Below are positions 1 to 64,000 of a stretch of DNA of 64,000 nucleotides, piece by piece; positions within the stretch are counted from its first letter, which is position 1; the number at the start of each line of letters is the position of its first letter. A program made the translations under genes and the position numbers. The notes under the pieces were generated by a model. It was not told where the DNA came from. It did no database searches and was given only the letters and a program-made list of their open reading frames with translations. The DNA lies in NCBI GenBank assembly GCA_025060105.1, contig JANXCS010000001.1, positions 42,282-106,281 on the forward strand, in the 5' to 3' direction. This stretch comes from Pseudothermotoga sp. (GTDB lineage: Bacteria > Thermotogota > Thermotogae > Thermotogales > DSM-5069).

Positions 1-120
1 AGTGTGTTGTTGTGTGACAGTTTCATTTGTTGTGTGATTTTCGGTGTTGAAGGTGGTTGTTTTCATTTTGGTTTGCAGGATATCTTTCTGGAGTTGATCG
101 TTCGATGGTTCAGACGTTTG
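1..120. repeat. Copy 1 of 120-bp exact direct repeat inside the FliK-like gene
   Basis: Positions 1-120 are identical to 361-480 over the full visible length, and the copies diverge from 121 and 481 on. The left limit of this copy is outside the window. The 360-bp offset is a multiple of three, so both copies encode the same 40 residues in the same frame. Confidence 0.97.
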
Positions 121-1260
121 TTTGAATAACTTCGAAGGTTCTTTCGAGATAGGAACTTGATTGACCTTTGTTGATTGTTCAAAGGTTTTTGAGGTGAAGG
201 GCGGTTGGTTCGATTGATTCACTGAATTTGAAGGGGCAAGATCGATAACGATCTGCTTTGGATTGTTGGTCAACTGTGCTTCGAGCTTTGTAGTGTGTTG
301 TTTTACTTGTTCAGCTTTGGTGTGTGATGAACTGTCGTCGACATGATTGAGCTTTTGAGCAGTGTGTTGTTGTGTGACAGTTTCATTTGTTGTGTGATTT
401 TCGGTGTTGAAGGTGGTTGTTTTCATTTTGGTTTGCAGGATATCTTTCTGGAGTTGATCGTTCGATGGTTCAGACGTTTGCGAGTTTGAGAAGGCAAGAT
501 CAGTAGAAATTTGTTTTGAGCCATCGTTTGATTGCATGATGCGTTGTTGATAGGATCGTTCAACCTTGATGTGTGATGTTGATTCAACATCGGTTTGGCT
601 TGATTGCTGAGAAAATCTTTGGACAGTTTTGCCTTCATACACCACTTTTGCTTGATCGAGCTCTTGCGTCAAATTGATCATTTTCTCCTGATCAGTCTGT
701 AAACTTTCGATGGTCTGACTGGCATTCAATTTTGAGCTTTGCTCCTTCTGTGTGTTTGAAGCATTTTGTATGGAATGTGAGTCGATGGATTTGCTCGGGC
801 TGTTTGAATATTGTTGCTTTTCAGATTGATTCGACAAAATTTTCTTTTGCTCGTTCTCACTGGCTGGGTTGAACTCTTTTGGAACGTTTTTTAAAGAAAG
901 TGCAGTTTCTTGAAGCTTCGTTTCGAATTTTGATTCTGCATCTTCAGTTTTTTCCTCGATCAAGCTTGTTCGATCATCTTGTTTTTTACTTTCACTTTCC
1001 AAAATATTTGGATCAACCAGTTCTACATTCATCTTTTCGTTCTGTGAGAGTTTCAGAGTATCTTGCACAACGTTCGTTGGCACTTGTTGCACGCTGGGGT
1101 CTACGTTGTTTTTCAACGTTACGAATTGTCCCAACTGTTGGCTCAAAACTTTTTGCTGAACGAGCTTGAGCACATCGATGAAGGAAATTGAGCCTTGTTT
1201 GACGAAGTTTTGTTTTTGAACGACCGGTTGATTCTGCTCACCTACAGGCTGGGGTTTTAT
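1..1260 (-). CDS. FliK-like flagellar hook-length control protein, partial
   Basis: One reading frame stays open on the minus strand from about 1341 to the left edge, roughly 420 codons below position 1260. The visible part is the N-terminal two thirds of a hydrophilic protein very rich in Gln, Ser, Thr, Asn and Lys with almost no hydrophobic stretches, as in the disordered part of FliK. The conserved FliK C-terminal domain would lie outside the window. It directly follows the MotE-like gene, a position where FliK is found in flagellar operons. There is no ATG, GTG or TTG near the expected start; an ATA codon (1258-1260) overlaps the preceding stop as ATAA and follows a GGGGGTGAG ribosome binding site. 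The FliK assignment rests on composition and neighbourhood only. The coding region carries a 120-bp exact duplication. Confidence 0.5.
   Translation of the reverse strand, partial: MKPQPVGEQNQPVVQKQNFVKQGSISFIDVLKLVQQKVLSQQLGQFVTLKNNVDPSVQQVPTNVVQDTLKLSQNEKMNVELVDPNILESESKKQDDRTSLIEEKTEDAESKFETKLQETALSLKNVPKEFNPASENEQKKILSNQSEKQQYSNSPSKSIDSHSIQNASNTQKEQSSKLNASQTIESLQTDQEKMINLTQELDQAKVVYEGKTVQRFSQQSSQTDVESTSHIKVERSYQQRIMQSNDGSKQISTDLAFSNSQTSEPSNDQLQKDILQTKMKTTTFNTENHTTNETVTQQHTAQKLNHVDDSSSHTKAEQVKQHTTKLEAQLTNNPKQIVIDLAPSNSVNQSNQPPFTSKTFEQSTKVNQVPISKEPSKLFKQTSEPSNDQLQKDILQTKMKTTTFNTENHTTNETVTQQHT
361..480. repeat. Copy 2 of 120-bp exact direct repeat
   Basis: This matches 1-120 base for base. 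The flanks are also related at the protein level: both copies have, on one side, a diverged block ending in a Ile/Thr-Asp-Leu-Ala-x-Ser-Asn-Ser pattern. The unit is therefore longer than 120 bp, with one recently homogenised segment. Confidence 0.97.
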
Positions 1261-2228
1261 AAACTCACCCCCCGAAGGACGAGTTTTTGGAAAAGAACGT
1301 TGTTGCGATCTTTGAGTTTTTTCATCAATTCCTTGACTCTCTCAGATTGAAGTTTTGAAAAAAGAACCATGACGGATGATTCATCGAGCGAGAGCGTATC
1401 TATCATACTGAGTATCTCTTCATCGTTCATTTGCCTTAGAAGTTCCACCGAGAGAATTTGAATCAAACTTGCCTCAATCAACGAGGAAAGCTGTGAATTG
1501 ATCTGTTTTTCTTTTTTCTCAAGTTCTTGCTTCAAAGTTGATAGATCTTTGCTTATCTGTTCCACACTGGCGATCTTGTTCATGATTTCTGCTGCTTTGT
1601 TTGGATTCAGTTTTCCAAGTTCGGATATCACATCCGCACGTGTTGTGGCATCCAATTTGGCGACGGCAAAAGCGATAGATTCGACCGAATACTTTTCACT
1701 CGCAAGGATCGGCGCTATTGCGGCAGGATCAGCGCTGGCGATGGTTTGTGAGACCTTCTCGACGTCCTCTGGAATTTGAAGCTTTCTGAGTGCTGTTTCC
1801 AATTGAAGATTCTTTTCTTCCCAAGTTTTTCTCATCTCAAGGATCAGTCTACGCTCAGCTTCGAGTTTTTGTCTGTCTCTCGTGAGTTGCTCTCTTTCTT
1901 GTTTGATCTGTTGCAAGATCTGTTGGGTCCTTTCGGTTGTGGCCGTTGCCATTCTCTCGAAGTATTGCGAAGGTGTGAGTATCTGCAGCGGTTCGTACTT
2001 GACGTATCTGTTCACGTAGGGTATCTTGGAGAGTAAGAATGAAATGTAACTTCGCCAATCTTCCAAAGGTTTAACACCTATACCTTGCAGTCGCTGAAAT
2101 TCAAAGACAAAATACCCGTACACGAGCACGGTGAAACCAAGGAATAAAACTATAGCGAGCGCTTTCATGAACGCCGCAAATCTTTTCTTTTTCTTTTCTT
2201 TCTCCGCCAGAGTTGATCCTCCCAACAA
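1257..2228 (-). CDS. MotE-like / MgtE N-domain flagellar protein
   Basis: A 323-residue membrane-anchored protein. Residues about 17-42 form one transmembrane helix after a basic Lys-rich start. Residues about 96-150 are a charged coiled coil. Residues about 155-220 resemble the superhelical MgtE N-terminal domain (Asp-Pro-Ala-Ala-Ile-Ala-Pro-Ile-Leu pattern), and a second similar helical segment covers about 250-310. This order matches MotE-type proteins that assist the flagellar stator or motor. It is followed with overlap by the FliK-like gene. The first codon is TTG; a good GGGAGGAT ribosome binding site lies inside the first codons, so translation may begin a few codons later, for example at CTG 2208-2210. 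Confidence 0.7.
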   Translation of the reverse strand: MLGGSTLAEKEKKKKRFAAFMKALAIVLFLGFTVLVYGYFVFEFQRLQGIGVKPLEDWRSYISFLLSKIPYVNRYVKYEPLQILTPSQYFERMATATTERTQQILQQIKQEREQLTRDRQKLEAERRLILEMRKTWEEKNLQLETALRKLQIPEDVEKVSQTIASADPAAIAPILASEKYSVESIAFAVAKLDATTRADVISELGKLNPNKAAEIMNKIASVEQISKDLSTLKQELEKKEKQINSQLSSLIEASLIQILSVELLRQMNDEEILSMIDTLSLDESSVMVLFSKLQSERVKELMKKLKDRNNVLFQKLVLRGVSL

Positions 2229-2548
2229 ATTCTTCTCCGAATGTGCAAATGACTCCTAACGAAAGAAAAATTGGACAAGACCTTGTTCCAAGGTTTTTGC
2301 GCCCAAGATCAAGCTCTTTACTTTGTCCCACAACACTGATGAAATTTCCGAGAGGAATTTGAAGCGGATTTTAAACTATACTCGATGCAAAAAACACCTT
2401 CACCAAGCAGGGTGAACTATTTTGTATGAACAGTTTTCCACTGGTACTACATGCCTTGGTGAGCAAGCCTTGACCAAAGTTTACTGGATTGAGTTAGAAC
2501 ACTTCTTGAGAAAATTCAAACTTTGTACTGGCGGGAAGAATGGTGCTC
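2229..2548. other. 320-bp gap upstream of the MotE-like gene
   Basis: No convincing coding region on either strand. On the minus strand there is an AT-rich stretch with TATAGT/TTTAAAAT-like hexamers near 2370-2390 that could serve as a promoter for the flagellar genes, but no good -35 element at normal spacing. A weak inverted repeat (TTGGT...ACCAA) lies near 2457-2478. Confidence 0.4.
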
Positions 2549-2932
2549 TCAAAGACAGACATGTGAAAATTTCTCACTAAAAAAAGAACCAAAAATGTTA
2601 ATGGCCCTATTCAAGGTCCTCGTTGAATTGAAATTCCCAAAGATCACTTCATCTTTCGTGCGAATCTCAATTTCTCTGGATTTTCCTTCATAAATGGTGA
2701 TCTTTGTGACTTTTTCGAGCGGTGTCGTGAAGTTTTTACTTTTATCTTGAAGACATTCGAAGATGACATCATCGTTCGAAAGACACATTTTGAAAAGCTC
2801 GTTCTTGAAGAAACCTTTTCGAAGGCTAATGTTGAACGATGGTATTTTCTTTCCAGCCACGCAATCACCCCAATGTGGTTTAAAGTTTAGGTGAAAATGT
2901 TCGAGCAAGATACACCAAACGGTTTTTGTCAT
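2549..2932 (-). CDS. Small protein of unknown function
   Basis: A 127-codon frame with a plausible amino-acid mix. The C-terminal half alternates beta-type strands (Lys-Ile-Thr-Ile-Tyr-Glu-Gly, Arg-Glu-Ile-Glu-Ile-Arg, Glu-Val-Ile-Phe-Gly) and ends in a helix, which resembles small PH- or GRAM-like beta folds; this is inference. The first ATG has no visible ribosome binding site, and the N-terminal third, rich in His, Trp and Cys, looks less protein-like, so the true start may be internal. It is divergent from the HTH gene at 3003 and shares its upstream region. I do not recognise the family. A degraded gene is possible. Confidence 0.4.
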   Translation of the reverse strand: MTKTVWCILLEHFHLNFKPHWGDCVAGKKIPSFNISLRKGFFKNELFKMCLSNDDVIFECLQDKSKNFTTPLEKVTKITIYEGKSREIEIRTKDEVIFGNFNSTRTLNRAINIFGSFFSEKFSHVCL

Positions 2933-2951
2933 TGACGTTTTTTGTCATTAT

Positions 2952-2982
2952 TTGTGACACGATCTAGTTCGTGGTGTAAACT
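2952..2982 (+). promoter_or_regulatory. Promoter with palindromic operator candidate before the HTH gene
   Basis: An exact inverted repeat CACGA-N6-TCGTG (2958-2973) lies between a TTGTGA hexamer (2952-2957) and a TAAACT hexamer (2977-2982), 20 nt before the TTG start at 3003. A palindrome between -35 and -10 of a regulator gene suggests autoregulation. The promoter hexamers are weak and spaced 19 nt apart, so this is tentative. Confidence 0.45.
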
Positions 2983-3002
2983 AATTTCAAGGAGAGATCA
3001 TT

Positions 3003-4508
3003 TTGAATTTTGCCCAAAGGCTCAACCTGTTGATGAACCTCCTTGAAATATCCAACAGTGTGCTCGCTAAAGCCTTGTCAGTTGATCCTTCTTTGATCAG
3101 CCGATGGCGTACAGGAGCACGCACACCTTCCAAGGATAGTCCATATTTGGATCGAATAGCTCATTATGTGTCTCACCACGCAAAGTTGGATTTTCAAAAG
3201 AATGCCATTTGTAGTTTGATTGGTGTCAAGCTGGAAAATTTATCTGAAGATGAATTTTCACAGATATTAAAAAGTTGGCTCGTTGAACCACTCGTTTCGA
3301 ACGCAAAACTTGTCGAGGATCTTTTGAGCAAAATAGAAATATTCAAATCTCCTCAGCGAACTTTTGAGAAAACAGATCCGATTCTGGCTGGACAAAAGAT
3401 CAACTGCGAAGTCTTTTATTCGATCGAAGGCAAGAGAAAAGGTGCGTTGAAATTTTTCTTTCTCGTTGCAGAATGCAAATTCCCTGGAGAACTTTTTCTT
3501 TACAGCGATGAGCACATTTCGTGGTTCACTGAGGACAAGACTTACATGCTTCAACTGGCCAACACTGTGATTTCGCTGGCGAAGCTTGGATGGAAAGTTA
3601 ACATGGTCCACACAGTGAGTAGAGACGTTTCCGAGATGATGAAAGCGATCGAGTTCTGGTTGCCTTTGTACATGACAGGTTCTGTGGTTCCCTATTACAA
3701 TCCAAGATATCGAGAACATTATTTCAGAAGGACGCTTTTCGTGGCACCAAAAGTGGCCGCTTTTTTGTGTACAACGTTTGAAGAAAGTCAGAAGGAAACC
3801 CCAAGTTTTCTTTTCACAGAGCAGCAGATAATCGATCTGATGGCTATGGAGTACGAAAGATTTTTGAAATCGTGTCAACCTCTGATGATAATTCCTCAGA
3901 TAGGCTCTGAAGAAATGTTCTCGCTGCTCGAAGGGTTCGAAGAACAGCCCATGGCTGGATACATCATCAGCGATGGCTTACCACTCGTCACGATGCCCGG
4001 CTCTGTGCTAGAAAAAATTTTGAAGAGAAATCGCATCGAACCTGATCGAATATTCTCTCACTGGCGAAAGAGATCGGCTTCCTTTGAAAAAAATCTCAAA
4101 TCGTGCCATCAAGTTCACGTTTGCACTATGCCAGATTTGGAAAAGGTGAGATCTGGAAAAATGATCGTGGAGCTTCCAGAGTCCAGTTTCGAATTGCACT
4201 ACGATGAGGATGAGTATGTTGAACACTTGGCCAGCACGATTGAATTCATCAAGAAATACGAAAACTACAGTTTTTATTTGTCTCAAAGGAATGTCACCAG
4301 CAACGTGCTCGTTTCTGTGAAAGACCAAACAGGCGTAATCGTGATCAAGAAAGACTCACCTATTCGGTTGTTTGCAATCAATCAACCTGATATGACCAAC
4401 GCTTTCTATTGCTATGCCGAAGATTTCATTCACAGATTACCCCAGCAGTGCAAAGATAGATCGTACGTCATAGAACAGCTCGAATCGGTCCTTAAAGAGC
4501 TGCTTTGA
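3003..4508 (+). CDS. HTH (XRE-like) N-terminus with large domain of unknown function
   Basis: A 501-residue protein. Residues about 10-50 form a helix-turn-helix of the XRE type (Ser-Val-Leu-Ala-Lys-Ala-Leu, then Ser-Leu-Ile-Ser-Arg-Trp-Arg-Thr-Gly). The rest has no domain I can name. A central conserved-looking stretch has Trp-Phe-Thr-Glu-Asp, Ile/Val-His-Thr-Val-Ser-Arg-Asp, Phe-Trp-Leu-Pro-Leu-Tyr-Met-Thr-Gly and Tyr-Asn-Pro-Arg-Tyr-Arg. I recall similar patterns in uncharacterised HTH proteins of clostridia. The start is TTG with AAGGAGAG six bases upstream. It overlaps or abuts the Ppx gene. Probably a DNA-binding sensor; its ligand and targets are unknown. Confidence 0.7.
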   Translation: MNFAQRLNLLMNLLEISNSVLAKALSVDPSLISRWRTGARTPSKDSPYLDRIAHYVSHHAKLDFQKNAICSLIGVKLENLSEDEFSQILKSWLVEPLVSNAKLVEDLLSKIEIFKSPQRTFEKTDPILAGQKINCEVFYSIEGKRKGALKFFFLVAECKFPGELFLYSDEHISWFTEDKTYMLQLANTVISLAKLGWKVNMVHTVSRDVSEMMKAIEFWLPLYMTGSVVPYYNPRYREHYFRRTLFVAPKVAAFLCTTFEESQKETPSFLFTEQQIIDLMAMEYERFLKSCQPLMIIPQIGSEEMFSLLEGFEEQPMAGYIISDGLPLVTMPGSVLEKILKRNRIEPDRIFSHWRKRSASFEKNLKSCHQVHVCTMPDLEKVRSGKMIVELPESSFELHYDEDEYVEHLASTIEFIKKYENYSFYLSQRNVTSNVLVSVKDQTGVIVIKKDSPIRLFAINQPDMTNAFYCYAEDFIHRLPQQCKDRSYVIEQLESVLKELL

Positions 4509-4540
4509 AGATAGGTCAAGTAGGATTTGAGGTGAAGGTG

Positions 4541-5419
4541 ATGGTGGCAGTACTCGATCTTGGATCAAATTCTTTCATTTTACTCGTTCAGCACAACGGC
4601 GAAGTGATATTGGAAGAAGTCTATGAAGTCGGCTTGAAGTCGATTTCGGATGAAGAAAAAGCTTTTGAAACGGCGAGTGAGACGATTCTACAGATGAAAA
4701 AGAAAATCGGAGATACAATCATGTATGCATTCGGGACAGCCGTTTTCAGGGAAAGACCAGCGCTGTTTGAAAAGATAATCAAAACCTTCAATTTGAAGGG
4801 GGAGATCTTGTCCGAGGAGGACGAAGCGTACTTCACGTACATGAGTGTGGATCCAAACTTTGAGCAGGACATAACGGTGCTCGATCTCGGTGGGGGAAGT
4901 TTGGAAATAGTGACGAAGGATTGGTTCAAAAGTTTGCCCGTTGGGACGCACGTTTTGAACAGCTTGTTCAACTTGTCTCTCCCTCATATGGAGCAGTTCA
5001 GTGAGGCTGTCAGATACGTTGAGGAGAAGATTCCTTTCATCAAAAATCCTGTGGGTGTGGGCGGATCGTTCGTTACCATCGCCGCGATGAAGTTGGGAAG
5101 GTGGGATTTGAAGCTTCTGAACGGCTTGATCCTGAACGCTTCGGATGTTGAATTCTCGTTGAAATTATTGAAAGGTAAAAGTTACGGAGAAGTACGCGGC
5201 TGGGGGATCATTCCAGTTGGCAGAGAGAAAACGATCGTGGCCGGATGTGTAGTAGCGATGGCTGTAGCAAAATTTGGACCGATCAGAGTTTCAACGAAAG
5301 GTTTCAGACACACCCTCGCAAGTATGATTGAAAGGGGAAAGATAGAGAGACCTTGGCGTGCCCGGGGAGATTTGAACTCCCGGCCTCCAGATCCGCAGTC
5401 TGGCGCTCTATCCAGCTGA
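4541..5419 (+). CDS. Ppx/GppA family phosphatase (exopolyphosphatase-like)
   Basis: About 292 residues, matching the single actin-like Ppx/GppA domain that hydrolyses polyphosphate or pppGpp. Nucleotide/phosphate loops are visible: Asp-Leu-Gly-Ser-Asn-Ser-Phe near residue 6, Gly-Thr-Ala-Val-Phe-Arg near 67, and Asp-Leu-Gly-Gly-Gly-Ser-Leu-Glu near 114. The ATG at 4541 is preferred because GAGGTGA lies five bases upstream; an upstream TTG at 4505 lacks this. The last about 22 codons, including the TGA, run through the antisense strand of tRNA-Arg (5354-5430), so the C-terminus is dictated by tRNA sequence. The enzyme lacks the C-terminal HD domain of long Ppx proteins. Confidence 0.8.
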   Translation: MVAVLDLGSNSFILLVQHNGEVILEEVYEVGLKSISDEEKAFETASETILQMKKKIGDTIMYAFGTAVFRERPALFEKIIKTFNLKGEILSEEDEAYFTYMSVDPNFEQDITVLDLGGGSLEIVTKDWFKSLPVGTHVLNSLFNLSLPHMEQFSEAVRYVEEKIPFIKNPVGVGGSFVTIAAMKLGRWDLKLLNGLILNASDVEFSLKLLKGKSYGEVRGWGIIPVGREKTIVAGCVVAMAVAKFGPIRVSTKGFRHTLASMIERGKIERPWRARGDLNSRPPDPQSGALSS

Positions 5420-5430
5420 GCTACGGGCAC
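5354..5430 (-). tRNA. tRNA-Arg (anticodon GCG)
   Basis: The reverse complement folds as a complete cloverleaf: acceptor GTGCCCG/CGGGCAC, D arm AGCTCAGCTGGATAGAGC, anticodon stem CCAGA/TCTGG with loop CTGCGGA, T arm with GTTCAAATC, discriminator G and encoded CCA. Anticodon GCG reads CGC (and CGU by wobble). It lies four bases downstream of tRNA-Ser and is transcribed with it. The convergent Ppx gene overlaps its 3' half. Confidence 0.97.
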
Positions 5431-5434
5431 GCAC

Positions 5435-5527
<93 letters not shown>

Positions 5528-5539
5528 GGGCCAACCTTC

Positions 5540-5567
5540 ATTATAATACAACTCACTGAAAATGCAA
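5540..5567 (-). promoter_or_regulatory. Promoter of the tRNA-Ser/tRNA-Arg unit
   Basis: On the minus strand TTGCAT (5562-5567) and TATAAT (5540-5545) are 16 nt apart, and the -10 ends 12 nt before the mature 5' end of tRNA-Ser. A perfect -10 and the short leader are typical for stable RNA genes. Confidence 0.8.
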
Positions 5568-5601
5568 ATATTCATCGTAAAAGCCTCTGTGAAGAGCTCT
5601 C

Positions 5602-7005
5602 TCACTTCTTTAAGTAATGTTCCTTCATTTTTTCATTGAAAGATAGGCTCAATATTTCGTCGATCACTTTCTGCACTTGATCGTAGGACCTAGTTCTAGG
5701 ATCTCTCAAAAGGATCTCCTCGAGAACTCTTCTGTCCGCAGAAATGAAAGCTTCAAGGGCCCATTCCATTCTCAAAATTCTTGGAAGCAAGTAAAATTTC
5801 ACGATCCTGTTCGTCAACGGTGGGTCAATCTTTTCCGGATGCAGGCCATCTTTATCAACTATCACTGGGATCTCAACAACGATATCGTTAGGGATGTCTG
5901 GAATGGCACCGTTGTTTTCAACGTTCAAAACTAACCTTGATTTCTCTCCGTTAACGATCGCGTTTATGAAAGGAATGTGCTGTTCTATACTACTATCTGC
6001 GCTTCGAAACACTTCTGGCCAGACCTTCGTGAGTTCGATTGAAGGATCTTTTTCCACTTCCTTGGCTAGCTGCAACAATTTTTTTCTAGTTCGCCTCAAC
6101 TGTTCGTAGAACTTCAACCTTTCAACTTCGTTGTCTATTCCACCGTACTCGCCGTACCACTTTCTCTTCGTTTGTAGATCGAAATGGTATTTCCAACCAC
6201 CCGATCTGACAGTATCTCCTATCGGATACATACCGTAGAATCTGTACAGATCTATTGCGGCTGGTGAAAAATCTAGGTCCCAGGGATCTTTAGGTTTCCA
6301 ATCCTTGGAGTGTTTTTCGATCCATTCGTTCAGTAGTGGATAGGCGTCTTTTCCATCACACTTGAACCTGTTCAACCATATCGCATGATTGACACCAGCG
6401 ACTTGCCAGTCTAGCTTTTCGATGTCTAGCCCTATCGTTCTGGCCAAGTTGAACACGTGGGCATAACCATGGCAGAAACCAACGATTTTCGCTTCAGTGA
6501 GTCTTTTGACCAACTGAGTGATCTCGAAGACTGGATTGGCGGTTTGCAATATCCACGCATCGGGCGCAAACTTTTCAACAGCCTTTGCGATATCGAGACT
6601 CAGCTTCAATTGATTGTAGTTTGAAATCGTATAGTAGTCTGAGACCATGTTGAGTCCATCGTTGTCGATACCCCTATAGTAGCCGTGCTTCTCTCCAACA
6701 TTCCTGACAATCTCATACTGCACGTATCCATCTTCGTGACCTTCGGCTCTCGCGAGAGCAGTGTTTATGACGAAATCAGCACCTTCGAGAGCCCTTTCAA
6801 GTTGTGTTGTACTTTCGATCTCAAATTGTGCATTGAGCTCACTCAAATACTTTCTGACGAGAATATAGGTGGCTTGCAATCTTTCTTCGTCCACGTCCAT
6901 GAGTGTCAACTTTGAACCATAGAGATTCTTCTGAGTCGAAAGATCCCCAGCAAGTTTCAGTGTGTAACGAACACTGCCTGCTCCTACGAAAACGATGTTC
7001 ACCAT
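5602..7005 (-). CDS. Glycoside hydrolase family 4, probable alpha-glucuronidase
   Basis: GH4 enzymes cleave glycosides by an NAD+ and Mn2+ dependent redox mechanism. The N-terminal Rossmann loop (Val-Gly-Ala-Gly-Ser, near residue 7), Gln-Thr-Ala-Asn-Pro near 154, the metal-binding motif Cys178-His179-Gly-Tyr, and Gly-Val-Asn-His207 are all present. CHGx is the variant I associate with the alpha-glucuronidase subgroup, and the protein resembles T. maritima TM0752 along its length, including the C-terminal Asp-Pro-Arg-Thr-Arg-Ser region. ATG 7005 is chosen because GGTGAT lies just before it; ATG 7017 is also in frame but has no binding site. Likely used in xylan or glucuronide breakdown. Single gene, no sugar transporter next to it. 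Confidence 0.85.
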   Translation of the reverse strand: MVNIVFVGAGSVRYTLKLAGDLSTQKNLYGSKLTLMDVDEERLQATYILVRKYLSELNAQFEIESTTQLERALEGADFVINTALARAEGHEDGYVQYEIVRNVGEKHGYYRGIDNDGLNMVSDYYTISNYNQLKLSLDIAKAVEKFAPDAWILQTANPVFEITQLVKRLTEAKIVGFCHGYAHVFNLARTIGLDIEKLDWQVAGVNHAIWLNRFKCDGKDAYPLLNEWIEKHSKDWKPKDPWDLDFSPAAIDLYRFYGMYPIGDTVRSGGWKYHFDLQTKRKWYGEYGGIDNEVERLKFYEQLRRTRKKLLQLAKEVEKDPSIELTKVWPEVFRSADSSIEQHIPFINAIVNGEKSRLVLNVENNGAIPDIPNDIVVEIPVIVDKDGLHPEKIDPPLTNRIVKFYLLPRILRMEWALEAFISADRRVLEEILLRDPRTRSYDQVQKVIDEILSLSFNEKMKEHYLKK

Positions 7006-7156
7006 GTGCATCACCATCCAAACATTGTACTACGTCTTTCAAGTCCAATTAGGGCTTCAAGTGAAAATGTTTCATCCGTTCTATTGAAGCCTCAGTATCA
7101 ATTGTGAGATTATTATTTTCAACTGATGATTGATTTTTCACAAACTCAAAAAACAC

Positions 7157-7186
7157 TTGACACAATCTTGAAACTTATGGTAACAT
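7157..7186 (+). promoter_or_regulatory. Consensus-type promoter for the diguanylate cyclase gene
   Basis: TTGACA (7157-7162) and TAACAT (7181-7186) with 18-nt spacing, 45 bases before the ATG at 7232. This is one of the clearest promoters in the window. Confidence 0.75.
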
Positions 7187-7231
7187 ACAAATACAAAAGT
7201 ACGCCATTTGAAAATGGAGTGAGATGTTACG

Positions 7232-8482
7232 ATGGGTTTTTCAAGTAGATATGTTCGTATCCTTTTTTATTTGTTGATCTTCTCAACATTGTTTTTCATC
7301 GCACGTTATAACTATGTTTTCTATCATACAATCATTGAATTTTTTGCCATCTTCACAGGTTTATCAATCACGTTGATTTCAGCAGCAACTCGCGGACTCA
7401 CTCAAAACAAGATCTTCATAAAATTTGGCATTCTGTATTTTTTTGTAGCGGTGATAGACTTTTTACACACCCTCGCGTACAAAGGTATGGGTGTTTTTCG
7501 TGGTTGGACTGCGAACCATCCAACGCAGTTTTGGATCGCCGGAAGGTTGTTAGAAACGATCGGATTTTTTCTCATTTTGTTTTTTCCAAAATTAAAAGAA
7601 CGAATTATTTTCGTTTCGTGTGGTGCGTTGAGTGCTCTATTCATCTTCACTATCTGGTTTGGCTTTTTCCCAGATTGCTTCATCGAAGGTTCTGGTTTGA
7701 CTCCTTTCAAAATAACCATGGAATATGTGATGATAGGTATTTTGTTCGTTACTTTATTGAGGGTTTTTAAATGTAGCGATTCATCGATATCACCTTTCCG
7801 AAAATCTGTGATTTTGGCTATCGTCTTCACTATGTTGGGGGAGTTGTCTTTCACTCTCTACACTGATGTATATGGCTTTTTCAACTTCCTCGGACATGTG
7901 TTCAGATTCATCTCTTATCTGGTGATTTTGATTGGTGTTATAGTTGATTCTCTGAGAAAGCCTGTTAAAGCTCTGCTGATCGAGCTCGACGAAGAAAAAG
8001 AAAAACTCCAACAAATGGCTCATAAAGATCATCTCACGGGGTTGTACAGTAGAAATTTTTTCAACGAATTGATCCAGAAGCAAGTTTCGACTGCTTTGCG
8101 ACAGATAGTTCCTCTTTCATTTCTCATGATCGACGTGGATGATTTTAAGCAAACAAACGATACCTTTGGCCATTTAGTGGGCGATGAAGTGCTCAGGTTC
8201 ATAGCACGCAACATAGCCAGTTCAATCCGCGCTTCAGACATAGCCGCGCGCTACGGTGGAGATGAATTCATAGTTGCCTTCTATAACACAACTGAGCAAC
8301 AAGCGTTGCAGATCGCTGAGAGAATAAGAGAAAAAATCAGAAACTCCAAAGAACTCGGCTTTGGTGTGGATATCAGCTACGGTGTGGCACAACTCGATTC
8401 GGGCCAAGACTACATGAAAACTCTTCAAAAAGCCGATGAGGCCATGTATGCCATGAAAAAGTCCAAAAAGAAGGCTTCTTAG
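7232..8482 (+). CDS. Membrane diguanylate cyclase (MASE3-GGDEF)
   Basis: A 416-residue protein that should make cyclic di-GMP. Residues about 1-240 hold seven or eight hydrophobic helices with the MASE3-type pattern Phe-Leu-His-Thr-Leu-Ala-Tyr-Lys-Gly-Met near 78-87. A short coiled linker follows, then a GGDEF domain from about 255. The active-site loop is intact (Arg-Tyr-Gly342-Gly-Asp-Glu-Phe346), and Arg333-Ala-Ser-Asp336 five residues before it is a product-inhibition I-site (RxxD). So the enzyme is probably active and feedback-inhibited. Monocistronic, convergent with the next gene, with its own strong promoter. Confidence 0.9.
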   Translation: MGFSSRYVRILFYLLIFSTLFFIARYNYVFYHTIIEFFAIFTGLSITLISAATRGLTQNKIFIKFGILYFFVAVIDFLHTLAYKGMGVFRGWTANHPTQFWIAGRLLETIGFFLILFFPKLKERIIFVSCGALSALFIFTIWFGFFPDCFIEGSGLTPFKITMEYVMIGILFVTLLRVFKCSDSSISPFRKSVILAIVFTMLGELSFTLYTDVYGFFNFLGHVFRFISYLVILIGVIVDSLRKPVKALLIELDEEKEKLQQMAHKDHLTGLYSRNFFNELIQKQVSTALRQIVPLSFLMIDVDDFKQTNDTFGHLVGDEVLRFIARNIASSIRASDIAARYGGDEFIVAFYNTTEQQALQIAERIREKIRNSKELGFGVDISYGVAQLDSGQDYMKTLQKADEAMYAMKKSKKKAS

Positions 8483-8589
8483 CAATTTTCTTGCTCACTC
8501 TTCATCGTTGAGATTCGAGTACATTTGCTTGCGTTATATACTTCGAATGCTGGCAGAAACAAAAAATGATCTATGTTCCACGTTTAACG

Positions 8590-9552
8590 TTACACTATCT
8601 TCATTATTTGCGAAAGTTCTTGTCTGTTCCTTGCACTCTTTTCTGCTTCGAGATGCTTTTCGTTCAATTGATCAAACTTTCCCCATTTACCGATGGCTAT
8701 CAGCGTTATGACGTTACCATCTATGTCAAAAAGCTCTTTCACTTTTACAGGATCGTATCCGGCCACAGGGTGTGCAATCAGTCCCATCTGAGTTGCCTGG
8801 ATCAGTAAAAATCCCACCGCTAGGCCTGTATCGAACAGCGCGTAGTTTCTATTTTCGCTCAGCTGACAATCAAATTCGTCTTTTGTATAGACAACGACGA
8901 TTGCAGGTGCGTACTTCATCCAGTAGTTCCCCCCAGAAAGAGCTTCGTGCAGCTTTCCAAGGTATTCTCTGCTCCTCACTACAATGAACCGCCACGGTTG
9001 CTTGTTAGCACAAGAGGGAGCAAGATGAGCCGCTTCGATGAGCCTTAAAAGCTTCTCATCTTCGATCGGTTCAGATCTCAAACCACGAAAGGCTCTCCTT
9101 TGGAAGATGGAGGGATTGATCGACAAATCTTCTTCAATCGTTTTTTTGAACTCTTCAAGCACTTGTTTGGCGTGGGTTGAAGCTTTCACGTTGAACCATT
9201 CTTTTCTGATTCTACCCCATGGATCAGTAATGAAAGTTGATCTTGAAAGTCTACCATTTTTGACGATTCCTAGTTGACTTGCCAGTTCCATCTTCACGTC
9301 CGAAAGCAATTTAAATTTGAGTCTGTGTTTCGTTTTGAAAAGGGCAATAACCTCTGGTAGATCTAGTGAGATTGCCACGATGCGCTCATCGAATTCTTCG
9401 AACAGTTCGTTGAATCGTTCTGCTTGCATTGTAGATGTCGATGTGCCGATCTTTGGATAGAAATGAAGTACCCAATAGTCTCCCAATAAATTTGTCAGTG
9501 CGAAATCCCGACCATTCTCATCTTTTAAGATCGTTGTAGGAAGCTTTTTCAT
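8590..9552 (-). CDS. Peroxiredoxin-like domain fused to nitroreductase; peroxidatic Cys replaced
   Basis: A 320-residue fusion. Residues about 1-140 follow the BCP/PrxQ peroxiredoxin fold (Phe-Tyr-Pro-Lys near 31-34, Ile-Thr-Asp-Pro-Trp-Gly near 107). Residues about 148-320 are a nitroreductase domain (Arg-Arg-Ala-Phe-Arg, [10 protein letters not shown], Gly-Leu-Ile-Ala-His-Pro-Val). T. maritima has such a fusion, in which the nitroreductase is thought to supply electrons to the peroxiredoxin. Here the position of the peroxidatic cysteine is Ser40 (codon 9433-9435) and the Prx part has no cysteine at all, so thiol peroxidase activity is not expected. Its ATG overlaps the preceding gene's stop (ATGA), so it is co-transcribed with the 2-oxoacid oxidoreductase genes. 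Confidence 0.88.
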
Positions 9553-10379
9553 GCGATCAACCCCCTATAAGCGATGGGAGTTTTATTGGTTTTGTACGCG
9601 ATCAACTGTTCTTCAAAAACTGGTTTGCTTGGATTTTTGTATATCACACCCAGTGCGAATTTTTTCGTCTCTGTCGCGATTCTGAACGCTTGAACTCTAT
9701 CAGTTGGATCGTAACTGTCTGGCAGGATATAGGTGTTTTCTTTGTACCATTCGTAGGTGTTCAGCTTGTTGAACGAGACACACGGTTGAAAGACATCGAC
9801 CAAGGCATAACCTTTGTGTTGGATCGCTTGCTTGAAGATTTCCACCGTCAGATCGAGATAACCTGAGAAAGTTCGAGCCACAAAGGACGCGTCCAGAGCG
9901 ACAGCCACAGCGATGGGGTTGAACGGATCCACGTAAACGCCATCGATTTGGAGCGTGGTGATCTGACCACGCATGGTCGTCGGTGAAGCTTGCCCCTTCG
10001 TTAAACCGTATATCTGATTGTTATGAACTATGTTCGTTATGTCTGGATTCTTCCTGATCGTATGAATGAAGTGATTTCCCCCTTCTCCGTAGCTACATCC
10101 ATCTCCACTTTCAGCGATCACTACCAGTTCTGGATTGGCCATTTTTATTGCGACCGCAGCGGGTAGAGACCTTCCATGTAAACCGTTGAACATGTGTGCT
10201 TTAACGTATTGTGGCATCTTCGCAGCTTGGCCTATCCCAGAAACTATGACGACGTTCTGCGGTGATAAGTTGAGCTGTGCAAGAGCCGTTTTCAAAGCTC
10301 TCATGATACCAAAGTTACCACAGCCTGGACACCACGCGATGTCAGCGTTCGGTATATCGTAATCGTTGGGCTGAAACAT
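9549..10379 (-). CDS. 2-oxoacid:ferredoxin oxidoreductase, beta (TPP) subunit
   Basis: A 276-residue thiamine-pyrophosphate subunit. It shows Cys17-Pro-Gly-Cys20-Gly-Asn, the TPP/Mg motif [12 protein letters not shown] near 93-104, and [11 protein letters not shown] near 120. With the fused gamma-alpha subunit encoded just upstream it should oxidise a 2-oxoacid to the acyl-CoA and reduce ferredoxin. The KorB-type length and pattern point to 2-oxoglutarate or a broad 2-oxoacid substrate rather than pyruvate; the exact substrate cannot be read from sequence. It starts directly after the upstream stop codon. Confidence 0.9.
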
Positions 10380-12065
10380 TCATTCCACCTCCAGTTTTTC
10401 TCGAACTGCTCTCAAAACTTGCTCAACTGAGTATGGAAAACCATCGTATTTGAGTATCCTGTTCGATGTGTCCATGCAGAAAGTTTGTTTGATGAGATTG
10501 GCGAACTGCCCAGTAGCGTTCTGCTCAATGAAAATGATCTTTTTAGCTTTTTCAAAGAACCTCTTGGCTGTGGGAGGAACAGGATAAACTTGTGGAAAAT
10601 GCAAGTGAGCGATTTTATCGTTACCGAGTGATCTTAGAGCTTCTCGAACGATCAAAAAGGTTGAACCCCAGCTCACCAGGAGTAATTCGTAATTCTCTGA
10701 GCCGAAGAATCTGGGCGTCAAAGACTCTTCAACTATTCTCTTGAACTTTTTCAAACGTTTTTCCACCATCATCTTTCTCACGGAGGCACTTTCAGTGATG
10801 TGCCCGAACTCGTCGTGTTCGTCGCTGTCCACTCGTACCAGGCCATCCCCGTAACCAGGTATGCCCCTCGGTGAAATACCATCCTCGGTGATCTCGTAGC
10901 GGCGATAGTTCTGGTTCGTTTTAACGATGTGCCTCTCGATGGAAACCTCGGGTAGTTGGTCTACAAGATAGTAAGAATCCAAAAGGTACTGATCGGTCAG
11001 AATGAAAACAGGTATTTGAAACTTGTCGGCCACGTTGAACGCGCGTGCGGTGAGTTCATACGCTTCTTCTATGCTTCCTGGTGCATAAACAACGCGTGGA
11101 AATTCTCCATGACCAGCGTAGAGCACGAGGTTGAGATCTGCTTGTTCTGTTCTCGTTGGAAGTCCAGTTGCAGGACCGGGTCTCTGACCTAAGTGTACGA
11201 CGATGGGTGTTTCGATCATTCCAGCCAAGCTGATCGCTTCGCACATGAGAGCAAAACCTCCGCCGGACGTCGTCACTAAACCACGTGCTCCGGCGTACCA
11301 AGCCGCGATGACCATGTTCGCTGCGGCGATCTCGTCCTCGGCTTGCTCGACCAAGATCCCATGACTTTTCGCCATCTTCGCAAGTTCTGTGAACACGACT
11401 GTGGAAGGCGACATGGGATAAGAAGAAACGAAATTGCAACCGGCTGCGACCGCACCGAGCGCGACGGCTTTTGAACCGCTGAGCAAACGTTTATGTTTGA
11501 CCTCTTCGCACCTAGTCAATTCTAGCTTCAAGTTCAAAGATCTTCCTATCTCGTAACCTTTCAATGCTGCGGAAACGTTCGCTCCTATGATCTCTTTCGA
11601 TCTAGTTGAGAAGTGTTCTTCGATGTTCTTTTTCAGAGCCTCAACGTTGAGGTTCATGATGCCTGCGAGTACACCTGTAGCTACAGAGTTCGCGTAGATA
11701 CGGTTGCCAAAACTCTCCGCAATCTTTGAAAAATCGATGATAACGTGATTTGGTTCGTTCCTTACGAATTTTTCCTCACCAAGCACGATCGTTGAATCGT
11801 TCATTCGCCATCTGAGTCTGTCTATGGCGTTTTCGTTGAGTACAACGAGTAAATCGATCCGATCGATGTTGGCGTGAACAGGTTCGCAAGAGATCCTCAG
11901 CGTCGTAGAATTGTTTCCACCACGAATGCGAGACATGTATTCCTTCGTTGCAAAGACGTACAAGTCCGAATCTTTAATCACTCGAACCAGTATCTCTTCA
12001 ACTGTTTGAATGCCTTGCCCAGCAGCTCCACTCAATACAACGCTGATTTCTTTCTTTTTTTCCAC
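10380..12065 (-). CDS. 2-oxoacid:ferredoxin oxidoreductase, fused gamma-alpha subunit
   Basis: About 561 residues. The first ~180 residues are the gamma (CoA-handling) domain (Ser-Gly-Ala-Ala-Gly-Gln-Gly-Ile-Gln near 11-19), and the rest is the alpha pyrimidine-binding domain (Asn-Phe-Val-Ser-Ser-Tyr-Pro-Met-Ser-Pro-Ser, then Glu-Gln-Ala-Glu-Asp-Glu-Ile-Ala-Ala). This KorA architecture works with KorB as a two-subunit enzyme using external ferredoxin. The start is GTG 12063-12065 with GGAGGTG five bases upstream; the frame extends another 24 codons upstream, but without a binding site and towards the terminator of ggt. First gene of a three-gene unit ending in the Prx-nitroreductase fusion. 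Confidence 0.9.
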   Translation of the reverse strand: MEKKKEISVVLSGAAGQGIQTVEEILVRVIKDSDLYVFATKEYMSRIRGGNNSTTLRISCEPVHANIDRIDLLVVLNENAIDRLRWRMNDSTIVLGEEKFVRNEPNHVIIDFSKIAESFGNRIYANSVATGVLAGIMNLNVEALKKNIEEHFSTRSKEIIGANVSAALKGYEIGRSLNLKLELTRCEEVKHKRLLSGSKAVALGAVAAGCNFVSSYPMSPSTVVFTELAKMAKSHGILVEQAEDEIAAANMVIAAWYAGARGLVTTSGGGFALMCEAISLAGMIETPIVVHLGQRPGPATGLPTRTEQADLNLVLYAGHGEFPRVVYAPGSIEEAYELTARAFNVADKFQIPVFILTDQYLLDSYYLVDQLPEVSIERHIVKTNQNYRRYEITEDGISPRGIPGYGDGLVRVDSDEHDEFGHITESASVRKMMVEKRLKKFKRIVEESLTPRFFGSENYELLLVSWGSTFLIVREALRSLGNDKIAHLHFPQVYPVPPTAKRFFEKAKKIIFIEQNATGQFANLIKQTFCMDTSNRILKYDGFPYSVEQVLRAVREKLEVE

Positions 12066-12137
12066 GGTTGCACCTCCACAAACTTGATTCAATTTAAAGT
12101 TTATCACAAATTTAACCAAAATTGCCCTTCGAAACAA

Positions 12138-12164
12138 AAAGGCCAGCCGAACGGCTGGCCTTTC
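12138..12164 (-). terminator. Rho-independent terminator after ggt
   Basis: A perfect nine-base stem GGCCAGCCG/CGGCTGGCC with a three-base loop (12141-12160), followed on the minus strand by TTTTTG. It ends 16 bases past the ggt stop and separates ggt from the 2-oxoacid oxidoreductase operon. Confidence 0.92.
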
Positions 12165-12179
12165 AAATTCGAGTGAATC

Positions 12180-13886
12180 TCAGTAAACCATGATCACAGT
12201 ACCTTCACGCCTCGGATCTGCTCCTCCGTACACCTTTCCCGTTTCATGGTCAATGAGTATGCACTGAACACTGCCTATGATGCGGGGAGTTGGCTCCAAT
12301 TTGTGGCCTCTCAGCTCTAGTTCCCTGCGAACGTGCTCGGCTATACCTTGTTCCCAGCGAACCGTCGGATAAGATGAGCTGAAAATGCGTGGCGCGTTTA
12401 TCGCTGATTGAACATCCATGCCGTGATCGATGATGTTCATGATCACTTGCATCACGCTCGTTATGATGGTCGCACCACCTGGCGAGCCAACGGTGAACCA
12501 AGGTTTTTCGTTTTTGAAGACTATCGTTGGTGTCATGCTACTCCTTGGGCGCTTCCCTGGCTCGACTTGGTTCACTCCACCTGGTACGAAATCAAAATCC
12601 GTCATTTCGTTGTTGAGCAGAAAACCATAACCTGGTACCATAACACCGGAACCAAAGACATCCTCTATCGTCGTGGTATAAACCACGAGGTTTCCCCATT
12701 TATCACGCACGGTGAAGTGCGTCGTTTGAGAGCTTGGGTTTTCTTCACACCAGAAGGGTTTGGCGCAACAAGTTTGATCAGCAGATTCGTATTTCCAAGG
12801 ATCACCAGGTGTGACGTTCGGATTGGCTTTTTGAAAGTCTATGAGTGATCCTCTCTCTGCAATGTAGGCTGGATGTAGATAGCCCGTGTAGGGTATCTTC
12901 ACAAAATCACCGTCTGCGAGGTATTTTCCACGGTCTGCATAGGCCAAATGCATCGCTTCGATCATCAAATGGAGTGTTTGAGTTGTATTATGGCCGAGTG
13001 CTTTGATATCGTAAGCTTCCAACATTTTGAGCATCTGGAGTAAGGTCAACCCACCGGAACTTGGAGGTGGCATGGAAACGATTTTATAGCCACGGTATGT
13101 ACCAACGATCGGCTGGCGAAACTTCACATCGTAGTTTTTCAAATCTTCTAGAGTCATAGTTCCACCGCGTTCCTGCACGGCTTTAACGATCGCTTCCGCG
13201 ATTTCACCTTCATAGAACACTTCTGGTCCTTTGTCTCTTATCAAGCGGAAAGTTTTTGCAAGGTCTGGTTGAACTAATAGCGCCCCTTCGGGCAACGGTT
13301 GACCGTTCGGGGCGAAGATTTTCTTCGCTTCATCGTTGAACTTGTACATGCTGGGTTGAATGTACTCAGCCAAAACTTTGTTCACTCTCACACCCTTCTC
13401 GGCGAGTTCGATCGCAGGATCGATGAGCTCCGCGAAAGGCTTGCTACCATAAAGTTTGTGTGCCGTGATCAGGCCTTTCAGCGTGCCAGGTACACCGATG
13501 GCATGTCCAGTCTTGATCGCCTCCGTGAAAGGTAGTGGCTTTCCTTCGGCGTTCAAAAACATCGTAGGCTTGGCACCAGCCGGAGCTTGTTCTCTGCTGT
13601 CGATGATCACTACTTCATTTTTGTCGGCCAGATAGATCATCATGAAACCGCCGCCACCGATACCAGACATCATCGGTTCAACAACGTTCAAGGCGAACTG
13701 CACCGCTATGGCTGCGTCGATCGCGTTTCCACCTTGTTGGAGTATTCTTGCACCAACTAGTGAAGCGAGTGGATGCGCGGTCGAAACTACCCCTTGGAAT
13801 GGTTGATCTTGGGAAGCGAAGATCAGTTGGACAAACACTGCGAGTAACAGCAAAACCACGGTGCGTGTAACGAAGATTTTTTTCAT
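12180..13886 (-). CDS. ggt: Gamma-glutamyltranspeptidase
   Basis: About 568 residues. It hydrolyses or transfers the gamma-glutamyl group of glutathione-like peptides. An N-terminal signal peptide (residues about 1-25, Lys-Lys then a Leu/Val core ending Ala-Ser) indicates export. The precursor is expected to cut itself before Thr388 in the Thr-Thr-His-Phe-Thr-Val motif, giving large and small subunits. Gly-Gly-Asn-Ala-Ile-Asp-Ala-Ala near 52, Ser-Gly-Ile-Gly-Gly-Gly-Gly near 73, and Gly-Ser-Pro-Gly-Gly-Ala near 467 are family hallmarks. ATG 13886 is preferred over an upstream codon because GGGGGGAG lies four bases before it. A TACAAT hexamer near 13907-13912 suggests its own promoter. Confidence 0.93.
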   Translation of the reverse strand: MKKIFVTRTVVLLLLAVFVQLIFASQDQPFQGVVSTAHPLASLVGARILQQGGNAIDAAIAVQFALNVVEPMMSGIGGGGFMMIYLADKNEVVIIDSREQAPAGAKPTMFLNAEGKPLPFTEAIKTGHAIGVPGTLKGLITAHKLYGSKPFAELIDPAIELAEKGVRVNKVLAEYIQPSMYKFNDEAKKIFAPNGQPLPEGALLVQPDLAKTFRLIRDKGPEVFYEGEIAEAIVKAVQERGGTMTLEDLKNYDVKFRQPIVGTYRGYKIVSMPPPSSGGLTLLQMLKMLEAYDIKALGHNTTQTLHLMIEAMHLAYADRGKYLADGDFVKIPYTGYLHPAYIAERGSLIDFQKANPNVTPGDPWKYESADQTCCAKPFWCEENPSSQTTHFTVRDKWGNLVVYTTTIEDVFGSGVMVPGYGFLLNNEMTDFDFVPGGVNQVEPGKRPRSSMTPTIVFKNEKPWFTVGSPGGATIITSVMQVIMNIIDHGMDVQSAINAPRIFSSSYPTVRWEQGIAEHVRRELELRGHKLEPTPRIIGSVQCILIDHETGKVYGGADPRREGTVIMVY

Positions 13887-13970
13887 GGTACTCCCCCCTT
13901 TCAAAAATATTGTATCATTTGTTTGAACTGTTTTGAGGGATTGTTTGAACGAAAGTACAGAGACAACGAA

Positions 13971-15053
13971 TCATCTCAGTAACCAGACATTTTCAACGAA
14001 GACTCTTTTCAATCCGCTGGAAGTGGCTGCGTTGAAAACCTCTTGCATCTGTTTTTTGCTCGTAGTTGGAACATCGTGCATGAGATGTTGTGGTGCAAAA
14101 GCCAAGAGAATGTAAGGTATATTTTCGTCAATTTGTGCGAGAAAACGAGCGATGTTTCCGACCTCAACTTCATCGACATAGTGTGGAACTACCAGAGTGC
14201 TCACGACGAGCAAAGGCGGTTCTTTTCTGTCATCCAGAGAAGAAATGAGTTTGATGTTATTTTTCAGTCTATCCACAGCTTTTTCACCGTTCACACCACA
14301 GAGCGATTCATACACAGATGGGGTGAAAGCTTTCCAATCTATCTTGATGATGCCCCCAGATTTCAAGCTGACCAGAGCCATTTGTTTGGCTATCGTTTCG
14401 TTCATGAGCCCATTGGTCTCCCAACAAATCCTCTTGTTCATCTTTTGTGAAGCTTTCAGTGTGAAATCTGACCAAGGCAGTGGATCCCCACCGAAATAGC
14501 AAACGCAACTAACGTGCCTTTGATTGGCAAGTTTGGCAAGCTCATCGATTGAGATGAATTCACCTTCTTTCATTTCTCCATTCGACAACATGTACTTGTG
14601 ATCTATATTCTGACAGAAAAGACAATCTAGGTTGCAACCAGTGAAAAACACAGCTAAGTTGTTGAAGCCAAGGTGGTTCTTTTCAGGACAAACTGGTAAG
14701 GCAACACAGTTCGTTGGGTGAGGATCCAAGTACCAGCGAAGGTAGGCTTTGTCGAAATCTTCAGTTATTGGGATCAGTTTTCCACCGATATTCTTCATAA
14801 CTCCACAGTGACCAAAGCTGCTTGGAAAAATCTTGCATCGATTGATGCAGAGAGAACATCTTGAGCCCTCTTGAGACACTTGGGCAGGAAAGCCGATCGA
14901 GCAGCGCCATTTTTCGTGCGTTTTTCTGGAGAAAATCAAGGCTTTCTCCGGTCTTTCTCTCAAGCAGTTGACGCATACTCTTACGGATGAGCTGATCTCG
15001 ATAGATTCGAAACCGCACAGAACACATTTCTTCTTGGAAAACTCTTCAAACAT
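13971..15053 (-). CDS. Radical SAM protein related to pyruvate-formate-lyase activating enzymes
   Basis: A 360-residue radical SAM enzyme with the [4Fe-4S] ligands Cys140-Asn-Leu-Asp-Cys144-Leu-Phe-Cys147. Ahead of the core are two further cysteine groups: a zinc-ribbon-like pair of Cys-x2-Cys (residues about 10-33) and Cys-Ser-Leu-Cys-x3-Cys...Cys-Gly (about 66-85). This layout matches the AmmeMemoRadiSam-type / PflX-like family rather than a true PFL activase, and no glycyl-radical enzyme is encoded nearby. It sits three bases after anmK at the end of the cysE-cysK operon. Substrate unknown. Confidence 0.82.
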   Translation of the reverse strand: MFEEFSKKKCVLCGFESIEISSSVRVCVNCLRERPEKALIFSRKTHEKWRCSIGFPAQVSQEGSRCSLCINRCKIFPSSFGHCGVMKNIGGKLIPITEDFDKAYLRWYLDPHPTNCVALPVCPEKNHLGFNNLAVFFTGCNLDCLFCQNIDHKYMLSNGEMKEGEFISIDELAKLANQRHVSCVCYFGGDPLPWSDFTLKASQKMNKRICWETNGLMNETIAKQMALVSLKSGGIIKIDWKAFTPSVYESLCGVNGEKAVDRLKNNIKLISSLDDRKEPPLLVVSTLVVPHYVDEVEVGNIARFLAQIDENIPYILLAFAPQHLMHDVPTTSKKQMQEVFNAATSSGLKRVFVENVWLLR

Positions 15054-15056
15054 GTC

Positions 15057-16190
15057 TCACCACGGTAAAGAAAGCTTACCCATGACACAGCTTCTCTTCG
15101 CACCAGTCACGGTTTTGGCGGGAGCCAAACTCTTCACGAACATTTCACCGAGAAAAGCGATCGCTATAGCTTCACGAAAGTCTATCAACCTTTTTTCTAA
15201 AAGTTTGATCTCAAAACCAGCTTGTTCAAGATCTTCCAACAACGTTTGGTTGTAAGCTCCCCCACCTGTCACGATGAATTTTTTCACGTGTGGAAGATGA
15301 AGCGTGACGTTCTCTTTGACCATACGAGCTGTGAACATAACGATGGTTCGCAAAAGATCGGCAGGTTGTAGCGGTTTGAGCGCACCAACTTCTTCAAGGA
15401 AGGAAAGGTTATAAACTTCTCTACCTGTTGTCTTGGGCGGTTTCTTTTCGATGTACTTCCTTTCGTGCTCGATCATCTTCTGTAGCAAATCTGGATTGGC
15501 CTTTCCAGTCCTCGAAAGACTACCTCCCTCGTCGAATTCTTTTGCAAAAAAATTTCGAACTACAATGTCCATCAAGCAATTACCCGGTCCAGTATCGAAA
15601 GCGATCAGTTCGCCATTCACACCGATCGCTGTGATGTTAGCTATGCCTCCAACGTTCAAAACGGCGGTAGAAACGTCTGAACCCATCAAAAAAGCCCAGT
15701 CGAAATACGCGGTGATCGGCGCTCCTTCACCATCCAACGCAACATCTTTAGTTCTAAAACCGTGAATGACGGGCTTTTTCAGTTCAACTGCAAGCACGTC
15801 TGCTTCACCGAGTTGAAGCGTCGCTCTCTGTGTGGGTGTGTGCCAAACTGTTTGACCATGGTAAGCCACAAAATCGCACTGAAAGTCAAATTTTTTCACA
15901 ATTTCTGCATGTTTTCTTGCGATCTCGTAGTTGAGTAGTGTTACGTACTCAACGTTGGAAAAATTCTTGTCGTAAGCCTTTGTGATCTTTTCTTTGAACG
16001 AAATCTCATAACTCACTGTTACCGCATTCATCAAATCAAAATTCAGCTGTTTGTCCCAGGAGAATTTCACCTGAGCTATATCCAATCCGTCTGCGGATGT
16101 GCCGGACATCAAACCCAACACCGTGTGCTGTTTTTTCTCAAAAAGTTTGAGAAGTTCTCGCCAATCACCCAGTTGAACGAACTGATCCAA
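15057..16190 (-). CDS. anmK: 1,6-anhydro-N-acetylmuramic acid kinase
   Basis: A 377-residue sugar kinase of the ASKHA fold that phosphorylates and opens anhydro-MurNAc during peptidoglycan recycling. The family signature Gly-Leu-Met-Ser-Gly-Thr-Ser-Ala-Asp-Gly-Leu-Asp lies near residues 26-37; Tyr-His-Gly-Gln-Thr-Val-Trp-His, Asp-Thr-Gly-Pro-Gly-Asn and Val-Thr-Gly-Gly-Gly-Ala-Tyr-Asn are also visible. It starts at TTG with GGGGGGAT six bases upstream. The lytic transglycosylase at 61.1 kb could generate its substrate. Confidence 0.93.
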   Translation of the reverse strand: MDQFVQLGDWRELLKLFEKKQHTVLGLMSGTSADGLDIAQVKFSWDKQLNFDLMNAVTVSYEISFKEKITKAYDKNFSNVEYVTLLNYEIARKHAEIVKKFDFQCDFVAYHGQTVWHTPTQRATLQLGEADVLAVELKKPVIHGFRTKDVALDGEGAPITAYFDWAFLMGSDVSTAVLNVGGIANITAIGVNGELIAFDTGPGNCLMDIVVRNFFAKEFDEGGSLSRTGKANPDLLQKMIEHERKYIEKKPPKTTGREVYNLSFLEEVGALKPLQPADLLRTIVMFTARMVKENVTLHLPHVKKFIVTGGGAYNQTLLEDLEQAGFEIKLLEKRLIDFREAIAIAFLGEMFVKSLAPAKTVTGAKRSCVMGKLSLPW

Positions 16191-16205
16191 GGTTATCCCC
16201 CCAAT

Positions 16206-16595
16206 TCAGCTTTTTGTAAACTTTTCGATCAATCTCCCAAGTAATGAGCAGAATGCATTCATATCGTCTACTTTGTAAAGGTTCGTCCTCACTTTCAAAT
16301 CACTCGAGCCAAAACCTTTCGGTCCACCGAATTTTTCGGCCAACATGTTAGATACGTTTTCTTCCAGCTTCTCTTCACAAGGCAACATGATCACGCTCAG
16401 TATCTTTCCATGTTGCAGTAAATGATCAATATGCCAGTGGTTTTTCTTCCCTTTCTTTAAATGTCTACCGATTCTTTGAAGTAATCCATTCATCGCAGAA
16501 CCAACATACACATACAATCCCGCTTCAAGGACCCATCGGTTTTTAATGGTAGCTTTGTGGTCCAATTGGATGAGGAGCAGGTACGTACCTTTCAT
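16206..16595 (-). CDS. DUF123 GIY-YIG-like domain protein
   Basis: A 129-residue protein of the DUF123 family (Tyr-Leu-Leu-Leu-Ile-Gln near the start, Gly-Leu-Tyr-Val-Tyr-Val-Gly-Ser-Ala near 26-34, His-Trp-His-Ile-Asp-His-Leu-Leu near 52, Phe-Gly-Gly-Pro-Lys-Gly-Phe-Gly-Ser-Ser-Asp near 88). The fold is related to GIY-YIG nucleases and often occurs with endonuclease III in other genomes. Its role is not established. The ATG overlaps the cysK stop by four bases, so it is translationally coupled in the operon. Confidence 0.85.
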   Translation of the reverse strand: MKGTYLLLIQLDHKATIKNRWVLEAGLYVYVGSAMNGLLQRIGRHLKKGKKNHWHIDHLLQHGKILSVIMLPCEEKLEENVSNMLAEKFGGPKGFGSSDLKVRTNLYKVDDMNAFCSLLGRLIEKFTKS

Positions 16596-17467
16596 TCTAC
16601 CAAACTGAGGTATCTATCGAAACCGTCCGGAGCGATCGTGACCACGCGTGCATTTTCTGGAAGATCTTTCGCGATTCTCACCGCTACAGCTATGTTTGCA
16701 CCACTTGAGATACCCACAGGTAAAGCTTCTTTTTTCATCAGAAATTTCATCATGTCTATGGCTTCCTCATCTTCGACCAGTTCTATTCTATCGATCAACG
16801 AGATATCCAAAATCTTAGGAACAAAGCCAGCACCTATACCTTGAATCCTGTGCCTTGATGCAAAACCTTTCGAAATCGTTGGTGAAGTAGCTGGTTCAAC
16901 TGCTACTATCTTTACTTTAGCCCCATAAAGTTTCTTCAGCACTCTGCCGACACCCGTGATAGTTCCGCCGGTACCGATTCCAGCAACAAACACGTCCAAT
17001 TTGTAGTTCATCTGTGCGAGGATTTCGTGAGCGGTGGTCAGCTCGTGTGAGAGTGGATTGTAAAGATTTTCAAATTGGTTCGGCATGTAAGCGTCCAATT
17101 CTTGAACCAATTCCAAGGCTTTTTTTATCGCTCCGTTCATCCCTTGCTCTGCGGGTGTCAAGATCACTTCAGCTCCATAACTTCTGAGCAGTTTGACTCT
17201 TTCCACACTCACGCTCTCAGGCATCGTGAGTATGACCCTATAGCCTTTCAAAGTTCCAATCGCAGCCAGTGCCACACCTGTGTTACCGCTGGTGGGCTCC
17301 ACGATCACACCGTTTTTGATTAAGCCTTGAGACTCGGCTGCTTCGATCATGAACAACGCGGGTCTATCTTTCACGCTACCCCAAGGATTGTTCCTCTCAA
17401 GTTTCACAAACACCCTCGACTCTGTCTTCAACCTCACCATGGGGGTATTGCCTACTAAATTCAGCAT
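16592..17467 (-). CDS. cysK: Cysteine synthase (O-acetylserine sulfhydrylase)
   Basis: A 291-residue PLP enzyme that makes cysteine from O-acetylserine and sulfide. PLP lysine is Lys33 in Gly-Ser-Val-Lys-Asp-Arg; the substrate loop Thr-Ser-Gly-Asn-Thr-Gly (about 59-64) and the phosphate-binding Gly-Thr-Gly-Gly-Thr (about 160) are intact. It follows cysE, with a 71-base overlap of the two frames: the cysE C-terminal region is read through the start of cysK. GAGGAGGGAT upstream of the ATG is a good binding site. The pair forms the standard two-step cysteine pathway. Confidence 0.94.
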   Translation of the reverse strand: MLNLVGNTPMVRLKTESRVFVKLERNNPWGSVKDRPALFMIEAAESQGLIKNGVIVEPTSGNTGVALAAIGTLKGYRVILTMPESVSVERVKLLRSYGAEVILTPAEQGMNGAIKKALELVQELDAYMPNQFENLYNPLSHELTTAHEILAQMNYKLDVFVAGIGTGGTITGVGRVLKKLYGAKVKIVAVEPATSPTISKGFASRHRIQGIGAGFVPKILDISLIDRIELVEDEEAIDMMKFLMKKEALPVGISSGANIAVAVRIAKDLPENARVVTIAPDGFDRYLSLVE

Positions 17468-18017
17468 CTCGGCTATCCCTCCTCAGTATTCTTGCGGGTA
17501 CACCAACTGCCAAGCTATTCGGTGGCACATCTTGCAAGACAACGGCGTTGGCTCCTATGACTGAATTGTCCCCAACCTTTATGGGTCCAAGGATTTTGGC
17601 ACCTGCCCCGATCAAAACGTTTCTTCCTATATCAGGATGTCTCTTTCCAGTACAAATTTTTTTAGCTCCGAGCGTGACTCCCTGGTAGATCACAGTATTG
17701 CTTCCCACGCTTGCAGTCGAGCCTATCACGACACCAATGCCGTGGTCTATCACTACACCAGGCTCAATCTTGGCAGCTGGATGGATGTCCATGGAGAACA
17801 GAACGCGTTTGAGGTAATAGAAAATATAAGCCAGGGGGTAAAGTTTCCATTCGTAGAAAAGGTGGGAGATTCTATAGAGGAGTAAACCGTGAAAAGAAGC
17901 GTTGAAGAAAATCAACTGAAAAACGTTAGAAGTGGCAGGATCTAGGCGAAGGTACGCTCTCACGTCCTTTCGAACAGCGTGTAAGAAATTTCGCACCCCA
18001 CAAGCATGGAAAAACAC
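17397..18017 (-). CDS. cysE: Serine O-acetyltransferase
   Basis: A left-handed beta-helix acetyltransferase, about 200 residues, short-type like EpsC/SAT. Visible are Asp-Val-Arg-Ala-Tyr...Asp-Pro-Ala near 19-32, Ile-His-Pro-Ala-Ala-Lys-Ile near 77-83, Ile-Asp-His-Gly-Ile-Gly-Val-Val-Ile-Gly, Tyr-Gln-Gly-Val-Thr-Leu-Gly and hexapeptide repeats, ending with a hydrophilic tail that overlaps cysK. The start is uncertain: the GTG at 18017 lies inside the AGGAGGTG binding site, which instead serves an out-of-frame ATG at 18005-18007; GTG codons at 17996 or 17961-17963 are other options. First gene of a five-gene operon. Confidence 0.9.
   Translation of the reverse strand: MFFHACGVRNFLHAVRKDVRAYLRLDPATSNVFQLIFFNASFHGLLLYRISHLFYEWKLYPLAYIFYYLKRVLFSMDIHPAAKIEPGVVIDHGIGVVIGSTASVGSNTVIYQGVTLGAKKICTGKRHPDIGRNVLIGAGAKILGPIKVGDNSVIGANAVVLQDVPPNSLAVGVPARILRRDSRDAEFSRQYPHGEVEDRVEGVCET
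17960..18007 (-). CDS. Possible 15-codon leader ORF overlapping the 5' end of cysE
   Basis: ATG 18005-18007 lies seven bases after a near-perfect AGGAGGTG. The frame runs 15 codons (one Cys codon) and stops at TGA 17960-17962, which overlaps a GTG of the cysE frame (GTGA). Either this is a leader peptide coupled to cysE, or the cysE start region contains a sequence error or programmed frameshift. Evidence is limited to position and binding site. Confidence 0.3.
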   Translation of the reverse strand: MLVGCEISYTLFERT

Positions 18018-18099
18018 CTCCTACTTTTGATCTTCATTCATCAACCAGTTTAGCATGTTTTTTCCAAAACGAGGTTCATTCAAACGTCTTTTTTGAAAA

Positions 18100-18105
18100 T
18101 ATAAT
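18100..18105 (+). promoter_or_regulatory. -10 element of the ODP-chemoreceptor operon
   Basis: Perfect TATAAT, 23 bases before the ATG at 18128. The -35 region is weak (TTCATT at 18075-18080, 19-nt spacing), which would fit a regulated promoter. Confidence 0.5.
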
Positions 18106-18127
18106 TGTTTTGAAAGGAGGAACTTCG

Positions 18128-18889
18128 ATGTATCAAAATGAAGCGATCTTCGATAACGGGTTTCACAAGTTCTATTTTCTTGGCTGGGAAGAGAAAGAAG
18201 AGGAGATAGTTCAAACCAATCAATACCTCATCGTTGATGGCGATGAGGCTGTCCTTTTAGATCCTGGAGGAGCTCACGTTTTTCCACGTGTTCTTGCGAA
18301 CGTTTCCGAGATCATTGAACCTTCCAAAATAACACACCTGTTCTACACCCACCAAGATCCAGACGTGACTAGCGGTATCATCCTTTGGCTTTCCATAGCA
18401 GAAAGCAGCAAGGTTCATATCTCAAACCTTTGGGTTCGTTTCTTGCCACATTTTGGTGTTTATGATCAACGCCGGGTCGTTGGGATTCCAGATCATGGTG
18501 ACACGATAAAGTTGAAAAGTGGAAATACCTTGGAATTGATACCAGCACATTATTTGCATTCCACTGGTAACTTCAATCTCTACGATCCTGTGGCTAAGAT
18601 ACTGTTTTCAGGAGACGTAGGAACGTGTGTGTTTCCAGCTGGAAAGAGATACCGCGAGGCGGTAGATTTCGAATCGCACGTTAAGAACATGGAAGCTTTT
18701 CACAAAAGATACATGGCTTCCAACATGGCATGTCGTAAATGGGTGGATACGGTTTCAAAGAAACAGATCGACGTAATAGCCCCACAGCATGGAGCGATAA
18801 TGAGAGGAGAATGTGTCAAAAAATTCTTCAATTGGCTGAGAGATTTGAAATGTGGTATCGATCTCATCGACCAATTCTACGGGAAGTGA
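18128..18889 (+). CDS. Oxygen-binding di-iron protein (ODP), metallo-beta-lactamase fold
   Basis: About 253 residues, equal to the di-iron domain of flavodiiron proteins without flavodoxin. Metal-ligand positions: His75-x-Asp77-x-Asp79, His144, Asp163 (Ser-Gly-Asp-Val-Gly), His221 (Pro-Gln-His-Gly). The histidine that normally follows the third ligand in flavodiiron enzymes is Val80. This stand-alone form matches the ODP proteins described as Fe/O2 sensors for chemotaxis in Treponema and Thermotoga. The next gene encodes a soluble chemoreceptor, which supports that role. ATG 18128 has AAAGGAGGA six bases upstream. Confidence 0.85.
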
Positions 18890-18894
18890 AGCGC

Positions 18895-19728
18895 ATGGAC
18901 AAAAAAACTTTTGAAAAGATCTCATCAGCTTTCTTTGCTGAAAACTTAATGACGAGTTTCATGAGCCAACTGGATGAAGCACTCGTTTCAAGGGTCTTGA
19001 ATCTCAGACATCGCATAGATGAAGCTATGAACAGATTTGAAGGAACAAAAGATCAAATCTCCAAGATTCAAGAGAAGTTTTCCACAAACAGTGAGGAATT
19101 GAAAAATGCTTTCGAAACATTACGACGCGTCAGCTCTGAAATGCAATCTCAGCTTTCAAAATCTGGGGCCAGTTTGGATCAGGTGAGTGAAAAATTCAAA
19201 GATATCCTCGATAAAACTTCACGCACTTTGGAAAGTTTCGGAGAAATTGAGCGTATGATCGAACAGATCGTGAGGATAGCCAAGCAAACGAATTTGCTCG
19301 CGTTGAATGCATCCATAGAAGCGGCGAGGGCAGGCGAACACGGTAGAGGTTTTGCCATCGTGGCTTCTGAAATTCAAAAGCTGGCTGGAGAGTCGAACAG
19401 AACCACGCAAGAAATCACACAAAAAGTGAAACATCTCAGCGAGATGGTTCAAAGTTCCATAGAAGGTTTGAAGATCGTTGCCGATTTGTTCAACATCTTC
19501 AAAAACTCTACAGAGCGAATGCTTTCTTTTTTGCAACAGAACGCCGAATTGATTTCCAAAACGAGCGTCACTTTCGATCAAACCAGTGAAAGTTTATCTC
19601 AGCAGCAAGCTGTGATAAAAGAAACCTACGAAGTTTTAAAGAGCGCTGAAGAAAAATTCGAAGCTATGCTCAGGGTCATCAACTCCGTTGTTAAAGCTCA
19701 GCAGAAGCTCAAGGATTTGAAGCTGTGA
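18895..19728 (+). CDS. Soluble methyl-accepting chemotaxis protein
   Basis: A 277-residue, almost entirely helical protein with no membrane segment and no recognisable sensor domain. The receptor tip that binds CheA/CheW is clear at about residues 125-160 ([18 protein letters not shown]). The first ~50 residues before the coiled coil may bind a partner. It starts six bases after the ODP stop, with GGGAAGTGAA as binding site, so the two are translated together. ODP probably provides the sensory input. It overlaps uvsE by GTGA. Confidence 0.9.
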
Positions 19729-20639
19729 AAGATCTACGCCATCTTGGACTTGGCTTCTTTTGTTCTACGAGCGATAATAGAATCACCACGAACAGGAAGT
19801 TCAAGCTTTCGAACCTCACTCTGTCGAAGTTTCTGAATGTTTTTTATCAGAACCTATCCGACTTCGTCGTGTTGCTGGAAATTTCGAAGAGAATGAATCT
19901 GAGCATCTTCAGATTGGGGTCAAACATGGTACCATTCGCTTCACATTCGAATTTGGACAAAAGTTGGTTAAAAATGATCGAAAAAGATTTGAAAAGTGCA
20001 TCAGAAGCAATTCGAAAGTATGGCGTTCGCATCACGATGCACCCAGGTCAACACGTGATCCTCAGCTCACCGAGGAAAGAAGTTTTGGATGCTTCTCTAA
20101 GAGAACTTGAATATCATTTTTGGCTCCTCGATTGTTTGGGTGTTGGAAATGACGGCGTTGTGGTGGTACACGTCGGGGGTGTTTATGGGGATAAAAAAGA
20201 AGCTTTGAAGCGCTTCATCTTCGTTGTAAGGGAAAGTTCGTGGTTGAAAGAAAGGTTGGCCATTGAGAACGATGAAAGATTCTATAACTTAGAGGATGTG
20301 TTGTGGCTCTGCGAGAGGTTGAACCTTCCAGTTGTGTTCGACTATTACCATCACACGATTAACCCTTCGGATTTCGATTCAAAAATGGTTCTGAGTAGTT
20401 GGGATGGTAGAATTCCAGAGTTTCATCTTTCATCCTTCCCAACGGTTTCGAAGAAGTTCAACGAGCACGGGGACTGGATAGAGATCGAAGATGTACTTTC
20501 TTTAGAGAATCTGTTCAAAGGTGAAAGAATAGATGTGATACTGGAGGCCAAGAAAAAGGAGAAAGCTATAGAAAGGCTCATAGAACTGGCTCAGGATAAT
20601 GGTGTTGTCCTTTCTGCGCGATCTTTAATGAAGGGGTGA
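19725..20639 (+). CDS. uvsE: UV damage endonuclease
   Basis: A 304-residue TIM-barrel endonuclease that nicks 5' of UV photoproducts and some other lesions. Family features: Leu-Gly-Phe-Phe-Cys near 10, Arg-Leu-Gly-Ser-Asn-Met-Val-Pro-Phe near 64, Met-His-Pro-Gly-Gln-His near 104, His-Val-Gly-Gly-Val-Tyr-Gly near 147, Glu-Asn-Asp near 182 and Asp-Tyr-Tyr-His-His near 207; these hold the metal ligands. GTG start overlaps the chemoreceptor stop. Placement in a chemotaxis operon is odd functionally, although both relate to stress by light or oxygen. Confidence 0.9.
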
Positions 20640-20645
20640 AGAGTT

Positions 20646-21269
20646 TTGATAAGAAATTTTGTCTTCGATCTTGGAAGAGTGTTGTTGGATTGGGAACCTT
20701 ACGAGTACATGCTCAAAGTTTTTCCAAAAAGTGTTGCAGATGAGATCAACGAAAAGATTTTTGAAAGTAAAGATTGGTGGTTGATGGACAAAGGGATATT
20801 CTCTGAAGAACAGCTGTGGGAGAAGAAACTCAAAGAACTCCCTCATCTGAGTGAGTACATAGTGCACATGAAAGAAAAAGTGCCGCAACTTTTGATTCCA
20901 ATCGAGGAGAATGTGAAGATTTTGCCTAAACTCAAACAAAAGGGTTTCAAGTTGTACGTGTTGTCGAATTTCAGCGAGAAAAATTTCGAGTTGGTCTATT
21001 CCAAGTACGACTTTTTCAAATTTTTCGATGGTATGGTCATTTCTTCGCATGTGAAGCTCGCCAAACCCGAAAAAGAGATTTATCTGGAGCTGATCAAAAG
21101 ATACAACTTGGTCCCAAAGGACAGTCTCTTTATAGATGACAAGCTTGAGAACATTCAAACTGCACGGATGTTGGGTTTCGAGTGCATACATTTGACGGAC
21201 CATAGAAATCTCACAGAAAAGCTTAAGGATTTGCTTGGTGAAAACTTTGTGGATGAACTTAAAGATTGA
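20646..21269 (+). CDS. HAD-superfamily hydrolase
   Basis: A 207-residue HAD phosphatase of the haloacid dehalogenase/phosphoglycolate phosphatase-like type. Motif I is Phe-Asp-Leu-Gly-Arg-Val-Leu-Leu-Asp: the second Asp of the usual DxD (DxDGTL) is Gly, which is common in the YihX/epoxide-hydrolase-like subgroup. Motif II is Leu-Ser-Asn-Phe-Ser near 110, motif III Lys-Pro-Glu-Lys near 139, motif IV Phe-Ile-Asp-Asp-Lys near 160. TTG start with AAGGGGTGAAG just upstream, six bases after uvsE. Substrate unknown, probably a small sugar phosphate. Confidence 0.82.
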   Translation: MIRNFVFDLGRVLLDWEPYEYMLKVFPKSVADEINEKIFESKDWWLMDKGIFSEEQLWEKKLKELPHLSEYIVHMKEKVPQLLIPIEENVKILPKLKQKGFKLYVLSNFSEKNFELVYSKYDFFKFFDGMVISSHVKLAKPEKEIYLELIKRYNLVPKDSLFIDDKLENIQTARMLGFECIHLTDHRNLTEKLKDLLGENFVDELKD

Positions 21270-21325
21270 ACGAAACAGTCGGCCGTACAGCTGAAGGTTT
21301 TCAAAATATTTGTGGGGGTGATAGA

Positions 21326-21892
21326 ATGAGAAAGTTTTTCTTCATGATCGTGATGATGATAGCTTTAGTTGGTTTTGCCGGTGTATTCATCAACTTGGAC
21401 TCTTTTTTTGGAATTGGTTCTGCAGGTAAACTTCTTCTCGATGGAGAAGAAAAGCAAATTGGTATGGTTTCCAACTATGGGCTACAGCTGAGTATCGATT
21501 ATGGTTTACATGACGGTTTGAGATTGGGTGTCACAGCATCTTCACAGAACGTTTCTTTAGCTTTTGAATCTGAAAGTTTGAACTTCGGTCTTTTATGCTT
21601 GGGTGTTGAAGGACTTTTTGCTATGGATTTTTTTGAACTCGTTTTGCAGATTTCTGCCGAGTTGCATTTCGTTCTGACTTCGTTCGTATATGGAGAAGGA
21701 AAGATGAACCAGAACGATTTCAATGGTCACATCTTTTCTGGGAAAGCCGTTTTTGAGAAATATTTGAGTGAAAACCTTTCTGTTGCAGTTGGAGGAGGAA
21801 TGAAATATCTTTCGATGGAAAGCGTGAACAACTCTAAGAGCTTCAAAGGGTGTATCCCCTGCGTTATTTTAAGGATGGGATATTCTTTTTAA
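21326..21892 (+). CDS. Small outer-membrane beta-barrel-like exported protein
   Basis: About 188 residues: a signal peptide (Arg-Lys-Phe-Phe, hydrophobic core, cut near Gly-Phe-Ala-Gly), then alternating beta strands with aromatic ends, and a C-terminal Arg-Met-Gly-Tyr-Ser-Phe typical of barrels inserted in an outer membrane or toga. No family name recognised. ATG 21326 is chosen because GGGGGTGATAG lies just before it and starts the signal peptide directly; the frame extends upstream into the HAD stop region without a site. Confidence 0.65.
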   Translation: MRKFFFMIVMMIALVGFAGVFINLDSFFGIGSAGKLLLDGEEKQIGMVSNYGLQLSIDYGLHDGLRLGVTASSQNVSLAFESESLNFGLLCLGVEGLFAMDFFELVLQISAELHFVLTSFVYGEGKMNQNDFNGHIFSGKAVFEKYLSENLSVAVGGGMKYLSMESVNNSKSFKGCIPCVILRMGYSF

Positions 21893-21943
21893 TGATTTTC
21901 TAATTGCCAAGGTGTATAAGTTCAGCTGAAGGGGGGATATTCA

Positions 21944-22435
21944 ATGAGATTGCTCATACTGTTGTTTTTAGCAGTTTCTATTGCGACATTGGCACAGCCT
22001 CAGCCTTTACAACCGCAGAATCCCATCGTACCTCCTCAGCCGAACTTATCGAGGCTCTCTATCACTCCCCAGATTTTGGTTTTCTTCTCTGGTTTACCGC
22101 AGGAGAAGAAGGTGTTACTCTACAACTTTGGCAACAATCCTTTGAGATGGAGTTTGGGAGCAAGCTCAAGATTTTTGAAAGTCGACGCTTCTGACGTTCC
22201 AAATCCATTGCCTCCTCTTCAGGGAGCTTCTTTGAAAGTGACCGTGGTTTGGGATCTAGTTCCCACAGAGGCTGGTACGATAGAAAAACCCGGCGCCTTG
22301 ATTGCCCTGTTGGAGAAATTACTAGGAGTGGACATACCTGATAGGTACAAACATTTCGGTGTCGGATTGTTGAGCGTTTTGGATGAACCAATGAAAGTTC
22401 TTCACTTCGTCACAGTTTTCACAGTGATGTATTGA
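21944..22435 (+). CDS. Exported protein of unknown function
   Basis: A 163-residue protein with a signal peptide (about 1-17), a Pro/Gln-rich linker (about 18-35) and then a small beta domain. The core Ser-Ile-Thr-Pro-Gln-Ile-Leu-Val-Phe-Phe, Val-Leu-Leu-Tyr-Asn-Phe-Gly-Asn-Asn-Pro-Leu-Arg-Trp resembles immunoglobulin-like BACON/ASH folds that contain a Asn-x-Gly-x-x-x-Leu-x-Trp pattern; this is an inference. GAAGGGGGG is a strong binding site. Same strand as the outer-membrane-like gene 52 bases upstream, so possibly an envelope pair. Confidence 0.65.
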   Translation: MRLLILLFLAVSIATLAQPQPLQPQNPIVPPQPNLSRLSITPQILVFFSGLPQEKKVLLYNFGNNPLRWSLGASSRFLKVDASDVPNPLPPLQGASLKVTVVWDLVPTEAGTIEKPGALIALLEKLLGVDIPDRYKHFGVGLLSVLDEPMKVLHFVTVFTVMY

Positions 22436-22440
22436 TCGAC

Positions 22441-23154
22441 TCAGGCGCGGATCTTGTCCAGATCACCCCTCATGAAGAGTATGAGATAGTAGGCAGTTTC
22501 AGTTAAGTCTTTCGTGTAGATCCATCTTTTCATACAGAGAAAGCTGTCTGAATCTATCAGGCTAAGCACGTGGTGCTCAACGCGTGCACGATCGCAAGGT
22601 TCTATGATTTGTTCTATCTTCGTGATTTCAGCGTTCGTTTCGCTCAGAAAAATCTTTGCAATCGATCCAGTGAGATCTTTTCCTTCAAAAGCGTGACTTA
22701 TAGCAGGATGCAGGAACGATTCTTCAACGAGGATGGGGATTTCGTCAAAATAGCGTAATCTTTTTATGTAAAGGCATGTTGAAACGTTCTGCCATCGTGC
22801 TTGTTCAGCGATTTCCCTGTCGATTTGGATATGCCTTTTGTCAATCACGTAGTTTTTGGAAGCGATGCCGAAAGTTTCTAATGCATAGCTCAAACTGATG
22901 AGTGGTTCAAAGCTGAACGATGGTCTCAACTTTTTTACGAATGTGCCGATACCATGTTTTTTGACCAAGAATCCCTGAGCGACCAACTCGTCTATGGCCG
23001 CGCGTACTGTTGCTCTGCTCACCTTGTACGTCTCCATCAGCTCAAATTCGGCTGGGATTTTCTGGCCTTCTTTCCAATCGCCTTTGAGGATTTTCTGTTT
23101 CAATTCATGGGCCAATTGCGCGTAGAGAGGTATCACGCTCGTTTTGTCCAGCAA
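22441..23154 (-). CDS. GntR-family transcriptional regulator (HutC/UTRA type)
   Basis: A 237-residue repressor-type protein. Residues about 8-72 are the GntR winged helix (Pro-Leu-Tyr-Ala-Gln-Leu, Pro-Ala-Glu-Phe-Glu-Leu-Met-Glu-Thr-Tyr, Val-Ser-Arg-Ala-Thr-Val-Arg-Ala-Ala). Residues about 85-237 form the UTRA effector-binding domain. It is the last gene of the five-gene operon starting at 29778 and likely acts on the palindrome at 29795-29820. The effector should be a metabolite of the operon's pathway, perhaps a phosphorylated polyol. Confidence 0.9.
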   Translation of the reverse strand: MLDKTSVIPLYAQLAHELKQKILKGDWKEGQKIPAEFELMETYKVSRATVRAAIDELVAQGFLVKKHGIGTFVKKLRPSFSFEPLISLSYALETFGIASKNYVIDKRHIQIDREIAEQARWQNVSTCLYIKRLRYFDEIPILVEESFLHPAISHAFEGKDLTGSIAKIFLSETNAEITKIEQIIEPCDRARVEHHVLSLIDSDSFLCMKRWIYTKDLTETAYYLILFMRGDLDKIRA

Positions 23155-23164
23155 CCGCTCTCAC

Positions 23165-24880
23165 CTAAGCCAATTGTATCATCCTCTTTTTCTCCTCTGG
23201 AAGATCCAACGCGAGTGTTCCACCCGGATTCATGATGTTGTTCGGATCGAAATGTTTTTTCAAGGCTCTGAGTACCTCGAGTTGGTTACGACCTATACAA
23301 GCTTCGAACCAAGGTGCGAAGAGTTTTCCAACGCCGTGGTGATGGCTCAACGCTGCCCCACTTTTGACTATGTTGTCCAATATCCCAGATTGATACTCAA
23401 CGAACTCTTCTATGTCTTTGAACATGCCGATGAAGATGAAGTAAAGGTTCGTACCCTGCGGGTAAAAATGAGAACAATGACTCATCACCACAGTTTTGGG
23501 TCGTTTCTTGCAGTACTCCCGAACCATTTTATAGACATGTTCGACCTGATCCCAAGCTACGGCACATTCGAGCGTGTCTATGATTATTCCAAAATCGTGC
23601 AGATCGTCCCTGAGGTACGGATCGGTGAATCTACCTTTTTCCCATCTTTTAGCGACGTATCCAGTGGTATAGATGGCTCCGAATGAACGTGCGATCTTCA
23701 TGATCTGTCTTTTTACATTCTTTGCGTAGTTTTTCTCCCCCTGCGCAATCCCAAGTAAGAGGCATCTTTCCATACTCTTCATGCCTCTCAAAGAGATCAG
23801 CCTGTCCAGAATGGTATCTTTTACACCATAAAGTCTGAAGGCAATCTCCGTTTCTTCCGGATCCGAGAGTCTCATGACGGCGGGAAAGCCAAAACCAGCT
23901 TGAGTTATCTCCCGACACGCTTCGATGGCACTGTGGAAGCTTGGAAAGATGAAGCTGAATCGCTGATCGTTCTGTGGCATGTATCTGAATATCTTCAACG
24001 TGACTGAGACTAAAAGTCCGTAAGCTCCCTCGCTGCCTATCATCATCTGATCTATGGAAGGTCCAAGTGCAGCTCTTGGATATTCTTTAGTTTTGATCTC
24101 ACCGATCGGTGTGATATATTCTTGACATACCACAAGGTCTTCTATCTTTCCGTAGTAGGTAGAATTTTGACCAGCTCCACGCGTCACAACCCAACCTCCA
24201 ACGGTCGAATATTCGAAAGATTGTGGTAAATGTCCGCAAGTGTATCTGTGTTTCGTTCCAAAGATCTTTGGTGCTTCGTTCAAAGCTTGCTCCAACTTTG
24301 GACCGTAGATACCAGGTTCAACTGTGACGGTGTGATTGATCTCGTTCAATTTCAAGATTCTGTTCATATGTTTGGTGAAGTCGACACAGACACCGCCCTT
24401 CACACACTCAGTACCTCTGGTTACAGTTGAGCCGCCACCGCGTGGATATATCGCTATACAGTGGTCGTTGCAATACTTGACGATCTTTACAACATCCTCC
24501 CTATCCTTTGGAAACAATACTAAATCTGGTAGGTTCTCTATCCTTTTTTCTCTGAGCCTCATCAAATCGAACATCGTCTTGCCAAAGCTCGCCTTGACCC
24601 TCGAATAGTCATCGAAACGAACGTTTTCAGGTCCGAGCATTTTCTGGAAAACTTCTATGTGTCTGGATTCAAGTTTGATGGGCACATCAACTTTCACCTC
24701 TTCGAAGCCTGGGTTGATCGGTTCTTTGAAATGCTCGTCTGTAAGTTCAAACGTTTCTTTCATCAATTCGTACAGTTTCTCGTTGGGGTGTTTGAAATAA
24801 CCTGGGTCTCCCCATTTAAAAATCGAACGATAAGAATTGTTCGGAGCAATCTGTTCGATCCAGTTCGGTTTAAAACTCAC
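23165..24880 (-). CDS. FAD-binding oxidase of the alkyl-DHAP synthase (AGPS) type
   Basis: About 571 residues: VAO/PCMH-type FAD domain (Pro-Arg-Gly-Gly-Gly-Ser-Thr-Val-Thr near 150) and a C-terminal cap. The near-invariant AGPS catalytic loop Ser-His-His-His-Gly-Val-Gly-Lys is present near residues 512-519 (triple His at 23336-23344). AGPS swaps the acyl chain of acyl-DHAP for a fatty alcohol, making an ether lipid; bacterial relatives are often only annotated as glycolate oxidase-like. Clustered here with a glycerol-3-phosphate dehydrogenase-like enzyme and a sugar kinase, the substrate is probably a glycerol/DHAP-type or polyol compound. GTG 24880 follows AAGGGGG; an in-frame GTG at 24901 overlaps the kinase stop. 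Confidence 0.85.
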   Translation of the reverse strand: MSFKPNWIEQIAPNNSYRSIFKWGDPGYFKHPNEKLYELMKETFELTDEHFKEPINPGFEEVKVDVPIKLESRHIEVFQKMLGPENVRFDDYSRVKASFGKTMFDLMRLREKRIENLPDLVLFPKDREDVVKIVKYCNDHCIAIYPRGGGSTVTRGTECVKGGVCVDFTKHMNRILKLNEINHTVTVEPGIYGPKLEQALNEAPKIFGTKHRYTCGHLPQSFEYSTVGGWVVTRGAGQNSTYYGKIEDLVVCQEYITPIGEIKTKEYPRAALGPSIDQMMIGSEGAYGLLVSVTLKIFRYMPQNDQRFSFIFPSFHSAIEACREITQAGFGFPAVMRLSDPEETEIAFRLYGVKDTILDRLISLRGMKSMERCLLLGIAQGEKNYAKNVKRQIMKIARSFGAIYTTGYVAKRWEKGRFTDPYLRDDLHDFGIIIDTLECAVAWDQVEHVYKMVREYCKKRPKTVVMSHCSHFYPQGTNLYFIFIGMFKDIEEFVEYQSGILDNIVKSGAALSHHHGVGKLFAPWFEACIGRNQLEVLRALKKHFDPNNIMNPGGTLALDLPEEKKRMIQLA

Positions 24881-24894
24881 ATTCGTAACCCCCT

Positions 24895-26454
24895 TCAGCA
24901 CTCCGGGTAACGTGTGATCTTTTGAAGCTCAACATACAGCGGCTTGAGTTTCGGATAAATCTTTTTGTACACTCTGGTGTAAAGTTGCTCGTAAAGTTCT
25001 GATCGTTTTTGATTTGGTTCAAAACAACGGCTGTATCTGACCATGTGTTGTGCCGCTTCTTCGAAAGTTTTATAAACGCCGAGACCCACAAAACCAGCCA
25101 TCGCCGCACCTAATCCAGATCCCTCGTGGCTTTCACCTCTGTAGAGTCTTCTATTCAAAACATCAGCGAAGATCTGGCAGACAAAATCAGATCTGGAACC
25201 TCCCCCACTCACAACAACTTCTTTTATCGGTACTTTCGAAACTTTCTCTATTTTCTCAACACCTTCACGTGCGGCGTAAGCGAGCCCCTCTATGATCGAT
25301 CTGTAAAGATAGGCTTTGTTGTGGATGTCTCCAAATCCTAAGATTGCTCCCCTAGCTTCCGGCATTTTTAGGGCGGCACCCCAGTAGGGTTGAAGCATCA
25401 AACCTAAACAACCTGGTTCAGTACATTTCAAAAGTTCATCGAAGATTTCCTCAACGCTCACCGCCCTTTGTTCGGCGAGCTTCATTTCGTAATCTGCAAA
25501 CTCCTTTTTGAACCAGCTCACCATCCAAAAACCTCTGAATATCTCAACTTCGGGATTGTATTTCCCAGGGATGACGGCAGGATATGAAGGCATGAATTTT
25601 ATCGGTTCGAGGTATCTGTCGGAGGTGATCTGCACTGTCACAGTGGTTCCCAAGCTGACACAAGCTCTTGATGGTTCCAAACAACCAAGCCCGACTGTTT
25701 CGCAACCTTTGTCTGAACCAGCTGCTATCACGGGTGTGCCTTCCAATATTCCTGTTAAGTTGGATGCTTCCTTCCTAACACCACTTATCACACTCGTAGG
25801 TTGTACAAGTTCGACCAGCTTACTTTCTTCAACTGGAAACAGCATTCTGTGATAGTCTAACGGTGAACTGGCCCAGCTGAGTTTCTTGTAATTGAACGGA
25901 ATGTGGCCTATTTGATTTGCGATGGAGTCGACAAATTTACCCGTTAGCAAGTAGTTCAACCAACCTGAGAGAAGCAAAAACTTGTGTGTCTTTCGCCATA
26001 TCTCTGGTTCATTTTGCTTGACCCAGCTGTATTTACACTTCTTCGCCGAGATCTTTGCAGCTTTGTCCATGCCAACGATTTTGAAGCCGATTTCGTAGAA
26101 CCATGGAAGCTTCACATCGTAGCGTGCCATACGCTGATCCAACCAAACTATGGCATTTCTCAGAGGACGACCTTTCTCGTCTAGGAAAACGCATGTGTCT
26201 CTCTGCGTTGTTACACACACCGCGCGTATCTCGTTCCAAAGTTTTTGAACTTTTTCTCGAAGAGATCGGCAAGCTATCGCGAGTGATCTTTCATACACTT
26301 CGAGTGGTTGTTCAGCCCATCCTGGTTTTGGAGAGATATAAGCTTGTGGATATTCCTCTTTGTGTGCAGAGATCAAGTTACCATTCGAGTCGAAAAGAAT
26401 CGCTCTCAAACTCTGTGTACCACAATCGATAGAAAGAACCAGATCAGAAGACAC
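24895..26454 (-). CDS. FGGY-family carbohydrate kinase
   Basis: About 519 residues of the FGGY ASKHA fold, which phosphorylates glycerol, xylulose, erythritol or related sugars. N-terminal phosphate loop Ser-Ile-Asp-Cys-Gly-Thr-Gln-Ser near 9, Pro-Gly-Trp-Ala-Glu-Gln near 46, Trp-Leu-Asp-Gln-Arg near 100, and the FGGY signature-like Val-Val-Ser-Gly-Gly-Gly-Ser-Arg-Ser-Asp near 407. It is longer and clearly different from canonical GlpK. GTG 26454 has GAGGGTGG upstream; GTG 26472 is also in frame. Both ends overlap the neighbouring genes, so it is tightly coupled in the operon. Confidence 0.88.
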   Translation of the reverse strand: MSSDLVLSIDCGTQSLRAILFDSNGNLISAHKEEYPQAYISPKPGWAEQPLEVYERSLAIACRSLREKVQKLWNEIRAVCVTTQRDTCVFLDEKGRPLRNAIVWLDQRMARYDVKLPWFYEIGFKIVGMDKAAKISAKKCKYSWVKQNEPEIWRKTHKFLLLSGWLNYLLTGKFVDSIANQIGHIPFNYKKLSWASSPLDYHRMLFPVEESKLVELVQPTSVISGVRKEASNLTGILEGTPVIAAGSDKGCETVGLGCLEPSRACVSLGTTVTVQITSDRYLEPIKFMPSYPAVIPGKYNPEVEIFRGFWMVSWFKKEFADYEMKLAEQRAVSVEEIFDELLKCTEPGCLGLMLQPYWGAALKMPEARGAILGFGDIHNKAYLYRSIIEGLAYAAREGVEKIEKVSKVPIKEVVVSGGGSRSDFVCQIFADVLNRRLYRGESHEGSGLGAAMAGFVGLGVYKTFEEAAQHMVRYSRCFEPNQKRSELYEQLYTRVYKKIYPKLKPLYVELQKITRYPEC

Positions 26455-28072
26455 ACCGAACCACCCTCTCACTGCTCAAAGTTGCGATCATGTTAGCACC
26501 ATTACTTGAGACGTTCTCCAAGACTCGTTGGCCTCGTTTAACAGGCTCTTCAACGATCGTGTTCTTGATCTTGTTCATGATCTTTTCAAAATCTCGAAGC
26601 GGTACCTCCCTGTCACTCTTGACAGGTATCAATCGGCCTTGGTTGGTCAAAACTGTTGTGCAAAGAACGCGCGAAGGATCGATCAAATCGATCTTTGCAA
26701 ACTTCAAACCTTTGTCACATCCATATCCAACAAAGACAGGTTTTTCCAAACCTCCGATTACGTCTATTTCACAACCTTTGGGGCACACAACGCACACGAT
26801 TTTTTTAACAACAGTTTCGTCAGCTTTTTTCTCATCCGCTTTAAGGATCATCAACTTAATCCATCGTGTTCCACTCGAAACGTGGAATTCTATCGTTTCC
26901 AATTTCTGAGGCGTCAACCTTTTAAAATGCTTTTCAAAACTCCCAAGGTTTGTCTGTAGAGAAACGATCGCATTGTGGAGCTCTCTCTTGACGCGAAAAT
27001 ACATCTCAAATCTGCCTTCTTGTGTTATGTCAACAAACTGAGGCACACTGTAAAGAAATTCGTTTGAGATTTCAACTCGAATCAAGTTTCTTCGAGTGAG
27101 TCTGTTAGCATAGATTGCAGCCCAATAGCCAGCGATGCGCCCTGTACGAGTTACATGATCAACGAGGTCGTGCACGTGGAGACTATTGCCGCAAGCGAAG
27201 ACACCATCAACGTTCGTCATGAAAGTTTGATCAACCATTGGTCCTTTGGTTCTTTCATCCATCGGAATGTTCAAAGTCTCGGCTAGCTCATTTTCTGGGA
27301 TTAAACCAACGGCCAAGATCAGACTATCACAATCAAGCACCGTATCGGTTCCAGGAACAGGTTTCATTGAAGAATCAACTTTGACAACCTCGACGCGCTC
27401 TATCCTCACTTTACCAAAAATTCTCCTAACTGTGCTCGACAGATGTAGTGGTATGTTGAAGTCCTCAAGACATTGAACAATGTTCCTTTCAAGACCAGAT
27501 GGCGTATCCTTTATTTCGAACACGCCCAGCACTTTTGCTCCTTCCAGAGTCAATCTCCGTGCCACGATGAGACCTATATCCCCGCTACCGAGTATCAAGC
27601 AGCGTCTTCCCGGAAGAAGCCCCATCATGTTAACAAACTTCTGTACAGTTCCGGCCGTGTAAACACCGGCGACTCTGTCACCGTGAATGAGTGCTTGCTT
27701 GTCCGTTCTTTCACGACAGCCCGTGGCAAGTACTATAGAACGAGCCCCAACCTTTGAAATGCCCAACGCGTTCTGAACAAAAAGTTCGAAATGTTCACCC
27801 TTTCTAATTTCGAGGACAAAGCTGCTGAGCATCGAATGAATGTTGCGCTTTTCTAGTTCCTCTATGAACTGCTCAGCATACTCAGGCCCCGTTAAGCGTT
27901 TTTTGAACTCGATCAAACCAAAGCCTTCGTGGATACATTGCTTTAGAATGCCTCCAAGTTGTCCTTCACGTTCAATCAAAAGAACTGAGGCTCCCTCATC
28001 GTGTGCGGAGATCGCAGCTGCGAGTCCCGCTGGGCCACCACCTATCACCACAACATCGTAAAATCTATTCAT
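26444..28072 (-). CDS. FAD/NAD-dependent oxidoreductase fused to DUF1667
   Basis: A 542-residue fusion. Residues about 1-310 are a two-dinucleotide-binding oxidoreductase (Gly-Gly-Gly-Pro-Ala-Gly near 11, Ala-Thr-Gly-Cys-Arg-Glu-Arg near 115, Gly-Ser-Gly-Asp-Ile-Gly near 161, Phe-Ala-Cys-Gly-Asn-Ser near 291). About 320-415 is a linker domain. Residues about 425-530 match DUF1667, with Cys-Val-Val-Cys-Pro-Lys-Gly-Cys and a fourth Cys in Gly-Tyr-Gly-Cys-Asp-Lys-Gly that could bind a metal or Fe-S centre. In T. maritima I recall these parts as separate neighbouring genes next to the glycerol-3-phosphate dehydrogenase gene. Starts by ATGA overlap. Confidence 0.87.
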   Translation of the reverse strand: MNRFYDVVVIGGGPAGLAAAISAHDEGASVLLIEREGQLGGILKQCIHEGFGLIEFKKRLTGPEYAEQFIEELEKRNIHSMLSSFVLEIRKGEHFELFVQNALGISKVGARSIVLATGCRERTDKQALIHGDRVAGVYTAGTVQKFVNMMGLLPGRRCLILGSGDIGLIVARRLTLEGAKVLGVFEIKDTPSGLERNIVQCLEDFNIPLHLSSTVRRIFGKVRIERVEVVKVDSSMKPVPGTDTVLDCDSLILAVGLIPENELAETLNIPMDERTKGPMVDQTFMTNVDGVFACGNSLHVHDLVDHVTRTGRIAGYWAAIYANRLTRRNLIRVEISNEFLYSVPQFVDITQEGRFEMYFRVKRELHNAIVSLQTNLGSFEKHFKRLTPQKLETIEFHVSSGTRWIKLMILKADEKKADETVVKKIVCVVCPKGCEIDVIGGLEKPVFVGYGCDKGLKFAKIDLIDPSRVLCTTVLTNQGRLIPVKSDREVPLRDFEKIMNKIKNTIVEEPVKRGQRVLENVSSNGANMIATLSSERVVRCVF

Positions 28073-29778
28073 AGCTTCACACCTCTGGTCCGCGCGATGA
28101 ACAATTCTGAACCTTCACTGTTCTTTCTCATGGATAACGGATCGATGCCGATTTCACTGATTATTCCAACGATGTTCGGGGTACAGAAACTTCCTTGACA
28201 CCTTCCCATCCCACAACGCGTTCTCCATTTGATGCCGTCGAGGGTTCTCGCAGGGAGAAATCCTTTCAGCGCGTTGATAACTTCCTGTTTCGTGACAGTT
28301 TCACATCTGCATACAACGACGCCGTAGTTAGGATTTTCAGAGATGAGTTTTTGCTTCTCCTCAATCGATAATTTATTGAACTGCGGCTCTGAGACTCTTC
28401 GAGGATTGAATTTCTCGTTTGGTACAACATTCATGGTTTTGGAAAGTATCTCAATACAGAATTTGGCAACGTCCTCGGCTATGGCTGGAGCGCTCGTCAA
28501 GCCTGGTGATTGAATGCCGGCAGCGTGGACTAGATTCTCTATTTTTGACGATTTTTCAACAATGAAGTCTTCTTCATAGGTTGCTGCTCTCGTCCCAGCA
28601 AAATATGTGATGATATCACTCGGTGATAATCCTTTGAGAAGAATCATATGTTTTCTTATCAACTCGTTCATTCCTTCCTCGCTGGTGGAGTAATCTTCCC
28701 TGTATGGAACTTCTTTTGCGGTTGGACCGAGTAGAAGGTTTCCATGTACGGTTGGAATCAGTCCTCCACCTTTCGTCACAGACATAGCTTGAGAGAGCAC
28801 GGGTTTTGAGAGGGTCATTTTCAACAGATTCGCTTTCTTTTTGTCTATTATGGCCATTTCACCTTTTCTTGGATGGATGGAGAAAAATCGATCGTTAGCA
28901 AGTTCGGCAATGTAGTCTGACCACAAACCCGAAGCATTGACGACAACTTTTGGAAAGATCCTTCCCCTGTTGGTATGCACACATACTATCTTGTTCTCCT
29001 CGAGATCCATGCTTTCCACAAAAGTTTCGAAGCAAAATTTTGCACCGTTCTGAACTGCGTTTTCTGCGAAGGCGAGTGTCATCTTGAATGGGTCAACAAT
29101 GCCGGACGTTGAGATCACATAGGCCCAAGAGAAACCGTCGAAAACGTTGGGCTCAAGGTCTTTCAACCTTTCTTTGCTCATCAGCGTGATTCTCTCTACA
29201 CCGTTTTTCTTTGCACGAACTTGGATGAAAGGATATGCAAGAACTGCAAGGTAGCTATCTGAGAGGATGGAAAGACCATTCATTTGCAAAGGGAAGTTGA
29301 GTTCTTGTGACAGCCGCGGCAGAAGATCGAGTCCTCTTTTGTTGTAGATCGCCTTCTTGGTGCCAGGTTTCGGCGCGATTGGTGGATGTATCATACCTGC
29401 ATTCCTACTACTCTGATGCCTTGCCACATCTGGTTCTTTGTCAACGACGAGTATTTTCAGCCTCCATTTCGAAAGTTCCCTCGCCACACTGCAACCCACC
29501 ACTCCAGCACCGATGATGAGTACATCGACTTTTTCACCCTCAAGCTTTGCGTCACGAAAAGTTGGTCTTGAAGGTTTTTCTTTTTGTAAACCGCGGCATT
29601 CTATCAGGTTGACCACACCTTTGAAGCCGAACTTCGTGGCAATTTTTCCCGCCTTGACCACATCTTGCCAATCGTTCAAAAGCCCCTCGAGAATGACGCA
29701 ATCATCTTTCTCTCTCACTTCAACTTTGTTTTTGAACTTTCTCTCAAAAACTGATTTGAGTCTTTTTAGTCTAGACAC
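28069..29778 (-). CDS. FAD-dependent glycerol-3-phosphate dehydrogenase-like enzyme with [2Fe-2S] domain
   Basis: A 569-residue protein. The first ~75 residues are extra and look like a small BON-type alpha/beta domain. From about 83 a DAO-fold FAD domain begins (Ile-Ile-Gly-Ala-Gly-Val-Val-Gly-Cys-Ser), with Arg-His-Gln-Ser-Ser-Arg-Asn-Ala-Gly near 118. The C-terminal ~90 residues carry four cysteines (Cys-Arg-Cys-Glu-Thr-Val-Thr and Cys-Gly-Met-Gly-Arg-Cys-Gln-Gly-Ser-Phe-Cys) of a BFD-like [2Fe-2S] domain, as in GlpA. It should oxidise glycerol-3-phosphate or a similar polyol phosphate and pass electrons to the next protein. GTG start with GGATGGTGA upstream; first gene of the operon. Confidence 0.87.
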   Translation of the reverse strand: MSRLKRLKSVFERKFKNKVEVREKDDCVILEGLLNDWQDVVKAGKIATKFGFKGVVNLIECRGLQKEKPSRPTFRDAKLEGEKVDVLIIGAGVVGCSVARELSKWRLKILVVDKEPDVARHQSSRNAGMIHPPIAPKPGTKKAIYNKRGLDLLPRLSQELNFPLQMNGLSILSDSYLAVLAYPFIQVRAKKNGVERITLMSKERLKDLEPNVFDGFSWAYVISTSGIVDPFKMTLAFAENAVQNGAKFCFETFVESMDLEENKIVCVHTNRGRIFPKVVVNASGLWSDYIAELANDRFFSIHPRKGEMAIIDKKKANLLKMTLSKPVLSQAMSVTKGGGLIPTVHGNLLLGPTAKEVPYREDYSTSEEGMNELIRKHMILLKGLSPSDIITYFAGTRAATYEEDFIVEKSSKIENLVHAAGIQSPGLTSAPAIAEDVAKFCIEILSKTMNVVPNEKFNPRRVSEPQFNKLSIEEKQKLISENPNYGVVVCRCETVTKQEVINALKGFLPARTLDGIKWRTRCGMGRCQGSFCTPNIVGIISEIGIDPLSMRKNSEGSELFIARTRGVKL

Positions 29779-29794
29779 GATGTCACCATCCTAT

Positions 29795-29820
29795 CATCAG
29801 GATGTCCGTACATCATGATT
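29795..29820 (-). promoter_or_regulatory. Palindromic operator candidate of the GntR-controlled operon
   Basis: Imperfect palindrome centred on GATGT-ccgt-ACATC (29801-29814), extended by matching CATCA/TGATT flanks. It lies just downstream of, and partly over, the -10 hexamer of the operon promoter. The location suits repression by the UTRA-GntR encoded last in the operon. Confidence 0.6.
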
Positions 29821-29847
29821 GTACAAAAAAAACCTAATGAATGTCAA
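29818..29847 (-). promoter_or_regulatory. Promoter of the five-gene FAD/FGGY/GntR operon
   Basis: On the minus strand, TTGACA (29842-29847) and TACAAT (29818-29823) are separated by 18 nt. The transcript would start near 29810 and enter the gene beginning at 29778. Confidence 0.85.
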
Positions 29848-29955
29848 GATGCATGTGTTTACAAATTCAACCTCAAACGATTCCGCCTGATGATTTAAGT
29901 TTTTGAACATCGATTCGTCGAAGAGTTCTTCTCGAACGGTACGAAAGATGCTCAA

Positions 29956-30756
29956 TCAGAAGTGAAGACCACAAACTTTTACGAGCAAATCTTTAACCAT
30001 GATGGCTTTTCTGAATGCTCCCTTGATCGTTTTCGAAGCTTCTTGTGAGGTTTTCACTGCTTTTTCGAGAGCACTGTTTCTGCTATCCCCATGGAGCAGG
30101 GAAAAGATGAGAACCGCATCAAAGATATCACCGCAACCAGTTGTATAAGGATGATCAATTCCATCACCAGAGACATAGATTTCTCCCCACCTACCACCTT
30201 GCGGTCCCATTTTCACAACGTCGCAGTTCAGCCTTTTACATTGTGATTCATTGCCTATCAAAATGAGATCTTTAGACAGAGATTTCACATCTTCATTGAG
30301 AATTTTTCTAGGACCTACGTCTAGAAAAATCTTTCCTCGAAAAATGTTCAGAAATTTCTCGATAGTGCTTTTTGGCACTTCCGTGTTGAGAAAGGCACAT
30401 TCGCATTCTGAAAGGATCTCTTGATCGATGTCGATTTCCATATCGTTCACGCCACGCCGAACAGCGATGGTTCTTTCGTTCATGGAGATGTGTAATCCGG
30501 TTTCCCCACTCCTTGCCTTGATGAAAGTTTCATTGAAATTGAGCTCTCTCAATTTATTCAAAACAAAATTTTTCTTATAATCCTCACCAACGTTGGAGAA
30601 GAAGAAAACGTCGAATCCCAATCGTTGCAAAGCAACCGCCACATTCAAACCAGAACCACCGCAATCTTCAAAAATCTCACATCTGTGGGGCTCATCTCCG
30701 TATATGTACACATCAATAAATATGCCACCAACGACTGCGATCTTTCTTCTCTTCAC
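29956..30756 (-). CDS. PfkB-family carbohydrate kinase
   Basis: A 266-residue ribokinase-type kinase, somewhat shorter than the usual ~300. N-terminal Val-Val-Gly-Gly-Ile-Phe-Ile-Asp, substrate loop Gly-Gly-Ser-Gly-Leu-Asn-Val-Ala near 32-39, and the catalytic anion hole Thr-Thr-Gly-Cys-Gly-Asp-Ile-Phe-Asp-Ala near 206-215. Substrate unknown; nucleoside or pseudouridine kinases and sugar kinases share these features. Divergent from the ThiS-like gene only 30 bases away. The GTG start has no ribosome binding site and lies a few bases after a TATATT hexamer. It precedes the glycerol-type operon but has that operon's promoter between them. Confidence 0.82.
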   Translation of the reverse strand: MKRRKIAVVGGIFIDVYIYGDEPHRCEIFEDCGGSGLNVAVALQRLGFDVFFFSNVGEDYKKNFVLNKLRELNFNETFIKARSGETGLHISMNERTIAVRRGVNDMEIDIDQEILSECECAFLNTEVPKSTIEKFLNIFRGKIFLDVGPRKILNEDVKSLSKDLILIGNESQCKRLNCDVVKMGPQGGRWGEIYVSGDGIDHPYTTGCGDIFDAVLIFSLLHGDSRNSALEKAVKTSQEASKTIKGAFRKAIMVKDLLVKVCGLHF

Positions 30757-30786
30757 AGAATATATAATAAATCGGAAGGTGAGACT

Positions 30787-31074
30787 GTGAAAGTGAAGTT
30801 TTCCAACATAGCCGATACGATGGTAGGTATCAAAGAAATAGAAGTGAATCCCGGAAAGATCGAAGAAGTTTTTGAGCAGGTATCTAAAGTTTTGGGTAAG
30901 AAAGTGAGGCTCGATTTGTACGATGACAGTGCATATCTAATTGTTGAAGAAAACGGTACTGTGAGAAAGAGCTGGGTCATAGCTTTGTTGAATGGGATCA
31001 ACGTGGTCGATCTTTCTCCGTCGAAGATTTGGGACGGTGAACTGGTGATATTTGTCCCTGTCAGTGGTGGTTGA
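30787..31074 (+). CDS. ThiS/MoaD-like ubiquitin-fold sulfur carrier
   Basis: A 95-residue beta-grasp protein ending in Val-Ser-Gly-Gly, the C-terminal Gly-Gly that is adenylated and thiocarboxylated. Visible: Leu-Asn-Gly-Ile-Asn near 69 and Leu-Val-Ile-Phe-Val-Pro-Val-Ser-Gly-Gly at the end. The GTG at 30787 has GGAAGGTGAG at good spacing; the frame continues upstream without a start signal. The next gene encodes the matching E1-like enzyme. A TATAAT is found at 30767-30772. The pair could serve thiamine, molybdopterin/tungstopterin, tRNA thiolation or another thio-transfer route. Confidence 0.8.
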   Translation: MKVKFSNIADTMVGIKEIEVNPGKIEEVFEQVSKVLGKKVRLDLYDDSAYLIVEENGTVRKSWVIALLNGINVVDLSPSKIWDGELVIFVPVSGG

Positions 31075-31075
31075 G

Positions 31076-31744
31076 GTGTTCGAAAGACACGCCCAATTGC
31101 TGGGCACTTGTTTGGAGAAGCTCTTTCAAGCCAAAGTGCTCGTCGCAGGTGTTGGAGGATTGGGTTGCACGGTATCTTCCCTTCTCGTTCGGATGGGTGT
31201 TGGTCAGATTCATCTTCTCGATAAGGGTGTTGTAGACGAGCCAGATTTGAACAGACAAATTCTCTACGACGAGTTCGACTTGGGAAAGAAAAAAGTTGTG
31301 GTGGCGAAGGAGAAACTTTCCAGATTGGGTTCGCACGCGAAGATCTTCGATCTTGATCTCAACCTCGATTTTGATTTTTGTCTTCCGAATGTAGATGTGG
31401 TGGTCGATTGCTTAGACAGCTTTGAAGCTAAGTTCGTTTTAGATTCGCTGTGTGAAAGAAAAGGAGTTCCATTGGTTCATGCAGGCGTACAGGGTTTTTG
31501 CGGCCAAGTGAGCACGATTCTTCCAGGCTCAGTGAGATTGAAAAGATTGTTCAAAACAGCACCGAAAGAGGAGGCAATCAGACAGGTTTATCCACCACTG
31601 GTCAGCTTGATCGCCTCTCTACAAGTACATGAGGTAATAAAACTGTTGTGCGATGAAGAACCTAACTTGGTTGGAAAAATTTTCCTTGTCGATCTTTCAT
31701 CTATGAGATTTGAAGTCATAAAATTAGAGGGCGTGAAACAATGA
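31076..31744 (+). CDS. ThiF/MoeB-family adenylyltransferase
   Basis: About 222 residues of an E1-like enzyme that adenylates the C-terminal glycine of a sulfur carrier. ATP-binding Gly-Val-Gly-Gly-Leu-Gly-Cys near 28-34, Asp-Lys-Gly-Val-Val-Asp-Glu-Pro-Asp-Leu-Asn-Arg-Gln near 51-63, and Asp-Cys-Leu-Asp-Ser-Phe near 107. The paired Cys-x2-Cys zinc sites of MoeB/ThiF are absent. GTG 31076 is one base past the carrier's stop; GTG 31064 or TTG 31052 would overlap it. Its stop overlaps plsC (ATGA). Confidence 0.85.
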   Translation: MFERHAQLLGTCLEKLFQAKVLVAGVGGLGCTVSSLLVRMGVGQIHLLDKGVVDEPDLNRQILYDEFDLGKKKVVVAKEKLSRLGSHAKIFDLDLNLDFDFCLPNVDVVVDCLDSFEAKFVLDSLCERKGVPLVHAGVQGFCGQVSTILPGSVRLKRLFKTAPKEEAIRQVYPPLVSLIASLQVHEVIKLLCDEEPNLVGKIFLVDLSSMRFEVIKLEGVKQ

Positions 31745-32484
31745 AAAAGATGTTCGTGACCATCTATTTTCTCATCATGGCGGTGCTCTATGTCGTTGTA
31801 ATGGGTGCGATCGCGCTAGCGATAGGTTGGATGTTGAAACTGTTTGTGGGAGAAAAGAGAGCCAGAAGGTTCGTTCTCAACCAAGTGAAGTTGTTTGGTA
31901 AGAACACATTCAAGCTCATGTTTTGTCGTGTAATCACGTATGGATTAGAGAATTACAGTTCCAATGTGAATTATCTGGTCACGCCGAATCATCAAAGCTT
32001 GATGGACATACCTCTCATATTAGGTTACATTGACCCCATGCCGATGGTTGCTAAAAAAGAACTAGCTTGGATACCTGGTGTGAACTGGTATGTTCGTTAC
32101 TTGAAAGGTATCTTTCTTGATAGAAAAAACCCAGCTGAAGGAGCACAAGTCATAAAAAGGATGATGAAGCTTTTGAGTGAAGGTGAATCATTCTTGGTTT
32201 TCCCCGAAGGTACTCGAACTGACGACGGTTCAGTACGTGAATTCAAAGTGGCTCCATTCAAGGTTGCCAGAAAACTTGGAGTGAAGGTACTTCCAATTTC
32301 CATTTGGGGTACAATGTTCTTAGTACCAAAAAAGAGTTTGTTTCTCAATCCAGGTACGGTGCTCATGAAAGTTCATCCACCGATCGATCCCACCCGGTTC
32401 GGAAGCGAAGAGGAACTGGCAAGAACCGTTGAGGGCATTGTCAAAGCAGGCGTTGAGGAGCTCAAGAGTTACCACAGGGGGTGA
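31741..32484 (+). CDS. plsC: 1-acyl-sn-glycerol-3-phosphate acyltransferase
   Basis: A 247-residue membrane acyltransferase that makes phosphatidic acid. N-terminal hydrophobic segment (about 4-32), catalytic Asn-His-Gln-Ser-Leu-Met-Asp near 83-89 (HX4D), Lys-Lys-Glu-Leu near 107, Phe-Leu-Asp-Arg near 124 and Phe-Pro-Glu-Gly-Thr-Arg near 154-159. Coupled to the ThiF-like gene by ATGA overlap and followed five bases later by the DUF151 nuclease gene. Confidence 0.93.
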   Translation: MKKMFVTIYFLIMAVLYVVVMGAIALAIGWMLKLFVGEKRARRFVLNQVKLFGKNTFKLMFCRVITYGLENYSSNVNYLVTPNHQSLMDIPLILGYIDPMPMVAKKELAWIPGVNWYVRYLKGIFLDRKNPAEGAQVIKRMMKLLSEGESFLVFPEGTRTDDGSVREFKVAPFKVARKLGVKVLPISIWGTMFLVPKKSLFLNPGTVLMKVHPPIDPTRFGSEEELARTVEGIVKAGVEELKSYHRG

Positions 32485-32489
32485 TATCT

Positions 32490-33041
32490 GTGAGGAAGGC
32501 TTGGGTCAAGGCGCTCGTCTTGGATAAAGTGCACAATTCTCCAGTCGTCATCTTGGGTATTGAAGGTACAAACAAAGTCCTACCCATATGGATCGGTGCC
32601 TGCGAGGCCAACGCGCTGGCTATGAGCTTGGAAGGTTTCGAATTTCCCAGACCTTTGACACACGATTTGATACTCAATTTGCTGGAAGCACTGGACGCGA
32701 GGTTAGAGAGAGCTGTCATACACAGTGTGAAGGACAACGTTTATTATGCAACCTTGGTGATCAGAGACCTTGCAGCTATTGAAGGTGAAGATGAAGAATC
32801 TGAAGAGCACGCGATTATAGAAATGGATGCTCGTCCATCGGATTCCATAGTGCTTGCGGTAAAAAAGGGTATACCCATTTACGTCAGCAACGAAATCGTA
32901 GATGAACACGCGATAGACCTCGAGATGTCAGAAGAAACGAGCGATGAAGAATTCAAAAAGTTCGTTGAAAATCTCGACATCGACACTTTCAAAAAGATGC
33001 TCAGAGATGAACCAAAAGAGGAAGATGAAGAAGACAAGTGA
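32490..33041 (+). CDS. Bifunctional nuclease family protein (DUF151)
   Basis: About 183 residues. DUF151 core from residue ~5: Leu-Pro-Ile-Trp-Ile-Gly-Ala-Cys-Glu-Ala-Asn-Ala-Leu near 33-45, Arg-Pro-Leu-Thr-His-Asp-Leu near 58, Asp-Ala-Arg-Pro-Ser-Asp-Ser-Ile-Val-Leu-Ala near 113; then a C-terminal acidic UVR-like helix. A structure exists for T. maritima TM0160. DNase/RNase activity was reported for plant members; the bacterial role is unclear. GTG 32490 follows GGGGGTGAT. Its 3' end overlaps the prenyl synthase gene by 17 bases. Confidence 0.88.
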   Translation: MRKAWVKALVLDKVHNSPVVILGIEGTNKVLPIWIGACEANALAMSLEGFEFPRPLTHDLILNLLEALDARLERAVIHSVKDNVYYATLVIRDLAAIEGEDEESEEHAIIEMDARPSDSIVLAVKKGIPIYVSNEIVDEHAIDLEMSEETSDEEFKKFVENLDIDTFKKMLRDEPKEEDEEDK

Positions 33042-33867
33042 TGAGTTTTTAAAAGAATTTGAGGAACTCCTCAGTCAAGAAATGAGCGAAACAAAGTGCA
33101 AAGTGGAAGAGGCCATGGCCTACAGTGTTTTAACGCCCGGTAAGAGGTTACGTCCGCTTCTGATTTGGTCCATCTGTACCGACATGAATGTTTCCAGCGA
33201 GTACGTCTGGCATCCTGCCTTGGCTGTGGAACTTTTCCACACAGGTTCCTTGGTTCACGACGATTTACCACAAATCGATGACTCTCCTTTGAGAAGGGGA
33301 AAACCATCGTGTCACATTGTTTTTGGCAACGATACAGCTATACTCGCTGGAGACGGTCTCATGCTCAGAGCGTTCCGAGTTTTAAGTGAATCTCCCGCAA
33401 ATCCAGTTGTTAAAGAGCAACTTTTTCGATGCTTTTCGCGAACAACTTATCAGGTACTTGTTGGAGAAGCACTCGATGTTCAGTACACTGGTGGAGATCC
33501 AAGCCTCGGAGAAGTGCTGAACATGTACGCCAAAAAAACAGGTGCGTTGTTTTCTTTTTGTTTTGCGTGTGGGCCGATAATGAGCGAGAAATTTGAGTTC
33601 GTTGAGCGATTCTCCAAACTTGGTGAAGTATTTGGAATTTGGTTTCAAATTCTAGATGATGTGAAAGATACCTGCGGCGATGAAAGTAAACTTGGAAAAC
33701 CCGTAGGCAAGGATGTGGCCCTCGGTAAACCCACCGTTACTAAGATCCTTGGCCTTGAAAAGAGCAAAATCTTCGCCGATAAACTATTGAAGTCCGTCGT
33801 ACACCGTTTGGAGGACTTCGAACTGATTCTCACGTGCCGCTTGCTTGAAAATTTAGCGAAAAGGTGA
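33025..33867 (+). CDS. ispA: Polyprenyl synthetase (farnesyl/geranylgeranyl diphosphate synthase)
   Basis: About 280 residues. It elongates prenyl diphosphates with isopentenyl diphosphate. First Asp-rich motif Val-His-Asp-Asp-Leu-Pro-Gln-Ile-Asp-Asp with downstream Arg-Arg-Gly near 76-92, second motif Leu-Asp-Asp-Val-Lys-Asp near 208. Gly-Lys-Arg-Leu-Arg-Pro near 38 binds IPP. The DDx4D spacing is typical of bacterial FPP/GGPP synthases. ATG 33025 is the first reasonable start (GAGGA close upstream). With plsC it gives the operon a membrane-lipid flavour. Confidence 0.9.
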   Translation: MKKTSDEFLKEFEELLSQEMSETKCKVEEAMAYSVLTPGKRLRPLLIWSICTDMNVSSEYVWHPALAVELFHTGSLVHDDLPQIDDSPLRRGKPSCHIVFGNDTAILAGDGLMLRAFRVLSESPANPVVKEQLFRCFSRTTYQVLVGEALDVQYTGGDPSLGEVLNMYAKKTGALFSFCFACGPIMSEKFEFVERFSKLGEVFGIWFQILDDVKDTCGDESKLGKPVGKDVALGKPTVTKILGLEKSKIFADKLLKSVVHRLEDFELILTCRLLENLAKR

Positions 33868-33871
33868 AAAA

Positions 33872-36238
33872 ATGAAATTTGCCGAGTTTTTCCTGTCGAT
33901 ATTCAAAAGAAGATTACTGTTCATATTGATTTTAACAGTGTTGTGCTTTGCCACGGTTTTTGTGATTTTGAAGTTTTATTCAAACAAGAAGGTATTGGTG
34001 GGTAAGAAAGCTGAAGAAAACGCAATTCCTATCTCCATAACGATACCAGATGGGGCTTACAGTGTGAAAAAATCGTTCCTAGTGAGACGCATATCACGCG
34101 ATAGCTTACCAGCTTCACTGGCAAGCATGTTCGTTGGAGATTTGTTTGAAGTATCACCTTCCGATGGTATCGACGAATTTTCGATGAAACCCATCACGAT
34201 AACTTACAGATTGACGAGAGATCTCTATCTGGGTGATGATTATGCAAATGTGAGGATAGCTTACATACCAGATATCACCCAACCCTTGTACAGGATCTTT
34301 GGCGGAGCAACGATGGGTTTAGATCAAAAAGGACCTTACGTCGAAGTGCAAGCTTTTCACACGTCTGTCGTTGGTTTGATAGCGGACGTTCCTGAAAAAC
34401 AAAAACTGGGATTACAACTTTTGGTCGAGAGAACGAAGAGCATCGAACCGGTACTCTTGCTCGTTCCAGACGTGGACAAAGGCTTTCTTGGCTTTGTGAA
34501 TTCCACCCGACAAGGGCCCAATTTCTGGATGGAACTTTTTCCAAACAGAACGATCATGTATTATGAGTATCCCGTGTCAGGTACACGATCCAAATCTTAC
34601 ATGGATTCATTCCGTAGCTTTTCTCAGAAAAATATGTCAAGTTTCATCTTGTTTGAAGCTGAGAAACTTGCTTTGGAACTCATGCGGCTGAAGAATTTTG
34701 AGTTCGATATCGTTGCACATGGCATCGGTGCCATCATTGCAAGGCTCGCTGTAGAGCTCCATCCGGAGATAAAGAATGTTCGAAGTTTGGTACTGGTGAG
34801 TCCCCCAAACAGAGGAACGAACGTGGTGAACCCCCTCTATTATGGAGCATTACTTTACAGGAAAGATTCGCAAATGGTGGCGAGCAACTTCGGCCTTGAT
34901 CGATTCGTTGTTGATGCTATGAAATCTCATCTGCTATATTACCTTGAAGCGTTGGGGCCTATCTACAAAGAGATCTTGGTTGGTTCGGATTTGCTGAAAA
35001 AGCTCGACGGTACCGTTAGGAAAGACGTGAGATATCTCATTGCTGTGGGTAGTTCTCCTCCGGCTTCCATCGATGTTGGACGAACCCAACTGGAGTTGTT
35101 CTATCCAGAACTGGTTGCTGGAAAAGGTGATGGGGTAGTGAGTCAAGATAGTGCTTTTTTGGAAGGAACTCAAAAGGTTGTTTTGAAAGGATCTTTCTTC
35201 GATTGTTATCTCGATCCCAATTTCCACGAGATTCTCAAGAAGTTCCTCGCTCAAGCTTTGGTGGAGATACCAAAGTATAAAGAAGAAACCTATCCAGAGA
35301 GATCGTATCAAGCGCAGCAGACCGAAAAGATAGTCAAACCGCAGATGGAAACAAGACAGCCAACACAAACTCAAACCCAGCAGAGTGAACGAGCAGTCAC
35401 ACAGAGACGCGTGATTATACCGAGCAGATTTGAACGTTCTCAGCTTTTGGTAAAGCTCGAAACCCTAAGCTTGGGAAACGTCATAGGTGTGTATCCCGTC
35501 GGGAGAAAACTCTACTATGTCCTCAACGATGGTCTGTACACTGATAATAAAAGAATCCAAGCAGGTAATCTTCGGTATGTTCATGCGATCAAGTCTGGTA
35601 TGAGTTTCGTAATCGACGATAAAGTGTATTTCTTCAACGGCATAAAAGTGACGAACCTTGGCAGGATAAGCTTGATGAACGTGGAGGATGTTATCGCCAC
35701 TGATAATGCGATCTTTGCTCTGCTGAGAGGAAAAGAAAGTTTGATATTCGCACGATGGGAGAACAATTGGAAAGAGATTCTAAATCTTTCGGGTGTTTAT
35801 GGAAAGTTCATCGATGGCTCAAATCCTTTGTTGATAACAAACAGAGAAATCTATGAGATTTCTGAAGGCGGTTTGAAAAAGATTCTCGATGCATCACAAC
35901 TTAAGATTGACGGGCGATCTGTAGATTTCAAAAGTTGCTTGCTCGTTTCAGATCTCTTGTTCGTAGGATTGAGAAGTTACAGTCTCGTTGTTTACGATCT
36001 GAAGAGTGGTGCTTATGCCTGGGGAGCAGAAGGTTGGATTGAGCCAGAAAGATTCATTCTTTTAAATGACATGGTATTGATTCAAGGTACCTCTACCCTG
36101 TTCGTTTTCGATCTTTCCAAGCTGAGCTTGAGAGCTGTTTATCACAGTTTCCCGACAAAGGTCGATAGACTCATCGCAATTGATGAAAAAATTTACGTGC
36201 TTTCAGAATCGCGTGTGGAGGTGTATAAATTCAGGTGA
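33872..36238 (+). CDS. Membrane-anchored lipase-like protein with degenerate active site and beta-propeller-like C-terminus
   Basis: A 788-residue protein. Residues about 12-34 are a membrane anchor; the rest is outside the membrane. Residues about 190-470 resemble an alpha/beta-hydrolase lipase: Asp-Ile-Val-Ala282-His-Gly284-Ile-Gly286, then Ser-Pro-Pro-Asn-Arg-Gly-Thr, and a late Phe-His near 450. The nucleophile elbow normally reads Gly-His-Ser-x-Gly, so Ser is replaced by Gly284. Residues about 475-510 form a Gln/Thr-rich linker; about 515-788 repeats short beta patterns (Leu-Tyr-Tyr-Val, Val-Tyr-Phe-Phe-Asn-Gly, Ile-Tyr-Val-Leu) as in a beta-propeller. Function unknown; probably binding rather than hydrolysis. 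Confidence 0.75.
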   Translation: MKFAEFFLSIFKRRLLFILILTVLCFATVFVILKFYSNKKVLVGKKAEENAIPISITIPDGAYSVKKSFLVRRISRDSLPASLASMFVGDLFEVSPSDGIDEFSMKPITITYRLTRDLYLGDDYANVRIAYIPDITQPLYRIFGGATMGLDQKGPYVEVQAFHTSVVGLIADVPEKQKLGLQLLVERTKSIEPVLLLVPDVDKGFLGFVNSTRQGPNFWMELFPNRTIMYYEYPVSGTRSKSYMDSFRSFSQKNMSSFILFEAEKLALELMRLKNFEFDIVAHGIGAIIARLAVELHPEIKNVRSLVLVSPPNRGTNVVNPLYYGALLYRKDSQMVASNFGLDRFVVDAMKSHLLYYLEALGPIYKEILVGSDLLKKLDGTVRKDVRYLIAVGSSPPASIDVGRTQLELFYPELVAGKGDGVVSQDSAFLEGTQKVVLKGSFFDCYLDPNFHEILKKFLAQALVEIPKYKEETYPERSYQAQQTEKIVKPQMETRQPTQTQTQQSERAVTQRRVIIPSRFERSQLLVKLETLSLGNVIGVYPVGRKLYYVLNDGLYTDNKRIQAGNLRYVHAIKSGMSFVIDDKVYFFNGIKVTNLGRISLMNVEDVIATDNAIFALLRGKESLIFARWENNWKEILNLSGVYGKFIDGSNPLLITNREIYEISEGGLKKILDASQLKIDGRSVDFKSCLLVSDLLFVGLRSYSLVVYDLKSGAYAWGAEGWIEPERFILLNDMVLIQGTSTLFVFDLSKLSLRAVYHSFPTKVDRLIAIDEKIYVLSESRVEVYKFR

Positions 36239-36249
36239 GGGGATAGCTC

Positions 36250-37083
36250 ATGGTTAAAGCTGTTGTCGTTCTGATCTTTTTATCGAGTGTTGTTCTTGCG
36301 AATGCCGTTGAATATTACAATTCTGCCTTGAATGCATATGTTCAAGGTGACTATAAGCGTGCACTCGAATGGTTCGAAACAGCTTTGAGACTCGAGCCGA
36401 AAATCGAATCTTATGATCCACTCGTGAAGCTGAAAATGGGTGTATGTGCATTCATGATCAACGACCATGCGAAAGCTAAAGCATACTTAGAGCAGTACGA
36501 GTCGAACAACGCGGTTGCCGCAAGCATTCTTAAAGTTATACGTGAAGGGAAAAAAGTTACGGAAGAATGGATGGTGTGGCTTAGATCGAGGATACCGACA
36601 TCTCCTCCAATTCAAACTCAAACGAGTCAAAAGCGAGCGCCTGTGTTGCTCATCTTAGGAGTGTTCACTGCGAGTTTCAGCGTGACTTTTTTGGTGATTA
36701 AGATCCTGATGAGGAAGAAAAAATCTCTTGAGGAGAGGGAGCTCACGGTTGAAGAAAAGCTTGAACGTCAACTCGAAGAGATTGGGATGGTTTCCAAAAG
36801 TGTAGAACAGGGTGCGAGAACGGTTGATTTCGAAACTGACGAGGAGTTGCAGAAATTAGAGGCACAGATAGATAACATAGTTCGGGAAATAATCTCGAAA
36901 GAAGGCGAGAAGAAAGAAAACGAAATCATTGTGGGAGAAGATCCGTTCGACATATTGAAGAGGATGGAAGAGAAAGAGAAATACAGCGAAGAAGACGCCA
37001 AACTTTTGTCACAAATCATGCAGCAACTCGTCAATACCCCGACAGATAAACCAAGCGAGACGGACGAACAGGATCGATCTTGA
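36250..37083 (+). CDS. TPR-containing membrane protein
   Basis: A 277-residue protein with a signal/anchor segment (about 1-17), two TPR-like repeats at about 18-85 (Tyr-Tyr-Asn-Ser-Ala-Leu-Asn-Ala-Tyr, Asp-Tyr-Lys-Arg-Ala-Leu-Glu-Trp-Phe), a Pro/Thr/Gln linker, a transmembrane helix at about 135-156, and a charged, acidic cytoplasmic tail with coiled-coil character. The topology places the TPRs outside and the tail inside. Last gene of the seven-gene operon; its final 53 bases run antisense to the end of mreC. Confidence 0.75.
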   Translation: MVKAVVVLIFLSSVVLANAVEYYNSALNAYVQGDYKRALEWFETALRLEPKIESYDPLVKLKMGVCAFMINDHAKAKAYLEQYESNNAVAASILKVIREGKKVTEEWMVWLRSRIPTSPPIQTQTSQKRAPVLLILGVFTASFSVTFLVIKILMRKKKSLEERELTVEEKLERQLEEIGMVSKSVEQGARTVDFETDEELQKLEAQIDNIVREIISKEGEKKENEIIVGEDPFDILKRMEEKEKYSEEDAKLLSQIMQQLVNTPTDKPSETDEQDRS

Positions 37084-37693
37084 CGAGGAAAAATTCACCG
37101 TGTCTGCCGACGACCGTTCCAAGAAGATCACATTCCATCTTTCTTAACAAAGTACCGTTGGTGAAATGTTCGGAAATTTTTACTACGAATCCTGTCACAT
37201 CGATTTCTTCATAGATCCTCAACCTTGTTCCACCAAGCAGTTCGCCTTCTAAGCTGATTTGATTTGCTTCAACTTTTACTGGCATGGAGAAAGTCGGAGA
37301 ATCCCATCTCTCAATCCAGCACAGATGAGCATTGACTTGTCTGACTACACCAACGAAGCGTTTGTTCTCTGGATCGATGGCTACGTCACCAACCTTGGCT
37401 TGTCCCGTTGCAACTAGGTAATACTGTCTGTAACCTAAAACGACCTGTGATTGTTCGAAGATGACGTCGTTGATTCTAACTGTGTCCACTGGTTTGCCGC
37501 CATGGTAAATCGTAGATATCGCCTGACTGAGGTTGTGCAAAAAGTGTCGTGTTACGTCTGCGGGATACACGATGGGCCGAACAAGGTAAAACAAAATCTT
37601 TGCCGGCTTCCCATGGAAGGCAACGTTCAGAGTAAAAATCAAAGAGAATATCACAAAATAAGCAACGAAGAGGTTTACCTGACGATAGCTCAT
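37031..37693 (-). CDS. mreC: Rod-shape determining protein MreC
   Basis: About 220 residues: a membrane helix at about 6-26, a short helix, then the two small beta-barrel domains of MreC (Val-Ala-Thr-Gly-Gln-Ala-Lys-Val-Gly-Asp-Val-Ala near 97, Arg-Phe-Val-Gly-Val-Val-Arg-Gln-Val near 115, Leu-Gly-Thr-Val-Val-Gly-Arg-His-Gly near 193). It links MreB to the wall-synthesis machinery. ATG 37691-37693 shares its A with the mreB stop (TGATG). It is shorter than typical 270-300-residue MreC. No mreD follows; the next gene is convergent. Confidence 0.85.
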   Translation of the reverse strand: MSYRQVNLFVAYFVIFSLIFTLNVAFHGKPAKILFYLVRPIVYPADVTRHFLHNLSQAISTIYHGGKPVDTVRINDVIFEQSQVVLGYRQYYLVATGQAKVGDVAIDPENKRFVGVVRQVNAHLCWIERWDSPTFSMPVKVEANQISLEGELLGGTRLRIYEEIDVTGFVVKISEHFTNGTLLRKMECDLLGTVVGRHGEFFLVKIDPVRPSRLVYLSGY

Positions 37694-38703
37694 CAATCTA
37701 CCTGCTGTAGTTTCTTCAAAATATCGACTTTGTCTAGAACCTTTCCTGCCCCCACCGCCACACAACTGAGAGGATCCTCAGCTCGAACAACCTTGATGCC
37801 AGTTTCTTTCTCTATGAGTTTTTCGATGCCTCTCGTGAGTGAACCACCACCGGTGGCTACAATACCTCTTTCAACGATGTCCGTAACGAGTTCAGGTGGG
37901 GTTCTTTCCAAAGTTGATTTGATCGCATCCACGATAGCGCTGACTGGTACCATCAGTGCTTCTCTCACTTCTCCTCCCTTTATGGTGATCTTTCTAGGTA
38001 GACCTGTCGATAGATCTATACCGGTGACTATCGTTTCTAAGGTGTCATATTCTGGCGATGGAAAAACGTTACCTATCTCGATCTTTATCCTTTCGCCAGT
38101 TCTTTCTCCGATGGCCACCCTGTAAGTCTCACGTACGTACTGAACGATCGCTTCGTCCATCTCATCTCCGGCTATTCTTATCGATTCCCAAACCACGATG
38201 CTTCCCAGTGAAATGACGGCTACCTCAGTTGTTCCACCACCTATATCGACGATCATGTTCCCGTTGGGTTCTTCAACATCGAGACCAAGACCTATAGCAC
38301 TCGCCATGGGTTCATCTATGAGAAACACGCGAGCAGCTCCAGCCTCTAACCCTGCTTCGAGTATTGCCCTTTTCTCCACGTCGGTGATTCCTATGGGAAC
38401 ACCTATGACTACTCTGGGCTTGAAAAACGCGAAGGATGTCTTCGTTTTACCTATGAAATATTTCAGCATAGCCAGTGCCACGTCGTAATCTGCTATCACA
38501 CCATCTCGAAGTGGTCTCACTGCGATGATGGAAGCCGGTGTTTTACCGAGCATCATCTTTGCTTCCAATCCGACTTTGATCACCTCACCTGTATCGGCAT
38601 TCATAGCGACGACCGATGGTTCATTTATGACGATACCTTTACCACGTACATAAACAAGGGTGTTCGCAGTACCAAGGTCTATTCCTAAATCCTTCCTCAC
38701 CAC
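37693..38703 (-). CDS. mreB: Rod-shape determining protein MreB
   Basis: A 336-residue bacterial actin. Phosphate 1 loop Gly-Ile-Asp-Leu-Gly-Thr-Ala-Asn-Thr near 7-15, Asp-Ile-Gly-Gly-Gly-Thr-Thr-Glu near 158, Glu-Arg-Thr-Pro-Pro-Glu-Leu near 274 and Gly-Gly-Gly-Ser-Leu near 292. It polymerises under the membrane and guides wall synthesis. The GTG start is preceded by AAAGGACGGTG. Cotranscribed with mreC. Confidence 0.96.
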
Positions 38704-38752
38704 GGATGCGCACCGTCCTTTTCCAACACTAGTTCGATTTTATCACGATGAT

Positions 38753-38953
38753 TCAAGCTAAGTATGCTGTGAGAAAAGAAAGCCCATACAAAACAGCAGT
38801 TAAAAAAAGCGCTCTCCATCCTCTTCTGTTGTGTCCCCTCATTTTCTCATCCTCTCGATTTTTCATCGCTTTCAAGCCAAGTTCAAAGCTTATTATGGCA
38901 AAAAGAAAAATCACGGAACCTACATAGAATAAAACATTGGAAAGGGTTCTCAA
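38753..38953 (-). CDS. Small two-helix membrane protein, unknown
   Basis: About 66 residues with two hydrophobic segments (about 6-24 and 46-64) separated by a strongly basic/charged loop (Lys-Asn-Arg-Glu-Asp-Glu-Lys-Met-Arg-Gly-His-Asn-Arg-Arg). TTG 38953 has AAGGGAGTGAG four bases upstream; the TTG at 38971 overlaps the YitT stop. Placed between yitT and mreB on the same strand. No family recognised. Confidence 0.55.
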   Translation of the reverse strand: MRTLSNVLFYVGSVIFLFAIISFELGLKAMKNREDEKMRGHNRRGWRALFLTAVLYGLSFLTAYLA

Positions 38954-38967
38954 GTTCCTCACTCCCT

Positions 38968-39825
38968 TCAAAACACATTACCTATGCTTTGAAAACCCTC
39001 GCCAATCACATGTCTGGCTTCACTAATAATTATGAATGCGCTCTTGTCCAGTTTCCTGATGAAAGATATCAATTCGCCGAGTTCTCTTCTCCTCAGCACA
39101 ACGAGCAAGATTTTTCTGTTCTTTCCTGTGTAGGCACCCTTCCCCTCTATGTATGTGGCACCCCTTTCGAGTTCATTCAAGACAAACTTGGCAATCTCTT
39201 CATGTTTATCCGATATCACTATCACTTGGGTTGACGACTCAATACCCTTCAAGACGAAGTCTATCATCATACCATTGATGATTATCGCCAAGATGGCGTA
39301 CATACCAAGTTTGGCTCCCATTATTACACCTGCGAATATGGCGATGGAAAGATCGGCTATGAGCAACGTGGTTCCCATCGGTGAAGCAAAGAATCTATTG
39401 AAAATCCTGGCAACGATATCTGTACCACCAGTGGAGGCGTTCTGAGTGAACGTGAGGGCCATACCGACAGCCGTTATGATATCTCCAAAAAGAACAGCAA
39501 TGATGAGATCTTCCGTATATTTTGGAATTGGCACAATTCTATCAAAGAAATCTACCAAGAAGTTGAGTAAAAAGGTGCAGTAGATCGTCTTTATACTGAA
39601 GTCACGTCCTACAACGATGAATCCAACAAGAAAAAGTAGTCCGTTGACGATATACATCCACACGCCTACGGGAAGACCGATGAGCTTGTTCAGAACAATG
39701 GCGAGTCCACTCGCCCCTCCAGCAGCGATGGCGTTAGGTATCAAAAACGAGACCACACCTATCGAAGTGACGATCACTCCCAACGTTGCTAGTACGTACT
39801 CTTTGAAGATGTACTTGCGACTCAC
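38968..39825 (-). CDS. YitT-family membrane protein
   Basis: About 285 residues: five or six membrane helices (Gly-Gly-Ala-Ser-Gly-Leu-Ala near 37, Gly-Gly-Thr-Asp-Ile-Val-Ala-Arg near 143) followed by a C-terminal DUF2179 domain (about 195-285, Ile-Glu-Gly-Lys-Gly-Ala-Tyr-Thr-Gly, Val-Val-Leu-Arg-Arg-Arg-Glu). This is the usual YitT architecture; function is unproven. GTG 39825 has GGAGGTGAG immediately upstream, while the frame extends 22 codons further without signal. Confidence 0.85.
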   Translation of the reverse strand: MSRKYIFKEYVLATLGVIVTSIGVVSFLIPNAIAAGGASGLAIVLNKLIGLPVGVWMYIVNGLLFLVGFIVVGRDFSIKTIYCTFLLNFLVDFFDRIVPIPKYTEDLIIAVLFGDIITAVGMALTFTQNASTGGTDIVARIFNRFFASPMGTTLLIADLSIAIFAGVIMGAKLGMYAILAIIINGMMIDFVLKGIESSTQVIVISDKHEEIAKFVLNELERGATYIEGKGAYTGKNRKILLVVLRRRELGELISFIRKLDKSAFIIISEARHVIGEGFQSIGNVF

Positions 39826-39966
39826 AATCTCACCTCCACATGAGTCAAATTCTACCATCAAATTGTTAGTCTTCGTGAGAAAAAGAAGCAAAAATGGGAC
39901 TTATTTCGAGATAAACGGTCATAAACGCCGTTATTTCTGATTAAGTTTTAAAAATCACATCTTGAT

Positions 39967-39995
39967 TTGCCGTGAAAAGTGGTGTATGCTATAGT
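39967..39995 (+). promoter_or_regulatory. groESL promoter
   Basis: TTGCCG (39967-39972) and TATAGT (39990-39995) spaced by 17 nt. The transcription start would fall in or just before the CIRCE element, the standard arrangement for HrcA repression. Confidence 0.75.
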
Positions 39996-40021
39996 TAGCA
40001 CTCGACAATAAAGAGTGATAA
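39995..40021 (+). promoter_or_regulatory. CIRCE operator (HrcA binding site)
   Basis: TTAGCACTC-N9-GAGTGATAA, one mismatch from the consensus TTAGCACTC-N9-GAGTGCTAA. It begins at the last base of the -10 hexamer and lies 23 bases before the groES start. HrcA should repress groESL here and release it on heat stress. Confidence 0.95.
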
Positions 40022-40044
40022 AAATCTGAAAGGAGGTCGCGGCT

Positions 40045-40314
40045 GTGAAGGTTATACCACTCGGTGAAAGGCTCTTGATTAAACCCATCAAGGAAGAAAA
40101 GAAGACGGAAGGTGGTATAGTTCTGCCAGATTCAGCAAAAGAGAAACCCATGAAAGCAGAAGTCATCGCTGTTGGGGAAAAGGTTGAAAACATCGATGTG
40201 AAACCGGGAGACAAGGTCATTTACTCCAAATACGCTGGTACTGAAATTAAGATCGATGAAGTTGAGTACATCATAATTGATGCCAATGATATTCTGGCGA
40301 AAATCGAGAACTGA
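40045..40314 (+). CDS. groES: Co-chaperonin GroES
   Basis: An 89-residue heptamer-forming lid protein for GroEL. Family pattern [12 protein letters not shown] at the start, the mobile loop Thr-Glu-Gly-Gly-Ile-Val-Leu-Pro-Asp near 24-32, and Lys-Pro-Gly-Asp-Lys-Val near 53. The GTG start has AAAGGAGGTCG upstream. Fifteen bases separate it from groEL. Confidence 0.97.
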
Positions 40315-40326
40315 GAGGAGGGATGA

Positions 40327-41949
<1,623 letters not shown>

Positions 41950-41967
41950 TACCGAACAACGAAAATG

Positions 41968-41998
41968 AGAGGAGGGCCGCCCGCCCTCCTCTTTTCTT
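41968..41998 (+). terminator. Rho-independent terminator after groEL
   Basis: Ten-base stem AGAGGAGGGC/GCCCTCCTCT (41968-41977 and 41983-41992) with a five-base loop, followed by TTTCTTT. It begins 19 bases after the groEL stop and abuts the end of the convergent esterase gene. Confidence 0.93.
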
Positions 41999-42972
41999 TA
42001 AGCGAGAATCTCGTTCAAGAATTTCAGCTCTTCATAAGTGTGGAAAGATTCTCCTCCCTCATGGTCGTTGTAGGGATAGATTTTTATCCTCTTTGGACCA
42101 GCGTAGTGATTGTAAGCAGCGAAGACGGTGGATGGAGGACATGTTTTATCCATCAATCCAACCGAAAACAGTGCTGGTACTTTCGCTCTGGCTGCAAAGT
42201 TTACACCATCGAAATATGAGAGCGTTCTGAATACCGTATCAACTTTATCTCGATGTGTTCGCAAAAACTGTGTCAGTTCGAAATAAGGTTGGTTGTCAGT
42301 TATCTCAATCGCTCTTTTATAGTGGCACAAGAAAGGCACATTACACAGAAGCGCTTTTATTTTACTGGATAATCCAGCAACGGCCAGTGCGATTCCCCCA
42401 CCTTGACTGGTACCGGACACGACTATCTTATTTGGATCAACAAGTGGGAAGCCCTCGACAACTTCCACAGCCCGAACGGCATCTACGAACACTCGTCTAT
42501 AGTAATATTCCTTTGGATTAAGTATACCGCGTGTCATGAAACCTGGAAACTGCGGGTTGATCGGTTCCTCGCAGTAATCTGGTGTATCACCTTTCGTTCT
42601 TCCAGTTCCCTGTCCACGCGTATCCATAACGAAATATGCATAGCCTGCGCAGCAATGAACGAGCCAGTCGTACGGGAATCCCCTACCACCACCATAACCG
42701 ACATACCGAATCACGCACGGTAGTTTTTCAAAGTCTCTCTGGGTAGGGACCAGAAGCCAACCTTTGATTCTCTGACCTTTGTAGCCCGAATAAGTAACAT
42801 CGTAAACTTCAACGCTTTTCAAAAAATAGTCGGCCTTTTCGAACACAGGGTTCAGTGGATAGATCTTCGACTCTTCAAGAGTTTCTCTCCAAAATTCGTC
42901 AAAATCCTTTTCTTCGCTCCTTTCAGGAAGATAGTTTAAAAGTTTCTCAAGCGGCATATCGAAGTAAGCCAC
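41998..42972 (-). CDS. Acetyl xylan esterase / cephalosporin-C deacetylase (carbohydrate esterase 7)
   Basis: A 324-residue alpha/beta hydrolase very close in pattern to T. maritima TM0077. Nucleophile in Gly-Thr-Ser-Gln-Gly-Gly-Gly near 186-192; acid Asp in Gly-Leu-Met-Asp-Lys-Thr-Cys-Pro-Pro near 273; catalytic His in Asn-Asp-His-Glu-Gly-Gly near 302; Arg-Gly-Gln-Gly near 117. It removes acetyl groups from xylo-oligosaccharides, which fits with the GH4 glucuronidase at 5.6 kb. GTG start with AGGAGGGATC upstream. Confidence 0.95.
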
Positions 42973-43010
42973 AGAAGATCCCTCCTGTATAGCAGTTTAT
43001 GAATCAAGAT

Positions 43011-43667
43011 TCAAGTTTCTGGTTTTAAAGTTAACAGGATACCATCTTTTTCGTCACCAAATATCATGTACGGTTTTTCGAGTGCCAATCTCACAGTGAG
43101 GGCGCAGATCACCGAATCTAAGAAATCTTCGTACGCTTTCACGTTCCCCCTCGGTATGTAGTACTCTGACATTTTAACGAAGCTTTTTATTCTTTCTTCC
43201 AACCAAGATAGTCTCTCAATTTTTTTGAGTTTCCCTATTCGTTTGTATTGGAAAACTCTCATACCACTGAATAGGACCATGATCGTTGCGTGTGGATAAA
43301 CTTCGAAAATGTTACCAGCTTCGAAAGAAAATCCCCACTGATTCAAACGTTGGTAAATCAATTCAGGAAAGAAAAATGGATATCTTTTTTTATTGACAGG
43401 ATACAACGATAATCGAAATTTAGAGAAATATCTGAGAAATTCTTTTTCGTTTTTTCTGTGGCCTGATTCATTCTTGACTATCAAAGGTGCATCCACACCG
43501 ATGAGGACATTTTCATATGTTTTCAATATCTTGATCATATCTTCCAGCTGATCACCGTAGAACGATTCAATCAAGTTGAAATTTTTGTCTATGATCGCGA
43601 GTGCCGTTGGATTTTTACCTGTCCAAGATGGATCGATCCCACAAAAGTGGGAAAAATCCTTCCTCAA
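43011..43667 (-). CDS. DUF429 protein (predicted RNase H-like fold)
   Basis: About 218 residues. Cys-Gly-Ile-Asp-Pro-Ser-Trp near 9-15, Leu-Ile-Gly-Val-Asp-Ala-Pro-Leu near 63-70, Arg-x2-Asp/Glu-type Arg-Lys-Asn-Glu-Lys-Glu near 78, and Tyr-Pro-His-Ala near 128 match DUF429. Two conserved acidic residues on adjacent strands suggest a nuclease-like site, but no activity is established. TTG 43667 has GGAAGGAGAA just upstream and overlaps the cupin stop (TTGA), so the pair is coupled. Confidence 0.78.
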   Translation of the reverse strand: MRKDFSHFCGIDPSWTGKNPTALAIIDKNFNLIESFYGDQLEDMIKILKTYENVLIGVDAPLIVKNESGHRKNEKEFLRYFSKFRLSLYPVNKKRYPFFFPELIYQRLNQWGFSFEAGNIFEVYPHATIMVLFSGMRVFQYKRIGKLKKIERLSWLEERIKSFVKMSEYYIPRGNVKAYEDFLDSVICALTVRLALEKPYMIFGDEKDGILLTLKPET

Positions 43668-43999
43668 AATTCTCCTTCCTTTGGAACGACACATATGAAA
43701 GACGATGGGGCATTTGAAACGTTGATGAACTGATGTTGCTCGTTGGGAGCTACGTAAACGAAGTGTCCCGGTTCTACCGTTACCTCACCGTCTTGAGAAA
43801 CGACTTTCAATTTGCCCTCGATGACGAACACTTCATGTTCCCAACTGTGTGAGTGAAAGGGTGTGCTTGCGTTAGGCTGTAATGTGAACAATCTGAGCAC
43901 AAAGTTTGGTGCCTCAGTTGGGCTTATGAAAACTCTTTTCAGGACCTTACCATTCATGAGTTTTTGAACTTCAACTTCGTTCACATGTTTAATCCTCAC
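43664..43999 (-). CDS. Small metal-binding cupin (TM1459-like)
   Basis: About 111 residues of a single cupin barrel. Metal ligands are in His-Ser-His-Ser-Trp-Glu-His-Glu (near 50-57) and Asn-Glu-Gln-His-Gln-Phe (near 88). Lys-Arg-Val-Phe-Ile-Ser-Pro-Thr-Glu-Ala-Pro-Asn-Phe-Val and the Pro-Lys-Glu-Gly ending match T. maritima TM1459, a manganese cupin with unknown natural substrate. GTG 43999 follows GGGAGGGATC; the frame extends upstream without signal. Confidence 0.85.
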   Translation of the reverse strand: MRIKHVNEVEVQKLMNGKVLKRVFISPTEAPNFVLRLFTLQPNASTPFHSHSWEHEVFVIEGKLKVVSQDGEVTVEPGHFVYVAPNEQHQFINVSNAPSSFICVVPKEGEF

Positions 44000-44131
44000 A
44001 ATGATCCCTCCCAAGGATATTTTAGAAGAGCAAGTTTGGATTTCGGCGTCAGAAAAATTTTGAAAGGTGTGATCTGACACCCATCACAGATTGGGTTAAA
44101 AACAGTACAATACTCACAGGGGGTGAAAATC

Positions 44132-44398
44132 TTGGAAAAAGTGAGAGTTTGGAAACCCACAAAGAAAGAGATAGAAGAAGCAAGAAAATGGCCTACGTGG
44201 TCGAAAGAGAAAAGCACTTTTGATTGGTACTACGATGAGGATGAACAGTTCTACGTGGTTGAAGGTGAAGTGGAAGTCATACTCGACGATGGTACGAAGG
44301 TTGAGTTTGGATCAGGAGACATGGTGAGATTCAAGGCTGGAACGAGGTGTGTTTGGAACGTGAAAAGGGACATCTTCAAACATTACAAGTTGGGTTGA
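44132..44398 (+). CDS. Small cupin of the DUF861/EutQ-like type (TM1112-like)
   Basis: About 88 residues. Trp-Pro-Thr-Trp near 20, Phe-Asp-Trp-Tyr-Tyr-Asp near 31, Val-Val-Glu-Gly-Glu-Val-Glu-Val near 42 and Arg-Cys-Val-Trp-Asn-Val near 71 match T. maritima TM1112, whose structure is a cupin barrel without a clear metal site. Function unknown. TTG 44132 has GGGGGTGA five bases upstream. Divergent from the other cupin with ~130 bases between. Confidence 0.85.
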   Translation: MEKVRVWKPTKKEIEEARKWPTWSKEKSTFDWYYDEDEQFYVVEGEVEVILDDGTKVEFGSGDMVRFKAGTRCVWNVKRDIFKHYKLG

Positions 44399-44405
44399 AA
44401 AATAT

Positions 44406-44436
44406 GGGCGATCTTTCGATCGCCCAAGTACACTTT
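44406..44436 (+). terminator. Hairpin after the TM1112-like cupin gene
   Basis: Perfect stem GGGCGAT/ATCGCCC (44406-44412, 44419-44425), extendable by one pair, seven bases after the stop codon. The downstream T run is late and short (ACACTTTTAT), so termination may be partial. Confidence 0.6.
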
Positions 44437-44475
44437 TATCCGTGCATCTATGTCGTCAAAGGAGGGTGGGGGGTC

Positions 44476-44547
44476 TTGCCCTGGTTCCACAACTTAGACG
44501 TTCACGTTTATTGGCGAGTTCAGGTTGCGTTTGTAAATTCGTTGTGA
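44476..44547 (+). CDS. Possible 23-codon leader ORF upstream of agmatine deiminase
   Basis: TTG 44476-44478 is six bases after a very strong AAAGGAGGGTG site and opens a 23-codon frame rich in aromatic and Val residues (Met-Pro-Trp-Phe-His-Asn-Leu-Asp...), stopping 18 bases before the aguA GTG. A strong site ahead of so short a frame may mark a leader peptide or regulatory element. Not otherwise supported. Confidence 0.3.
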   Translation: MPWFHNLDVHVYWRVQVAFVNSL

Positions 44548-44565
44548 ACTGGAAGGTGACTCACT

Positions 44566-45657
44566 GTGAACATCCTCAAGGGGACGCCCAGGTGTGATGG
44601 TTTTAGAATGCCCGCCGAGTTTGAACCACACAAAGGTTGTTGGATGATCTGGCCTGAGAGAACGGATATCTGGCGTTGTGGAGCGAAACTTGCTCAAGAA
44701 GTTTTCGTGAAGGTTGCTGAATCTATAAGCCAATTTGAAAAAGTCACCATGTGTGTTTCTCACAATCAGTATTTCAACGCGAGGATGAAATTGCCTGCGC
44801 AAATTAGAGTCCTTGAAATGTCAAGTAACGATGCGTGGATGAGGGACGTCGGTCCAACTTTCGTTGTGAACGATGATGGTGAGGTTCGTGCCGTACGATG
44901 GAAGTTCAACGCTTGGGGTGGGATATATTTTCCTTGGGATAAGGATGAATTGATCGCGTTGAAAATAGCAGATATTGAAAATATTGATTGCTATGAAGCA
45001 CCTATCGTGCTCGAAGGTGGTTCCATAGACACCGACGGTGAAGGGACGCTCATAACCACCGAAGAGTGTCTTCTCAATCCAAACAGGAACCCGGGTTTTA
45101 CCAAACAGCAGATAGAACAGGTGTTGAAAGATTATCTCGGTGTTGAAAAAATCATCTGGTTGAAACGCGGGGTTTACAACGACGAAACCAGTGGGCACGT
45201 GGACAATCTGTGTAGATTTGTCAAACCCGCCGAAGTCGTTCTGACGTGGACCTTTGACAAGAACGATCCACAGTACCAAATAAGTAGAGAAAACTACGAA
45301 ATACTTTTGAAAGAAACAGACGCGAAGGGAAGAAAATTCAAGATTCATATGATTCATCAGCCTTCTCCGATTCATCTAACGGAAGAAGATGTTTCTACAA
45401 TAGATTTCGCAGAGAAAACTCTCAGAAAGCCTCCTGGGTACAGATTACCCGCTTCCTACGTGAATTTCTACTTTGCGAACGGTGCGTTGATTGTTCCGAT
45501 CTACAACGATCCGAAAGATGAGGAAGCTCTGGCGAAATTTCGGGAGATTTTTCCAGAAAGGAAGATCGTTGGGGTGTATGCAAAAGAAATTTTGCTTGGA
45601 GGAGGAGCGATCCATTGTATAACACTTCAACAGCCTTTGGGGGTGAAAAGATGTTGA
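44566..45657 (+). CDS. aguA: Agmatine deiminase
   Basis: A 363-residue enzyme of the peptidylarginine deiminase fold that converts agmatine to N-carbamoylputrescine and ammonia, a step in polyamine synthesis or arginine use. Catalytic Cys in Gly-Gly-Gly-Ala-Ile-His-Cys near 351-357; Trp-Met-Arg-Asp-Val-Gly-Pro-Thr near 90-97; Glu-Gly-Gly-Ser near 152; Gly-His-Val-Asp near 210. GTG start with GGAAGGTGA upstream. Its 3' end overlaps the SDR gene by seven bases. Confidence 0.95.
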   Translation: MNILKGTPRCDGFRMPAEFEPHKGCWMIWPERTDIWRCGAKLAQEVFVKVAESISQFEKVTMCVSHNQYFNARMKLPAQIRVLEMSSNDAWMRDVGPTFVVNDDGEVRAVRWKFNAWGGIYFPWDKDELIALKIADIENIDCYEAPIVLEGGSIDTDGEGTLITTEECLLNPNRNPGFTKQQIEQVLKDYLGVEKIIWLKRGVYNDETSGHVDNLCRFVKPAEVVLTWTFDKNDPQYQISRENYEILLKETDAKGRKFKIHMIHQPSPIHLTEEDVSTIDFAEKTLRKPPGYRLPASYVNFYFANGALIVPIYNDPKDEEALAKFREIFPERKIVGVYAKEILLGGGAIHCITLQQPLGVKRC

Positions 45658-46421
45658 AAAATAAAGTGGTCATCGTCACGGGTGGTGGGCAAGGCATAGG
45701 TGCCGCGATATCACAGTCTTTTGCGGAGGTAGGTGCGAAAGTGGTGATCGCTGAAATAGATGAGGAGTCCGGAAGCGAGCGTGAAAGGATGCTGAAGAGG
45801 AATGGTTACGAGGTGAGTTTCATAAAAACCGATGTTTCCGATGAGTCTTCTGTCAGATCCATGGTTGAACGAACTGTTTCGTTGTACGGTGGGATCGATG
45901 TGCTGGTGAACAATGCGGCGATCAGCTCTACAAAGAGTATTTTCGAAAGAACACTGGAAGAGTGGGAAAAGGTCATCAGAGTGAATTTGACAGGCCCTTA
46001 TTTGTGTTCTCGCTACTGTGCGGAACAGATGATCAAAAGAAGTGAAGGTGTGATAATCAATATTGCTAGTACAAGGGCTTTCATGTCTGAGCCGGATACA
46101 GAACCTTACTCTGCATCGAAAGGTGGTGTCGTTGCATTGACGCATTCACTCGCGATCAGTTTGGCGAAATATCGAATAAGAGTTGTCTGCATAAGCCCAG
46201 GTTGGATCGAAACTTCCCATTGGAAAAAAGACTCCCTCAGGAGAGAACCACAATTAAGAACCATCGACCATGAGCAACATCCGGCTGGTCGGGTTGGTGA
46301 TCCGATGGACATAGCCAATCTGTGTTTGTTCCTCGCAGATAATGAAAAAGCAGGTTTCATAACTGGTGTCAACATCATCGTCGATGGTGGCATGACAGTG
46401 AAAATGATCTATGCAGAATAG
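45651..46421 (+). CDS. Short-chain dehydrogenase/reductase
   Basis: About 256 residues of a classical SDR. NAD(P) loop Thr-Gly-Gly-Gly-Gln-Gly-Ile-Gly near 11-18, Asp at the end of the second strand region (Ala-Glu-Ile-Asp), Asn-Asn-Ala-Ala near 87, active-site Ser near 140 and Tyr-Ser-Ala-Ser-Lys near 153-157. Substrate unknown, possibly a sugar or polyol. ATG 45651 has GGGGGTGAAAAG directly upstream. Probably cotranscribed with aguA. Confidence 0.9.
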   Translation: MLKNKVVIVTGGGQGIGAAISQSFAEVGAKVVIAEIDEESGSERERMLKRNGYEVSFIKTDVSDESSVRSMVERTVSLYGGIDVLVNNAAISSTKSIFERTLEEWEKVIRVNLTGPYLCSRYCAEQMIKRSEGVIINIASTRAFMSEPDTEPYSASKGGVVALTHSLAISLAKYRIRVVCISPGWIETSHWKKDSLRREPQLRTIDHEQHPAGRVGDPMDIANLCLFLADNEKAGFITGVNIIVDGGMTVKMIYAE

Positions 46422-47042
46422 ATTTTTGGTTCACATCTTCAATTGTTCCCACATCGTTTGGCGAAAAGTGATTCAAGCTCATCGAGCTCACGATTCCTAA
46501 CTCGATTCAGTCTTTTGATCTTTGATTTTTTCTTCTCCGTCCATGGAGAAGCCCTTCTAAACAAGCGCAAGCAAATGTTATTCGCCTAGAATGTTTTACA
46601 ATGCGTGGTGTGAGTGCTCCATCGAGATTGTGAACGACCAAAAAGACCTTTCTCAGGCTGCACTGGAATGGTTTTTAAAAGACCCCATCGCCACAATGAC
46701 ATCTTTATTGTTTCATCCAGCGTTGTGGATGTCTTGCCCATCTCAAAGTTTTTCGTTATAAACTTTGACGTATTTGTTTGTGTATGTCACGATTTACCAG
46801 ACTCCAAGCGATTCTTTTGAAAAGTTTGTTGAGATCTATGGACTCATTTTTGTCTTCCGATCCTGAGTCGTGCGCGGGGACGATCATAGAAGATGGGCCT
46901 TCCACTTTCCAAACGCGAGTAAGGTTTCCAAGAAGAAGATAAAATTTCACATTGATCACAACGCTCTTGAAATAGAGCACAAAGGTTAAGTTATGTGCGA
47001 ATCACTGTCAAATCGGCAGTGTTCGATTCAGAAGCGAAAGGT
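46422..47042. other. 620-bp region without a clear gene
   Basis: AT-rich and mostly free of long frames. It contains a short minus-strand ORF (46756-46980) and a CTTCTCC...GGAGAAG inverted repeat at 46532-46551 whose T run lies on the wrong side for a terminator. It separates the plus-strand aguA/SDR unit from the end of the eight-gene minus-strand operon, so leftward read-through is possible. Confidence 0.5.
46756..46980 (-). CDS. Short ORF or gene remnant
   Basis: A 74-codon frame with a reasonable composition in its second half (Leu-Phe-Lys-Arg-Ile-Ala-Trp-Ser-Leu-Val-Asn-Arg-Asp-Ile-His). There is no ribosome binding site at the first GTG/ATG and no family match. It may be the decayed end of a gene in a 620-bp gene-poor stretch. 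Confidence 0.25.
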   Translation of the reverse strand: MLYFKSVVINVKFYLLLGNLTRVWKVEGPSSMIVPAHDSGSEDKNESIDLNKLFKRIAWSLVNRDIHKQIRQSL

Positions 47043-48077
47043 TCATCGGCTGAATTTTCTGAAGAGTTTTTCGAATATGTTCAGAGCCTCTTCTATGTCT
47101 TTTCTCGAAACATCCTTGTGAGTGACGAGCCTTATTGAAGATTCAGAGATTGTATTCGAAAGTATTCCATTCTCCTCCATTATTTTCACGAATCGAGATG
47201 CATCGACACTCAAATTACTCGTTTCCAAGATCACCATGTTCGTTTCAACTTCTTCTGGGTTCACCATGTAACCAATCTCTTTCAGTTTCGTGGCGAGGAA
47301 CTTAGCGTTGTCATGATCTTCTTTCAAACGGTCTACCATCTTCGTCAAAGCTACAATACCAGCGGCAGCCAAAATGCCTGCCTGCCTCATGCCCCCACCG
47401 AGCATTTTTCGAGCCTTTCGGGCTTTCTCTATGAACTGTTTTTCTCCTACGACCAAGGATCCCACAGGTGCACAGAGTCCTTTCGATAAGCAAAACATCA
47501 CAGAATCTGCGTACTTGGCATATTCCTTAACCGGTATACCTGAAGCAACAGAGGCATTGAATATTCTGGCTCCGTCTATATGAACACTTACATCGTATTC
47601 CTTAGCGATGTTGCGTATAGCCTTTATGTTCTCTATAGGGATTACTTTTCCACCGGAACGGTTGTGTGTGTTTTCAATCACTATCAAAGATGTTCTTGGA
47701 AAATGAATGTTCTTTGGCCTGATAGCTTTCCTCACATCCTCTGGATCCATCGCCCCGTTTCTTCCTTTTATGGGATGAGGCATGACGGCTGAAAGAACCG
47801 AGAGAGCACCCACTTCGTACCAGAAGATGTGACTGTCCGCTTCCAGGATCACTTCGTCCCCACGCTGAGTGTGGGCCATTATACTCACTTGATTGCCCAT
47901 TGTTCCAGATGGAACAAATAGGGCGGCCTCTTTACCAAACATCTCTGCCGAGATTCTTTCGAGTTCATTAACCGTTGGATCCTCGCCATAGACATCGTCT
48001 CCAACTTCGGCCTGAGCCATGGCTCGTCGCATTTCTTCCGTTGGCTTTGTGACGGTGTCCGAGCGTAGATCTATCAT
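47043..48077 (-). CDS. ltaA: L-threonine / L-allo-threonine aldolase
   Basis: A 344-residue PLP enzyme splitting threonine to glycine and acetaldehyde. [10 protein letters not shown] near 3-12, [10 protein letters not shown] near 26-35, Asp-Gly-Ala-Arg near 168, and the PLP lysine in Cys-Leu-Ser-Lys-Gly near 196-200 with Ala-Pro-Val-Gly-Ser after it. T. maritima TM1744 is the structural model of the family. Last gene of the eight-gene operon, seven bases after the aminoacylase stop. Confidence 0.94.
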
Positions 48078-48084
48078 TTTATCC

Positions 48085-49665
48085 CTACTTTCTCAGAACC
48101 TTTCCCGGTCTTTCACCAGTGAGTTGTTCATCGCGTACAACTGGTATCCCGTTCACCAGTACATGAACGATGCCCTTTGGATAGCATTTTGGATCTTCAA
48201 AATCGGCGAGATCTTGGACATGCTCTAGGTCGAAAACGACCAAATCTGCAACCATTCCGGGTCTCAAGACCCCTCTATCAAGCAACCCTATTCTGCTTGC
48301 GGGAAAACTGGTCATCTTCCGAACAGCTTCCTCAACACTCAAGAGTTTCGATTCTCGCACGTAGTGCGCCAAAACTCTTGGAAATGTGCCGAAATTTCTT
48401 GGATGAGGATGTCCTTTCGACAGAATTCCAGAGGTTGAAAGCGCACTTCCGTCTGAACCTATCATGGAATAAGGACTTTTGATGACCAATTTCACGTCTT
48501 CTTCATCCATGGCAAATCGCATCATGCCAACTTTCGCGCGTTCTTCAACGATCAAATCGAAGGCCACCTCTAGTGGGGTTTTGTTCAAAAATCTTGCTAT
48601 CTCTGCCAAGCTTTTTCCTTGAAAAACTCTGTTCTTTTCACTGGAAACGTAAGTTATGTATATCTTTTCGTAACCTCCCATGTCCCTCTGGACTGAATCG
48701 ATTTGTTGTTCGATTTTCTTTCTTGTATTTCCATTTTTGAGTCTTTCGATCATCTTTTCAATGCCGCCTTCGTGGACCCAATCAGGCAAGATTGCGTCGA
48801 GATCAGTGGCAGTGGCAATGTAAGGATACACATCACAGGTGATGTCATAACCTTTTGATCTTGTTTCTTCTATGAGTTTGAGAGTTTCTTTCACCTTTCC
48901 GAAGTATTTCTGACCACAAGCTTTGTGATGAGATATTTGCACAGCAACGGCGCTTTTCTTTCCAATTTCTATCGCCTCTTCCACGGATTCAACGAGCTTT
49001 GAACTTTCGTTCCTCATGTGAGTCGCATAAAAGCCGTTGTGTTTCGCAACCACTTTACACAATTCGAAAATCTCCTCCGTACTCGCGTAACTTCCAGGAG
49101 GGTATATCAATCCCGTACTGAGCCCAAACGCTCCTTGTTTCATCGAGTCATCGACGAGTTTTTTCATATACCTCATCTCAACGGGAGTTGGTTTCCTATT
49201 CTCATATCCCATAACTGATTTTCTTATCGTGCCGTGGCCCACGAGCATAGCGTAATTTATGGCAGGTCGAGTGTTTTCAAGTGCAGCCAAGTACTCTTCA
49301 ACGCTTTGCCAGCCAGCTTCCATTCCATACATTTCCTTGTGGTATTTTTTTGCTTCTTCGAGCGCTTCTCCGAGTAAGGGTGCCAATGAGTAACCGCAGT
49401 TTCCCACGAGTTCCGTGGTTACACCTTGTTTGACCTTACTTTCACAGAAAGGATTTACGAACGGTGAAAAATCAGAATGGCTGTGTATATCGATGAAACC
49501 TGGGCAGACAAACATACCTTTTGCATCGATAACAAGTCTTGCCTTTTTTCTTCTCAAATTGCCAATCTCGACGATTTTTCCATTCTTTACAGCTACGTCT
49601 GCGTGAAACCAAGGACTACCAGTCCCATCCACCACCATGCCATTGATCAAAAGCACGTCGAACAT
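48085..49665 (-). CDS. N-acyl-D-amino-acid deacylase (D-aminoacylase) family amidohydrolase
   Basis: A 526-residue amidohydrolase. Metal-site motif Asp-Ile-His-Ser-His-Ser-Asp near 59-65, Gly-Asn-Cys-Gly-Tyr-Ser near 92 (Cys metal ligand in the family), Ala-Thr-His-Met-Arg-Asn-Glu near 213, Gln-Ile-Ser-His-His-Lys near 245, and Gly-Ser-Asp-Gly near 370. It probably releases D-amino acids from N-acyl derivatives, useful for peptidoglycan or peptide salvage. ATG start; 36 bases after leuS and eight before the aldolase gene. Confidence 0.88.
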
Positions 49666-49701
49666 GAGACCACCTCAGTTAAAAAATGTGCGATCGCGTG
49701 A

Positions 49702-52149
49702 TCACACTATGATGTTCAGCAGCCTTTTAGGTACATATACGGCATCTTTTGGAGAACCGTTCACAAACTTTTTAATTTTTTCGCTTTGAAGTGCTATTTT
49801 CAGTGCCTCTTCTTTACCTGCATCTATCGGAACTTTTATCCTATCTCTCAGTTTGCCGTTCACCTGCACTGCGATTTCTATTTCTTCAACCTTCAGAGCT
49901 TCTGGATCGTACAGTGGCCAAGATTCTTCCATAACCGATGTTGTCTTTCCCATAGCATGCCAGAGTTCCTCTGCAAAATGCGGTGCAAAAGGAGATATCA
50001 TGAGAGCGAACTTTTCTGCGAATTCCTTGAGCAATTTGACGTTCCATTCCTTTTCCGGAACGTCCTGAAGATAGCTAGACACGTCGTTGACGAGTTCCAT
50101 TAAGCCACTGATGGCAGTGTTGAATTTGAATCCGCCTTCCATGTCTTGAGTTATCTTCAAAAGGGCTGTGTGAAGTTTTCTTCTGAGTTCTCTTTCTCTC
50201 GAGCCAAGTTCTGAAGAAGGCGAATCTGGTAAGGAAATGATCTTATCAAGTAAATTCCACGCTCTCTTGATGAACCTGTGTACGCCCTCGATGCCGGCAT
50301 CGCTCCATTCAGCATCCTTTTCGGGTGGTCCCATGAACAAGATATAGAGTCTCAGCGTGTCAGCTCCATATTCTTCTATCATGTCATCCGGTGAGACCAC
50401 GTTACCTTTACTTTTGCTCATCTTGGCGCCATCTTTGTATATCATGCCCTGGGTGAACAAATTGGTGAAAGGCTCATCGAAACTGAGATAACCAAGATCG
50501 TGTAACACCTTGGTGATGAATCTCGAGTAAAGCAGGTGCAATATCGCATGCTCCACGCCACCAACATACTGATCAACTGGTAACCAATAGTCAACATCTT
50601 CCTTTTTGAATGGCGCATCATTCAGATCAGGATTCACATATCTGAGGAAGTACCAAGATGAGTCGACGAAAGTGTCCATCGTGTCAACTTCACGCGTGGC
50701 TGGGCCACCGCACTTTGGGCAAGTTGTTCTTTTGAACTCTTCTTTCAGTGCGAGCGGTGATTGACCCGTCGGGAGGAACTCAACATCGTATGGCAGTGTT
50801 ACCGGTAGGTCTTTCTCCGGTACCGGAACGATACCACACTTTTCGCAATACACGATCGGTATGGGAGCACCCCAGTATCTCTGTCGCGAGATGAGCCAAT
50901 CTCTGAGTTTGTACTGTACGGAGCGTGTACCAATTTTCTTGTTTTCGAGCCACTCGATCACTTTTTCCATTTCTTCCGGAACTTTCGTTCCATTCAATGG
51001 TCCACTGTTCACCATCACCCCTGGGCCGTCATAGGCTTTATCCTCATTGAAAGGCTCAACTGGCTGTATGACTTGTTTTATCTTAATGCCATACTTCTTT
51101 GCAAATTCATAATCCCTCTGATCGTGCGCCGGTACACCCATGATCGCGCCTGTACCGTACTCCATCAGGATGTAGTTAGCCACATAGATAGGAACTCTCT
51201 CGTCGTTGACTGGGTTTATTGCATATCTACCTGTGAAAAATCCTTCTTTTTCAGCTTCAAGTGCACTTCTTCGATGTCTATCTTGTTTACTCACGTGCGT
51301 GAGGAATTTTTCTAAATCGTGCTTCAGCTCGGGAAGGACTATCTGCTCAACGAGTGGAGACTCGGGAGCAAGTGCCATGAAGGTTACTCCCCAGAGTGTG
51401 TCAGGCCTCGTGGTGAATACCTCTATGCTTAAGTCGAGATCTTCAACTTTGAATTTCAACTTCGCCCCTTTACTTTCACCGATCCAATTTCTTTGCATTA
51501 TTTTCACGTGTTCTGGCCAGCCAGTGAGCTTATCCAGATCCTTCAAGAGTCTTTCAGCGTAATCGGTTATCTTGAAAAACCATTGTTCCAAATGCTTAAT
51601 CGTGATGGACGTTCCACAACGCTCGCACCGGCCATCCTTCACCTGCTCGTTCGCTAACGAAGTCATGCACTTGGGGCACCAATTCACAGCAGCCTTTTTC
51701 TTGTAAGCGAGCCCAGCTTCGTAGAGTTTGAGAAAGACCCATTCTGTCCACTTGTAGTAAGGTTCTAAACAAGTGATCACTTCTCTGTCCCAATCGTAAC
51801 TGATCCCAAGACGTTTTATCTGCCTTCTGATAGTATTGATGTTGTTTAGAGTCCAGTCTTTTGGGTGGATCTTTCTTTCTATCGCAGCATTTTCTGCTGG
51901 AAGTCCAAAGGCATCGTAACCAAAAGGATGAAGCACGTTGTAACCACGCATGCGTTTGTACCTCGCCACGGCGTCTCCTATGACGTAGTTTTTCACATGA
52001 CCTACGTGCAGTGTCCCAGAAGGATATGGGAACATAACGAGCATGTAGTATTTTGGTTTTTCAGAGCGTTGAGGTGTTTTGAACAAGCCTCTCTCTTCCC
52101 AATATCTCTGCCATTTTGGTTCTATCTCACTCGGTTCATATCTCAGCAC
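49702..52149 (-). CDS. leuS: Leucyl-tRNA synthetase
   Basis: An 815-residue class I synthetase. Pro-Tyr-Pro-Ser-Gly-x-Leu-His-Val-Gly-His (HIGH-type) near 41-51, zinc-type Cys-Pro-Lys-Cys...Cys-Glu-Arg-Cys near 158-178, editing domain (about 220-410, Thr-Thr-Arg-Pro-Asp-Thr near 246), and Lys-Met-Ser-Lys-Ser-Lys-Gly-Asn near 575-582. Full length for the bacterial type. Fifteen bases after rdgB; GGAGGTGGT lies before the start. Confidence 0.97.
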   Translation of the reverse strand: MLRYEPSEIEPKWQRYWEERGLFKTPQRSEKPKYYMLVMFPYPSGTLHVGHVKNYVIGDAVARYKRMRGYNVLHPFGYDAFGLPAENAAIERKIHPKDWTLNNINTIRRQIKRLGISYDWDREVITCLEPYYKWTEWVFLKLYEAGLAYKKKAAVNWCPKCMTSLANEQVKDGRCERCGTSITIKHLEQWFFKITDYAERLLKDLDKLTGWPEHVKIMQRNWIGESKGAKLKFKVEDLDLSIEVFTTRPDTLWGVTFMALAPESPLVEQIVLPELKHDLEKFLTHVSKQDRHRRSALEAEKEGFFTGRYAINPVNDERVPIYVANYILMEYGTGAIMGVPAHDQRDYEFAKKYGIKIKQVIQPVEPFNEDKAYDGPGVMVNSGPLNGTKVPEEMEKVIEWLENKKIGTRSVQYKLRDWLISRQRYWGAPIPIVYCEKCGIVPVPEKDLPVTLPYDVEFLPTGQSPLALKEEFKRTTCPKCGGPATREVDTMDTFVDSSWYFLRYVNPDLNDAPFKKEDVDYWLPVDQYVGGVEHAILHLLYSRFITKVLHDLGYLSFDEPFTNLFTQGMIYKDGAKMSKSKGNVVSPDDMIEEYGADTLRLYILFMGPPEKDAEWSDAGIEGVHRFIKRAWNLLDKIISLPDSPSSELGSRERELRRKLHTALLKITQDMEGGFKFNTAISGLMELVNDVSSYLQDVPEKEWNVKLLKEFAEKFALMISPFAPHFAEELWHAMGKTTSVMEESWPLYDPEALKVEEIEIAVQVNGKLRDRIKVPIDAGKEEALKIALQSEKIKKFVNGSPKDAVYVPKRLLNIIV

Positions 52150-52163
52150 GAGACCACCTCCAA

Positions 52164-52748
52164 TTACTTGGCTAAAATTATAACATTCAGAATAGAAAAA
52201 AGTTTGGAAAAAGCCTTGTATCTGTGACTCATGGTGTGCTTTTCTTCACCAAGTTCACCGAAAGTTTTTGAAAAACCTACGGGAACGAAAATGGGATCGT
52301 AACCAAAACCAAAGTTGCCTCGAATCTCTTTGGATATGTGTCCTTCCACAGTTCCCTCGACGCATACAAGGAGTTTTTCTTTTGGATCGTAGTAAGAAGC
52401 GGCACAAACGAAACGCGCATTTCTGTTTGTCTTACCTTCGAGCATTCTCAAAATCATCTGCATTTTTTCGTTGTAACTGGTACCTGGCATGAACCGAGCC
52501 GAGCGAATACCTGGAAAACCGTTCAAAGCGTCTATCACTAAGCCCGAATCGTCGGCAATTGTTGGTAAACTGGAAAGATTCGCATAGAAAACAGCTTTCT
52601 TCGAAGCATTTTCCATAAAGGTTTCACCGTTTTCTTCTATTTCCTGATCGATCCCCAGATCGTCCAGTGTAACTACCTTCAGATCTTTTGGGACGAATCG
52701 CTTGATTTCCTCCATTTTGTGTTTATTCTTTGTTGCTAACAAGAGCAT
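52164..52748 (-). CDS. rdgB: XTP/dITP pyrophosphatase (RdgB/HAM1)
   Basis: A 194-residue house-cleaning enzyme that hydrolyses XTP, ITP and dITP. Ala-Thr-Lys-Asn-Lys-His-Lys near 5-11, Glu-Asn-Gly-Glu-Thr-Phe-Met-Glu-Asn-Ala near 38, Ala-Asp-Asp-Ser-Gly-Leu near 64-69, Phe-Gly-Tyr-Asp-Pro-Ile-Phe near 146, and Ser-His-Arg near 174. The start overlaps the rpe end by 13 bases. Confidence 0.95.
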   Translation of the reverse strand: MLLLATKNKHKMEEIKRFVPKDLKVVTLDDLGIDQEIEENGETFMENASKKAVFYANLSSLPTIADDSGLVIDALNGFPGIRSARFMPGTSYNEKMQMILRMLEGKTNRNARFVCAASYYDPKEKLLVCVEGTVEGHISKEIRGNFGFGYDPIFVPVGFSKTFGELGEEKHTMSHRYKAFSKLFSILNVIILAK

Positions 52749-53392
52749 TCTATCTCTCCTAACATTTTTCTGATCGATGCCGGATCAGGGTTTTTAAAGA
52801 TGCCATAACCCATCACGAGAATATCTGCACCCGCGCAGACAACCTTTTTCAACGTCTCTTCGTTCACACCACCGTCGACCATGATTTTAACATTCAAAGA
52901 TCGATTTTTTATGATATGCCTGAGTCTTTCAATCTTGCCAACAGTCCAATCTATGAATTTTTGGCCGGAGAACCCAGGATTAACAGTCATCAGAAGCACC
53001 GCATCGAGCTCAACAAGGATGTCGCTGAGAACTTCCACAGGAGTATGGGGATTCAAAACAGCGTAAGCTTTGGCTCCATTCTCTTTTATTCTCTGAACAG
53101 TCCGATGGAGATGAACACACGCTTCGTAGTGAACACCTATCCACGAGGCACCAGCTCGAGCGAATTTTTCCACGTACCTGTCAGCATCGACGATCATCAA
53201 ATGAACATCTACGGGTAGATTGGTACACGATCGAACAGCTTCAAGTAAAGGCAAGCCAAACGTGATGTTTGGCACAAAGATCCCATCCATCACGTCTAGA
53301 TGTACCATGTCTATGTAAGATTCTACTCTCTTGATCTCTTCAGCGAGCTTCGAAAGATCACAGGCAAGTATGGAAGCAGAGATCAATTTCAT
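52736..53392 (-). CDS. rpe: Ribulose-phosphate 3-epimerase
   Basis: A 218-residue TIM barrel interconverting ribulose-5-P and xylulose-5-P. Ile-Ser-Ala-Ser-Ile-Leu-Ala-Cys-Asp near 4-12, His-Leu-Asp-Val-Met-Asp-Gly near 33-39 (metal/acid residues), Asp-Val-His-Leu-Met near 63-67, Met-Thr-Val-Asn-Pro-Gly-Phe-Ser-Gly-Gln near 134, and Val-Asp-Gly-Gly-Val near 170. Start overlaps the rsgA stop (ATGA). The rsgA-rpe order is common in bacteria. Confidence 0.96.
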   Translation of the reverse strand: MKLISASILACDLSKLAEEIKRVESYIDMVHLDVMDGIFVPNITFGLPLLEAVRSCTNLPVDVHLMIVDADRYVEKFARAGASWIGVHYEACVHLHRTVQRIKENGAKAYAVLNPHTPVEVLSDILVELDAVLLMTVNPGFSGQKFIDWTVGKIERLRHIIKNRSLNVKIMVDGGVNEETLKKVVCAGADILVMGYGIFKNPDPASIRKMLGEIECSC

Positions 53393-54261
53393 TCTGTACT
53401 CACTTCCCTGAGTATCTCTAGATAATTCTCGTAACGTGTCTTGGATATTTCACCAGCTTGAACGAGATCCTTTATCCTGCATCCTGGTTCATCCAAATGT
53501 TTGCAATCTTTGAAGAGGCAATCTCCATTCTCTCTGATTTCTTTGAAATAAAGTTTCAACTTGTCAGGCTTTATGTGATCTATTTCTATCAACGAAAAGC
53601 CCGGAGTGTCGGCAACAAGACCACCGAAAGGGAGGTGCAACAGTTCGGCGGATGTGGTCGTGTGTCTTCCACGTTCGAGCTTCTCGGAAACCTCCTGCGT
53701 TTTTAGGTTCGCTCCGGGGCAGATGATGTTCAGCAAGCTGCTTTTTCCAACACCAGAAGGTCCGGCAAAAACTGAGATTTTATCCTTGAAGTGTTCCATC
53801 AATTGATCTATGCCTTCCTTCGTTTTAGCACTCGTCATTAAGACAGGATACATTTTGGAATAAGTCTCTAAGAATTGTTTCTTTTTCTCTTCATCTTCTT
53901 GAGTTAATAGATCGATTTTGTTCAAAACGATGAGTGCGTTCAGCCCAGCCTCTTCGATGAGTACCAACAACTTATCCAGTATTAACAATGGCACCTCGGG
54001 TTTTTTGATGGTGTAAACGCACACTGCTTGATCAACATTCGCGATTCGAGGCTTGGCCAATTCGTTCTTCCTCTTGAGTATGGACTCCACAACACCCGTA
54101 TCGTGCACACGCACATATTCCACCACATCGCCAACGAGTGGTTTAAGGTTGGACAATCTGAATCTGCCTCTGAGTACACACCTGATCCTCTCACCAGTCT
54201 TAACGTCTTCGATGAGCAACGCATTCGACATGAATTTGACCACTATACCCCTGTTTCTGAT
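53389..54261 (-). CDS. rsgA: Ribosome small-subunit GTPase RsgA
   Basis: About 290 residues; a circularly permuted GTPase for 30S maturation. Order: OB domain (about 1-65), then G4 Asn-Lys-Ile-Asp-Leu near 113, G1 Gly-Pro-Ser-Gly-Val-Gly-Lys-Ser-Ser near 166-174, G3 Asp-Thr-Pro-Gly-Phe near 214, and the zinc site Cys...Cys-x4-His...Cys near 240-255. No ATG, GTG or TTG suits the alignment to T. maritima RsgA: the first conserved residues (Arg-Asn-Arg-Gly-Ile-Val-Val) follow ATT 54265-54267 or ATC 54259-54261, with GGAGGG just upstream. A TTG at 54288 is in frame but lies before the binding site. Confidence 0.93.
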   Translation of the reverse strand: MRNRGIVVKFMSNALLIEDVKTGERIRCVLRGRFRLSNLKPLVGDVVEYVRVHDTGVVESILKRKNELAKPRIANVDQAVCVYTIKKPEVPLLILDKLLVLIEEAGLNALIVLNKIDLLTQEDEEKKKQFLETYSKMYPVLMTSAKTKEGIDQLMEHFKDKISVFAGPSGVGKSSLLNIICPGANLKTQEVSEKLERGRHTTTSAELLHLPFGGLVADTPGFSLIEIDHIKPDKLKLYFKEIRENGDCLFKDCKHLDEPGCRIKDLVQAGEISKTRYENYLEILREVSTE

Positions 54262-54262
54262 G

Positions 54263-54784
54263 TCAATCCCTCCCTGGCTCGCCAACATCGATCAAGATGG
54301 ATACTTCATCGCCTTTTTTCATTTCTGTACCTGGCGGTGGATAAACACCCATAACCCTACCATCGGATCCTTTGAATGGCATTTGAACTATTCTAACTTT
54401 GAATCCCATATTCTGCAAAATGATTTCAGCCGTTTCTCTGGGTGAACCAATTAGATTCGGTACGCTCAAATTCTGTGGTTCCTCACAAAACACGTTCACG
54501 GTCCTACCTTTTTTCACGCGAGTTTTGGCAGCTGGAACAGTGAAGCTAACACGACCTTCACCATGGATCTGGCCAATTTTCAAACCAGCACCCCGAAGTA
54601 TGCCTTCAGCTTGAGCAATGTCCATGCTCGTCACATCTGGGACAACAACTTCGGTTGGTTTGACCCAAAAGTAGAAAAAGAAGACTAGGGCACCAGCCAT
54701 GCAACCAAGGAGGAAAAAAGCAATGAAGCTGAAAGCACCTCTCACGATTTTGCTCGCAAATTTTTCAGTCTGAGTTGCCCGCAT
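54263..54784 (-). CDS. PASTA-domain membrane protein
   Basis: A 173-residue protein: cytoplasmic N-terminus, one membrane helix (about 17-41), then two PASTA domains outside (about 45-108, Val-Val-Val-Pro-Asp-Val-Thr; and about 109-170, Leu-Ser-Val-Pro-Asn-Leu-Ile-Gly, each with Ala-x2-Ile/Leu-Leu and Gly-Leu/Phe-Lys). PASTA domains bind wall fragments or beta-lactams and usually sit on PrkC-type kinases or penicillin-binding proteins. Here they occur without a kinase or PBP domain. Overlaps rlmN by 43 bases and the start region of rsgA. Confidence 0.88.
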   Translation of the reverse strand: MRATQTEKFASKIVRGAFSFIAFFLLGCMAGALVFFFYFWVKPTEVVVPDVTSMDIAQAEGILRGAGLKIGQIHGEGRVSFTVPAAKTRVKKGRTVNVFCEEPQNLSVPNLIGSPRETAEIILQNMGFKVRIVQMPFKGSDGRVMGVYPPPGTEMKKGDEVSILIDVGEPGRD

Positions 54785-55770
54785 GCCGCTTCAATGTCCG
54801 CTCCTTTCTCTTGTCTCAGCTCTGCTTCTATGCCATTTTCGAGTAGAATTTCTTTGAATCTGTTCATCTTCCATTGGGAGGGTTTTTCAAACTCGCCATT
54901 GGTAGGATTCACAGGGATTAAATTTACGAAAGCTTTCAAATCCTTCAATGCTCTCGCGAGTCTTCGAGCGTCTTCATCGAAATCGTTGAATTCTTTGATG
55001 AGAATGTATTCGATGGTGACGCGTCTATTCGTTTTTTCTTGATAAACTTTGGCTGCTTGAAGGATCTCTTCGATGGAGTATTTCCTGTTCAATGGAACAA
55101 GCACATCTCTTTTCTCGTTGCTCGCTGCGTGCAATGATATGGCAAGCCTGACTTCGAGTCCTTCGTCTGCGAATTTAACTATTTTTTCAGGTATTCCCAC
55201 AGTACTCACAGTTATTCTTCGAACGCCCACATTCTTCATCTTTGGATGAACAAGAATTCTCAAACTTTTGACAACATTGTCGTAGTTCAGGAAAGGCTCA
55301 CCCATACCCATGTAAACTACGTTTCTGATATTCCTCTTAGAATCGTTCTCTATTGCCAAAACTTGTCCAACGATTTCCCCAACCGTCAAATTTCTTACAA
55401 AACCGCTTTGTCCGGTCGCACAGAAAGAACATCTCAAGGGACAGCCCACTTGTGTAGAGATGCAGGCAGTAGCATAGCCTTCGTGAAACAATAGAACCGA
55501 TTCGATCGTGTTTCCATCTTCAAGCTCGTACAAAAATTTTGTGGTCTTGTCTATTTTTGAAACCTTTTTCTCGAGCAATTTTGGTAATCTCAAAACGAAC
55601 TTCTCTCGAAATAAAGCTCTGTGCTCTCTTGACAGATTCGTCATACCTTCGAATGCAAAAACACGTTTTTTGTAAATCCAATCGAGCAGTTGGTCAGCTC
55701 GGTATTTCTCGAGTCCCATTTTTATAACAGCATCCACAACTTCTTCGTAGCTCATGTCGAGTAAATTCAA
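54742..55770 (-). CDS. rlmN: Dual-specificity 23S rRNA/tRNA adenine-C2 methyltransferase RlmN
   Basis: A 342-residue radical SAM methylase acting on A2503 of 23S rRNA and A37 of some tRNAs. The [4Fe-4S] motif Cys-Pro-Leu-Arg-Cys-Ser-Phe-Cys lies near 109-116, and the methyl-carrying cysteine is near the C-terminus in Ala-Ala-Cys-Gly-Gln-Leu. Val-Tyr-Met-Gly-Met-Gly-Glu-Pro-Phe near 152 is also characteristic. TTG start with GAGGTGATACG upstream. First gene of the eight-gene operon; a TATAAT lies at 55788-55793. Confidence 0.95.
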   Translation of the reverse strand: MNLLDMSYEEVVDAVIKMGLEKYRADQLLDWIYKKRVFAFEGMTNLSREHRALFREKFVLRLPKLLEKKVSKIDKTTKFLYELEDGNTIESVLLFHEGYATACISTQVGCPLRCSFCATGQSGFVRNLTVGEIVGQVLAIENDSKRNIRNVVYMGMGEPFLNYDNVVKSLRILVHPKMKNVGVRRITVSTVGIPEKIVKFADEGLEVRLAISLHAASNEKRDVLVPLNRKYSIEEILQAAKVYQEKTNRRVTIEYILIKEFNDFDEDARRLARALKDLKAFVNLIPVNPTNGEFEKPSQWKMNRFKEILLENGIEAELRQEKGADIEAACGQLRLKNLRAKS

Positions 55771-55787
55771 CGTATCACCTCAAACAA

Positions 55788-55793
55788 ATTATA
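55788..55793 (-). promoter_or_regulatory. -10 element of the rlmN-leuS operon
   Basis: TATAAT on the minus strand, 17 bases before the rlmN TTG. No clear -35 at 16-18 nt spacing, so promoter strength is uncertain. Confidence 0.5.
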
Positions 55794-55892
55794 GACTGTT
55801 GTGAAGAACACACCATGAAATTTTATCCGAGATGTTTTAAACAAAAATCTCACATTGGATATCGAGATCACTACAATTTGCAAGAATTGTTC

Positions 55893-55898
55893 TATAAT
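55893..55898 (+). promoter_or_regulatory. -10 element of the MoxR-VWA operon
   Basis: TATAAT, 22 bases before the TTG start at 55921. The hexamer 17 nt upstream is a poor -35 (ACTACA), which may mean activator dependence. Divergent from the rlmN promoter about 100 bp away. Confidence 0.5.
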
Positions 55899-55920
55899 GT
55901 TTCAGTCGGGAGTGATGCGT

Positions 55921-56988
55921 TTGACGATCAATGAAGCAAAATTTCTCTGCAAGAAGATCATGGAGGCTGGAGAAGTTCCACTGCTCGTAGGGCACTTCGG
56001 TGTAGGAAAAACAGATATAGCAAAGCAAATCGCCATGGAAACTGGTAGAAAGATCATCATACTCATCCTTTCGCAGATGGAACCTGGTGACTTGATAGGC
56101 CTTCCTTCGCGCCAGGAGGATAGAACAGTCTTTCTGAAACCAGATTGGTGGCCAGAAAGTGGTGAATGTCTCATCGTCTTGGACGAGATAAACCGTGCCC
56201 ACAGATCGATAAGAAATGCAATCATGCAATTGCTCATAGACCGTCGTATACACAACCACATCCTCCCAGAGGGAGTCTGGATCATGGCTACGATGAATCC
56301 ACCAGACGAAGAATACGACCAAGCAGATCTAATAACAGATCCAGCGTTCATATCTCGTTTTTTCGTTCTCCATGTGAGCCCGACGGTGGAAGAATGGAAA
56401 GAATGGGCGAAGATCAATGGAGTCGATCGATGCGTTATAGAGTTCATCGGTAATTATCCTGAATTTCTTTATGTGAATTCTCCAATGTCATTACGCGTTG
56501 AACTGAAGCCAAGTCCGAGGAGCTGGTACAAACTGAGCAACGTTTTGAGACTGCTTTCGGAAGAGGAAATCGCTAGGTATGGTTACACTCTCGCGTCAGC
56601 CATCGTTGGACCGGAAGCTGCGAAAGCGTTCATCGAGTTCAGTGGTTCAGAATCAATACCCATGCCGCGCAAGGTACTATTGGAAGGTTTGGAAAAGGCG
56701 TATGCGATCGAGGATGTGGACAAATCAAACTCGCTCGTCGTGAGATTGATAGATTATCTTTCAAAATTGAGCGATCAGGAAGTAGAGTTTTTATCATCGC
56801 ACGTTACAAGAGTGGCTCAGAATATAGATAGGTTATCCTCAATATTACCTAGAGATTCCTTCTACGCGTTGATAAGGTTCATAACAGATAAAGCCAACAA
56901 TGGTGAGCACCACTCACAATTTTTCGAGCTTTTGCTGGAGAAACTTTCTGCTTTTGACAGCACGAGGACGGCTTTGAAGGATCTATGA
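55921..56988 (+). CDS. MoxR-type AAA+ ATPase
   Basis: About 355 residues. Walker A Gly-His-Phe-Gly-Val-Gly-Lys-Thr-Asp near 22-30, Walker B Cys-Leu-Ile-Val-Leu-Asp-Glu-Ile-Asn near 82-90, sensor 1 Met-Ala-Thr-Met-Asn-Pro-Pro near 120, and an arginine-rich Ile-Ser-Arg-Phe-Phe near 143. MoxR ATPases act with VWA proteins as chaperones that mature or activate enzyme complexes. TTG 55921 has GGGAGTG six bases upstream; an in-frame ATG at 55915 overlaps that site. The stop overlaps the next start (ATGATGG). Confidence 0.85.
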   Translation: MTINEAKFLCKKIMEAGEVPLLVGHFGVGKTDIAKQIAMETGRKIIILILSQMEPGDLIGLPSRQEDRTVFLKPDWWPESGECLIVLDEINRAHRSIRNAIMQLLIDRRIHNHILPEGVWIMATMNPPDEEYDQADLITDPAFISRFFVLHVSPTVEEWKEWAKINGVDRCVIEFIGNYPEFLYVNSPMSLRVELKPSPRSWYKLSNVLRLLSEEEIARYGYTLASAIVGPEAAKAFIEFSGSESIPMPRKVLLEGLEKAYAIEDVDKSNSLVVRLIDYLSKLSDQEVEFLSSHVTRVAQNIDRLSSILPRDSFYALIRFITDKANNGEHHSQFFELLLEKLSAFDSTRTALKDL

Positions 56989-58163
56989 TGGACAAGATAC
57001 TGGCTAAACTGGCGAAACGTTCACCTTTCTACATGTACTTGTTTTTGAACATGTCTAGACGTCCCTCGCTTGAAGCAGAGAAATTGTATATTTCCTTGAA
57101 GAATGGCAAATTCACTGTTGTGTACAATCCGAGATGGGTCGAACAAAAGCCAGAACAGTTCGTTGAAGCTTTTTTGATCCATCAACTCATGCATCTGATA
57201 AATCTTCATTTTCTCATTAAACCGAAGGATGATCGCGATAGAGCGATATGGGATCTAGCCATGGACGCAGCGATCAATCAACACATTCCTGAGCTGGCAG
57301 CGTTTGGAGTACCATTAAACTTGCTCGTAGAAGAAGGTCACGGTGTGGACAATGAGAATTTGTTCGTGCTTCCACCTGATTGGATGCCCAATAAGAGTGC
57401 TGAAGAGTACCACGAGTGGATCGTGCAAGAGATGGAAAAACTTGGTCGATTCGATGTTGTAGTTGTAGCAAAAATGAGGGAGAACAGATTCGATTCCCAC
57501 AGCGAAATGTTTGCGGAGCATGATACAGACATGATCCTTGAACTCAGTCAGAGTCTCATTTCAAAAGCTTTCAACCTTTATGGAAGTGAACTCCCATCTG
57601 GTGTGCGCAGAATGGTTGAACTTTCCATTCTCAGGCCTTTCTTGAATTGGAAAGATACTCTCAGAAGGTTTGCAGGTGTTTCCGAGTACGGTGAGCGATA
57701 CCTCACTCCTTTGAAACCGAACAGGAGATATCAGGATCAACCGGGGTGGAAAGTTGCAAACGCAGCAAGGCTTGGGATCATCGTCGATACTAGCGGTAGC
57801 ATAATTCAAGAAGAATTGGATGTTTTTTTCACAGAAATAGAGTCATTATCACGCTACGTGGATACAACTCTCATCTTAGTCCAAGTAGACAGGGCCGTCA
57901 ATTTGAAAGTGAATTACACCAGAGGCATGTGGAGGAATATGCAGATCATCGGGGGTGGCGAAACGGATCTTCAACCTGCAGTGGATTACCTCGAACATAA
58001 CCATAGGCCTGAAGGTATTGTCATCTTTACGGATGGTTTTGCAGATCTTCCGAAAGTGAAAAGGAGAGTATTGTTCATATTGTCAAAGTATCACAACGAT
58101 GAATTCATCACCCAAGCACGTAACACTTACGGTCGTTCAAGTGTGGTGGTGCTCAGTTGGTGA
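56985..58163 (+). CDS. Metallopeptidase-like plus VWA-like protein (DUF2201 type)
   Basis: A 392-residue partner of the MoxR ATPase. The N-terminal half resembles the zinc metallopeptidase-like DUF2201 region, with His66-Gln-Leu-Met-His70 and His75 where related proteins often have His-Glu-x2-His. The C-terminal half (about 258-392) is a VWA fold with an intact MIDAS start Asp268-Thr-Ser-Gly-Ser272, Gly-Gly-Gly-Glu-Thr-Asp near 323 and Phe-Thr-Asp-Gly near 347. It likely binds a divalent metal and a client protein. Overlaps both neighbours, so the three genes are made together. Confidence 0.83.
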   Translation: MMDKILAKLAKRSPFYMYLFLNMSRRPSLEAEKLYISLKNGKFTVVYNPRWVEQKPEQFVEAFLIHQLMHLINLHFLIKPKDDRDRAIWDLAMDAAINQHIPELAAFGVPLNLLVEEGHGVDNENLFVLPPDWMPNKSAEEYHEWIVQEMEKLGRFDVVVVAKMRENRFDSHSEMFAEHDTDMILELSQSLISKAFNLYGSELPSGVRRMVELSILRPFLNWKDTLRRFAGVSEYGERYLTPLKPNRRYQDQPGWKVANAARLGIIVDTSGSIIQEELDVFFTEIESLSRYVDTTLILVQVDRAVNLKVNYTRGMWRNMQIIGGGETDLQPAVDYLEHNHRPEGIVIFTDGFADLPKVKRRVLFILSKYHNDEFITQARNTYGRSSVVVLSW

Positions 58164-58948
58164 ACTTTGGTCCAAAGAGTATCACAAACAAGCTCAGTAA
58201 AGCTTTGGAAAAGATCGAAGTGAGTAAGTTATTGAGCCAAATGGAAAATTTGAAAGAGAAGTTGGATCAATATCACAAGCATGTAGTGCTGGCTTCTGTT
58301 GGTGAGGTTCATGGTTTCTATCTTTTTGGTGCCGTAGATCACCTCGGTAGGAAGTTGGCGGGACTCTCGATCTCAAATCCTTTCGAGAGAAATTTACCCA
58401 TATACGTACTTCAACAGCAGGTGAGTTTTGCCGAGATTTATGAAGAGTTATTTGGTATCCAACCTCAATTTCATAGGTGCGGTATTGTGAAGCTTCCCTT
58501 AAATTTCAAAGCGATTTGTGTGGTAGGGGATGAAGACTTTCTTGGTAAAGAAATTTTCAAAGAGAAAGTCTACGGAGAGAAAAAATTGTCCTTTGCAGAG
58601 ATAATAGATGAGCTCATTTACAACAAGCTGAAAGCTCTCAACAGCTCAACGATAGGTTTAATAAAGATCCGTTTGCTCGATGAAGGGATACTTTGTTTGG
58701 TGGAGGTTCCAAAAGACATCGACAGATCCCACGTACCTCTACTGGCAGAAATAGCTCACATTCTCAAAGGGAGATATACATTCACTTGTAGGACAAAATA
58801 TCAAAGTATAGTTTCGGCAGCGCCTGTATTGACAAGTTTGTGTATTGATTATGAGCATTTTCTCAGAGGATTCGACGTAGGAGCTTTTTGCCAAGAATTT
58901 TCAAACAAGTTGATGAAAGCTTACGAATGTGTTTTGCGAGCGATTTAA
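58157..58948 (+). CDS. Unknown third protein of the MoxR-VWA operon
   Basis: A 263-residue soluble protein with mixed alpha/beta character and no signal peptide or membrane helix. Recognisable local patterns are Val-Gly-Glu-Val-His-Gly-Phe-Tyr-Leu-Phe-Gly-Ala-Val-Asp near 48-61, Cys-Val-Val-Gly-Asp-Glu-Asp-Phe-Leu-Gly near 121-130, and seven cysteines spread without CxxC pairing. I do not recognise a family. It starts inside the VWA gene end (TTG 58157 or GTG 58160), so it is very likely functionally tied to the ATPase pair, as a client, regulator or adaptor. Confidence 0.7.
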   Translation: MVNFGPKSITNKLSKALEKIEVSKLLSQMENLKEKLDQYHKHVVLASVGEVHGFYLFGAVDHLGRKLAGLSISNPFERNLPIYVLQQQVSFAEIYEELFGIQPQFHRCGIVKLPLNFKAICVVGDEDFLGKEIFKEKVYGEKKLSFAEIIDELIYNKLKALNSSTIGLIKIRLLDEGILCLVEVPKDIDRSHVPLLAEIAHILKGRYTFTCRTKYQSIVSAAPVLTSLCIDYEHFLRGFDVGAFCQEFSNKLMKAYECVLRAI

Positions 58949-58953
58949 AAAGA

Positions 58954-58968
58954 GGGGGCAATGCCCCC
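58954..58968. terminator. GC-rich hairpin after the MoxR-VWA operon
   Basis: Perfect six-base stem with a three-base loop, five bases after the stop codon. On the plus strand it is followed by AAAGTG, not T residues; the T run (TCTTTTT) lies on the minus-strand side. It could stop leftward transcription or only stabilise the 3' end of the plus transcript. Confidence 0.5.
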
Positions 58969-58990
58969 CAAAGTGTGAGAAGGTGCTTGT

Positions 58991-59107
58991 ATGGGTAGAG
59001 GTTGCTGGTGGCCGCCTGTGTGTTTCACTTTCATAATAACATCTCCCATCAGTGTTTTTCAGTTCCTTAATCATGGCTTATCCACAGCGTTTCGGTATTT
59101 AACATGA
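58991..59107 (+). CDS. Possible 38-residue peptide
   Basis: ATG 58991 lies five bases after AAGGTG. The peptide begins Met-Gly-Arg-Gly-Cys-Trp-Trp-Pro-Pro-Val-Cys, continues with a hydrophobic stretch (Phe-Thr-Phe-Ile-Ile-Thr) and ends at TGA 59105-59107. Composition is unusual: two Cys and two adjacent Trp close to the start. No homologue is known to me; it could be a chance frame. Confidence 0.3.
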   Translation: MGRGCWWPPVCFTFIITSPISVFQFLNHGLSTAFRYLT

Positions 59108-59289
59108 GTTGTAATGAGTTTTTTCCATCAGTTCGTTTTGTAAATTCAATGTTTTTGCGTGCTGTCGAGGATTTGACAATCTTGGCTTGCAATTGAATTG
59201 AGAGAAATGGCGTTTTTCCTCAAACTTGGCTCTGTTCAGTATCGTTTAGAGTTTGGGAGGACGTTGTGCAAGTTTTTGAAGATATGGGT

Positions 59290-59295
59290 TATAAT
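59290..59295 (+). promoter_or_regulatory. -10 element before the TPR gene
   Basis: TATAAT with TTGTGC (59264-59269) 20 nt upstream, a wide spacing. The GTG start follows 41 bases later. Confidence 0.5.
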
Positions 59296-59336
59296 GTAAA
59301 GCAGAAGTGAAACGAAGATTTCAAGGGAGTGGTCCT

Positions 59337-60410
59337 GTGGAACGAGTCATTGACTTGATCATTGGGGAAAAGAGTGTCCAAATCACCACAGACACACCGT
59401 TCGTTGTGATCGTTAGAGATTTGTTTTACGACGGAGATTGGCACACAATGAGGCAAGATCTGAAAGACAAGAAAGATGTTATTGAGGAAATCGAAAAGTG
59501 TCTTTGCATTGAAGAAAGTGTGGTCCTGTTGAATGAAACTGTTTATGAACCTGTATGTTTTGATGAGTTAAAAGATTGGCTTGAAGAAAAAAAGATCTTC
59601 CCAAAAGATTTCGTTCATGCTTCACTGGCAGGATTATACGATCTGGCTTTGGATTATGCAGATAAGGATCTTCATGAGGAAGCTTTCAAGGTGATCAGAT
59701 ACATGCTCGAGGTAGACAAGAATTATGCCCCTGCTTATGAGCTCTATGGTTCTCTTCTCATCGAAAAGGGAGAGATCGAGCAGGGGATCAGATACTTGGA
59801 TAAGGCGATTGAGATTGATCCATGGTTGGTGCCCGCTTATTCCTCTCTGGGCGAGGCTTATTACAATAGTGGTGATTATTTGAGAGCAGTTTCCTATTGG
59901 GAAAGAGAAATCGAATATGCTCCAGACAATAAACTCACTTATTTCATGTTGGCCGATGTTTACAGAAAGCTGAAAGCTTATGATAAAGTGTACGATGTAT
60001 TAGAACGACTTTTAAAACGTGATCCGGAGAGCATCGTGACCATGTATCAACTCTCACAAGCTTACAAAGATGCTGGAAAAATCGAAGAAGCACAACGAAT
60101 GGAGGAAAAAATCCTCGCTTCAAGGCCGACGCGCATGGAAGATATAGAACCATGGGCGAGAATGCAATTGAAACGTGGAAATTACAAACTTGTTCAGGAG
60201 TTTCTGAGCTTGCTTCCAAATTCTGAGAAGGTCAAGCCTTACGCTAAGCTGCTCCTCGCACTCTGCGAGTTGAAGCAAGGAAACCAAGAGCGAGCCAAGC
60301 AGGCATTTGCCGAAGTTAAAGACCAAAGTCCTTGGTATCTGTATGGAAATAAAGAATTTTTCTCCGAACTCCTCACTGAGGAGGAAATGCGTGCTTGTGG
60401 TATTTCTTGA
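59337..60410 (+). CDS. TPR-repeat protein
   Basis: About 357 residues, soluble. After a ~75-residue mixed N-terminal domain, at least five tetratricopeptide repeats cover about 85-260 (Asp-Leu-Ala-Leu-Asp-Tyr-Ala, Ala-Pro-Ala-Tyr-Glu-Leu-Tyr-Gly, Val-Pro-Ala-Tyr-Ser-Ser-Leu-Gly-Glu-Ala-Tyr, Leu-Thr-Tyr-Phe-Met-Leu-Ala-Asp). TPR arrays are scaffolds for protein contacts. GTG 59337 has AAGGGAGTG five bases upstream; the frame extends ten codons further without a site. It overlaps the prepilin peptidase gene, so a link to pilus assembly is possible. Confidence 0.82.
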   Translation: MERVIDLIIGEKSVQITTDTPFVVIVRDLFYDGDWHTMRQDLKDKKDVIEEIEKCLCIEESVVLLNETVYEPVCFDELKDWLEEKKIFPKDFVHASLAGLYDLALDYADKDLHEEAFKVIRYMLEVDKNYAPAYELYGSLLIEKGEIEQGIRYLDKAIEIDPWLVPAYSSLGEAYYNSGDYLRAVSYWEREIEYAPDNKLTYFMLADVYRKLKAYDKVYDVLERLLKRDPESIVTMYQLSQAYKDAGKIEEAQRMEEKILASRPTRMEDIEPWARMQLKRGNYKLVQEFLSLLPNSEKVKPYAKLLLALCELKQGNQERAKQAFAEVKDQSPWYLYGNKEFFSELLTEEEMRACGIS

Positions 60411-61108
60411 ACTTCTTACTTGGAGCCATCGTTGGTAGCTTTTTGAATGTGGCGATATACAGATTACCAAGAGAACATTTGACTCTCGTTAAACCTCCAA
60501 GATCCATCTGTCCCAAGTGTGGGGTTACGATCGCTTGGTATGACAATGTGCCTATATTGAGTTATTTCATCCTGAAGGGAAAATGCAGAAATTGTGGTGA
60601 GCGTATAAGTTTGAGATATCCCCTTGTTGAGATCATGAACGCCCTCGCATATTTGGCAAATTCTTTCATATCTAATAGATTGCTTTCCTTTTCGATGTGT
60701 TTGTTCGTTTCTTGTGCGATAGTTATCAGCTGTATTGACTTGGAATTCTTAGCTATACCAGATGTAACGCTTGTTTTAAGCTGGGTTGCAGCTGTCCTGA
60801 TCTGGTGGACGAAAGGTTTCGTCATCTTGAACATATTGGGCGCAGTAGCCGCGATGTGCCTCTTGTGGTTCTTGGGTATGGCTTATAAAGGTGGTATGGG
60901 AGAGGGAGACATCGTGTTGATAGGAGCCATTGGGCTCGCTGCAGGTTTCATGGAATCTTTTTACGTGCTGTTTGCCTCGTCCGTTTCAGCGATAATATAT
61001 GCAGTTGTGAAGGGAAAAGGGAAACTTGAACTAAAGCAGAAAATCCCGTTTGGTACATTCTTGGCACCGGCCGGTTACATTGTCCTGTTGATCAACTCAC
61101 TTTTTTGA
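60395..61108 (+). CDS. pilD: Prepilin peptidase (leader peptidase/N-methyltransferase)
   Basis: A 237-residue membrane protease processing type IV prepilins. Zinc-type pairs Cys39-Pro-Lys-Cys42 and Cys64-Arg-Asn-Cys67 in the cytoplasmic loop; catalytic aspartates in Ile-Asp-Leu-Glu...Ile-Pro-Asp near 112-121 and Gly-Glu-Gly-Asp near 169-172; about seven or eight membrane helices. The Gly-Ser-Phe-Leu-Asn-Val motif near 14-19 is diagnostic. TTG start; GAGGAGG lies ten bases upstream inside the TPR gene. Confidence 0.94.
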   Translation: MWYFLNFLLGAIVGSFLNVAIYRLPREHLTLVKPPRSICPKCGVTIAWYDNVPILSYFILKGKCRNCGERISLRYPLVEIMNALAYLANSFISNRLLSFSMCLFVSCAIVISCIDLEFLAIPDVTLVLSWVAAVLIWWTKGFVILNILGAVAAMCLLWFLGMAYKGGMGEGDIVLIGAIGLAAGFMESFYVLFASSVSAIIYAVVKGKGKLELKQKIPFGTFLAPAGYIVLLINSLF

Positions 61109-61131
61109 GCCGTTTCTGAAAGGGGTCATCG

Positions 61132-61632
61132 ATGAACGGTTCTAAGTATTTCTCGATGTTTCTTCTCTTCGCAGTTTGTATCACGGCTTTTGTAATTTAC
61201 AGGTTTTTTCCTATCAGGTATTACGACATCGTCTCAAGAGAGTGCAAAGAATTGGACCCTTTACTTGTGATGGCGTTGATAAAAGTTGAGAGTGGTTTTC
61301 GAGAGGATGTGGTATCCCCCGCGGGTGCAGTTGGACTTATGCAAATAATGCCTCAAACCGCAGAATGGTTGAAGAGTAAATTTAAGCTGAGTGGGGACGT
61401 TCGACGTGCTGAAGACAACATAGTGTTTGGCTTATTCTATCTGAGGTACTTGAAGAATTTGTATGAGGGCGATGTGGAAAAAGCACTCATGGCTTACTAT
61501 GTCGGGCCATCGCGTGTGAGTGAGTTCGAGCAGGAAGCGGAGAATTATCTGAGGAAGGTGATCAGATACTATAAAATATACAGGGCACTCTACTTTTGGA
61601 TGAGGTGGAAAAATGAAAGTAGTCACCTATGA
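61132..61632 (+). CDS. Lytic transglycosylase (SLT/MltE type)
   Basis: A 166-residue protein with an N-terminal membrane/signal segment (about 5-22) and an SLT domain. Catalytic Glu in Ile-Lys-Val-Glu-Ser-Gly-Phe near 49-55, Gly-Leu-Met-Gln-Ile-Met-Pro near 68-74, and Ala-Tyr-Tyr-Val-Gly-Pro near 121. It cuts peptidoglycan to anhydro-muropeptides; AnmK at 15 kb could recycle the product. Start ATG with GAAAGGGGTC upstream. Overlaps the next gene by 20 bases. Confidence 0.92.
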   Translation: MNGSKYFSMFLLFAVCITAFVIYRFFPIRYYDIVSRECKELDPLLVMALIKVESGFREDVVSPAGAVGLMQIMPQTAEWLKSKFKLSGDVRRAEDNIVFGLFYLRYLKNLYEGDVEKALMAYYVGPSRVSEFEQEAENYLRKVIRYYKIYRALYFWMRWKNESSHL

Positions 61633-63142
61633 AGAGATGAGGACACTAGAGCGTTTGGCAGAAGAATCGTTGAAAATACCTGCTTCTTTTCTTATGGAGA
61701 GAGCGGGGTTAGCTGTCGTGTTAGCGCTCGAACAGGAACTCGGTGATCTTTCGAACAAGTCTTTCCTTGTTTTGTGTGGTACTGGAAACAACGGTGGAGA
61801 TGGCCTAGTGACGGCGAGGAATTTGCTAGATCATACGGACATGGTGTGTTGTGTCGTCGTTGGTGAAGAAGAGAAGATGACGAGTTTGACGCGTGAAAAT
61901 TTTGAAAGACTCAAGTTGCTCGGGGCTGATATCAGAAAATTTGGCATAGATGTAAACTTTGACGATCTAATCGAATTGATAAAGTCGAGCGACGTCATCA
62001 TAGATGCTCTACTGGGTACTGGGGCACGTGGAGAAGTCAAAGAACCGTTGATGGATATCATCAAATTAGTGAACCTTTACGGTAACTATGTTGTTTCAGT
62101 TGATCTTCCTTCAGGCTTAGAATGCGACAGTGGTAAAGTACTAGGTATAGCTGTGAAAGCTTCTCTCACGATTACTTTCGCTTTTCCAAAACCGTGCCAC
62201 GTACTTTTTCCTGGCAGAGAGCTGACAGGAAAGTTGAAAGTGGCAGATATAGGTATACCAAGATCTCTGGCTGCTTCGATGAACTTGAAAAGAAGCATTG
62301 TAACAAAAAGTTTGGTGAGAGAAATACTGCCGGAGAGAAAAAGAGATTCACACAAGAAAACTTTTGGCACTTTACTCGTAATAGCCGGTTCTCGTCAGTA
62401 TTTGGGAGCACCAGTCTTGACATGTGTCGGGGCGTTGAGAAGTGGTTGTGGTTATGTGAAGTTGTTCAGCTATGAGGAAGTTGGACGTTTGGCGATATGG
62501 AAAGAACCTGGTTTGGTCTTTTCTGCTATCAAGGGTGAAAGACTATCTTTGAAGGATGTTGAATCGGCGATAGAGTTAGCAAAAGAAGCGGACGCAATCG
62601 TTATTGGCCCTGGATTAACATGCGAAGCAGAAGTGTGCGAATTTGTTTCGAATTTTCTCAAATTTGTTGAAAAACCTATTTTGATTGACGCAGACGGTCT
62701 CAATTGTATTTCAAAAGATTTGAGCATTTTAAGATCGTTACACGCACCTGTGATCATGACACCGCATCCTGGGGAGTTTTCGCGTTTAACTAAACATCCC
62801 ATCGATCAAGTCAGATACAACTATCATTTGGTCGAACAGTTTGCTCTGCAACACGGTGTTATTGTGGTGCTGAAAGGCGCAACCACGATTGTGAGCGACG
62901 GAAAGACTACGTATTACAATTTAACCGGAAATACTTCGCTCGCAAAGGCCGGTAGTGGTGATGTTCTATCTGGTATAATCGGAGGCTTTCTCGCACAAGG
63001 CGTGAAACCTTTAGATGCCTGTTTGTTGGGTATCTACGTTCACGGAATTGCGAGTGAGAAGTACCACTCGAAAGAGGGGACCATGCTGGTCAGCGAGCTG
63101 GTGGATCTCATACCGTATGCCATTGAGGAGGTGGCCAAATGA
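61613..63142 (+). CDS. nnr: Bifunctional NAD(P)HX epimerase / ADP-dependent dehydratase
   Basis: A 509-residue metabolite-repair fusion restoring damaged NAD(P)H hydrates. Residues about 1-210 are the YjeF-N epimerase (Gly-Thr-Gly-Asn-Asn-Gly-Gly-Asp-Gly near 56-64, Asp-Ala-Leu-Leu-Gly-Thr-Gly near 131). Residues about 230-505 are the ribokinase-like dehydratase (Met-Thr-Pro-His-Pro-Gly-Glu near 382, Asn-Thr-Ser-Leu-Ala-Lys-Ala-Gly-Ser-Gly-Asp near 442-452). ATG start in the context GGTGGAAAA inside the transglycosylase gene. Confidence 0.96.
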   Translation: MKVVTYEEMRTLERLAEESLKIPASFLMERAGLAVVLALEQELGDLSNKSFLVLCGTGNNGGDGLVTARNLLDHTDMVCCVVVGEEEKMTSLTRENFERLKLLGADIRKFGIDVNFDDLIELIKSSDVIIDALLGTGARGEVKEPLMDIIKLVNLYGNYVVSVDLPSGLECDSGKVLGIAVKASLTITFAFPKPCHVLFPGRELTGKLKVADIGIPRSLAASMNLKRSIVTKSLVREILPERKRDSHKKTFGTLLVIAGSRQYLGAPVLTCVGALRSGCGYVKLFSYEEVGRLAIWKEPGLVFSAIKGERLSLKDVESAIELAKEADAIVIGPGLTCEAEVCEFVSNFLKFVEKPILIDADGLNCISKDLSILRSLHAPVIMTPHPGEFSRLTKHPIDQVRYNYHLVEQFALQHGVIVVLKGATTIVSDGKTTYYNLTGNTSLAKAGSGDVLSGIIGGFLAQGVKPLDACLLGIYVHGIASEKYHSKEGTMLVSELVDLIPYAIEEVAK

Positions 63143-64000
63143 GTGATGCGGTTGAAAGACTGATTAGAGAACTCATAAGAGAGAATCAGTTGTCCAAAGC
63201 ACGTGGTATTTTGAGTATTTTTCAAGATGACTATCCTCATTTGATGCTCGAACTCGAGGCTGCGTCTGGTAACTGGATGGCTGTACTGAAGTTGTACGAG
63301 CGTTTGAGTGAAGAAAAAAAGGAGGAATACAAGACTCTTTACAAGACAGCCCAGGAACGAGTGAAGGAAAACTACAAAGAGGACATCAAAGACTCTTTTG
63401 AAGAAATGGACAGGGCAAACCTTGAAGGTGCGATGGCTATATTGGAATCTGTTTCTAAGACTTATCCAGAGTTGGTAGAAGTGATCGCATTGAAATTAGA
63501 ATTGGCTCGAAGAAAGGGGGATAAGGCCAGAGAAAAGATCTTCGAAGATCTTTTGAAAAAACTCGATGCTTCCCATCCTACCTTGCTGAAGAAGTCAGAA
63601 GGGGTTCGAAAACTTTCGTTCGACATGATCATGTTGGTTTTGATTTCAGCCACACTCATTTTCAGCATCTTAGGTGTGCTTTTCTCCGGTCCCAGAAAAG
63701 CTGAGCTTTCAAAGATTTTTGAGGAAAAACTGGCACCGATCTCCGAGCAGACGAAAAATCTGAACGAGATGTCGAAACGATTATCGATGCAGATCGGATC
63801 CGTCGAATCGAAGCTTCAAGAGATGACTCAAACTGATGTTAAACTCGCCCAGGACTTATCAGTACTGAAGAGTCAAATAAACGGTGTTCTTTCTGAAATT
63901 GAATCCAGCAGGCAAGTTGTTCTTGATGCAGTCGATCAAATCAAACAATTGCTTATTACTACATCTTCTGTCAGAAAAACTTACACGTTGCAATCGGAAT
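63139..64000 (+). CDS. Membrane coiled-coil protein with TPR-like N-terminus, partial
   Basis: The frame begins at an ATG overlapping the nnr stop (ATGA), with GAGGAGGTGG upstream, and stays open to the right edge (287 codons). Residues about 1-150 are amphipathic helices of TPR-like type (Ala-Arg-Gly-Ile-Leu-Ser-Ile-Phe, Leu-Glu-Gly-Ala-Met-Ala-Ile-Leu). A transmembrane helix lies at about 162-184, followed by a long coiled coil (about 195-275, Glu-Gln-Thr-Lys-Asn-Leu-Asn-Glu-Met, Val-Leu-Ser-Glu-Ile-Glu-Ser). The C-terminal part, perhaps a binding or LysM/SPOR-like domain, is outside the window. No function assigned. Confidence 0.75.
   Translation, partial: MSDAVERLIRELIRENQLSKARGILSIFQDDYPHLMLELEAASGNWMAVLKLYERLSEEKKEEYKTLYKTAQERVKENYKEDIKDSFEEMDRANLEGAMAILESVSKTYPELVEVIALKLELARRKGDKAREKIFEDLLKKLDASHPTLLKKSEGVRKLSFDMIMLVLISATLIFSILGVLFSGPRKAELSKIFEEKLAPISEQTKNLNEMSKRLSMQIGSVESKLQEMTQTDVKLAQDLSVLKSQINGVLSEIESSRQVVLDAVDQIKQLLITTSSVRKTYTLQSE

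Follow-up and report, generated by a model that had tools for sequence, protein, structure and literature searches.

To our knowledge, few of the pairs that MoxR ATPases form with VWA proteins have known clients. The NorQ-NorD, CbbQ-CbbO, and RavA-ViaA systems each combine a MoxR ring with a VWA protein that has an N-terminal domain and a C-terminal VWA domain, and they act on dedicated clients. In NorQD, the VWA protein inserts a finger into the pore of the hexameric MoxR ring, and rotation powered by ATP stretches this partner against its own N-terminal domain (PMC13036017). A pair from jumbo phages, for which peptidolysis and a role in virion assembly have been proposed, places a metallopeptidase domain N-terminal of the vWA domain (PMC7824862). 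In the MoxR-vWA ternary conflict systems, the two proteins share one operon with a fast-evolving third protein (VMAP, iSTAND, FtsH, or beta-propeller) and variable effectors (PMC7159879). Of the nine MoxR subfamilies, one is named after TM0930, and seven, this one included, are reported to be associated with VWA proteins (PMC11432383).

We analyzed a 64,000-nucleotide stretch of a Pseudothermotoga sp. genome (the window), which carries three consecutive genes on the forward strand, called from open reading frames and Pfam domains. The first (M, 55915..56988, 357 aa from an ATG start) encodes a MoxR-type AAA+ ATPase; the second (V, 56985..58163, 392 aa) encodes a protein with an N-terminal zincin-like domain (DUF2201_N) and a C-terminal VWA domain (DUF2201); and the third (D, 58157..58948) encodes a DUF4895 protein (PF16236) of 263 aa from a TTG codon, or 262 aa from the alternative GTG at 58160. 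M and V overlap by 4 bp, and V and D by 7 bp from the TTG or 4 bp from the GTG. The sequence GGGAG, resembling a Shine-Dalgarno site, closely precedes the ATG of M at 55915. The gene 5' of M, named by eye as rlmN-type, has the opposite orientation, and 3' of D there is a hairpin whose T-rich tail lies on the minus strand. An initial annotation of this DNA had placed three overlapping same-strand genes correctly (with M from 55921, near its start at 55915) and had taken them to be made as one unit. The comparison among genomes agrees with a translationally coupled operon: V and D are adjacent in 38 genomes, and because the overlap is exactly 4 bp in 32 of these and 7 bp in three, its recurrence is not a matter of chance. 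M likewise overlaps or adjoins V in nearly all of the 54 genomes.

M matches AAA_5/MoxR in Pfam (E=8e-11) and conserves every expected motif: Walker A (GHFGVGKT), Walker B (LDEIN), sensor-1 (MNPP), the Arg finger (ITDPAFISRF), and sensor-2 (PSPRSW). It thus has the AAA_5/AAA_3 domain, Walker motifs, sensor-1, and Arg finger by which a MoxR AAA+ protein is recognized. The second M match in the same genome is a distant MoxR, and a search with D found a single locus. M is 79% identical to its counterpart in Pseudothermotoga sp. RSWP20, and the nearest M relatives indicate a Pseudothermotoga-type host within Thermotogota, which bears out the Thermotogales setting proposed at the outset. M also shares 62% identity (474 bits) with its counterpart in genome G090, which we take to be T. 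maritima MSB8. There, M, V, and D are followed directly by a ferredoxin gene and then by a gene read as dnaA. Since the T. maritima ferredoxin is TM0927 (PMC4694547, PMC9431562, PMC8880783), we infer from gene order that M, V, and D correspond to TM0930, TM0929, and TM0928. The M-V pair is therefore already known in outline, and calling the unit undescribed, as the initial annotation did, does not hold for the pair as such, given the named TM0930 subfamily (PMC11432383) and the jumbo-phage pair (PMC7824862). The link to DUF4895 is the part that appears new: the open papers we consulted on the TM0930 subfamily mention neither this third component nor the co-loss from three loci and loss of a catalytic Glu described below.

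V matches DUF2201_N, a putative metallopeptidase domain (E=4e-9), and the VWA-like DUF2201 (PF09967, E=5.6e-13), so the MoxR and VWA assignments first read from the sequence both stand. Its MIDAS motif (DTSGS) is intact, with D268, T269, S270, and S272 invariant in an alignment of 62 V sequences. In overall design M-V resembles NorQ-NorD, CbbQ-CbbO, and RavA-ViaA, the ring being assumed here by analogy; it differs from them in the zincin-like character of the N-terminal domain of V, with its invariant metal ligands, and in a candidate client, D, that is neither a known respiratory enzyme nor a Rubisco enzyme. The jumbo-phage pair has the same two-gene layout and domain order but is phage-borne, and no DUF4895 protein has been reported with it.

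The initial annotation saw no recognizable family in the third protein, and here it was wrong: D matches PF16236 (DUF4895) with E=9.9e-63 and 212 bits over nearly the whole model, against a gathering score of 25 bits, and a DUF4895 search was positive in a Thermotoga maritima control. Pfam assigns DUF4895 no function, and the literature we searched does not mention it. The structure prediction and remote homology search that had been suggested for this gene gave a confident model and the family, and no function. AlphaFold2, run with a 74-sequence alignment, modelled D as an alpha/beta protein with a pLDDT of 94 and a pTM of 0.88, and residues 20-143 modelled alone reached 92.6 pLDDT. Foldseek returned nothing significant for the full model or residues 20-143 against the PDB, or for the full model against BFVD; the best structural or remote matches had E values of 0.025-0.4 and low TM scores. 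A PDB sequence search with D gave no significant relative, a contig scan with D alone as query gave no match, and a Pfam scan of 74 members found nothing convincing besides DUF4895. The predicted fold of D is possibly new. We had considered a secretion-chaperone/ARPC4-like fold for the N-terminal domain, whose alpha-beta3-alpha-beta2-alpha order resembles such folds; ARPC4 was a match to the full model (probability 0.63) but absent among the matches listed for the N-terminal domain alone, and we set the assignment aside. A metal or active site built on the polar conserved residues H42, Y83, K131, and E198 was likewise rejected, as families f4, f5, and f7 (our labels) have no consistent set. 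The 74-sequence alignment has no invariant column and, between close pairs, the evolutionary rate of D is about double that of M, with V at about the rate of M.

We then evaluated the occurrence of the three genes in 103 Thermotogota genomes, using a profile from the 74 D sequences, with chance matches removed, and one from 62 V sequences. D was found in 85 genomes, V orthologs in 84, and M in 83, the lone V without M belonging to an 81%-complete assembly. The co-occurrence that the initial annotation had proposed to examine is strong: 82 genomes have both V and D, 16 have neither, three have D only (G005, G007, G046), and two have V only (G048, G055). Weak D-profile matches in G008, G009, G057, G054 (contig C53), and G055 were discarded as chance, their sequences being those of other proteins. 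PF16236 had no match in about 190 genomes from other phyla, and V-profile scores, at least 280 bits within Thermotogota, did not exceed 81 bits elsewhere; the V subfamily is, by sequence, restricted to Thermotogota. All 32 relatives of M found among 84,980 species genomes in a pattern-limited search were also Thermotogota. V-like proteins outside the phylum are distant and mostly paired with MoxR, and their neighbors vary from case to case.

The arrangement of the genes differs among families. M, V, and D form one operon in f1, f3 (Thermotogaceae), f4, f9 (Kosmotogaceae), and f11, and also in f5, judged by coordinates that place D just downstream of M and V. In most f10 (Petrotogaceae) genomes, M and V are together and D is elsewhere. 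The three genes lie apart in nearly all f2 (Fervidobacterium/Thermosipho) genomes and in f10 genus g32, where all are retained in single copy; M and D are still close together in two f2 genomes. The families come out as groups in the V tree. No genomic neighbor beyond M, V, and D themselves was shared in our comparison across families.

Genus g32, which includes Marinitoga lauensis, has six genomes with M, V, and D at three loci, and one, G043 (two contigs, 99% complete), with none of them. Compared with its sister G039, the flanks of all three sites in G043 are in place: 54 bp remain between those of D, where G043 also lacks an insertion-sequence-like gene present in G039, 125 bp are left at the V site, and the flanks of M abut. 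A tblastn search of G043 for remnants of M, V, or D gave only a meaningless 19-residue match. With the genes present throughout the phylum and the families grouped in the V tree, the sequences point to a loss here and not an ancestral lack. That one lineage should have dropped genes at three loci separately is difficult to account for if M, V, and D do not serve a single function. G043 is the one genome with such a clean co-loss; absence from G064 was considered but carries no weight, since the whole neighborhood gave no match in that assembly. The D gene of Marinitoga lauensis (G041; L181 3954-4757 (+)) is frameshifted in its assembly, though 83-89% identical to its sister, which reflects either a sequencing error or recent decay.

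On these grounds we favor, with slightly more than even confidence, a housekeeping, Thermotogota-specific MoxR-VWA remodelling machine made of M and V, with D as its dedicated client or an obligate third subunit. Because the trio is retained or lost as a set, even where its genes are dispersed around the chromosome, D is probably what the machine acts on, in keeping with the initial annotation, which had named it a good candidate for the client or adaptor. The working that we propose draws on the NorQD mechanism (PMC13036017). M would form a hexameric AAA+ ring, and V would dock on it through the VWA domain, as in NorQD and RavA-ViaA. The N-terminal zincin-like domain of V, with its metal ligands kept and its catalytic Glu dispensable, would grip D, and ATP-driven movement of M would pull or twist V against this domain. 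D would thereby be remodelled, that is, matured, loaded, or dissociated.

The nearest competitor, doubtful in our estimate but of appreciable weight, makes D an adaptor or co-chaperone that passes a separate, unlinked client, such as a ferredoxin or Fe-S enzyme, to M and V. Co-loss and translational coupling fit it equally well, and D has no catalytic signature and about twice the rate of M, as is usual for recognition subunits. Ferredoxin TM0927 stands next after D in Thermotoga and one sister genus (PMC4694547, PMC9431562, PMC8880783), and class I fumarase-like genes, identified by eye, occur near D in many f9 genomes. Yet no neighbor is common to the families, the ferredoxin being linked only in genera g12 and g13, and an adaptor should vanish once M and V are gone. 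D is kept in three such genomes. G046 is near-complete and, on an unbroken contig, lacks M-V where the pair would be expected, with the upstream neighbors present, and f7 genomes G005 and G007, both incomplete, have a distant D and no M or V. D is therefore not useless alone. Occurrence of the third gene without the pair, which the initial annotation had named as counting against its reading if widespread, is limited to these three of 103 genomes. The converse, V and M without D, was not convincingly found: the contigs of the sisters of G048 end shortly after D, G055 is in 520 contigs, and in G054, D is cut by a contig end. Since a client may persist after its helper is lost, whereas nothing would keep a helper in place once its client is gone, we prefer, with modest confidence, D as client to D as adaptor. 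A client other than D is possible, given the family-specific neighbors of D (the ferredoxin in Thermotoga) and the ScpA-ScpB-like genes near M in f2.

Two neighborhoods of D are described here in their own right. A [4Fe-4S]-type ferredoxin gene (L156 5699-5911 (-)) and then a dnaA-like gene directly follow D in L156, L005, L007, L011, L013, L014, L016, L028, L158-L161, L166, and L167; this arrangement was not seen in other families. In f7, the distant DUF4895 homologs without M or V (L176 6053-6910 (-); L177 2471-3361 (+)) are both beside genes that appear, by eye, to encode rsmD, a ROK kinase, and an ornithine carbamoyltransferase, possibly an older context of D.

It is unlikely that M and V are instead an unfoldase and peptidase, with M feeding a substrate, D or another protein, to the zincin domain of V for cleavage. 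Most of the phylum has an HExxH motif with invariant His ligands, T. maritima V keeps HEVMH, and there is the precedent of peptidolysis proposed for the phage pair (PMC7824862). The corresponding motif in the window is HQLMH: the catalytic Glu is replaced by Gln, and V here does not have the HExxH of a zincin metallopeptidase. Classical HExxH catalysis in zincins requires this Glu. The label metallopeptidase given by the initial annotation is thus misleading for this species. Glu67 is Gln or His in nine of ten f1 genomes, in f4, in f5, and in one f3 genome (G098), and is present elsewhere; the V tree needs three changes to account for this. All three lineages, the window's among them, have kept M, V, and D together. 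Across the phylum (62 V sequences), the residues of metal-ligand type, H66, H70, H75, and D94, are invariant. As Glu67 was lost three times while the ligands did not change, proteolysis is not the shared task of V in the Glu-less lineages, and a peptidase is a strained reading for f1, f4, and f5. Metal binding and shape may be what is conserved in the zincin domain.

Less likely still is that D is a mere passenger of the operon with an unrelated function. Three genomes have D alone, and the operon has been broken up in f2 and f10, as such a reading would allow, but all three genes were kept after the break-up and all three were precisely lost from separate loci in G043, which leaves it strained. 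Least probable, and largely refuted, is the toxin/defence-like module of the initial annotation: M-V-D does share with the ternary conflict systems (PMC7159879) a single operon of MoxR, VWA, and a third protein that is fast relative to M, but it is a vertically inherited, phylum-wide core set with one copy per genome and no paralogs, variable effectors, or effector-domain turnover, D is last in the operon where VMAP is first and convincingly matches only DUF4895, PADLOC matched neither V nor D and gave M no more than weak, generic AAA hits, and the bpMoxR model stayed under its cut-off (16.6 vs 27 bits). Most of both the passenger and the toxin/defence reading is thus excluded.

Other DUF2201 loci were encountered during these searches. 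Within Thermotogota, L195 (G102, 74-5605 (-)) has a second, distant DUF2201 VWA gene followed by about ten tandem genes for small, partly similar-looking proteins, mostly of about 110-130 aa. Outside the phylum, L191 (G208, 3412-10723 (+)) has a MoxR-DUF2201 pair and then a run of similar-looking proteins of about 225-260 aa, apparently of alternating types. Genome G006 (f7) carries a distant MoxR-DUF2201 pair in duplicate (L088 and L089, with L185 1144-4815), and a large protein nearby apparently begins with a TIR-type motif; these pairs, unlike M-V-D, may be a conflict-type system.

Returning to D as client of a remodelling machine, we offer tentatively a fuller version: DUF4895 would adopt a new fold, a MoxR-VWA machine specific to the phylum would have it as its only client, the pseudo-peptidase metal domain of the VWA partner would be the client clamp, and the maturation step would be one kept by almost all Thermotogota and shed whole by one lineage. 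For the TM0930 branch, for which we found no client, D is one concrete candidate, open to testing with heterologously produced, heat-stable proteins. The V proteins show that a metallopeptidase domain can repeatedly lose its catalytic residue with the system still intact, and DUF4895 stands out as a confidently predicted, structurally unmatched protein found throughout the Thermotogota.
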